Positions 1-32,589 of a stretch of DNA of 32,589 nt are shown one piece after another; position 1 is the stretch's first letter, and every line of letters begins with the position of its first letter. The position numbers and the translations under genes are program-made. The stretch comes from Sphaerobacter sp. (GTDB taxonomy: Bacteria; Chloroflexota; Chloroflexia; Thermomicrobiales; Thermomicrobiaceae), in NCBI RefSeq assembly GCF_019683595.1, contig NZ_JADGHZ010000025.1:1-32589 (forward strand). The letters run 5' to 3'. The notes beneath the pieces are model-generated. The model saw only the letters and a list, made by a program, of their open reading frames with translations. It was not told where the DNA came from and did no database searches.

Positions 1-80
1 GTTGGGAGAGGGGGCCGGGGGGTGAGGGCCGTACCCCCCTCTCCCAACCTTGAGAGGGGGTTGGGGGTGAGGGCCGTCCT
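1..80. repeat. GC-rich dispersed repeat, two tandem partial copies with hairpin
   Basis: Two direct copies of a G-rich unit (pattern gagaggggg-N-ggggtgagggcc) lie at about 6-30 and 52-78. Between them the arms 35-43 and 52-60 form a 9-bp stem with an 8-nt loop. A third copy of the unit occurs at 11888-11914. The block starts directly beyond the stop codon of the minus-strand lipoprotein gene, so it sits where its terminator should be. No T-run follows the stem on the minus strand, so a canonical intrinsic terminator is not supported. Confidence 0.6.
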
Positions 81-81
81 C

Positions 82-1071
82 CTACGGCTGGAACTCGACC
101 GGGATCCGGACCTCGTTGATGCGCGAGCCGTCCTTGGCCGAGAGCTCGTAGGCGACGACCGTGCCCGATCCAGGCTCGGAGACGGTGAAGGGAATGGTGA
201 CGTCAAAGGTGCCGCGCATACCGCTGCCGGACGTGGCCGTCACCACCTGATGGGCCAACTGGTTCCCCGCTTCGTCGAGGATCTCAATCTGGAACGTGGC
301 CTCGAAGACGTTCGCGGTGCCGGACGCCTGGAGCGGACCCGACACCGTGTCGCCGATTGCGGGGGATTCGACCAGGATCGCCGGAGTCAGATCCTCGTAG
401 GTCGCGCGGCTGACCGGCTGATCGAGCGCGATCCCCTCGCTGCCGAAGACCTCGACCGGCTGCCCGTCGAGTTCGAACCGCACCTGCTCCACGGTCGGGA
501 ACTGGGTCAGGGTATAGACTACCTGCGCCAGCCGAGCGAGCATCGAGAAGCTGCCGCCGCCGGATTCGAAGTCGCCCGAAAGGTCCACCGTTGCCAATCC
601 GGCCTCGATCACGATGCCGTTGAGCGTGGTCCCCTCCGGGATTGCCGTCGACATCCCGGCGGCCTGCTCAGCCTCGGTCGGGCCGGCCAGCAATGCCTGG
701 ATCGCCTCCGTGGCCGGTCGCGGCGAAGCCGGGATCTGCCGGTGCGCCGTGGCGATCTTCTCATCGCGGATGAAGTACACGTTGACCTGCCGCTCGGCGG
801 CCGGGGACGGAGACGCTTCTGGAGACGGGGACACCGGGCTGGCAGCCGGTTCCGGCGTCGTCTCCGGCGTCACCGCCGGGGACTCCGTGGCGCCAGGGGT
901 ACTCACCCCGGGCGCATCGCCGGCAGGCGCCGTCGGCTCCGTCGTCGACGGCGCGGGCGCCATCTCAGGCCCCCCACACGCCGCGAGGACGAGCACCAAC
1001 ACCATGAGCAGGACCAGCACACGCCGCCCCCGCGGCATCCACGCCGTGGCAGAGAACCGAGCCGGTACCAT
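82..1071 (-). CDS. GerMN/Gmad2 domain lipoprotein
   Basis: The 329-residue product is predicted to be an exported lipoprotein. After a basic N-terminus comes a Leu/Val-rich signal segment ending in a lipobox (LVLAAC) with the lipidated Cys at about residue 32. A long Pro/Thr/Ala/Ser-rich linker follows. The next domain, about residues 110-220, looks like the GerMN fold: NVYFIR, then AIQALLAGPTEAEQA, then VDLS and VEQVRFELDG. The C-terminal part (ILVESPAIGDTVSGPLQASGTANVFEA to the end) resembles the immunoglobulin-like Gmad2 domain that often accompanies GerMN. The start was set at ATG 1071 because GAGAGGGG lies a few bases upstream. A GTG at 1086 has no such site. These domains occur in spore-germination and cell-envelope proteins; nothing here implies sporulation. 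The substrate or partner is unknown. Confidence 0.85.
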   Translation of the reverse strand: MVPARFSATAWMPRGRRVLVLLMVLVLVLAACGGPEMAPAPSTTEPTAPAGDAPGVSTPGATESPAVTPETTPEPAASPVSPSPEASPSPAAERQVNVYFIRDEKIATAHRQIPASPRPATEAIQALLAGPTEAEQAAGMSTAIPEGTTLNGIVIEAGLATVDLSGDFESGGGSFSMLARLAQVVYTLTQFPTVEQVRFELDGQPVEVFGSEGIALDQPVSRATYEDLTPAILVESPAIGDTVSGPLQASGTANVFEATFQIEILDEAGNQLAHQVVTATSGSGMRGTFDVTIPFTVSEPGSGTVVAYELSAKDGSRINEVRIPVEFQP

Positions 1072-1192
1072 ACTAGCCCCTCTCACTGCGCGCCATGAGC
1101 GCAGCCGCGCTCACCCCCTTAACGCGCGCCGGGTGTGGAGTCATACATGGCGGCTCGACGCATCCGCGGCGGATCCGGGCGACGGACGCCGC

Positions 1193-2128
1193 TCAGCTCG
1201 CAGGCTCTGGCTGCTGGAACAGGGGCGTCGAGAGGTAGCGCTCGGCCAGGTCCGGGAAGAGGGTCACGATGTTCAGCCCGGCGCTCTCCGGCCGCTCGGC
1301 GATCCGCACCGCCGCCGCGGCAGCGGCCCCGCTTGAGATACCGACGAGCAGCCCCTCCTCGCGGATCAACCGGCGGGCCATGGAGAACGCTTCCTCGGTG
1401 GAGACCAACACCACCTCGTCGATCACGGCGCGGTCGAGCACCTCGGGCACGAAGCCCGGCGAGATCCCCTGAATGCCGTGGGAACCGCGCCGTCCCTCGG
1501 CCAGCACCGGCGACTCGGCCGGCTCAACGACCGCGATTCGCACGCCCGGCTTCTTCTGCTTGAGCACCTGCCCCACGCCCGTAATCGTGCCGCCGGTACC
1601 GGCGCCCGCGACGAAGACATCGACCTGCCCGTCGGTGTCCTCCCAGATCTCCAGCGCGGTGGTGCGCCGGTGGATGTCGGGGTTCGCGGGGTTCCAGTGC
1701 TGGCGAGGCATGAAGGTCTTGGGCAGGCTCGCGGCGATGCGGTTGGCCTCCTCGATCGCGCCGGGAGTGCCCTGGTCGGCCGGAGTCAGGATCACCTCGG
1801 CGCCCAGCGCCCGCAGCAATGCCACCCGCTCCGGGCTGTTGCGCGCCGACATGGTGATGATCAACCGGTAGCCGCGGATCGCGGCGATCCAGGCAAGGCC
1901 GATCCCGGTGTTGCCACTGGTCGCTTCGATGATGACGGTATCGGGCGTCAGCAACCCGCGCTCCTCAGCGTCCCGAATCATGTTGAGCGCGATCCGGTCC
2001 TTCACCGAGAAGCCAGGGTTGAACATCTCCAGCTTCGCCCAGATCGTGGCGCCGGGCGGCGCGACCCGGTTCAACCGCACGAGCGGAGTTCGGCCAACCA
2101 GTTCCGTGGCATCGCGGGCAATGCGCAT
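1193..2128 (-). CDS. cysK: Cysteine synthase A (O-acetylserine sulfhydrylase)
   Basis: This is a PLP enzyme that makes L-cysteine from O-acetylserine and sulfide in the cytoplasm. At 311 residues it matches the usual length. Visible motifs are the PLP Lys in NPGFSVKDR (K43), the substrate loop TSGNTG (70-75), the phosphate-binding GTGGT (about 177-181) and the SSG turn near 266-268 that contacts the PLP pyridine. ATG 2128 is preferred because GAGAGGGA precedes it; the upstream TTG at 2161 has no comparable site. The gene lies downstream of a sulfurtransferase on the same strand, about 100 bp away, so a sulfur-metabolism cluster is plausible. A cystathionine beta-synthase-like or CysM activity cannot be fully excluded from sequence alone. 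Confidence 0.93.
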
Positions 2129-2230
2129 CCTGCGTTCCCTCTCACGTCCCAGCTTGGGCAAGCCACCTACGCTGGTTACAACGGCACCCCGCCGGTTGCA
2201 ATTCCTGCAGGATGCGCGCCCCCGGAACGA

Positions 2231-3112
2231 TCAGGCCTCGTCCGCCGGGCCGGTGGCGATCGGCACGTCGTCCCGGTTCCCCCACTCGGCCCACGAACCG
2301 TCGTAGACCCGCACGTTGCGGTAGCCGCTCATCCAGAGCGAGAGCGCGGCGTGGGCTGCGCGCACCGCCCCCTGGCAGTAGGTGATCACCGGCGTCTCCG
2401 GCGTCACCCCCGCCGCTTCATGACGCGCCCGGACCCGCTCCGCCGGAATGAACGTGCGATCACCGTCCCAGTTGAGGTTCTCCTGCCAGAACATGTGCCG
2501 GGCACCAGGGATGCGCCCTCCGTGCTTGGCGCGTACTTCCTCGCCCGTGAACTCACTCAGCCGGCGCACGTCGAGGATCACCGCGCTCCCGGTCTCCCGC
2601 GCCTGCATGACGTCATCGAGGGTGGCGATGATCTCCGGTCGCTCCGCAGCCGGGTCGATGGTGAAGGTCGCCGGTGCCGGCTGCGGCGTCGGCTCCGCCG
2701 TGACCGGGCGCCCCTCCGCCAGCCAGCGCGTCCAGCCGCCATCGAGGATGCGCATCTGTTCTTCTTTGCCGTAACGAGCCAGGACGAGCCACAGGCGCGA
2801 CGAGTAGTGCCCGCCCTCGTCGTCGTAGGCCACGATGCGCGTGTCGTCCCCGACTCCCAGCCGCGACATCACCGCCGCCACCTGCTCGGCCGGGGGCATC
2901 ATGTAGTCCACCGGGTGGTTCGGGTCGCTCAATTCCGCCGCCCAGTCGAGGTAGACCGCCCCCGGGATGTGCGTTTCGGCGTACACATCCCGGCCCGGAG
3001 GACCCTCGAAGTAGTAGCGACAATCAATGATCCGCACCGTCGGGTCGTCCAGGTGTTCGGCGAGCCACTCCGTGCTGACGAGCACCCGGCTCCGGTCTGT
3101 CGAGAAGGCCAT
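2231..3112 (-). CDS. Thiosulfate/3-mercaptopyruvate sulfurtransferase, two rhodanese domains
   Basis: The 293-residue protein has tandem rhodanese domains, about 8-135 and 163-285. The N-terminal domain is non-catalytic (VAYDDEGG at the active-loop position). The C-terminal domain carries the persulfide-forming Cys in TYCQGAVRAA (C246). It also has the conserved VYDGSWAEWG strand near the end. The family moves sulfane sulfur from thiosulfate or 3-mercaptopyruvate to cyanide or thiol acceptors; the CQGAVRA loop does not by itself settle which donor. The start ATG 3112 follows GGAGAGGGAGC on the minus strand. It sits just upstream of cysK and may feed or detoxify sulfur for it. A degenerate relative without the Cys lies at 5681-6658. 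Confidence 0.93.
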   Translation of the reverse strand: MAFSTDRSRVLVSTEWLAEHLDDPTVRIIDCRYYFEGPPGRDVYAETHIPGAVYLDWAAELSDPNHPVDYMMPPAEQVAAVMSRLGVGDDTRIVAYDDEGGHYSSRLWLVLARYGKEEQMRILDGGWTRWLAEGRPVTAEPTPQPAPATFTIDPAAERPEIIATLDDVMQARETGSAVILDVRRLSEFTGEEVRAKHGGRIPGARHMFWQENLNWDGDRTFIPAERVRARHEAAGVTPETPVITYCQGAVRAAHAALSLWMSGYRNVRVYDGSWAEWGNRDDVPIATGPADEA

Positions 3113-3173
3113 GAACTGCTCCCTCTCCAATGCTCGCGCCATCTTCCCGCGCGCTGGCTATGCTCACGGCCGC

Positions 3174-3179
3174 AGTATA
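3174..3179 (-). promoter_or_regulatory. Candidate -10 box for the sulfurtransferase gene
   Basis: On the minus strand TATACT is found in the short gap between the XRE regulator gene and the sulfurtransferase gene. It lies about 60 bases upstream of the latter's ATG. No convincing -35 box is present at 16-18 nt, so this is only a weak candidate. Confidence 0.25.
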
Positions 3180-3188
3180 CGGCGCCTC

Positions 3189-3566
3189 CTATCCGCCGTC
3201 GTGCTCCCGGCGCCACTGGAGATAGTGGGCGAAGCGCGCGACCTCCGCCACGTCGTCGTCCGGCAGCCCCTCCAGCGCCGACCTTAGCTCCTGCCGGACC
3301 GATGGCGCCTCCCCTGGGGCATTGCTCGCGTCAACGGCGCGCCCGATCTCGCACAGGAGCGCACCGAGCGCGAGGTCGAACGCCGCCGCGAGCTGCGCGA
3401 GGACCGCACCGGACGGGTCCTTACGCCCCCGCTCGATCTCGCTCAGGTACGGCACGGAGATGCCCGACGCCTGGCTGAGGTCGCGCAGCGTCCAGCCCCG
3501 GGCAAGGCGCAACCCACGCACCGTTGCACCAACCGCCTCGCGGTAGGGCTCCCTGCGCTCGACCAT
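3189..3566 (-). CDS. XRE-family transcriptional regulator
   Basis: The 125-residue protein has an N-terminal helix-turn-helix of the Cro/CI type (about residues 13-67). The recognition region reads LRDLSQASGISVPYLSEIERGRKDPS. This is very close in pattern to the ClgR/PopR group, which control Clp protease and stress genes in actinobacteria; that link is an inference from the HTH only. The C-terminal half (about 85-120) is a short helical segment with no recognised ligand domain. Its ATG follows the stop codon of the YjbQ-family gene by 3 bases, so the two are almost certainly cotranscribed and probably translationally coupled. Confidence 0.85.
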   Translation of the reverse strand: MVERREPYREAVGATVRGLRLARGWTLRDLSQASGISVPYLSEIERGRKDPSGAVLAQLAAAFDLALGALLCEIGRAVDASNAPGEAPSVRQELRSALEGLPDDDVAEVARFAHYLQWRREHDGG

Positions 3567-3569
3567 CCC

Positions 3570-3986
3570 CTACTCGCCCAGCACCTGCACCACGACTTGC
3601 CGTGAGCGCGGGTGCGTGTCGAAGTCGATCAGGACGATGCGCTGCCAGATCCCGAGCGCCAGCCGCCCGCGGTCGAACGGCACGGTCAGCGACGGCCCGA
3701 GCAGCGATGCGCGGAGGTGGCTGTGGGCGTTGTCGTCGTGGTTGATCGCGTTGTGGCGGTATCCCTGGTCGGGTGGGACCAACCGCTCCAGCATGGCCGG
3801 GAAGTCGTCGATCAGTCCCGGCTCGTACTCGCTGATCGCCACCGCGGCGGTCGTGTGCGCCACGAAGACCGTGACGATCCCCTCCTGGCACCCGCTCGCG
3901 GCGATCGCCGCCTCCACGCGCGGCGTCAGGTCGTGCATCTCCCCGCCGCCACGGGTCTGAATCTCCCAGCGCTCCGTCCGAACCAC
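3570..3986 (-). CDS. YjbQ/UPF0047 family protein
   Basis: The roughly 138-residue product is of the YjbQ (UPF0047) family, often labelled secondary thiamine-phosphate synthase. Characteristic stretches are VFVAHTTAAVAISEYEPG, the His/Asp-rich NHDDNAHSHLRASLLGPSLTVP and LGIWQRIVLIDFDTHPR. The conserved His residues are thought to bind a metal. Physiological function remains poorly defined in this family. Two GTG codons compete. The one at 3992 touches GGAGG directly, while the one at 3986 has it at 6 nt spacing, so 3986 was chosen. It forms a two-gene unit with the XRE regulator downstream. Confidence 0.88.
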   Translation of the reverse strand: MVRTERWEIQTRGGGEMHDLTPRVEAAIAASGCQEGIVTVFVAHTTAAVAISEYEPGLIDDFPAMLERLVPPDQGYRHNAINHDDNAHSHLRASLLGPSLTVPFDRGRLALGIWQRIVLIDFDTHPRSRQVVVQVLGE

Positions 3987-4011
3987 GCGCACCCTCCGCT
4001 CACACCGCGGC

Positions 4012-4776
4012 TCACCGCGCCGTGTACCCGCCGTCGATGGGGTAGGTGATGCCGGTGGTGAAACTGGCCTCGTCCGACGCGAGGTGCACGACCACCGCCG
4101 CGACTTCGGCAGGCGCGATCAGCCGTCCAAGCGGCGTCATGGACCGCAGGATCGCGTACCCGGCCTCGGCGTCACCTTGCCCGAGCAATTGGACGACGCG
4201 CCCCACCATCGGGGTGTCGACCGGACCCGGACACACGGCGTTCACCCGGATGCCGTCCTTCGCACAGTCGAGCGCGAGCCCCCTGGTAAACCCGACGATG
4301 GCGTGCTTGCTTGTGACGTACGCGATGCTGCCCGCAACGCCCGCCAGCCCATTGATCGACGCCATATTGACCACAACGCCGCGGCTCTCCCGCAGCAGCG
4401 GCAGCGCCGCCCGCGCGCCGAGATACATGCTCTTGACGTTGACCGCCATGACGCGGTCCCAGGCATCCTCCGGCAACGTCTCGACCGTGCCGAGCATCTC
4501 GATCCCCGCGTTGTTGACCAGGATGTCGAGGCCGCCGAAGCGCTCGCGAGCGAGGGCCACCGCGCGCTCCCAGTCGGCCGCCGAGACGACGTCGGCAGGC
4601 ATCGTGACGAGCCGCTCACCGGCATCCAGGGCACCACGGAGCGCGTCCAGCCCGTCCGCGTCGATGTCGGTCGCAACGACGCGCGCACCCTCACTAAGGA
4701 ACGCTTCCACAATCGCGCGGCCGATGCCGGCCGCTCCGCCCGTCACCAGCGCCCGCTTCCCGCCCAGCCGTGTCAT
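4012..4776 (-). CDS. Short-chain dehydrogenase/reductase (SDR), NAD(P)-dependent
   Basis: This is a classical SDR of 254 residues. It shows the nucleotide motif TGGAAGIG (12-19) and an Asp at the end of beta-2 (ATDID, D37), which usually favours NAD(H). It also has NNAG (88-91) and the catalytic Ser140, Tyr153 and Lys157 (YVTSK). PGPVDTPM and a C-terminal YPIDGGY fit the glucose-dehydrogenase/3-oxoacyl-reductase branch. The substrate cannot be told from sequence. The start ATG 4776 follows GGGGAGG by about 8 nt, better than the upstream in-frame codon. It is transcribed toward yjbQ with a short gap (about 25 bp), so it may head that unit. Confidence 0.92.
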   Translation of the reverse strand: MTRLGGKRALVTGGAAGIGRAIVEAFLSEGARVVATDIDADGLDALRGALDAGERLVTMPADVVSAADWERAVALARERFGGLDILVNNAGIEMLGTVETLPEDAWDRVMAVNVKSMYLGARAALPLLRESRGVVVNMASINGLAGVAGSIAYVTSKHAIVGFTRGLALDCAKDGIRVNAVCPGPVDTPMVGRVVQLLGQGDAEAGYAILRSMTPLGRLIAPAEVAAVVVHLASDEASFTTGITYPIDGGYTAR

Positions 4777-4840
4777 CGGGAAACCTCCCCTCGCGCGTGA
4801 CAACTCGGGTATCCGCGCCGGCGCGCGTCCCGCTGGTGGT

Positions 4841-4870
4841 ACTGTAACGGAGTTCTGCCGGAGTGCGAAA
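4841..4870 (-). promoter_or_regulatory. Candidate promoter for the SDR gene
   Basis: The minus strand has TTTCGC (4870-4865), an 18-nt spacer and TACAGT (4846-4841). It lies in the roughly 110-bp gap upstream of the SDR start. Both boxes are degenerate; this is the best pair visible in the gap. Confidence 0.25.
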
Positions 4871-4886
4871 GCGATGCCGTGAGCGG

Positions 4887-5195
4887 TTACCGACCCTGCG
4901 TGCGTCGCGGATGGACGCCGGCCTCGCGGAGTACCTGCTCGACCGCCGCCCGGTCGTCGCAGACGACGAAAACCTCTTGCACCGACGAGCCGCGTCTGGC
5001 GATGAGCTTCACCCCCGTCGCCGTGGGAGCGCTGACCCGGACCGACAGCGCTCCACCGGGCCGCCCACGCGTGGCGTAGATCCGGCCTGGCACGATCGAG
5101 CGCACGTCCTCAACCTCGGTCAGCTGGAGGAGAACCTCCTTCAGCCCCGGGAGAATGCCGTGCTCGATCTTGAGGATGCCGTCGCGGTAGCGCAT
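4887..5195 (-). CDS. Small protein, DUF2103-like
   Basis: The 102-residue cytoplasmic protein has the segments ILKIEHGILPGLKEVLLQL, then VRSIVPGRIYATRGRPGGALSVRVSAPTATGVKLIARRGSSVQEVFVV. This pattern recalls the small DUF2103 'predicted metal-binding' family. I recognise it only by general pattern, so the family name is tentative and no function is proposed. It starts about 24 bp after the pyrophosphatase stop and is probably in the same transcript. Confidence 0.7.
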   Translation of the reverse strand: MRYRDGILKIEHGILPGLKEVLLQLTEVEDVRSIVPGRIYATRGRPGGALSVRVSAPTATGVKLIARRGSSVQEVFVVCDDRAAVEQVLREAGVHPRRTQGR

Positions 5196-5219
5196 GACCC
5201 GCCTCTTGCCCCCGCCGTG

Positions 5220-5684
5220 TTAGACCATGCACAAGCGCGGCCACCCTGGCGCCAGGGACGCCCGGATCAGGCGCTCGGCCGCGCCCGCGTCCTCCCACGC
5301 CCCGGCCTCGCTCCAGTCGCGGAACCACGCCTCGATCGCCGCCAGGTCGGCGGCCGGAACCTCGCCCAGCCAACGCACGTCCGCGTAGGCCGGGTCGTCG
5401 ACCGCAACGGCGAGGATCTTGTCGTCGCCATCCGGGCGGCGCAGCAGGCCGACCGGGCGCACCCGGAGGCGGGTACCCGTGGGGAGCGGTGACGTCGCCA
5501 GGATCATCACGTCGAGCGCATCCTGATCGGCCGGGTTCCACGTGCCCGGCAGGAAGCCGTAGCTGGTGGGCCAGGGACGGGTCGCGTGCGGGTGCTGATA
5601 GGTCCGCCACGTCCCCGCGGCGTCGTCCCAGACGTGACGGTGGGTCGCGCCGCGCGGATCTTCCACCACCGCGTCGCAGATCAT
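5220..5684 (-). CDS. ppa: Divergent family I inorganic pyrophosphatase
   Basis: The product is predicted to hydrolyse pyrophosphate to phosphate in the cytoplasm. It is 154 residues, somewhat short. The YGFLPGT strand (Y42) and the metal-binding signature with three Asp (D53, D55, D58 in DQDALDVM) are present, followed by DGDDKILAV with Lys89. By eye-alignment to the E. coli enzyme, several active-site residues are altered. The early Lys/Glu pair reads R/V, and the late Tyr-Lys is Trp-Ser (FRDWSEAG). It may therefore be a divergent or altered-specificity member. The start ATG 5684 overlaps the stop of the upstream rhodanese-like gene in an ATGA arrangement, showing translational coupling. Confidence 0.85.
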   Translation of the reverse strand: MICDAVVEDPRGATHRHVWDDAAGTWRTYQHPHATRPWPTSYGFLPGTWNPADQDALDVMILATSPLPTGTRLRVRPVGLLRRPDGDDKILAVAVDDPAYADVRWLGEVPAADLAAIEAWFRDWSEAGAWEDAGAAERLIRASLAPGWPRLCMV

Positions 5685-6658
5685 CCGCCCGCCCCCTCGG
5701 CAAGCGGCGCCACCGGCAGCGCCGGGTCGGCACCCCACTGCGCCCAGGAGCCATCGTACACCCGCACCGAGGGGTAGCCCAGCAGCTTCAGCGCGACGTA
5801 CGTCTGCGCCGCGGAGACGCCATACAACCCGTACACGACCACCGTCTTGTCGGGCGTGACGCCGGCTTCCTCGAACAATCGTCGCAACTCGTCCGGGGAA
5901 CGGTAGTACGGGACCGAACCGGGCTCGACGACCTCGGTCCAGGGGATCGACACGGCACCCGGAATGCGCCCCTCCCGCAGGCGACCGTGCCAGGTCGTCG
6001 CCTGCTCCTCCGGGGCACGATTATCGACGACGACGAAGGCAGGATCTTCCAGATGCTGCGCGATCTCCTCGGGACCGATCAGCACGCCGTAGTCGATGGT
6101 TTGGGTCACTCCACCCCCTGGCGGCGAGGCGGGCTCGCCCTTGACCAGGGGCAGACCAGCCGCCGTCCAGGCCTGCCGGCCTCCGTTCAGCAGCGACACC
6201 TCTTTGAACCCGATCGCGTGCAACGCCCAGAGCAGGCGCGCCGCGTAGCGGTTGCCGCTCGCATCGTAGGCAACAACGCGCGTCCCCGGCGTGATGCCGG
6301 CCTCGGTGAGCAGGCGCTCGATGCCCTCGCGGCCGACCAACATACCGTAGGTGGGATTGTGAACCTCAATGGTATCCTGCCACCAGAGATGCGTTGCGCC
6401 GGGGATGTGACCTCCGCGATACTCGCGGATCGGACTGAGGTCGACAATGCGCAGGTCCGGGTCGTCGCGGTGTGCAGCCAGCCACTCCACCGAGACCAGC
6501 AGTTCGCCGCCGGGGTACGATTCCGGCGGACTTGGCACAGCCGGTGCCTCGGTAAGCGGGGATGGGTCACCCCCGCCGCTGGCACAGGCGACGGTCATCA
6601 GCAGGATCAGCAGCAGGAAGAGCCGGAGGAGCGGCCGGCCCGGCAATCGCGTTTCCAC
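5681..6658 (-). CDS. Rhodanese-like lipoprotein lacking the catalytic cysteine
   Basis: The 325-residue protein has two rhodanese domains behind a lipoprotein signal (LLILLMTVAC, lipidated Cys25) and a Pro/Ser-rich linker. The domains span about 54-172 and 190-318. It aligns well with the sulfurtransferase at 2231-3112, including VRVYDGSWAQWG. However, the active-site loop reads VVYGLYGVSAAQ, with Gly277 where the persulfide Cys belongs. Cys25 is the only cysteine in the protein. It therefore cannot work by the normal Cys-persulfide route and may be a binding or scaffold protein on the outer face of the membrane. It starts at GTG 6658 without a strong ribosome site, and its stop overlaps the pyrophosphatase start. 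Confidence 0.88.
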   Translation of the reverse strand: METRLPGRPLLRLFLLLILLMTVACASGGGDPSPLTEAPAVPSPPESYPGGELLVSVEWLAAHRDDPDLRIVDLSPIREYRGGHIPGATHLWWQDTIEVHNPTYGMLVGREGIERLLTEAGITPGTRVVAYDASGNRYAARLLWALHAIGFKEVSLLNGGRQAWTAAGLPLVKGEPASPPGGGVTQTIDYGVLIGPEEIAQHLEDPAFVVVDNRAPEEQATTWHGRLREGRIPGAVSIPWTEVVEPGSVPYYRSPDELRRLFEEAGVTPDKTVVVYGLYGVSAAQTYVALKLLGYPSVRVYDGSWAQWGADPALPVAPLAEGAGG

Positions 6659-6760
6659 ACCGGACGAACCATAGTGGAGGGGCTAGTGCCCGTCAAGGAC
6701 GTCCAGAATTCAGGTTTCTTTCAGACTTGCTTAACCACGCGCTCAGCAAGGGAGGTCATC

Positions 6761-6811
6761 ATGGGAGCAGACATGGGGAGCACTCCCCGGTCGGAAAGGG
6801 ACCAGGGTTGA
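6761..6811 (+). CDS. Short leader ORF upstream of htrA
   Basis: A 16-codon ORF (MGADMGSTPRSERDQG) is preceded by GGGAGG at about 6 nt, the strongest ribosome site in this intergenic region. Its TGA stop (6809-6811) overlaps the ATG of the htrA-like gene (6811) as TGATG. The frame differs from htrA, so it is not an N-terminal extension. It may act by translational coupling. No homologue is recognised and it may not be a functional peptide. Confidence 0.45.
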   Translation: MGADMGSTPRSERDQG

Positions 6812-8004
6812 TGCGGCGCCGGTACAGCTTCGGAACGCTCGTCATCACGGCGGCGCTGGCCCTGATCCTCGGCGCCATGGCAGGTGCGGCGTCGGGCGGT
6901 TTGACCGCTTTCTGGCTCACTGGCGAGGCAAACCCGACCGCGACCGCCCCTTCGAGCGACCGTCCAGCGTCAACGGTCCGGCAGGGTACCGCGCCGACGC
7001 CGACCGCCGCCAGCCAGGCGCCGCCGGTGAGCACGACTGACGCGCCTGGTTCGATCGCTGACCTCGTCGAGCGGGTCAGTCCGGCGGTCGTCACGGTGGT
7101 GAACAAGCAGGCGGTGGATGGCCTGTTCGGGAGCGATGGCGACATGGAACCGGCCGGCACCGGAACCGGGTTCATCATTGACGACCAGGGACGGATCGTG
7201 ACGAACCACCACGTGGTCGAGGGGAGCGAGGAGATCGAAGTGATCTTCGTCGACGGGCAAAAAGCCAACGCGCGCCTCCTCGGCACAGATCGCTTCGCCG
7301 ACCTGGCGGTGATCCAGGTGGACGTTCCGGTTCCGGCCACGGTACCGCTGGGCGACTCCGATCTCCTGCGGCCGGGCGACCGGGTGATCGCGATCGGCAG
7401 TGCGCTGGGCGACTTCACGAACACCGTGACCGAGGGCATCGTCAGCGGGCTGGGTCGCAGCCTACAGACGCCCGAGGGCTACAACATGGAGAACATGATC
7501 CAGCACGACGCGCCGATTAACCCGGGCAACTCCGGTGGTCCGCTGCTGAACCTGAACGGCGAGGTCGTCGGTGTCAACACGGCTGTGGTGCGCCAGGCCA
7601 GCCTGGGCGTCACAGCCGAAGGGCTCGGCTTCGCCATCCCGAGCAACACAGTCAAGGCGCTGACGGAGGAACTGATCCGTGAAGGGCGGGTCGTGCGACC
7701 CTACCTTGGCATCTTCTACGAGCCGCTGACACCGCGCCTCGCGCAGGCCAACGACCTTCCGGTCGACCACGGCGTCATAGTGAACAGCGTCGAGCCGAAT
7801 TCGCCGGCCGGCGCGGCAGGCGTGCGAGCGGACGACATCATCACCAAGATCGACGGGCAGGAAATCGACAGCGACCATCCGCTCGTCAACCAACTGTTCA
7901 ACTACAAGCCGGGCGACGTCGTCCAACTCGAGATTTACCGTCCGAGTACCGATGAGACGCTGACGGTTTCCGTCACGCTCGGTGAGAGACCTGACGACAC
8001 CTAG
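6811..8004 (+). CDS. HtrA/DegP-like trypsin-type serine protease with PDZ domain
   Basis: This is a membrane-anchored envelope quality-control protease of 397 residues. One hydrophobic segment (about 8-36) serves as signal anchor, followed by a Thr/Ala/Pro linker. The protease domain, about 80-290, has the triad His134 (TNHHVVEG), Asp164 (RFADLAV) and Ser241 (NPGNSGGPL). A single PDZ domain covers about 297-392 (YLGIFYEPLTPRLA, then GVIVNSVEPNSPAGAAGVRADDIITKIDG). The start ATG 6811 was chosen because it begins the signal anchor; longer in-frame extension would run into the divergent gene. The gene overlaps a short leader ORF by one base and ends before a strong terminator at 8059-8090. It faces the SIMPL/anti-sigma/ECF module convergently. 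Confidence 0.95.
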   Translation: MRRRYSFGTLVITAALALILGAMAGAASGGLTAFWLTGEANPTATAPSSDRPASTVRQGTAPTPTAASQAPPVSTTDAPGSIADLVERVSPAVVTVVNKQAVDGLFGSDGDMEPAGTGTGFIIDDQGRIVTNHHVVEGSEEIEVIFVDGQKANARLLGTDRFADLAVIQVDVPVPATVPLGDSDLLRPGDRVIAIGSALGDFTNTVTEGIVSGLGRSLQTPEGYNMENMIQHDAPINPGNSGGPLLNLNGEVVGVNTAVVRQASLGVTAEGLGFAIPSNTVKALTEELIREGRVVRPYLGIFYEPLTPRLAQANDLPVDHGVIVNSVEPNSPAGAAGVRADDIITKIDGQEIDSDHPLVNQLFNYKPGDVVQLEIYRPSTDETLTVSVTLGERPDDT

Positions 8005-8058
8005 ACCCCCGGGCAGTGAGTCGCGCCGCTGCCCACCCCTACACTCCCCCTTATCCCT

Positions 8059-8090
8059 CGAGAGGCCTGGACCACCAGCCAGGCCTCTCG
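8059..8090 (+). terminator. Intrinsic terminator of the htrA-like gene
   Basis: A perfect 12-bp stem (8059-8070 with 8079-8090) encloses an 8-nt loop and is followed by tctttgg. It lies 55 bp after the protease stop codon. Confidence 0.8.
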
Positions 8091-8215
8091 TCTTTGGAGT
8101 GCGGCGGCCCCAGCCACCGATTTGGTATCGCGCGGCCGCAGCCACGCGCCGGGGTTGGTGCCGCGCCGCCGTTGGGACGCGACGTGGGTGCTGCAAAGGA
8201 TCCGGCACCCCGTCC

Positions 8216-8380
8216 CGTGCCCGGGGCTAAAGCCGCCGGGCTGATATTTTGGTAAGCCCACTGAAGGGGCTGCGATGACGACATCCAGGCGAATCCGATC
8301 CATCAGCCTGCAGAGTACCAGTCCCCAGCCCCTTCAGTGGGCTTCGCTTTGTCAGCCCGGCGGCTTTAGCCCCGGGCACG
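8216..8380. repeat. 165-bp long imperfect inverted repeat
   Basis: The outer arms 8216-8244 and 8352-8380 are 29-nt perfect reverse complements (core ctaaagccgccgggct). Inside, after unpaired segments of 9 and 7 nt, the arms 8254-8272 and 8326-8344 pair perfectly over 19 nt. The apical region 8273-8325 is 53 nt. In total 48 perfect base pairs are arranged in two helices. It has no ORF and no transposase. It may be a non-autonomous mobile repeat or a structured RNA. The type of arm sequence resembles dispersed intergenic repeats in GC-rich Chloroflexota genomes, which is a recollection rather than a search. Confidence 0.85.
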
Positions 8381-8514
8381 CGCCACACCGCTAGATCCAT
8401 CGCCGCACCCATCGCTGCACCTATCGCAGGCACCGTCGACGACGCAGGGATCCTCACGCCATGGATCCCCGGGCACGCGCCGCAGCCTGTGACTCCACGC
8501 CCCCAAACAAGACG

Positions 8515-8540
8515 CCCCGCTCCGAGGACGCGGAGCGGGG
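8515..8540 (-). terminator. Intrinsic terminator of the SIMPL-domain gene
   Basis: A perfect 10-bp GC stem (8515-8524 with 8531-8540) with a 6-nt loop lies 35 bp beyond the stop at 8576. On the minus strand it is followed by a T-rich tract (gtcttgtttgg). Confidence 0.75.
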
Positions 8541-8575
8541 GCGCCAGGGATCTCCGTCGGGAAAGACGTCTGCGT

Positions 8576-9334
8576 CTACTGGATGCCGTAGCTCACGACG
8601 ACGCTAACGACGATTTCGCTCTCGCCCGGCTGGATCGCCGCTGCACCGACGGCCATGTCGACTGCCCCGTCTCGTGCCAGCGGCATCGGCGTCGGCGGCG
8701 GAGCCGCGCCCTCGGTGATGCTGACGGGCGGGCCAAGCTGCACCCCGGCGAGCTGCGCCAGGTGCTGCGCCTTCTGCCGCGCGTCGTTGATCGCCTGCTC
8801 GCGAGCCTGGCGCACCGCGGCGTCCCGATCCTCGACGACGAAGCTCACGTCGGACACCGTGTTCGCGCCGGCGGCGACCGCGTTATCGATGATCCCGCTG
8901 ACTTGATCGATCGGCTTGACCTTGACCTGCACCAGATGCGTCACCGTGTATCCGGTGATCGGCGCGGACGGCTGCTGGTAGTCACGATCGACGGAAATGT
9001 TGTACGCCACGGTGCGGATGCGCTCGTCGGGGATGCCGGCGTCCTTGAGCGATGCGAGCACCGCGTCCATCTGCCCGTTTACGGTCTCCTGCACGGGCCC
9101 CAGGTCCGGCCCCTGGCTCATCACACCGAGCACTACCTGTGCGGTATCCGGCCGCACCATGACGCGGCCCTCGCCGCCAACGGTCACCACCCGCTGCCCC
9201 GAGGGCGTCTCTGCTGCTGCCTGACCGCCAAACGGCCGGCGTCCGCTATCCCCCATGGCCGCGATCACCCCACCACCAATAACGAGCAACCCCACGAACG
9301 CGGCCGCCGTCGCCCAGCGGCGCATTCTCGACAT
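8576..9334 (-). CDS. SIMPL/DUF541 domain protein, exported
   Basis: The 252-residue protein has an N-terminal basic stretch and hydrophobic segment (about 11-27), a secretion signal or membrane anchor. A SIMPL (DUF541, YggE/BP26-like) domain follows from about 47 to the end. Typical pieces are VVTVGGEGRVMVRPDTAQVVLGV, IRTVAYNISVDRDYQ with the YTVTHLVQVKV strand, and a Gln/Ala-rich ARQKAQHLAQLAGVQLG helix. Family members are envelope proteins associated with oxidative stress tolerance in some bacteria, but the biochemical role is not known. The start has AAGGAGGAG at ideal spacing. The gene begins 36 bp after the anti-sigma stop and ends with its own terminator, so it is likely the third gene of the sigma/anti-sigma operon. 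Confidence 0.92.
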   Translation of the reverse strand: MSRMRRWATAAAFVGLLVIGGGVIAAMGDSGRRPFGGQAAAETPSGQRVVTVGGEGRVMVRPDTAQVVLGVMSQGPDLGPVQETVNGQMDAVLASLKDAGIPDERIRTVAYNISVDRDYQQPSAPITGYTVTHLVQVKVKPIDQVSGIIDNAVAAGANTVSDVSFVVEDRDAAVRQAREQAINDARQKAQHLAQLAGVQLGPPVSITEGAAPPPTPMPLARDGAVDMAVGAAAIQPGESEIVVSVVVSYGIQ

Positions 9335-9370
9335 ACGTCTCCTCCTTGGACTCGGACCCGGCGCGCTCGA

Positions 9371-10156
9371 TCACCCACGGCGCTCACGCAGCCGAGGGAG
9401 CGCGAAGGTCGCAACCAGCAGCCACAGGACGACGAGAACGAGAACGGCCTCGGCCAGGCGCCAGATGCCCGGCCCATCCGCCGGCTGTGTCGCGGCGAAC
9501 GGCTCCGCCGACTGGTCGACCGAAGCCTCGCCGCTCGCCTCCGCCGCCGATCCGGCGGTCGCAGGCGTATCGAACGCTTCGACCCTGGCCTCAGCCGCCT
9601 CCGGCGATGCCGAGGCAGCCGCCGGAGCCGGAGGCGCCGCGGCGTCGGGCACGGGCGAAGACTGCTCGGCGGCCGTCGCGGCATTCGCTGCGGCGGCCTC
9701 GGTGGCCGTGTCGGCGGCCGATCTCTCGGCACTGGCTCCTCCACTTGATCCGCCATCGGTCATCATGATGTGGACCTCCGCAGCGGATTCCTGCCCTCCG
9801 GGCTGGTGCAGGAGCAGGTCCGCCCCGAGCACCAGCACGAGGAGCGCAGCGGCCGCCGCCGTAGCCAGGCGGAGCACCGGCTGGAAGCGAACGAACCACG
9901 GCCCCGGCACCACATTCGCCGGCTGGACCATCTCCGGCGTCAACGCGAACGAGCGGGGCACGGCCGGTTCCGGCAGGTCGCCGAGGAGCCGCACCAGCGC
10001 GCGGAGTTCTCCCAACGCCTCGCGGCATTCCCGGCACTGGGCGAGATGCGCGTCGATCCGCTCCAGTGTCTGCTCGTCCTCCACGTCTCCGTCGAGGTAC
10101 GCGGAGAGGAGCTCATCAGGGATGTGTTCGCCGTATCCGGTCACGTCTTCCGCCAT
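9371..10156 (-). CDS. Membrane anti-sigma factor with zinc-finger (ZAS) domain
   Basis: The 261-residue protein probably sequesters the ECF sigma factor encoded just upstream (33-bp gap). The N-terminal cytoplasmic domain has the ZAS signature His37-x3-Cys41-x2-Cys44 (DAHLAQCRECREAL). TM1 is at about 95-116. Between roughly 120 and 228 lies a low-complexity Ala/Ser/Glu/Pro-rich segment without recognisable fold. A second hydrophobic helix at about 234-254 is followed by a basic tail (RLRERRG). Most single-pass anti-sigmas end in a sensor domain outside; this one appears to return to the cytoplasm. The start ATG 10156 is the natural one for the domain. Confidence 0.88.
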   Translation of the reverse strand: MAEDVTGYGEHIPDELLSAYLDGDVEDEQTLERIDAHLAQCRECREALGELRALVRLLGDLPEPAVPRSFALTPEMVQPANVVPGPWFVRFQPVLRLATAAAAALLVLVLGADLLLHQPGGQESAAEVHIMMTDGGSSGGASAERSAADTATEAAAANAATAAEQSSPVPDAAAPPAPAAASASPEAAEARVEAFDTPATAGSAAEASGEASVDQSAEPFAATQPADGPGIWRLAEAVLVLVVLWLLVATFALPRLRERRG

Positions 10157-10189
10157 TGTAGGCCCATCCGGCGCCGAGCCGCTGCCGGC

Positions 10190-10819
10190 TCATGCGCTCT
10201 CATCGCCACTATGCTGACGGCTGGTCTCCCCCAAAAGTTCCCGCGAACGCGGATCCTGGCGCAGCAACTCACGCAGGCGCGCACGTCCGCGGTGGATCCG
10301 GGACTTGACGGTCCCCAGGGTCGCGCCGGTCAGGCTGGCGATTTCCTCGTAGGTGTAGCCCTGGATGTCGTAGAGCACGACCGCCACACGCTGGTCGTCG
10401 GTCAGCTTCGCCAACGCCGCCTCCAGCCGCGCGCTCAGCTCCTGGCGCGTGGCGAATGCCTCGGGGTCGGCCGGCGGCGTTTCGACGGCCCACACCGGCT
10501 CTTCCTCTACCGGCCGGGCATCCAGCGATTCGGCCGGACGGCGGCGCCGGTAGCGCAGGACGTCGTAGCTCCGGTTGGTGGCGATCCGGAGGAGCCAGGA
10601 CCGGGCCGACCCGCCGACGAACTGGTCGAGGGCGGCATGGGCTCGGACGAAGGTGTCCTGGGTCACGTCCTCCGCCGCTTCCGGATCGCGGAGCAGGCGG
10701 AGCGCCACGCCGTAGACGGCCCGCTCGTGGCGCGCTACCAGCGCGTTGAAGGCAGCCAGGTCCCCCTCGCGTGCGGCCGCGATCAGCTCTTCATCTGGTG
10801 GGCAGTCTGGACGATCCGT
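10190..10819 (-). CDS. ECF RNA polymerase sigma factor; start codon non-canonical or uncertain
   Basis: This is a sigma-70-family ECF factor. Region 2 includes LLRDPEAAEDVTQDTFVRAH and SWLLRIATNRSYDVLRYRRRR. Region 4 includes LPxx-like LTDDQRVAVVLYDIQGYTYEEIASLTGATLGTVKSRIHRGRARL. The first ATG/GTG/TTG in frame is GTG 10708, which would cut off helix 1 of region 2. The conserved upstream part (DEELIAAAREGDLAAFNALVARHERAVYG) is coded in the same frame back to a stop at 10885, yet contains no canonical start. The best ribosome site, GGAGGT, lies 6 nt before an ACG at 10819, so that is used as a tentative start; CTG 10786 is another option. It heads the anti-sigma/SIMPL operon. Confidence 0.88.
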   Translation of the reverse strand, partial: TDRPDCPPDEELIAAAREGDLAAFNALVARHERAVYGVALRLLRDPEAAEDVTQDTFVRAHAALDQFVGGSARSWLLRIATNRSYDVLRYRRRRPAESLDARPVEEEPVWAVETPPADPEAFATRQELSARLEAALAKLTDDQRVAVVLYDIQGYTYEEIASLTGATLGTVKSRIHRGRARLRELLRQDPRSRELLGETSRQHSGDESA

Positions 10820-11030
10820 GGCTCGACCTCCGCCGGGATACGCGGAACTGGCAGTCCGCGGCAGAAAACTCGTATCATCTGGCTAGCGATTATCGCAAAC
10901 CGTGACGACCTTCGATCCGATCCTTCTTGAATACCGGTCACACTTGGTGCCTTTGGGCTATGCCGGGTGGTGCCACACCTGGATACACTCACACTGGACC
11001 GCCGGCCGATGCGCGGACGGAGGAGGAAAC

Positions 11031-11744
11031 ATGGCACAGGTGAATCCACTATACGAGCACCAGCGCCCGCGCGCGAGTGCTCGGCCCGCGAAAGCAATTA
11101 GCGTACTCCTGGTTGACGACCACGTCCTCTTCCGCCAGGCGTTGCGCCACCTACTCGAAGCCGAGCCGGACATCCGGGTCATCGGTGAGGCAGGCGACGG
11201 CCGCTCGGCGCAGCAGCTCGCCGAGCGCTTCCACCCGGACGTTATCTTGATGGATATCAGTATGCCCGGCGTGGACGGCGTCACCGCAACCCGCGACCTC
11301 AAGACCGGCATCCCCAACGCCAAGATCATCATCTTGACGATGTTCGCCGAGGACGGCCACGTCATCCGCGCCATCCGCGCGGGTGCCGACGCCTATCTCC
11401 TCAAGAACAGCGAGTCGTCCAAGGTCATCGACGCGATCCGGGCCGTGGCGCGCGGCGAGTCGGTGATCGAGCCGCAGTTGGCGACCAAGCTCCTCAACGA
11501 GTTCCGCCGCATCAGCGAGTTCCGTGAGGAAGAAACCGTCGCCGGCCTGACCGAGCGCGAGATCCAGCTCCTGCGCCTGGTCGCCAGTGGAATGAGCAAC
11601 AAGGAAATCGCGGCTGAACTGTCGCTGGCTGAGAGCACGGTCAAGAACCGGCTGTCGCTCCTCTTCGAGAAGCTGGACGTCAAGGACCGCACCCAGGCCG
11701 CGATCTACGCACTCTCCCACGGGCTCATCACCCGCAAGGACTGA
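11031..11744 (+). CDS. NarL/FixJ-type response regulator
   Basis: The 237-residue two-component regulator has a receiver domain (about 23-140) with the acidic pair DD29-30, phosphoacceptor Asp75 (VILMDISMPG) and Lys125 (YLLKNS). A LuxR-type DNA-binding domain follows at about 172-235 (LTEREIQLLRLVASGMSNKEIAAELSLAESTVKNRL). The start ATG 11031 follows GGAGGAGGAAAC. No histidine kinase is adjacent, so its partner is encoded elsewhere. It lies divergent to the ECF operon with a roughly 210-bp shared upstream region, which contains a short palindrome (gcgattatcgc, 10886-10896) of unknown significance. Confidence 0.95.
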   Translation: MAQVNPLYEHQRPRASARPAKAISVLLVDDHVLFRQALRHLLEAEPDIRVIGEAGDGRSAQQLAERFHPDVILMDISMPGVDGVTATRDLKTGIPNAKIIILTMFAEDGHVIRAIRAGADAYLLKNSESSKVIDAIRAVARGESVIEPQLATKLLNEFRRISEFREEETVAGLTEREIQLLRLVASGMSNKEIAAELSLAESTVKNRLSLLFEKLDVKDRTQAAIYALSHGLITRKD

Positions 11745-11874
11745 CCCCCGGCGGCGGTTTCCGTCAGCGGTGGCCGCCGCCCCCCTCATGATCTACAACG
11801 CCTGGCAAGAGGAAACGTGTCTCCGGCGATCCTTGCGGACCGCAGAACTCGTCGTCCGCCCCCTAAATAAAGCT

Positions 11875-11900
11875 CCCCTCCCCCAACGTTGGGAGAGGGG
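11875..11900 (-). terminator. Hairpin terminator of the pob/pca operon, built from the dispersed repeat
   Basis: The 13-nt arms 11875-11887 and 11888-11900 pair with one mismatch. On the minus strand the stem is followed by agctttatttagg, which supports termination after pcaB. The right arm and the following bases (11888-11914) match the G-rich repeat at the left edge of the window, so a repeat copy appears to serve as terminator. Confidence 0.6.
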
Positions 11901-11923
11901 TCGGGGGTGAGGGCCTAGCCCCG

Positions 11924-13270
11924 TTATTGCACCGCCGCCCTGACCTCACGGTACCGCGCCAGCGCGCGGTCGATGAAGACGTCAGCGCTGCCGATGTAGC
12001 CGGCCGGATCGAGCGCCTGGTCGATCTCGTCTTCGCTGAGCACGGCGCGGATCTGCTCGTCGGCGAGGGCCGCATCGCGCAGCGTGGTGCCGTCCTCGCG
12101 CACGCGCGCCACGGCAGCCTGTACTAGGCGGTACGCCGCGGGCCGTCCAACGCGCCGCGCCAGGGCCATGGTCAGCGATTCGGAGAGGAGCAGGCCGCCG
12201 CCCATCCCCAGGTTCTCGCGCATCCGCACGGCGTCGACCTCGAGCCCGTCCAGCGCCTGCCGCACCCGCTCGACGGCGCTCGCGGTTGCGAGGAACAGGT
12301 CGGGCAGTGCCTCCCACTCGGCCTGCCAGCCGCCGACGGCGCGCTCCTGCTCCTGAGCCATCCCGCTCAGGACCACCGGCACCGCGCCCATCGCCAGCCG
12401 CGCTGCGGCCAGGGCGAAGGTCGCATCAACCGGGTTCCGCTTCTGCGGCATGGCCGAGGATCCGCCCTTGCCCGGCGCCGCCCCTTCGGACACCTCACCG
12501 ACTTCGGTCTGCGCCAGGAGCACCAGGTCGGTGGCGATCTTCGCCATGGCTCCTGAGACGACGCCGAGCGCCGCGGCGATCTCGGCCACGCGGTCGCGCT
12601 CAGCGTGCCACGGCAGGTCCGGCACGCCGAGACCCAGGCGCTCGGCCAGCAGCTCCACCACCCGCGTCCCGGCGTCGCCCAGCGAGGCGAGCGTCCCGGC
12701 CGCGCCGCCGAACTGAACGACGAGTGCCTCCCGCCGCAGTGCGTCCAGCCGGGCCACCTGTCGGGTGGTCATGCCGAGCCAACGCGCGGCCTTGAGGCCG
12801 AACGTGATCGGGAGCGCCTGCTGCATGAGCGTCCGGCCCGGCATCAGTGTGCGACGGTGCTGCTCGGCCAGCGCGGCGCAGGCGTCTCCCACCGCGAGCA
12901 GGCGGTCGATGAGAAGCGTGAGCCCGTCCCGCATCTGGAGGACCATCGCGGTGTCGATGACGTCCTGGCTGGTCGCGCCCCAGTGGACGTAGTCCCGCCC
13001 CTCCGGCGTGACCTGCTCGGTCAAGGCGCGGACAAGGGGGATCGCCAGCGTCCCGGCGGGTACCGCCGCGCGGTAGAGCGCGGGGATGTCGAAGCGCTCG
13101 ACCCGGCACGCCGCGGCGATCGCCTGCGCGGCCTCGGCGGGGATGACCCCCGCCGCCGCCTCGGCCTGGGCCAGTGCGGCTTCAAACTCCAGCATCCGGC
13201 CCACGTGAGCCTCAGGCGAGAAGATCGCCGCCATCTCCGGCGTGCTGAACATCGGGTTCGCGGGCGACAT
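11924..13270 (-). CDS. pcaB: 3-carboxy-cis,cis-muconate cycloisomerase
   Basis: The 448-residue protein belongs to the fumarase/argininosuccinase superfamily. It carries the signature GSSAMPQKRNP (270-280) with the mobile-loop catalytic Ser, and HWGATSQDVIDTA near 96-108. The family-level reading could also be adenylosuccinate lyase. The operon context with pcaGH, pcaC and a 3-oxoadipate CoA-transferase, and the Pro-rich start MSPANPMFSTPEMAAIFS, favour PcaB. PcaB lactonises 3-carboxymuconate to 4-carboxymuconolactone. ATG 13270 sits 4 nt after the CoA-transferase beta stop, whose region provides the ribosome site. It is the last gene of the operon. Confidence 0.92.
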   Translation of the reverse strand: MSPANPMFSTPEMAAIFSPEAHVGRMLEFEAALAQAEAAAGVIPAEAAQAIAAACRVERFDIPALYRAAVPAGTLAIPLVRALTEQVTPEGRDYVHWGATSQDVIDTAMVLQMRDGLTLLIDRLLAVGDACAALAEQHRRTLMPGRTLMQQALPITFGLKAARWLGMTTRQVARLDALRREALVVQFGGAAGTLASLGDAGTRVVELLAERLGLGVPDLPWHAERDRVAEIAAALGVVSGAMAKIATDLVLLAQTEVGEVSEGAAPGKGGSSAMPQKRNPVDATFALAAARLAMGAVPVVLSGMAQEQERAVGGWQAEWEALPDLFLATASAVERVRQALDGLEVDAVRMRENLGMGGGLLLSESLTMALARRVGRPAAYRLVQAAVARVREDGTTLRDAALADEQIRAVLSEDEIDQALDPAGYIGSADVFIDRALARYREVRAAVQ

Positions 13271-13274
13271 CCCC

Positions 13275-14045
13275 CTACTCCGTCGCCGCGTGCGCCTTGG
13301 CGGTCCGGGCCTGGAGATCCCGAAGCGCGGTCAACTCCAGTTCCGTCGGCGGGGGCGTGCGCTCCAGGTTCTCGGCGAAGCGGAGCGGCCACCCGGTCTG
13401 CTCCTGGACCTGCTCGGGCTCAACGCCCTCATGCAGCGAGACGACCGTCAGCTCCTTCGTCTCCGGGTCGGGTCGCATGATGCACAGGTCGGTCACGACC
13501 AGCGTCGGTCCCGCCGTGGTCACGCCGCGGCGCTGCCGGTCGTCGCCGCCCGACCCGTGGCCGAGCGACGTCATGAAGTCCACCTTCTCCACGAACGCCC
13601 GGAGCGAGTGGCGCATGATGACGAAGATCTGCCCGCAGTGGGTGGCGATCTCCGTCGCGCCGCCCGCGCCGGGCAGGCGGACCTTGGGCTGCCGGTAGTC
13701 CCCGATTACGGTCGAGTTGATGTTCCCGAAGCGGTCGATCTGCGCCCCGCCCAGGAACCCGACCGAGATCCGCCCGCCCTGGAGCCAGTAGCGGAACATC
13801 TCCGGGACCGAGACCGTCGTCAGCGCCGTCTCGCACAGCTCGCCGTCGCCGATCGACAGCGGCAGCACGTCCGGGCGGGCGCCGATGGTGCCCGACTCGT
13901 AAATCAGCGTCAGGTTCGGCGCGTGGGTGAGGCGCGCCAGGTTGCACGCCGCCGACGGCAGGCCGATGCCGACGAAGCAGACGTCGTCGTCCTTGAGTGC
14001 CCGCGCCGCGGCGATGGTCATCATCTCGCTTGCCGTGTACTCCAC
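13275..14045 (-). CDS. pcaJ: 3-oxoadipate CoA-transferase, beta subunit (CatJ/PcaJ type)
   Basis: The 256-residue subunit B of a family I CoA-transferase carries the catalytic Glu50 in LIYESGTIGARP. The GDYRQPKVRLPGAGGATEIATHC and SVGFLGGAQIDRFGNINST segments are typical of the CatJ branch. With the alpha subunit it activates 3-oxoadipate using succinyl-CoA. The start GTG 14045 has GAGGGAGAGGGA about 7 nt upstream and leaves a 14-nt gap after the alpha stop. An in-frame ATG at 14072 would overlap the alpha gene and has no good ribosome site. Substrate assignment rests on the operon. Confidence 0.9.
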   Translation of the reverse strand: MEYTASEMMTIAAARALKDDDVCFVGIGLPSAACNLARLTHAPNLTLIYESGTIGARPDVLPLSIGDGELCETALTTVSVPEMFRYWLQGGRISVGFLGGAQIDRFGNINSTVIGDYRQPKVRLPGAGGATEIATHCGQIFVIMRHSLRAFVEKVDFMTSLGHGSGGDDRQRRGVTTAGPTLVVTDLCIMRPDPETKELTVVSLHEGVEPEQVQEQTGWPLRFAENLERTPPPTELELTALRDLQARTAKAHAATE

Positions 14046-14059
14046 GGAGTCCCTCTCCC

Positions 14060-14899
14060 TCACACGCGCCATCCCAGCGGGCTGCCGGGTTCGGCTTCCA
14101 GGACGTGCTCGCGCATCCAGGCGAGGAAGGTGTCGCGGTCGCGCGAGATGCCGTCCCACGCGGTGTAGAAGGCGTTGTCGCGCTTGTAGTAGCCGTGGGC
14201 GTACGACGGGCGGGCCCCGCCCGGCACCTCGGCGATGGCCGTGATCGTCCAGTGCGGGAGGATAACCGAGTTCGGGCTGGGAGCCTGCAAGTCGTCGACG
14301 ATCTCCTCGACCGTGACGAGCGCACGCTTCGCCGCGAGCACCGCCTCCTTCTGAACGCCGACGATCCCCTCGATCAGGACATTGCCTTGCCGGTCGGCAC
14401 GTTGGGCGTGGATGATCGCCACGTCCGGCCGGATCGAGGGGATCGCCGCCAGCCGCTCACCGGTGAACGGGCACTCGATGAAGCGGATGTTGGGGTTGTA
14501 CTCGGGGAGATCGGTCCCCAGGTAGCCGCGGAAGATCGCGCAGGGCATCCCCGCTGCGCCGGCTGCGTAGGCGTTGGCCATCGCCGCGTGGCTGTGCTCC
14601 TCCAGCTCCAGCGGGTGGGGCCATCCACGCTCCACCGCGTCGCGCAGCCGGTGCAGCGATCCGACGCCGGGGTTGCCGCCCCAGGAGAAGATCAGCTTGC
14701 GGGCGCACCCCATGCCGATCATCTGATCGTACATCAGATCCGGCGTCATGCGCACCAGCGTCAGATCCCGCCGGCCTTGCCGGATGACCTCATGCCCGGC
14801 CGCGAAGGGGATCAGGTGCGTGAACCCCTCCATCGCCACCGTGTCGCCGTCGCGGACGCACTCGGCGACCGCGTCGCGCAGCGAGAGAAATGCGACCAT
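14060..14899 (-). CDS. pcaI: 3-oxoadipate CoA-transferase, alpha subunit (CatI/PcaI type)
   Basis: This 279-residue alpha subunit matches the longer CatI type rather than the short PcaI type. Its stretches VAMEGFTHLIPFAAGHEVIRQG, LTLVRMTPDLMYDQMIGMGCARKLIFSWGGNPGVGSLHRLRDAVE and SYAHGYYKRDNAFY are characteristic. It pairs with the beta subunit encoded directly downstream. ATG 14899 follows GAGAGGTAG and is preferred to the TTG before it. The gap to pcaG is 36 bp. Confidence 0.92.
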   Translation of the reverse strand: MVAFLSLRDAVAECVRDGDTVAMEGFTHLIPFAAGHEVIRQGRRDLTLVRMTPDLMYDQMIGMGCARKLIFSWGGNPGVGSLHRLRDAVERGWPHPLELEEHSHAAMANAYAAGAAGMPCAIFRGYLGTDLPEYNPNIRFIECPFTGERLAAIPSIRPDVAIIHAQRADRQGNVLIEGIVGVQKEAVLAAKRALVTVEEIVDDLQAPSPNSVILPHWTITAIAEVPGGARPSYAHGYYKRDNAFYTAWDGISRDRDTFLAWMREHVLEAEPGSPLGWRV

Positions 14900-14935
14900 C
14901 AACTACCTCTCATCACCAGCCAGTAGCCGGTCCCA

Positions 14936-15517
14936 CTAGACGTCGAAGAAGACCGTCTCCCCTTCGCCCTGCAGGCGGATGTCGAAGCGGTAGACGACGG
15001 AGCCGTCCACCTCTTCGCGCCGCGCGATGAGCGTCCCGCGCCGCTCCTCCGGCACGCGCTGCAGTATCGGGTCCGACGCGTTGGCCGGCTCATCTTCGAA
15101 GTAGATCCTGGTGACGACGTGGTTGAGCAGCCCGCGTGCGAACACCATGACGAGGATGTGCGGCGCCTGATCCTGCTGGTCGTCGAACGGGACGACGCCC
15201 GGCTTGATCGTCTCGAACCAGTAGCGCCCTTCCTCGTCGGTACCGGTTCGGCCGAAGCCGATGAAGGTCGGATCGAGCGGCAGCGGGCGCTGGTCGAGCG
15301 GGTGGCGGTAGCGCCCGTAGTGGTTCGCCTGCCAGATCTCGACCATGGCGTCGTCGACCGGGAGGCCGTCCCCATCCAGCACGCGGCCTTCGATCCGAAT
15401 CCGCGTTCCCTCAGTCTCAGGCTTGATCAGGGTGGTGATGACTGCGTCCGGTCGCAGCAGGCAAGGATGGAAGAACGGTCCGACCGTCTGCGTCGGCGTT
15501 ACCGGAGCCTTGCCCAT
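14936..15517 (-). CDS. pcaG: Protocatechuate 3,4-dioxygenase, alpha subunit
   Basis: The 193-residue alpha subunit of the intradiol ring-cleaving dioxygenase has TPTQTVGPFFHPCLL at the N-terminus and the shared beta-sandwich core. It lacks the iron-binding Tyr/His set at the positions used in the beta subunit (QAPHILVMVFARGLLNH instead of the RPSHIHF motif), as expected. Its ATG shares one base with the pcaH stop (TAATG), with AAGGAG about 8 nt upstream. Coupled translation is consistent with equal subunit supply. Confidence 0.95.
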   Translation of the reverse strand: MGKAPVTPTQTVGPFFHPCLLRPDAVITTLIKPETEGTRIRIEGRVLDGDGLPVDDAMVEIWQANHYGRYRHPLDQRPLPLDPTFIGFGRTGTDEEGRYWFETIKPGVVPFDDQQDQAPHILVMVFARGLLNHVVTRIYFEDEPANASDPILQRVPEERRGTLIARREEVDGSVVYRFDIRLQGEGETVFFDV

Positions 15518-16245
15518 TACTCGTTCTCCTTCCGCTCCCCAAACGGGGTCGCATTGGGCCCACGCAGCACGATGTCCCAGCGGTACCCAAGCGCCCACTC
15601 CGGCTCGGTCACGCTGTGATCGTAGGTGGCGATCATGCGCGAGCGATACGGCTCGGGAACGGCGTTCATGATCGGATCGAGCGCGTGCAGCGGGTCACCC
15701 GGGAAATACATCTGGGTGATCAGTCGCGTCCGCGAGGACGGCCCGAGAATCGAGAAGTGGATGTGGGACGGACGCCAGGCGTTCGGGTCGTTCTTCCACG
15801 GATACGCACCCGGATGGATCGTCAGGAACCGGTAAACCCCCTCCTCGTTCGTGAGGCACCGGCCGATACCCAGGAAGTTGGGATCCAGTGGCCCCGGCCA
15901 GGTGTCGCGCTTGTGGAGATAGCGCCCGGCGGCGTTCGCCTGCCAGACCTCCACCAGGGTATTCGGCACCGGATCGCCGTTCTCGTCGAGCACCCGACCC
16001 GTGACGATGATCCGCTGGCCGATCGCCTCGCCGCCGGTGCCCGCGTTGCGGGTCAGATCCGCATCCTCCGGCGTGATCTCACTGATCGCCGGACCGGGCC
16101 CGGTTAGTTCCGTCAGCGTCAGCGGAACTTCCAACAAGGGCAGGTGCGGCGAGCGCTTGATCGTCGCTCGGTACGCGGAGTACAGGTATGGCGGGAATAC
16201 CTCCCGATCCCCACGGATGATCTCACCGATCGTCGTGGTGTCCAT
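15517..16245 (-). CDS. pcaH: Protocatechuate 3,4-dioxygenase, beta subunit
   Basis: This catalytic subunit (242 residues) opens the ring of protocatechuate between the two hydroxyls to give 3-carboxy-cis,cis-muconate. The four Fe(III) ligands are visible: Tyr109 (GRYLH), Tyr148 (GAYPW), and His161 and His163 (RPSHIHFS). The N-terminal PPYLYSAYRATIKRSP is typical. ATG 16245 has GGAG about 7 nt upstream. The gene overlaps the end of pcaC by 23 bp. Confidence 0.96.
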   Translation of the reverse strand: MDTTTIGEIIRGDREVFPPYLYSAYRATIKRSPHLPLLEVPLTLTELTGPGPAISEITPEDADLTRNAGTGGEAIGQRIIVTGRVLDENGDPVPNTLVEVWQANAAGRYLHKRDTWPGPLDPNFLGIGRCLTNEEGVYRFLTIHPGAYPWKNDPNAWRPSHIHFSILGPSSRTRLITQMYFPGDPLHALDPIMNAVPEPYRSRMIATYDHSVTEPEWALGYRWDIVLRGPNATPFGERKENE

Positions 16246-16666
16246 GATCACTCCTCTCCAATACCTCAGCACTCTCACCGTCAGCACGCCCGGATGCGGG
16301 CGGATCAAACTCCGCTTTCAACAAGGCGAAGGCTGAGTTGGCCGCCGGGATCCCCGCGTAGGCGGCCACGTGCAGCAGCACCTCGGCCACCTCCGCCGGA
16401 TCGGCGCCGGTGTTGCGGGTGGCCCGCAGGTGCATCGCCAGTTCGGCCTCGCGACCGAGCGCCGCGAGGATGGCGATGGTCACCAGGCTGCGCGTGCGCC
16501 GGTCGAGCCCCGGCCGCGCCCAGATCGAGCCCCAGGCCACCTCGGTGATGAAGCGCTGAAAATCCGCGTCGAGAGCGGTCTGCCGCGCGGTGGCCCGCGC
16601 CACGTGCGCTTCGCCGAGAACCTCCCGGCGCACGGCCATGCCGATGTCGTAGCGCGAGTCACTCAC
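16223..16666 (-). CDS. pcaC: 4-carboxymuconolactone decarboxylase
   Basis: The 147-residue protein belongs to the carboxymuconolactone decarboxylase/AhpD-like fold. It shows TRSLVTIAILAALGREAELAMHLRATRNTGADPAEVAEVLLHVAAYAGIPAANSAF. It turns 4-carboxymuconolactone into 3-oxoadipate enol-lactone. The C-terminus carries an extra acidic, His-rich tail (ERSDHGHHDDR) that arises in the overlap with pcaH. GTG 16666 was selected because GAGGAGG lies 6-7 nt before it; GTG 16675 abuts the ribosome site. No PcaD hydrolase domain is fused. Confidence 0.93.
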   Translation of the reverse strand: MSDSRYDIGMAVRREVLGEAHVARATARQTALDADFQRFITEVAWGSIWARPGLDRRTRSLVTIAILAALGREAELAMHLRATRNTGADPAEVAEVLLHVAAYAGIPAANSAFALLKAEFDPPASGRADGESAEVLERSDHGHHDDR

Positions 16667-16747
16667 CGGCTGCACCTCCTCGTCCCATGGGCGCCTCGAT
16701 GAAATCCTCCTGCACGGGCCGTGTCAACCGGCCCGGCACGGCGCCCC

Positions 16748-17977
<1,230 letters not shown>

Positions 17978-18002
17978 TTACGTCAACTCACCTCTCACGA
18001 CT

Positions 18003-18040
18003 GCTGTTACTGCTATATCGCCGTCACTCCGTGCTGTCAA
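18003..18040 (-). promoter_or_regulatory. Sigma-70-type promoter of the pob/pca operon with overlapping palindrome
   Basis: On the minus strand TTGACA (18040-18035) and TATAGC (18017-18012) are separated by exactly 17 nt. An imperfect 11-bp palindrome, gctgttactgc (18003-18013), covers the expected start point and could bind a regulator. No regulator gene of the PobR, PcaR or PcaQ type is adjacent. Confidence 0.6.
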
Positions 18041-18095
18041 CACAATCAGGCGAAACAGCGCGCACAGCGTGGCAGCCGGAGCCGATCGGTCCAGG

Positions 18096-18125
18096 TTGCG
18101 CGACAACGGGCACGACCCGTATGCT
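18096..18125 (+). promoter_or_regulatory. Candidate promoter with operator-like palindrome for the ADP-ribosylglycohydrolase gene
   Basis: TTGCGC (18096-18101) and TATGCT (18120-18125) lie 18 nt apart on the plus strand. The spacer contains acggg-cacga-cccgt (18106-18120), a 5-bp-arm palindrome. Boxes are degenerate. Confidence 0.3.
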
Positions 18126-18209
18126 CTCCCCCACGGGCACGGCACGATCGGCGACACCGCAGGTGGAACCTGCCCTAACGGGATCGATCCGCTCGGGAAC
18201 GGTGTACCG

Positions 18210-19319
18210 GTGCAACGAGATGTGACAGACCATCGGAGCCTGGACGACATCCGCGACGGCGGGAGCCGGCTCGCGTCGATCACGGGGTGTCTTCTTGGCG
18301 GCGCGGTCGGGGACGCGCTCGGAGCAGCGGTCGAGTTCCTCTCGACCGAGCAGATCCGCACCTCCTTCGGCCCGGACGGGATCCAGGATTACGCGCCCGC
18401 CTACGGTCGCCTAGCCGCCATTACCGACGACACCCAGATGACCCTCTTCACCGCGGAGGGTTTGATTCGGTCCGACAACCGCCACCGTGAGACGGGAAAC
18501 GCTCACCGGCCGACGGTCGTCTACCACGCCTACCTGCGCTGACTGGAGACGCAGGGAATGCACCCTCCGTACCCATTCCCGGAGATCCGCAGCGGATGGT
18601 TGCTCGAGCTCCCCGATCTCCGGCACCGGCGCGCCCCCGGCACCACCTGTCTGACGGCCCTCGAGTCGGGTGTGATGGGCACGATCGACGATCCGCTCAA
18701 CGACCGGAAGGGATGCGGCGGCGTGATGCGCGTCGCCCCGGCCGGGCTGATCGACCCGGGAGATCCCTTTCGGCTCGGCTGCGAGCTGGCGGCGATCACT
18801 CACGGACACCCGAGCGGCTACCTCGCCGCGGGCATCCTGGCCCTGGTGATCGACGCCATCGTCGCCGGCCATGACCTGGAGGCTGCGATCACCCTCGCGC
18901 GCGATGAGTTGCGCCGCTGGCCCGGCCACAAGGAGTGCCTCGCCGCGGTCGAGTCCGCGCTGCGCCTTGCCGACGAGGGTCCCCCGACTCCCGAGCGGGT
19001 CGCGCGTCTGGGCGAGGGCTGGGTTGCCGAGGAGGCCCTGGCGATCTCCCTCTACTGCGCGCTCACGGCCGGCGATTCATTCGAGCGCGGCGTGCTCGCG
19101 GCGGTCAACCACTCCGGCGACAGCGACAGTACCGGAGCGATCACCGGCAACATCCTGGGTGCTCTGCTCGGTCCCGAGGCCATTCCCCAGCGCTGGCTTG
19201 AACCGCTCGAGCTGCGCCCGGAGATCGAACAAGTCGCCCGCGACCTCTACCACCACTTCGGCAACCCGGGCGAAATTCCGGACCCCAGCACCGACTGGGA
19301 GCGCTACCCCGGCTGGTAA
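18210..19319 (+). pseudogene. ADP-ribosylglycohydrolase (DraG-like) gene interrupted by an in-frame TGA
   Basis: Two fragments in the same reading frame together make one ADP-ribosylglycohydrolase-like protein of about 369 codons. The N-terminal part has [18 protein letters not shown] and [16 protein letters not shown], with metal-binding Asp residues. It ends at TGA 18540-18542 in AYLR-stop-LETQG, where homologues usually have Trp; one base change (TGG to TGA) explains it. The C-terminal part continues at once and keeps KGCGGVMRVAPAG, ITHGHPSGYLAAG and NHSGDSDSTGAITGNILGALLG. An ATG at 18558 could allow a 253-residue C-terminal product, but it would lack the first metal site. The true start is uncertain (GTG 18210 or 18222; no strong ribosome site). 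The intact family removes ADP-ribose from proteins. Confidence 0.82.
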
Positions 19320-19346
19320 CGACGGCTTTCACGAAGGAGTCCGCTC

Positions 19347-19853
19347 ATGAACGACGGCCTGGTCGACGCCTTCCGCCACAACGCCTGGGCAACGGGCCAG
19401 TTGCTCGCCGTGGCCCAGAACCTTACGGAGGACCAGTTGCACGCGGAGGTGCCGGGCACGTACGGGAGCATCATCGACACGCTCTGGCACACCCTGTCAA
19501 GCGAGGCCAGCTACTACCGGCGCCTCACGGGTGATCAACCGCACTGGTACCGGAGGGGCGGGGAGACGCCGAGCCTCGCCGAGCTGGCGACGTATCTGGA
19601 CGACATGGCGCAGCGCTGGGACCGGTTTCTCGAGGAGCCGTTCGACGCGGAGCGGACGCTCGTTGTCCCGTGGGACGACGGGTTCGATCGCGACGTCCCC
19701 GCCGGCGTCATCCTGGCCCAGGCGCTCCACCACGGCAACGAGCACCGCGCCCACATCTGCACGGTGCTGACGTCGCTCGGCATCCCGACACCCGACCTGG
19801 GCGTCTGGGACTACGCCGAAGCGACCGACCGCGCACGGCGCCGAGCGTCCTGA
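19347..19853 (+). CDS. DinB family protein
   Basis: The 168-residue four-helix-bundle protein belongs to the DinB/YfiT superfamily. Putative metal-binding His residues are in SIIDTLWHTLSSEASYY and in the C-terminal HHGNEHRAHI motif. In this superfamily proven members include thiol-dependent transferases, but most, including this one, have no known substrate. The start ATG 19347 follows AAGGAG. It lies 27 bp after the broken glycohydrolase gene on the same strand and is convergent with the cyclase gene. Confidence 0.9.
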   Translation: MNDGLVDAFRHNAWATGQLLAVAQNLTEDQLHAEVPGTYGSIIDTLWHTLSSEASYYRRLTGDQPHWYRRGGETPSLAELATYLDDMAQRWDRFLEEPFDAERTLVVPWDDGFDRDVPAGVILAQALHHGNEHRAHICTVLTSLGIPTPDLGVWDYAEATDRARRRAS

Positions 19854-19884
19854 CGTCGGACGCCCGGCCCCCGCGGGGCCGCGA

Positions 19885-22800
19885 TCAGCCGCCCCGTGCG
19901 ATCACCGCGGCAGCCGACGCAGTGAAAGAGGAGCGCAGGCCGGGATCGGCGATCTCAGACGCCAGGTCGGCCACGATCTCACTGGCGGCAGCCGCCCAGC
20001 GATCCGGGGCACCCAGTTCCGGGCGGTCGGGTGCGATGGCACTCCGCACGGCCAGCGCTCGCCAGAGCACGGGACGCCACCCGTAGCAACGCGCCCCGGC
20101 CGCCGTCTGATCGAGTGCCGCGAGCGCCTCCGCCTGGAGCCCCTGCGCCGCGAGCGCCTGCGCCCGCAGCAGCGCCAGGTGCGGCACGGCATCGAGCGAC
20201 ACTTCCGGCTGGATCGCCCGATGGAGCATGTCAACGATCGCGACACAGCGCGCGGGGTCGCCCTCCGCCAACGCGATCCGCGCCCGGCGGAGCCAGCATT
20301 CCCGGCGCGCGAGCGCATCGAGGCGGTCGTTGTCCCGCAGCGCGTCGTTGAGTTCGCGTCTTGCCTCGTCGATCCGGCCCTGGCCCAGGAGGGTGTCGGT
20401 GACACCGGCTGTCGAGGTCCGGCGCCAGAACTCGGAACCGGTCCGGTTCGCCTTCTCCTGTGCCACGCAGAAGTGTTCGTAGGCCTCCTCGAACTGCAGC
20501 AGATCCATCATCGTGGCGCCAAGGAGGCACAGCGCGGCGATACTCCATTGCCGGTGGCCGATCTCCACGGCGCGGTCATACCCGGCCGTCGCGTACGCCA
20601 GCGCCGACTGATAGTGGCCCTGCAGCATTGACCGTCCGGCGAGGGTCACCAGCGCGTAGACCTCCCCGGCTTGCCAGCCCATCTCCCGGGATAAGTCCAG
20701 GGATTCGAGCGCGTAGCGCGTGCGCTGATCCGGATCGCCGTCGGCCGGCGGCACGGTGATCGCGAGCGGCGAGCCTCCGGCCGCCGTCCGCATCGCCAGG
20801 CTCGACGCCAGGCCGCGCCGCTCGTCGATGCTCCGGAACTCCGCGATGGCGTGTTCATACAGCGCGTCGCTTCCGCGCAGGTCGCCGGCCATGAAGCGCG
20901 CCAGCGCCAGCAGATCGAGGCTTTCCGCGCGGCCGGATTGCGCCCGAGCGGCTTCGAACACCGCGAGCGCCTCTTCATGGGCCCGAACCGCGGCCTCGGG
21001 CTGGCCGATGTTGCTGTGCCAGTTGCCGATCCGATTGAGACTGTGTGCGACCGCCAGTGGGTGCCGCAGCAACTGCGCCCGCTCCAGTGCCTGGTGCAGG
21101 TAGTCGCCCGCCACCCGATAGTCCCGCGAGGTCCAGGCGATGCCGAGCCCGAGCAGCGCCCGCCACTCCGCCTCGCCGTCGCCGATCGCCCTGGCGGCAG
21201 TGATCGCGTCAGTGAAGTCCCGGCTCGCAGCGGGGAAGTCGCCCACCAGCTCGGCGGCTTCCGCGCGGAGCTGATAGGCGCGTGGCAGCGGCTGCAGCTC
21301 CAGCCGCTGGGACAGCTCGATCGCCGTGGTGGTGTAGTTGATCGCCGCATGAGGCTCACCGACACTGCCGGCCCGCTCCGCGGCCTTGAGCAACCACCCG
21401 ACGGCGCGCTCGTCACCGGCCTGCGAGTAGTGCCAGCCGATCTCCCCCGCTCGCTCGTCCAGCCGGCCGTCATACAGCCGCTCGATCGCGCCGCCGATCC
21501 GCCGGTGCACCTCGCTGCGGAACCGCCGGATCAGCGTGCTGTACACCACCTCCTGGATCAGCGGGTGACGGAACGAGTACGCGCCGGCGCCGAACTCGGC
21601 ATCCGGTGTGACGAGGTCAAGCTTCGTCAGGACGGCGAGGTGATCCGCGATGGAATCCGGTGCCGGCGAGATTGCCTCCAGCAGATCCCGGGAGAACGAC
21701 CGACCGATCACCGAAGCCAGTTGGAGATGCTGGCGGACCTCCGGCGCCAGGCGGTCGACGCGCTCGAGAATCAGGGCGTGCAAGGTGCTCGGAATCGTGA
21801 CCTGGGACAGGTCGGCGTGCGGCGCGACCCGCCACTGCTGCTCTGGGCAGTCGGTGCACGGCTCCAGGTACCCCTGATCGATGAGCGACCGCACGATCTC
21901 CTCGATGAAGAGCGGGTTCCCGCCCGCCTTCTCCAGCACCAGCTCGCGCAGGCGCTGCCCATCGTCTGACCGGACCAGCGAGTCAAACAAGGCCATCCGC
22001 TCGTCGGCGGCCAGCGGCGCGAGCCAGATCTCACTGAAGCCACTGTGGTACCGCTCCCGGCACGTCTCGATGATCTTCCAAACCGGGCTCCCCAACTCGG
22101 GCCGGAACGCCAGCACGAACAGCACCGGCGCGTCCTCGACCAGTTGCAGGAGGTCGACGACGAGCTCCTCTGATGCCAGATCGATCAGGTGGTGGTCGTC
22201 GCTCACGAAGACCACCGGCTTCCCGCGGTTCCAGCCGCGGAGGAGCTCCTTCATCACCAAGGCAAGCTCACGCCTGAACGCGTCGGCCGAGATCCCCTCG
22301 CTGATCGCCTGCGCCGGGGACGCCTCATCGCCTACCCCGAGGACCGCGGTGATGATCCGCGTCGCCCGCTCCCGGGTTGCCGGGGGGAAGTGCTGCGTGG
22401 CGCGCATCACCTTGGCGTGCACCGATTCGGCCGTGTCGTGCCTGGCGATGCCGAACACGCGGCGCAGGCGCTGCCGGAGCGCACCGTAGGGCTCCAACCC
22501 GGCGAACGAGACGACGCGATGTTCGAGCCACGCGACGTCGCCGCCCCGGCCGCGGTCGGCCTCCCAGACGCCCCGCAGGTGGGCGATCAGCCGGCTCTTG
22601 CCCATGCCCGCGTCGCCGATGAGGCAGGCAACGTGCCCCTTCCCGGTGCTCAAGCCCTCATAGGCACGGCACAACAGGTCCAACTCGGCCGTGCGCCCGA
22701 TCAGCGGCGCGTCCAGCCCGGCGATATCCCAGAGACGGCCACTGACATCCGTGGGCTGCAGTACGCGATAGGCGTTCTCGGCTCGCGCCTTGCCGCGCAG

Positions 22801-23364
22801 CGCGAGCTGCCCGACCGACTCGAAGCGGAAGAACGGGGCTGTCGCGCGGTACGTCGTTTCCCCGACCAGGATGCTGCCCGGCTCGGCCTCCTGCTGCAGC
22901 CGCGCGGCGAGGTTGATGGCATCACCCATCGCCGTGTACTCGTTCATCGCGGCCGAGCCGAACTCCCCCACCACGACATCGCCGGTGTTGATGCCGATCC
23001 GGACGTTGAACTCCAGCCCGTAGGTCTGGCGCACGAGGTCGCGCAGCGGCGCCACCTCGGCTACGATGTCGAGCGCAGCCAGGATCGCGCGCCGAGGGTC
23101 GTCCTCATGCGCGCGGGGTGCGCCGAAGAACGCAAGGACGGCATCACCCATTAGGCGCGCGATGGTGCCCCCGTACCGCTCGATCGGCCGCATGAGCGCA
23201 TCGAAGGCCATGTGCATGATCTCGGCCCATTCTTCGGGGTCGAGTTGCTCGGCGATGCTGGTGGAACCGGCGACGTCACAGAAGAGAATGGTGACCACGC
23301 GGCGCTCACGAGCACCGCCGTCACGCAGGGCAGGCGTCATGCCCTCCCGCACCATCTGGTTCAC
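19885..23364 (-). CDS. Class III adenylate/guanylate cyclase fused to STAND-type ATPase and TPR region
   Basis: This 1159-residue signalling protein starts with a class III cyclase domain (about 23-200). It carries both metal-binding Asp (D30 in FCDVAGST, D74 in MGDAVLAFFG), the base-position Asp148 and the Asn151/Arg155 pair (GDAINLAARL). The catalytic set therefore looks complete, and adenylate cyclase is the more likely activity. An AAA/STAND ATPase follows, with Walker A GDAGMGKS (250-257) and Walker B PVVFVSDD (383-390). The C-terminal half is TPR-like helical repeats, without a DNA-binding domain. GTG 23364 has GGGGAGG about 6 nt upstream and overlaps the histidine kinase gene by 44 bp. 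It belongs to a three-gene cluster with that kinase and a receiver/reductase fusion. Confidence 0.93.
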   Translation of the reverse strand: MNQMVREGMTPALRDGGARERRVVTILFCDVAGSTSIAEQLDPEEWAEIMHMAFDALMRPIERYGGTIARLMGDAVLAFFGAPRAHEDDPRRAILAALDIVAEVAPLRDLVRQTYGLEFNVRIGINTGDVVVGEFGSAAMNEYTAMGDAINLAARLQQEAEPGSILVGETTYRATAPFFRFESVGQLALRGKARAENAYRVLQPTDVSGRLWDIAGLDAPLIGRTAELDLLCRAYEGLSTGKGHVACLIGDAGMGKSRLIAHLRGVWEADRGRGGDVAWLEHRVVSFAGLEPYGALRQRLRRVFGIARHDTAESVHAKVMRATQHFPPATRERATRIITAVLGVGDEASPAQAISEGISADAFRRELALVMKELLRGWNRGKPVVFVSDDHHLIDLASEELVVDLLQLVEDAPVLFVLAFRPELGSPVWKIIETCRERYHSGFSEIWLAPLAADERMALFDSLVRSDDGQRLRELVLEKAGGNPLFIEEIVRSLIDQGYLEPCTDCPEQQWRVAPHADLSQVTIPSTLHALILERVDRLAPEVRQHLQLASVIGRSFSRDLLEAISPAPDSIADHLAVLTKLDLVTPDAEFGAGAYSFRHPLIQEVVYSTLIRRFRSEVHRRIGGAIERLYDGRLDERAGEIGWHYSQAGDERAVGWLLKAAERAGSVGEPHAAINYTTTAIELSQRLELQPLPRAYQLRAEAAELVGDFPAASRDFTDAITAARAIGDGEAEWRALLGLGIAWTSRDYRVAGDYLHQALERAQLLRHPLAVAHSLNRIGNWHSNIGQPEAAVRAHEEALAVFEAARAQSGRAESLDLLALARFMAGDLRGSDALYEHAIAEFRSIDERRGLASSLAMRTAAGGSPLAITVPPADGDPDQRTRYALESLDLSREMGWQAGEVYALVTLAGRSMLQGHYQSALAYATAGYDRAVEIGHRQWSIAALCLLGATMMDLLQFEEAYEHFCVAQEKANRTGSEFWRRTSTAGVTDTLLGQGRIDEARRELNDALRDNDRLDALARRECWLRRARIALAEGDPARCVAIVDMLHRAIQPEVSLDAVPHLALLRAQALAAQGLQAEALAALDQTAAGARCYGWRPVLWRALAVRSAIAPDRPELGAPDRWAAAASEIVADLASEIADPGLRSSFTASAAAVIARGG

Positions 23365-24793
23365 GCGCAGCCTCCCCTACTGGAATGCTGACTATGAATC
23401 GGGTCTGGCCGGGACGCGAGTCGACCGTGATCTCCCCATGGTGCTTGCGGACGATGTTGTAGCTGATGTTCAGGCCGAGCCCGGTTCCCTGCCCGGGCTC
23501 CTTCGTCGTGAAGAAGGGCTCGAACAGCCGCCCCTGCACGCCGGGTGGGATGCCGGGGCCGGTGTCGCTGATCTCGACGACGACCGAGTCGCCCTCGAGC
23601 GCGGTGCGGATGCGCAGGTGCCCCTCGCCGTCCATCGCGTCGGCGGCGTTGTCGATCAGGTTCGTCCAGACCTGATTCAACTCGCTCGCCGAGGTCGTGA
23701 TCGGCGGCACGCAGCAGTCGTACTCGCGCGACACCTTGATCCCACGGAGCTTGTAGCGGAGGATCGTCAGCGACTGGTCGATCCCCTCGTGGATGTCCAC
23801 CTCCTGGACCGGCGCCTCGTCGAGCCGCGTGTAGGACTTCACGGCCGCGACGATCTCCGAGATCGTCCGGGCACTCGCCGTCATCTCATGGAGCAGCCGG
23901 TAGACGCCCTGGCCGGCGGCGAGCCACCGGAGCACGGCCGGTAATTGGTCGGGAGGCACGAAGTCCTGCAACTGCCGGAGGAGTTCGAGATCCCACCCGA
24001 CATCCACGAGCTGCGGCGCGAGTTTCCAGCTCTCGGCGATGTTCCGCTCGTCAAGCCACTCCTGCACGGCCACTTCCCGGTCGCTCCGGGTCACCGCATC
24101 GAGCCAGACCGCATCGCCCGCATGGGTCTCGATGTCCTGTTGAAGCGCCGACAGGATCGGCAGCATGTCGGCATGCAGCCCGCTCGCGCCGAGGTCGCCG
24201 GCACGACGTTCCCACTCGCCGATGATGTCGTGGAGCTGCTGAACACTGCGCACCAGCGCGGCCGCCGGGTTGTTCAGCTCGTGCGCCAGGCCGGCGGCCA
24301 GCGTGCCGAGCGCGGCCATCTTCTGATGCTGCACCAGCCTGCTCTCGGCCCCCTGGAGACGCTGGATGACCGTGCGCAGCAACGCGAGCATCGCCGTTGG
24401 ATTGGCGAGCAGCGTCCGCTCAAACACCTCGCGCGAGATCGGGAGGACGGTGCTGGCCACCCGCGCTCGCACCGTGGCCGTCCGCCCGGACCCACCGAGC
24501 ATCCCCATCTCGCCGACGATCTCGCCCGCGCCGCGCACGCCGATCGGCACGTCGATCTCGCCCGACCGCCGGAGAATCTCCACCTCGCCCGTCAAAATGA
24601 CGAACGCGGTCTCCGCCTCATCCCCCTCCGCGATGAGCGTCGCCCCCTGATCGAGCGCCATCGGCTCCGTTGTCCCGATCAGCGCATCGAGGGCCGCGTC
24701 CGGGAGCTGGGCGAAGAAGTCGCCCCTGCGGAGGATCTCGCGCAGTTGAGTCGTGGTGCCGTCGTCAGCCGCACGCTGTCGCTGCATGGCCAT
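23321..24793 (-). CDS. Histidine kinase with N-terminal cyclic-nucleotide-binding domain
   Basis: The soluble sensor kinase has 490 residues. Residues about 16-145 form a CAP_ED domain. The phosphate-binding cassette GEMGMLGGSGRTATVRA (94-110) keeps Glu95, Arg104 and Thr105, equivalent to the cAMP-contacting Glu, Arg and Ser of CRP. The dimerisation/phosphoacceptor segment has His171 (AGLAHELNNPAAAL). The HATPase domain shows the N box NLIDNAADAM, G1 DTGPGIPPG and G2 GQGTGLGLN. No transmembrane segment is seen. Start ATG 24793 is 2 nt after the stop of the upstream fusion gene; ATG 24787 is an alternative. Its 3' end overlaps the cyclase gene. cAMP binding is a prediction from motif conservation. 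Confidence 0.93.
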   Translation of the reverse strand: MAMQRQRAADDGTTTQLREILRRGDFFAQLPDAALDALIGTTEPMALDQGATLIAEGDEAETAFVILTGEVEILRRSGEIDVPIGVRGAGEIVGEMGMLGGSGRTATVRARVASTVLPISREVFERTLLANPTAMLALLRTVIQRLQGAESRLVQHQKMAALGTLAAGLAHELNNPAAALVRSVQQLHDIIGEWERRAGDLGASGLHADMLPILSALQQDIETHAGDAVWLDAVTRSDREVAVQEWLDERNIAESWKLAPQLVDVGWDLELLRQLQDFVPPDQLPAVLRWLAAGQGVYRLLHEMTASARTISEIVAAVKSYTRLDEAPVQEVDIHEGIDQSLTILRYKLRGIKVSREYDCCVPPITTSASELNQVWTNLIDNAADAMDGEGHLRIRTALEGDSVVVEISDTGPGIPPGVQGRLFEPFFTTKEPGQGTGLGLNISYNIVRKHHGEITVDSRPGQTRFIVSIPVGEAAREPDGAGGHDACPA

Positions 24794-24795
24794 GC

Positions 24796-26460
24796 CTACA
24801 GGCTGCTCAGGTAGCGATGGACGAAATGGACCGCCATTGCCCCCTCGCCGGTCGCTGACGCGATCCGCTTGATCGACTGGTGCCGGATGTCTCCCGCGGC
24901 GAACACCCCTGGGACGTTCGTCTCCAGCAGGTACGGCTGTCGCTTCAGCGGCCAGCGCGCCGCGCCGTTGCGCGCCCCCTTGAGGTCCGGTCCTGTCAGA
25001 ACGAACCCCGCATCGTCGAGTGCCACCAAGTCCCCCATCCAATCCGTGAACGGCTTGGCGCCGATGAAGATAAACAGGTCATTCGCCGGGACGGTCCGCT
25101 CCTCCCCGGTCTGTGCGTCCGCAAGACGCAGCCCTTCGAGGCGCGTCTCGCCCAGCGCCTCGCCCACCGTGGTGCGGAACCACACCTGGATGTTCGGAAT
25201 CTCTGCGATGCGATCAACCAGGTACTGGGACATACCCGACTTGGGCAGCGAGTCGCCGCGCACCAGGAGCGTCACGCAGCGGGCAAACCGTGCGAAGTAC
25301 ACGGCCGCCTGGCCGGCCGAGTTGCCGCCGCCGACGATGAAGACATCCTCGTCCTTGGCCGCCATCGCCTCCGACAGCGCGCCGCCGTAGTAGATGCCCT
25401 TGCCGTGCAACCGGTCGACACCGGGTGCCTCCAGCCGGCGGTACGACACCCCGGCCGCGATCAGCAGCGCGTGGCAACTGATCTCGCCACCGCTCGCGGT
25501 CCGCACGATGCGGTACTGCCCCTCCAGCCGGAAACCGGTCACTTCGGCATTGAGGATCTCGGCCCCGAAACGCCGTGCCTGGGCGACGGCCCGGCGTGCC
25601 AGATCGGACCCGCTGAGACCCGCGGGAAAGCCCAGGTAGTTTTCGATCCGCGAGCTGGTTCCGGCCTGCCCGCCTGGAGCGTGGCGCTCGATGAGAAGGA
25701 TGCGCAGTCCCTCAGATGCGCCATACACCGCCGCCGCAAGCCCGGCCGGTCCGCCCCCGACGATGATGAGGTCGTAGAAGGGCAGGGCGGCCTGCACCGT
25801 GAGCCCGATCCGCGCGGCCACTTGCTGCTGGCTCGGCTGTTCGAGCGTGGTGCCATCCGGCAGGATGACGACCGGCAGGCGCGTCAGGTCGAGCCGGGTC
25901 TGGCTGGCCAGCTCCCGCGCTTCCGGGTTGCTCTCGACGTCGAGCCACCGGTAGGGCACCAGATTCCGCGCCAGGAAATCCTTGAGCTCGAAGGTCTCGA
26001 CCGACCACCGGTGACCGATGAGCCGGACCCCCTCGAACGGCGGTGACCAGTTCGCCATCCAGTCGTCCAGCACCTCATCGACGACCGGGTAGAGCCGCTC
26101 GTCGGGTGGATCCCACGGCTTGAGCAGGTAGTGGTCGATCTGCACGTCATTGATCGCCCGGATCGCCGCCTCGGTGTCGGCGTACGCCGTCAGGAGGACC
26201 CGCTTGACATCCGGGTAGATCTGGATCGCCTCGGTGAGGAACTCGATCCCGGTCATGCCGGGCATCCGCTGGTCGACGATCAGCAGCGCGAGCGGCGCAT
26301 TGCGCAGGCGCAGTCGTCGCACCGCGTCGAGCGCTTCCGCACCGGACTCCGCGCGCAGGATCCGGTAATGTTCGCCGTACCGCGCTCGGAGGTCACGCGC
26401 GACCGCGGCGAGGACGCTTGGCTCGTCATCGACGATGAGTATGGCGGGCTGGTCGGCCAT
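24796..26460 (-). CDS. Response regulator - glutaredoxin-like - thioredoxin-reductase-like fusion without CxxC
   Basis: The 554-residue protein has three parts. A receiver domain (about 5-125) has DD11-12, phosphoacceptor Asp63 (LLIVDQRMPG) and Lys114. A glutaredoxin/thioredoxin-like domain (about 143-222) contains KDFLARNLVPYRWLDVE and LPVVILPDGT. An FAD/NAD(P)H reductase domain has GGGPAG (235-240), GGQAGTSSRIENYLGFP, GGGNSAG (377-383) and the C-terminal GVFAAGDIR. The redox CATC of thioredoxin reductase is replaced (GIYYGGALSEA, about 355-365). The glutaredoxin-like domain also has no Cys pair. It may transfer electrons without a disulfide or act as a sensor. Start ATG 26460 follows GGAGGAA at about 6 nt. 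The kinase gene begins 2 nt after its stop, suggesting a cognate pair. Confidence 0.92.
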   Translation of the reverse strand: MADQPAILIVDDEPSVLAAVARDLRARYGEHYRILRAESGAEALDAVRRLRLRNAPLALLIVDQRMPGMTGIEFLTEAIQIYPDVKRVLLTAYADTEAAIRAINDVQIDHYLLKPWDPPDERLYPVVDEVLDDWMANWSPPFEGVRLIGHRWSVETFELKDFLARNLVPYRWLDVESNPEARELASQTRLDLTRLPVVILPDGTTLEQPSQQQVAARIGLTVQAALPFYDLIIVGGGPAGLAAAVYGASEGLRILLIERHAPGGQAGTSSRIENYLGFPAGLSGSDLARRAVAQARRFGAEILNAEVTGFRLEGQYRIVRTASGGEISCHALLIAAGVSYRRLEAPGVDRLHGKGIYYGGALSEAMAAKDEDVFIVGGGNSAGQAAVYFARFARCVTLLVRGDSLPKSGMSQYLVDRIAEIPNIQVWFRTTVGEALGETRLEGLRLADAQTGEERTVPANDLFIFIGAKPFTDWMGDLVALDDAGFVLTGPDLKGARNGAARWPLKRQPYLLETNVPGVFAAGDIRHQSIKRIASATGEGAMAVHFVHRYLSSL

Positions 26461-26968
26461 CCTGTTCCTCCGTCGTCCGCACGGATCTCGCATCCCAGCC
26501 GGAGCGCCTCTGACGACTCCGAGCGCGCCCGCTTCCCGTTGCCGGGGCACCCATCGTCCGCGTCCGCTGCCGGACATGACGCCGAGGCGCTTCCCTGCAC
26601 CCGACGATAGTCCAGCCCGCGTCTCCCGCCACCGTGAGCATTACCTGTTTCACTCCTACGCAGGGGTCCCAACTCGGTCCGCCGGGCGCAGGTCACCCCG
26701 CTGCCTGAGACCGAATGCGGTCGAACCCCATTCGCGTTGGCCGTCATCCTGAGCGGAGCCGTCCGCGGCGGGGGCCGCGGGTGGCGCAGCGAAGGATCTC
26801 GCGTCGGAACTCAATCAACGTAGAGATCCTTCGACCCGGACGGAGCCTCCGGGTCCGACTGAACGACGCACCGTCTCCGCTCAGAATGACATCCGCACCA
26901 CCGTGCAGGCGGGACACACAACCCACCCCAGGCGTCTGCGGGCCGTGATACGTCGGACAGCGTGGACG
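26461..26968. other. 508-bp intergenic region
   Basis: No gene is supported on either strand. It holds the upstream region of the receiver/reductase fusion gene, an inverted repeat (26743-26890), and the 3' flank of the large LuxR-type regulator. No clear promoter pair was found upstream of the fusion gene. Confidence 0.6.
26743..26890. repeat. 148-bp inverted repeat of the 'ATCCTGAGCG...GAAGGATCT' type
   Basis: The outer arms 26743-26758 and 26875-26890 pair at 15 of 16 positions. The inner arms 26790-26800 and 26823-26833 pair 11 of 11 (cgaaggatctc/gagatccttcg). A further 8-bp hairpin (gacccgga/tccgggtc) lies inside the right half. Such elements are dispersed in intergenic regions of many environmental bacterial genomes; this is from recollection, not a search. 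No coding content. Confidence 0.8.
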
Positions 26969-29900
26969 CTATCGCACCAGCCCGTACTTGTGGGCGAAGG
27001 AGGTCGCAGCCGTGCGGGAGGAGATGCCGAGCTTGTTGTAGATCGACTGGAGGTGACCGCCCACCGTGCGGGGGCTGATCGAGAGCCGCACGGCAACCTC
27101 GGCGTCCGTCAGCCCCTCGGCGACGAGGCGGAGGACCTCGATCTCGCGAGCGGAAAGCCCGCCCGGCACGGCCGTGGGGCGTGGCTCCAGGTTGTCGATC
27201 ACAGCAAGCAGCGGCTTGGCCCCGAGCGCCTCGGCCGTCGCACGCGCTGCGGCGAGCAACCCACCGGCTTCGTGACCGCGGCCGGAGGCGATCAGCAGTT
27301 CCGCGTGGGTGACCTGAACGAGCGCCAGCGAATACGGCGCTTCAAACGACGCTGCCAGCCGCTCCGCTCCGACGAGGTGCTGGCGCGCTGCCGCGAAGTC
27401 CCGCCGCAGAGTCGCCAGGCGCGCCAGCGTCCGATGCGCGGTGAGCATCGCCAGCGGCTGACGTGGGTTGCTCGCGTGCCGCAGCCCTTCGCGCTGACAC
27501 TGCCAGGCGCGATCCAGATCCCCCTGCGCCGCGTAGTACCGTGCCCAGAGGTGGTCCGGAGTAGCCCGGCCCACTTCGATGTCGCTCCAGTCCAGCCAGC
27601 GCTCCAGCGCCAGAATCCACCGCCGCGCCCAATCGAGGTCGCCGTCGTCAAGAGCCAGCTCGGCGGCGACGCCGATCAGGCGCAGGCCGAAGGGGAAGTG
27701 GCTCAGCGGCGGCTCGGTGTCGGGGCCGTCGGGCAGCGCTTCGGCGATGCGCGCCCACGCGCGGGACGAGTCCCCCTGGCGCCGGTCGAGATCGGCCAGA
27801 ATCCGCCGCATGCCGAGCGGCTGGGCATTGGCACCCAGGAACGCCGTGGCGCTGGCACGCGCCTCGTCCCAGCGTCCTTCGAGCAAGAGCGAGTCGATCA
27901 TCGTCGGGAGGGAGCCCGGCGGGACGAGCGCTCCGAAGACCGAGTGACGCCACGCCCGCGCCGCCTCATCCAGCATCCGGCGCCGCTCTTCGACACGATC
28001 CGGATAGTAGACCTGAAGCACCAGATCGAGCTCCCAGTCATAGGTCGCCCCGACCATGTGGTACGCCTCTGTCTGCCGGAAGTAGGTGCGAGCCTGGTCG
28101 AAGGCCGCCCTCGCCTCGCTCGGCCGGCCCAGCCCGCCGTGCGCCAGCCCGATGGCAAAGTAGGCCGTGCCGTGCTCGCGGGGATCGGCCAAAGGCGACT
28201 CCGCCAGGAACCGCTCGGCCTGTTCCAGCGCCGGGCCGTAGGCGCCATAGTGTGCGAGGAGTTGCGCGTACGTGGCGCGGCTGACCGCGTAGGCGAGCGG
28301 CGTGCCTGCCAGGGCATGTCGGGTCGACTCCGGCAATCCCTCGATGCCCCGCCAACTTTCACGCAGCGCGGCGTACGTGTTCTGCGCGGCATACGTGCGC
28401 ACCCGGGCGTTGCAATAGGGAATGATGGTCCGCAGCTCCTCGTCGCCAACCTCATTGGCGATGCGCTGGGCGGTGTCGAGGTACGCGATCGCTCGCTGCG
28501 GGTCCGTGAAGCGGTACGCCTCGGCAAGCTCACAGAGGAGCCACGCACGCTCTCGCTTCCGGTGGTCGTCCCCTTCCAGGATCGCCAGCGCCTTCTCAAA
28601 CCGCGCAGCCGTCACCGCCAGCGCGAATGCGCCGGCCGCCCGCCGTCCCGACGCGATCAACCACTCGGCCGCCCGCGGGTCGCCGGCCTCCGAGAAATGC
28701 CGTGCCACCACGTCCGGATCGGGGTTGGGCTCGGCGGCGAGCACCTCTGCGATCCGACGGTGCCATGACCGTCGGCGGAGCAGGATCATGTGCTCGTAGA
28801 GGGACTGGCGGTAGAGCTTGTGCCGGAACCGCAGCACGGGCTCCTGCGGCAGCTCGACCATCACCCGGACCGCGAGCGCCTGCTCGATCACGTCGGCCAG
28901 CGCCTCATCGCTCACCTCCGTCACCGCCTGCCAGACGTCGATGGGAACCTCCTCCCCGATAACCGCGGCGGCCTGCAACAGGTGGCGTGCTTCGGGCGCA
29001 AGACGCTCGAGCCGCTCGTCGATCAACTGGCGGAGTAACGGCGGCACCCGGACACCGCTCAGCTCACCGAGAACCCAGCCCTCGCCGGCGAGCCGCAGCA
29101 CCCCCTCATCCTCCAGCGACTGGAGCAACTCGTTGACGAAGAAGGGATTGCCTTCGGACGAGTGCAACAGGAACGTGACCAGCCGATCCTGGTCCGCCTG
29201 GGAAAGGGGATAGCGTGCCGTCACCAACTCGACGACGGCTTCCCGGTCCCACTCGCGCAGGGTGATGCGCTCGGCCTCGGTCTCGCGCAGCACATGGGGA
29301 AGGAGCCGGTAGAGTGGCTCGTTCGGCCGCAATTCGACATGCCGGTAGGTCACGACGATCAGGATCGGACGCTGACCAACCTGTCGGCCGAGGTGCCGCA
29401 GGAGGTGGATCGATTCTTCATCCGCCCAGTGCACGTCTCCGAGGAGGAGGAGCACCGGTCGGTGGCGCGAGAGTTCAGTGAAGAACGACAGGACCTGATC
29501 GTGGAGCTTCCGCCGTCCCGCGACCGCCTCGAGCGCATCCTTGACCGAGAGCGCCGGGGCGGGGACGGGCAGATTCGGCGGTGCGCGGTCAGTGCGGAAC
29601 ATTTCGAGCCACGGGCCGTAGGGCGGCGTGCCGTCCAACTCGTAGCACCGGGCGCCGATCACCTGCACGCCGGCCGCACGCGCCTCGCCCGCCAGCGTCT
29701 CGATCAACACCGACTTCCCAACGCCCGCATCCCCCGCGACCAGGACCACGCCGCCCCGCCCCTCGATCGCCGCGTGCAGCGCAGCGAGCAACCGCTCGAA
29801 CTCCACGCGGCGTCCGATGAGCTGCCGTCCGGTACTCGGGTCACCCCACACGGCGCCATGATCCGGCTCTTGGGCCGGCTCCTGGGCACGATCCAGCGCA

Positions 29901-30085
29901 GCCGAGGGTACGAAGAACTGCTCCCCGAAGCGCCCCGCACGCTTTTCGGCCGGTAGCCTGCCGTCGTGAATCCAGCGGCGGATCGTGTGCGTGGACACCC
30001 CGAAGTGGCGGGCAACGGCGGGCAGGGTCAGCCATTCGCTGCCGTCGAAATCCGTGGAACCGGGCGCGTATCCTCCGTCGCTCAT
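26969..30085 (-). CDS. Large ATPase-TPR transcriptional regulator with HTH domains at both ends
   Basis: The 1038-residue protein begins with a MerR/excisionase-like HTH (about 18-63: LTLPAVARHFGVSTHTIRRWIHDGRLPAEKRAGRFGEQFFVP). A STAND/AAA ATPase follows, with Walker A GDAGVGKS (118-125) and Walker B LLLLGDVHWAD (about 212-222). A long TPR-like region comes next, then a C-terminal LuxR HTH (about 975-1038: GGLSAREIEVLRLVAEGLTDAEVAVRLSISPRTVGGHLQSIYNKLG). The general architecture is of the MalT/LAL type, and the N-terminal HTH is an addition. The ligand and targets are unknown. ATG 30085 follows a TTG that is also possible; the ribosome site is weak. It is transcribed from a likely promoter about 50 bp upstream. 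Confidence 0.93.
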   Translation of the reverse strand: MSDGGYAPGSTDFDGSEWLTLPAVARHFGVSTHTIRRWIHDGRLPAEKRAGRFGEQFFVPSAALDRAQEPAQEPDHGAVWGDPSTGRQLIGRRVEFERLLAALHAAIEGRGGVVLVAGDAGVGKSVLIETLAGEARAAGVQVIGARCYELDGTPPYGPWLEMFRTDRAPPNLPVPAPALSVKDALEAVAGRRKLHDQVLSFFTELSRHRPVLLLLGDVHWADEESIHLLRHLGRQVGQRPILIVVTYRHVELRPNEPLYRLLPHVLRETEAERITLREWDREAVVELVTARYPLSQADQDRLVTFLLHSSEGNPFFVNELLQSLEDEGVLRLAGEGWVLGELSGVRVPPLLRQLIDERLERLAPEARHLLQAAAVIGEEVPIDVWQAVTEVSDEALADVIEQALAVRVMVELPQEPVLRFRHKLYRQSLYEHMILLRRRSWHRRIAEVLAAEPNPDPDVVARHFSEAGDPRAAEWLIASGRRAAGAFALAVTAARFEKALAILEGDDHRKRERAWLLCELAEAYRFTDPQRAIAYLDTAQRIANEVGDEELRTIIPYCNARVRTYAAQNTYAALRESWRGIEGLPESTRHALAGTPLAYAVSRATYAQLLAHYGAYGPALEQAERFLAESPLADPREHGTAYFAIGLAHGGLGRPSEARAAFDQARTYFRQTEAYHMVGATYDWELDLVLQVYYPDRVEERRRMLDEAARAWRHSVFGALVPPGSLPTMIDSLLLEGRWDEARASATAFLGANAQPLGMRRILADLDRRQGDSSRAWARIAEALPDGPDTEPPLSHFPFGLRLIGVAAELALDDGDLDWARRWILALERWLDWSDIEVGRATPDHLWARYYAAQGDLDRAWQCQREGLRHASNPRQPLAMLTAHRTLARLATLRRDFAAARQHLVGAERLAASFEAPYSLALVQVTHAELLIASGRGHEAGGLLAAARATAEALGAKPLLAVIDNLEPRPTAVPGGLSAREIEVLRLVAEGLTDAEVAVRLSISPRTVGGHLQSIYNKLGISSRTAATSFAHKYGLVR

Positions 30086-30132
30086 CAAGTCGGCCCCGGT
30101 CGTGCGGTCGGTTCGGTTCGCTGATTCTAATG

Positions 30133-30138
30133 ATTATA
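30133..30138 (-). promoter_or_regulatory. Candidate -10 box of the large regulator gene
   Basis: A consensus TATAAT occurs on the minus strand in the AT-richest stretch of the surrounding region, about 48 nt above the start codon. The -35 position has no TTGACA-like box, so another sigma factor or an activator may be needed. Confidence 0.4.
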
Positions 30139-30191
30139 CCCTGGCGATCCTCGACGAGGGGAGCGGCTCGCGTCAGGCGGCGGTAGACGCG

Positions 30192-31610
30192 CTACGACGC
30201 GTCATCCGGAATGGTCGCGAGAGCGCCTAGCGGCACCGGCTTCAACGGCACCCGCGCGTTGAAGACGCCTGCCTCGTCCGGTGCCACGCCATACCGACCT
30301 TCGAGGTAACGCCCCACCACCTGCGAACAAATCCGTCCCTGGCAGAAGCCCATCCCGCAGCGCGTGCGCCGCTTCAGCCCGTTTAGCGTGGTCACCCCGG
30401 CCGCAACTGCCTGATCGATCTGGCTCGCCGTGACCTCCTCGCAGCGGCACAGCACGGTTGTCGGCTCTACCAGGCGTGCGATCCCGGGCGGTTCGGTGTA
30501 CACCTCGTTGAGCATCCGGGCGAAGGCGCGACCCTGCCGGATCGTGCGACGGAGCGGCCGCGCCGCCCGATCATACGCCTCGGCTCCGATCACCCCCAGG
30601 TCGTATGCGATCGTCAGCCCCGCCAGCGCACCGGTGGCTTCGGCGAGGTCGGCTCCGCCGATCCCACTCACCTGCCCCGCCACATAGAACCCCGGCCGGC
30701 TGGCGCGCATCCCATCGTCGTGTGCCACGTACCAACCGCCCCGCTCCCGCGCGAAGGCGAGCGCGCACCCGGCAAGCTGCGCCAGCTCGGTGGATGCCGC
30801 AAACCCGAAGTGCAGGCAGAGCGTATCGGCCTCGAGCACCTGCCTCGTCTCCGGCACGATGTTCCACCCGGCATCCTTCTCCGCGATGACCACCTCGCGG
30901 AGTTCGCCATCGCCACGGGCTTCCACCACTGTGTAGTTGTGGAAGTACGGGACACCGGCCCGGCGGAGGGCAAGGCGGTAGTCCGCCCACTGCCGGAGGC
31001 GGCGAGGCTGGCCGACCACCGCCTGAGCGTGCCGGAGTCTGTGCGTCGGCTCCGTCAGCCCGACGCAGTCGACCACGGCGGCGACCTCACCGCCCGCCTC
31101 GACAATCTGGGTGGCAATCGCAAGGAGGAGCGGTCCGGTACCCGCGAGAACGAACCGCCGCCCCGGCAAGATACCGTCGTGGCTGAGCACGCGTTGCGCT
31201 GCTCCGGCGGTCATCACACCGGGCAGGGTCCACCCCGGAAACGCCGCGACCCGCTCGATTGCACCCGTCGCGATCAGGACGGCCGCCGCCTCCAGGACAT
31301 CCACCCGGTCGTCGGCCACGAGCGCCAGCCGATTCGGCTCGAAAAAGCCCCACACCGTCGTCCCGAGCCGCACGTCGACCTTCGACCGCTCCAGCGCGTG
31401 GAGCCGTTCGCGGCCTTGCTGGCGCAACTGGTCCAACCCACGACCGCGGCTGGACCCCGGCGCGACGCCGAAGTGCTTGTAGTACTGCCCGCCGACGTGT
31501 TCGGCTTCGTCAATGAGGATCGCCGGGACGCCGTACTCCGCGAGAGCCAGCGCGGCCGCGATCCCCGCCGGCCCAGCCCCGACGATGGCCACCGCCTGTT
31601 TCCGCGTCAT
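30192..31610 (-). CDS. FAD-dependent dehydrogenase alpha subunit with BFD-like [2Fe-2S] domain (HcnB/OoxA type)
   Basis: This 472-residue flavoprotein has an N-terminal dinucleotide-binding motif GAGPAG (11-16) and DEAEHVGGQYYKH. A second nucleotide-binding region is near 152-160 (RRFVLAGTGP). The C-terminal bacterioferritin-associated-ferredoxin-like domain has Cys388, Cys390, Cys418 and Cys423 (CRCEEV ... RCGMGFCQGRIC). This layout belongs to the alpha subunits of opine oxidases, D-hydroxyproline/proline dehydrogenases and hydrogen cyanide synthase HcnB. The substrate cannot be chosen from sequence. It starts 3 nt after the stop of the small ferredoxin-like subunit gene, within a three-gene operon cut by the window edge. 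Confidence 0.92.
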   Translation of the reverse strand: MTRKQAVAIVGAGPAGIAAALALAEYGVPAILIDEAEHVGGQYYKHFGVAPGSSRGRGLDQLRQQGRERLHALERSKVDVRLGTTVWGFFEPNRLALVADDRVDVLEAAAVLIATGAIERVAAFPGWTLPGVMTAGAAQRVLSHDGILPGRRFVLAGTGPLLLAIATQIVEAGGEVAAVVDCVGLTEPTHRLRHAQAVVGQPRRLRQWADYRLALRRAGVPYFHNYTVVEARGDGELREVVIAEKDAGWNIVPETRQVLEADTLCLHFGFAASTELAQLAGCALAFARERGGWYVAHDDGMRASRPGFYVAGQVSGIGGADLAEATGALAGLTIAYDLGVIGAEAYDRAARPLRRTIRQGRAFARMLNEVYTEPPGIARLVEPTTVLCRCEEVTASQIDQAVAAGVTTLNGLKRRTRCGMGFCQGRICSQVVGRYLEGRYGVAPDEAGVFNARVPLKPVPLGALATIPDDAS

Positions 31611-31613
31611 GGC

Positions 31614-31934
31614 TCACGACTCCGTTCGGTCCGCACGCGCGACCGCGCCGGATGTCACGACCATGCCCGGTCGTGCCGTAGTGACGCAGGCACGCCGGTT
31701 CGGCTTCCCGTCGACCGTCACCAGACACTCGTAGCAGACCCCGATGCCGCACAGCGGACCGCGTGGCTCGCCCGCGATGCGCGTCGTGCGGAGCACCCGA
31801 TGCCCACTCGCGAGTAACGCACCGAGAATCGTCGCGCCGCGGTGCGCGCGGATTTCCTGTCCGTTCCAGGAGAAGGTAAAGGTGTGCTCGTGAGCCGGTT
31901 CTTCGTGGTCACCCGCGTCGATTCGCACGCCCAT
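31614..31934 (-). CDS. Small [2Fe-2S] ferredoxin-like subunit (HcnA/OoxC type)
   Basis: The 106-residue protein has the plant-type [2Fe-2S] pattern Cys62-x4-Cys67-x2-Cys70-x12-Cys83 (PLCGIGVCYECLVTVDGKPNRRACVT). It is the electron-transfer subunit of the flanking FAD dehydrogenases. ATG 31934 follows GGAGGAGG at short spacing and is preferred to the TTG before it. Confidence 0.93.
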   Translation of the reverse strand: MGVRIDAGDHEEPAHEHTFTFSWNGQEIRAHRGATILGALLASGHRVLRTTRIAGEPRGPLCGIGVCYECLVTVDGKPNRRACVTTARPGMVVTSGAVARADRTES

Positions 31935-32015
31935 CAAACCTCCTCCAGAGCCTCTGGGTGGGCCATACTCCCGCCTCGCGAGTTGAGCGTCCGTGGCTTC
32001 CGGTTTGGCGTTGTT

Positions 32016-32589
32016 TCATGCGGCAAAGCGGTCGGGCCGAGCGGGTGTTAGATCAAACCGGGGCGTTCTCTCCAGGACCACGTCCGCCACCACTTCCCCT
32101 ACTGCTGGGCCGAGCATCATCCCGATGTCGAACCCACCCGTAGCCACCACGAATCCGCGCACCTGGTGCGTCTGGCCGAGGATCAGCATCCGGTCCGGTG
32201 TCTTGGGCCGCAAACCCGACCAGGCACGGATCACCTGGACGTGCCGCAGGTGTGGGTACATCTCGGTGATCCCCCTGGCAAAGTCCCGCATCACCGCCAG
32301 TGTCACGCGCTTTTCGAAGCCTGCGTCTTCCTGGATGCTCCCGATGATCCCGTTCGCCGCCCAGGTGCTCCGGATCGAGGGCGAAATCCCCATCACCACG
32401 CGCCGTGGCAAGCAGGTCAGCGGCTCGGTGACCAGAACCTGCCCGCGGATCGGGATGACCGGCGTGTGGAGCCCCACCATCGCGCTGACCTCACCCGCCC
32501 AGGCACCCGCCGCATTGACCACGGTCTCCGTCTCGATCCGCCCCCGGGTCGTCTCGACGCTGACCACCCGCCCTCCCCGGACGGTGATC
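32016..32589 (-). CDS. FAD-dependent dehydrogenase beta subunit (HcnC/OoxB, DAO family), partial
   Basis: Only the C-terminal about 190 residues lie in the window; the frame is open to the right edge. Motifs VVNAAGAWAGEVSAMVGLHTPVIPIRGQVLVTEP and RAWSGLRPKTPDRMLILG, and the C-terminal GFVVATGGFDIGMMLGPAVGEVVADVVL, are typical of the DAO/glycine-sarcosine oxidase fold. It is probably the first gene of the operon seen here, with about 80 bp to the ferredoxin-like subunit gene. Exact amine or imino acid substrate unknown. Confidence 0.9.
   Translation of the reverse strand, partial: ITVRGGRVVSVETTRGRIETETVVNAAGAWAGEVSAMVGLHTPVIPIRGQVLVTEPLTCLPRRVVMGISPSIRSTWAANGIIGSIQEDAGFEKRVTLAVMRDFARGITEMYPHLRHVQVIRAWSGLRPKTPDRMLILGQTHQVRGFVVATGGFDIGMMLGPAVGEVVADVVLERTPRFDLTPARPDRFAA

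Follow-up and report, generated by a model that had tools for sequence, protein, structure and literature searches.

What can a thioredoxin reductase-like flavoprotein do once both of its redox-active cysteine pairs are gone, and what would a response-regulator receiver joined to it control? The question is raised by one gene in a 32,589-nucleotide stretch of Sphaerobacter sp. DNA (contig NZ_JADGHZ010000025.1, positions 1 to 32,589; this whole stretch is referred to as the window). The fusion of a receiver (REC) with thioredoxin reductase (TrxR) is itself already published. Response regulators with this domain combination are termed a 'Mycobacterium-like combination' in PMC5847659, the accessible part of which mentions neither cysteine loss, nor a glutaredoxin domain, nor a kinase partner. 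Titles and abstract openings in the open-licence literature contained nothing on how REC-TrxR proteins lost their cysteines, on their kinase or on a descent from glutaredoxin-TrxR fusions, and the accessible parts of PMC8945050 and PMC4506424 make no mention of these subjects either.

Gene and domain architecture

The gene occupies positions 24796 to 26460 on the reverse strand, where an ATG preceded by GGAGGAAC opens a reading frame of 554 codons that closes with TAG. The coordinates of the original prediction hold, and so does the strand. The product, P0001, consists of a receiver, a glutaredoxin-like domain and a TrxR-like domain, the last two without Cys pairs. On the reverse strand, the receiver spans residues 7-119 (26104-26442; Pfam Response_reg, 62.8 bits), the glutaredoxin-fold domain, assigned by predicted fold, residues 141-226 (25783-26040), with S-V-E-T for CPxC at residues 153-156, and the FAD/NAD(P)H domain residues 229-554 (24799-25776; Pyr_redox_2 over residues 229-540, TIGR01292 and fold). 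Pfam gives the middle domain (residues ~141-226) no name at its cut-off, the match to PF00462 being weak and below that cut-off (E = 0.062). Against TIGR01292 the protein scores 230.9 bits, under the curated cut-off of 343.45, which is also missed by some CATC-bearing fusions (L111-L113). The Pfam scan of P0001 found no DNA-binding or other output domain, and the PADLOC defence models left the flavoprotein unmatched.

Two nucleotides separate the stop codon from the first ATG of a soluble histidine kinase (23321-24793, reverse strand) with a cNMP-binding domain, an HELNNP phosphotransfer box and HATPase_c. The end of the kinase gene is overlapped by a gene (19885-23364, reverse strand) for a class III nucleotide cyclase (PF00211, E = 1.4e-22) with AAA_16 (PF13191) and TPR parts, and the placing of a cyclase next to a cNMP-binding kinase makes a local cyclic-nucleotide source or circuit possible. 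Cyclase-domain matches were also seen in the flanks of 16 of the 80 loci of the best 80 of 128 relatives, and the cNMP region of the kinase matched five Pycsar or TIR models in PADLOC. Elsewhere on the reverse strand the window holds a large regulator of AAA_16-TPR-LuxR type whose N terminus carries an excisionase-type helix-turn-helix (26969-30088) and a FAD/BFD-Fe-S oxidoreductase adjoining a 2Fe-2S protein (30192-31937). The oxidoreductase presumably resembles sarcosine oxidase or opine/cyanide-synthase type dehydrogenases.

Cofactor sites and cysteine census

We aligned P0001 with the best 80 of 128 relatives, taken from genome contigs, to give 81 rows, two of which (L094 and L095) are C-terminally truncated. 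P0001 has an intact FAD motif, GxGxxG at residues 235-240, and an intact NAD(P) motif, GGGNSAG at residues 377-383, as had been predicted from the single sequence, and the residues of both are near-invariant across the 81 rows. P0001 therefore has the dinucleotide motifs and, by prediction, the fold of low-Mr TrxRs. Seven residues of the NAD(P) site (N380, S381, Q384, R401, S411, Y413 and L414) are invariant in 81 of 81 rows (P0001 and the best 80 of 128 relatives). That degree of constraint exceeds what a scaffold needs, and it makes highly improbable the explanation that P0001 is a pseudoenzyme, a scaffold or phospho-switch with a merely structural FAD, which the loss of both catalytic dithiols would otherwise fit. 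The motif HRRxxxR, which binds the 2'-phosphate of NADPH according to the accessible part of PMC8564101, is replaced by VRGDSLPKS, with R401 alone of the motif invariant, and it is therefore uncertain which pyridine nucleotide is used.

The CATC stretch of a Cys-bearing fusion, L113, GAGIHFCATCDG, aligns with GKGIYYGGALSE (residues 353-364) of P0001, so that CATC is represented by GGAL (residues 359-362). The original prediction that this site is empty was correct, although the 'YYGGAL' that it quoted comprises six residues around the site and the CATC positions proper are GGAL. The family alignment that had been proposed as a check on whether the loss is universal shows that all 81 rows (P0001 and the best 80 of 128 relatives) are without paired cysteines at the TrxR position. 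In these rows the column of the first CATC cysteine (359) holds Gly 78 times, Tyr, Ala and Ser once each and Cys never, and nearby Y358 is Tyr in 81 of 81 and E364 is Glu in 80 of 81. The CPxC position of the glutaredoxin-fold domain reads WSVET (residues 152-156), which bears out the claim that this domain of P0001 has no Cys pair either. Across the same rows (P0001 and the best 80 of 128), the column of the glutaredoxin nucleophile (153) contains Ser in 72, Ala in 6 and Cys in 1, column 156 contains Ser in 41, Thr in 14, Cys in 11, Ala in 9 and Gly in 6, and P196, the cis-Pro position by homology, is invariant (81/81). The sole Cys pair at the glutaredoxin site, and the only CxxC anywhere in the 81 rows, is the WCRQC of a REC form, L071 (6001-7653).

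The only cysteines of P0001 are C329 and C394. Across the 81 rows (P0001 and the best 80 of 128 relatives), Cys stands 52 times in column 329 and 15 times in the next best Cys column, and there is therefore no conserved compensating pair; three of the 81 matched stretches contain no Cys at all. A compensating pair elsewhere in the protein is rejected for these rows. The idea that P0001 is an ordinary thioredoxin reductase with a relocated Cys pair draws on the annotation of some cNMP-fused relatives as thioredoxin-disulfide reductase, and in the face of this census we give it next to no credence. The absence of site pairs from every row, the Cys-free stretches and the single loss on the sampled trees (see below) together support well the original statement that dithiol chemistry of the thioredoxin reductase kind is beyond the reach of P0001.

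Predicted fold

The AlphaFold model of P0001, for which a 68-row alignment of window and related-locus proteins was used, has a pLDDT of 87.4, with values below 50 in a flavin-facing, near-invariant loop (residues 273-279). Its TrxR part was compared with Lactococcus lactis TrxR structures titled flavin-reducing (5mh4; Z 34.9, rmsd 2.0, 302 residues aligned) and flavin-oxidising (5mjk; Z 30.1, rmsd 7.9, 299 residues aligned). As modelled, it appears nearer to the flavin-reducing state, that is, with NAD(P)H beside the flavin, a state to which a ligand-free model may default.

Modelled alone, the middle domain (pLDDT 85.8) is predicted to have a glutaredoxin/thioredoxin-like fold with WSVET at the CPxC position, the outcome that had been anticipated for a structure prediction. 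It matches BC3987 (3zit; Z 12.6, rmsd 1.6, 77 residues aligned), NrdH (1h75; Z 11.0) and the mycoredoxin Mrx1 (2lqo; Z 9.3, 27% identity). SspA/MglA, GST N-terminal domains and Spx, of the same superfamily, also match with Z of 9 to 11, and Foldseek returned one match at E <= 0.001. A glutaredoxin-type fold is supported by these PDB matches, and it is settled by homology to the Pfam Glutaredoxin domains of the Cys-bearing sisters described below. The arrangement is reminiscent of AhpF, in which one or more redoxin folds are likewise fused ahead of a TrxR domain (PDB matches 4xvg and 1hyu), but P0001 reaches only 151.5 of the 502.9 bits needed for the AhpF model and is without a Cys pair.

Ancestry of the cysteine loss

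Cys-bearing sisters were searched for in the host genome and 40 close to it (41 in all) and in 251 genomes of the phylum, host included. Genomes of the same phylum hold fusions of a glutaredoxin domain with CxxC and a TrxR domain with CATC that are 37-40% identical to P0001 (L110-L113). The motifs APWCPDCRRAKQFL and GAGIHFCATCDGPF of L113 correspond to GHRWSVETFELKDFL and GKGIYYGGALSEAM in P0001. Pfam Glutaredoxin matches the L113 domain with E = 5.5e-12, and the NCBIfam mycoredoxin model scores the sister domains at 66 and 73 bits, under its cut-off of 89.5. These glutaredoxin/mycoredoxin-type fusions (L113, L174) match P0001 in domain order and length and constitute the sister clade, and three of the four from L110 to L113 share its VRGD-type nucleotide site. 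Unlike P0001, which has neither, the dithiol fusions keep CxxC in both domains, and none of 20 has a fused receiver or an adjacent kinase.

Automatic classification of 191 rows by Cys pairs placed 129 in the class without either pair, which takes in one TrxR-like ferredoxin/flavodoxin reductase (FNR; L130), truncated rows and near-duplicates. Both pairs are present in 38 rows, 15, made up of FNRs and truncated rows, have no CxxC and no glutaredoxin domain, 6 have the TrxR CxxC only and 3 the glutaredoxin CxxC only (L153, L180 and L071). In a tree of 98 hand-chosen rows of the 191, made by a quick method with the motif columns removed and SH-aLRT support only, the Cys-less proteins form one clade of 54 rows including L153 (SH-aLRT 100, stem 0.76), and the dithiol fusions a clade of 38 rows (support 90), with canonical TrxRs as outgroup and L180 unplaced between the two. 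One change of state is enough to account for the cysteine loss, and the same holds for a tree of just the TrxR domain; the 71 columns of the glutaredoxin domain do not by themselves separate the groups. The REC forms make up one clade weakly in the 98-row tree (85, with L153 inside) and fail to form a single clade when just the TrxR domain is used. P0001 itself groups with L121 from its own order (90), and then with L022 (Thermomicrobiaceae) and L119 (same family) (96). One row from the same phylum, L138, is identical to L017, whose record is named Chloroflexi.

L153 (1459-2706), which has no receiver, combines a glutaredoxin CTDC with a Cys-less TrxR part and could be taken for an intermediate in a stepwise loss. 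The trees reject this, as they split its parts between the dithiol and REC clades: its glutaredoxin domain, which shares 82% identity with the L165 domain, falls with the dithiol fusions, and its TrxR part lies in the REC clade. Judging from these placements, L153 is likely chimeric, with a dithiol-type glutaredoxin domain joined to a Cys-less TrxR-like part. L071 (WCRQC) and L180 (CPDC with CAAS) are exceptions for which we have no explanation.

A TrxR fold without CXXC is also found in the TrxR-like FNRs, which reduce ferredoxin or flavodoxin according to the accessible parts of PMC8564101 and PMC10294844. In this respect they resemble P0001. However, three of them (L002, L126 and L131, one of which is from the host genome) extend into a GHSTN-type C terminus, presumably the FAD-stacking segment of FNRs, and P0001 ends at the last helix. 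In a second tree (67 hand-chosen rows, quick method, SH-aLRT only, L180 counted as dithiol), the FNRs (11 rows, 100) and the Cys-less fusions (35 rows, 100) are separate clades, and the latter join the dithiol fusions at 88. An identity of P0001 as a TrxR-like FNR is rejected on account of this separation and of the missing extension. From the trees we conclude that, in the sampled rows, the cysteines of the fusions were lost once and separately from the loss in FNRs.

The host genome (99.98% complete) has no match to TIGR01292 over the cut-off. P0001 ranks best and an FNR without CxxC second, and a crude script found no TrxR-type CxxC in the remaining matches; the genome has two good thioredoxins. 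Among the 41 genomes, TIGR01292 is matched over the cut-off in three, and sub-cut-off CATC fusions occur in three more. The idea of P0001 as a general replacement for the TrxR of its host is not supported, given that the 20 other genomes of the family that were searched also lack a TIGR01292 match over the cut-off and only three of these (G001, G009 and G017) have an orthologue.

Receiver and kinase partner

P0001 has the phospho-acceptor Asp and the conserved D, T and K of a response regulator, and D11, D12, D63, T91 and K114 are invariant in 81 of 81 rows (P0001 and the best 80 of 128 relatives). In 72 of the 80 loci of these best 80 relatives, a homologue of the window kinase is the direct same-strand neighbour of the REC-TrxR gene, 39 times downstream and 33 times upstream; five loci have no adjacent kinase and three have a short flank on one side. 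In two of the five, L090 and L091, part of a kinase is matched no more than 0.8 kb away, in L090 on the other strand. Apart from these neighbours, the flanks of the best 80 of 128 loci contain 12 other kinase pieces in 766,920 bases. The phosphotransfer-box His is present in 69 of 70 aligned kinases and the N and G boxes are also conserved; the cNMP-binding part shows weak conservation and in many cases falls beyond the matched region. Pfam HisKA does not match the window kinase. In that kinase (23321-24793, reverse strand), ~130-140 residues by eye run from the HELNNP box to the next conserved helix, and paired kinases of other phyla align across this stretch.

Flanks of up to 3 kb on each side were taken for 20 of the 38 dithiol sisters. 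None of the 20 has an adjacent kinase or a fused receiver; a weak kinase piece lies further off in two and an unfused receiver-like stretch more than 2 kb off in one. No kinase match was found near the non-REC Cys-less genes at six loci. Thus, in the loci examined, the receiver and this kinase are confined to the Cys-less clade. Control of P0001 by its receiver, as originally proposed, is supported at the sequence level by the invariant phosphorylation residues and by the kinase adjoining 72 of the best 80 of 128 loci.

Other inputs and neighbouring genes

Outside the REC group, cNMP_binding was found in seven of nine Cys-less proteins scanned (17 are in the tree). Some of these are named 'cyclic nucleotide-binding domain-containing thioredoxin-disulfide reductase'; they share the Cys-less glutaredoxin-TrxR unit and a common clade with P0001, but have a fused cNMP domain where P0001 has the receiver. 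In the other two, L162 matches the receiver model below its cut-off and L158 shows neither domain, and the solo forms L099 and L105 (by length and sequence) and L161 have no input domain. The input modules are swapped and no output module is present, and we therefore read the flavoprotein as the output.

The swappable inputs (receiver, cNMP-binding or none) favour a regulated output enzyme over a sensor. A sensor would be an NAD(P)H/flavin device in which the TrxR- and glutaredoxin-like domains read the state of pyridine nucleotides or small thiols and set receiver phosphorylation or kinase activity, the kinase signalling onward. Retention of both cofactor sites in the lack of a catalytic thiol is consistent with this, as are the Ser at the glutaredoxin nucleophile in 72 of 81 rows, which would be a binding-type change, and the kinase next to 72 of 80 genes (P0001 with the best 80 of 128 relatives, and their loci). 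However, P0001 has no Pfam output domain through which to report, and relatives carry the same flavoprotein unit with a cNMP-binding input and without a match to this kinase around the gene, a pattern more in keeping with an output. We regard the sensor as rather unlikely.

Thioredoxin-type genes are neighbours in three of the six non-REC Cys-less loci whose annotation was examined: trxA adjoins the cNMP forms L106 and L107, and a thioredoxin-domain gene and a DsbA-family gene precede the solo form L105 (2736-3971) on a Gloeocapsa plasmid. These neighbours could be a remaining link to thiol metabolism, and they count against a clean break. L106 and L107, on Streptomyces and Rhodococcus plasmids, adjoin clpB and the chaperone modulator gene cbpM as well as trxA, a neighbourhood that we take to resemble a heat-stress island. 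A search of the 80 REC loci (best 80 of 128) with the three thioredoxin-type proteins found one neighbour, at L053.

Neighbouring genes were clustered twice, crudely, with the clusters judged by eye and without Pfam. Among frames of at least 90 residues at 85 loci, an AAA/cyclase-like group in 17 loci was found beyond the kinase. Among ORFs of 45-130 residues within 2.5 kb at 80 loci, UBP-type zinc fingers came up at 10 loci and a small protein without a name at 8. UBP zinc-finger genes share a gene cluster with Cys-less TrxR-like genes on Actinomycetota plasmids (L101, 9137-9487; L103, 9098-9451, PF02148; L099, 5669-6037; L107, 3280-3546). As a common third gene they were rejected: they occur in the flanks of 12 of the best 80 of 128 loci, on two plasmids immediately follow the kinase, and are accessory only.

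These neighbourhoods bear on the explanation that P0001 docks with a separate redoxin or Fe-S/flavin protein and reduces it, as a receiver-controlled analogue of the TrxR-like ferredoxin/flavodoxin reductases. The precedent of those enzymes and the thioredoxin-type genes beside non-REC forms speak for it. However, P0001 falls outside the FNR clade and lacks the FNR extension, neither crude clustering gave a constant carrier gene (an unlinked carrier would be compatible with this), and the UBP zinc finger is the sole nameable redox or zinc group among the small ORFs. Such a docked reductase seems decidedly unlikely.

Discussion

We tentatively favour the reading in which P0001 is an NAD(P)H flavoprotein gated by phosphorylation. 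It would act as the output of a two-component pair of its own and hand electrons to an external acceptor without the use of thiols, and we put the chances of this reading at a little short of even. The kinase encoded next to it, which is soluble and in this case has a cNMP-binding input, would phosphorylate Asp63 of the receiver. Phosphorylation could then reposition the FAD and NAD(P)H domains and thereby change the rate at which FAD is reduced or re-oxidised. The electrons of the flavin would leave by a non-thiol route to a protein, a quinone or O2, because the relay of an ancestral glutaredoxin-TrxR fusion, from NAD(P)H through FAD and CATC to CPxC, has lost both dithiol centres. The fused glutaredoxin fold may be retained as a binding or docking domain. 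The sequences themselves show how the domains are ordered, that Cys pairs are missing, that in the sampled rows the loss arose once, that the receiver is intact and that a kinase gene adjoins; phosphotransfer between kinase and receiver, gating, enzymatic turnover and the acceptor are what we infer.

A broader proposal, about which we are more doubtful than confident, is that these proteins, a broad bacterial family in part annotated as thioredoxin reductase, form a class of their own among NAD(P)H flavoproteins, one gated by signals. Such a class would have arisen when a glutaredoxin-TrxR relay lost both dithiols and gained exchangeable inputs, either a receiver with its own kinase or a cNMP-binding domain. 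Its two-component systems would end in electron transfer and not in transcription, and the glutaredoxin site, with Ser at the nucleophile position, would be reused as a ligand or partner pocket.

REC forms occur in records of, or genera in, Chloroflexota, Actinomycetota, Acidobacteriota, Gemmatimonadota, Myxococcota, Bacteroidota, Pseudomonadota, Deinococcota and Cyanobacteriota. The records examined are annotated as FAD-dependent oxidoreductase; the NCBI name for REC forms is 'fused response regulator/thioredoxin-disulfide reductase'. Since the paired sulfurs are lost and the flavoprotein is most likely the output of a kinase, the thioredoxin reductase label of some relatives is probably wrong. 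On the cNMP forms, the thioredoxin-disulfide reductase label is probably misplaced when judged by the known mechanism of that enzyme. With a paired kinase on the one hand and a Cys-bearing sister on the other, the family offers a clean natural comparison, a thioredoxin reductase from which the dithiol relay has been removed, and it poses the question of how a receiver gates a flavoenzyme.
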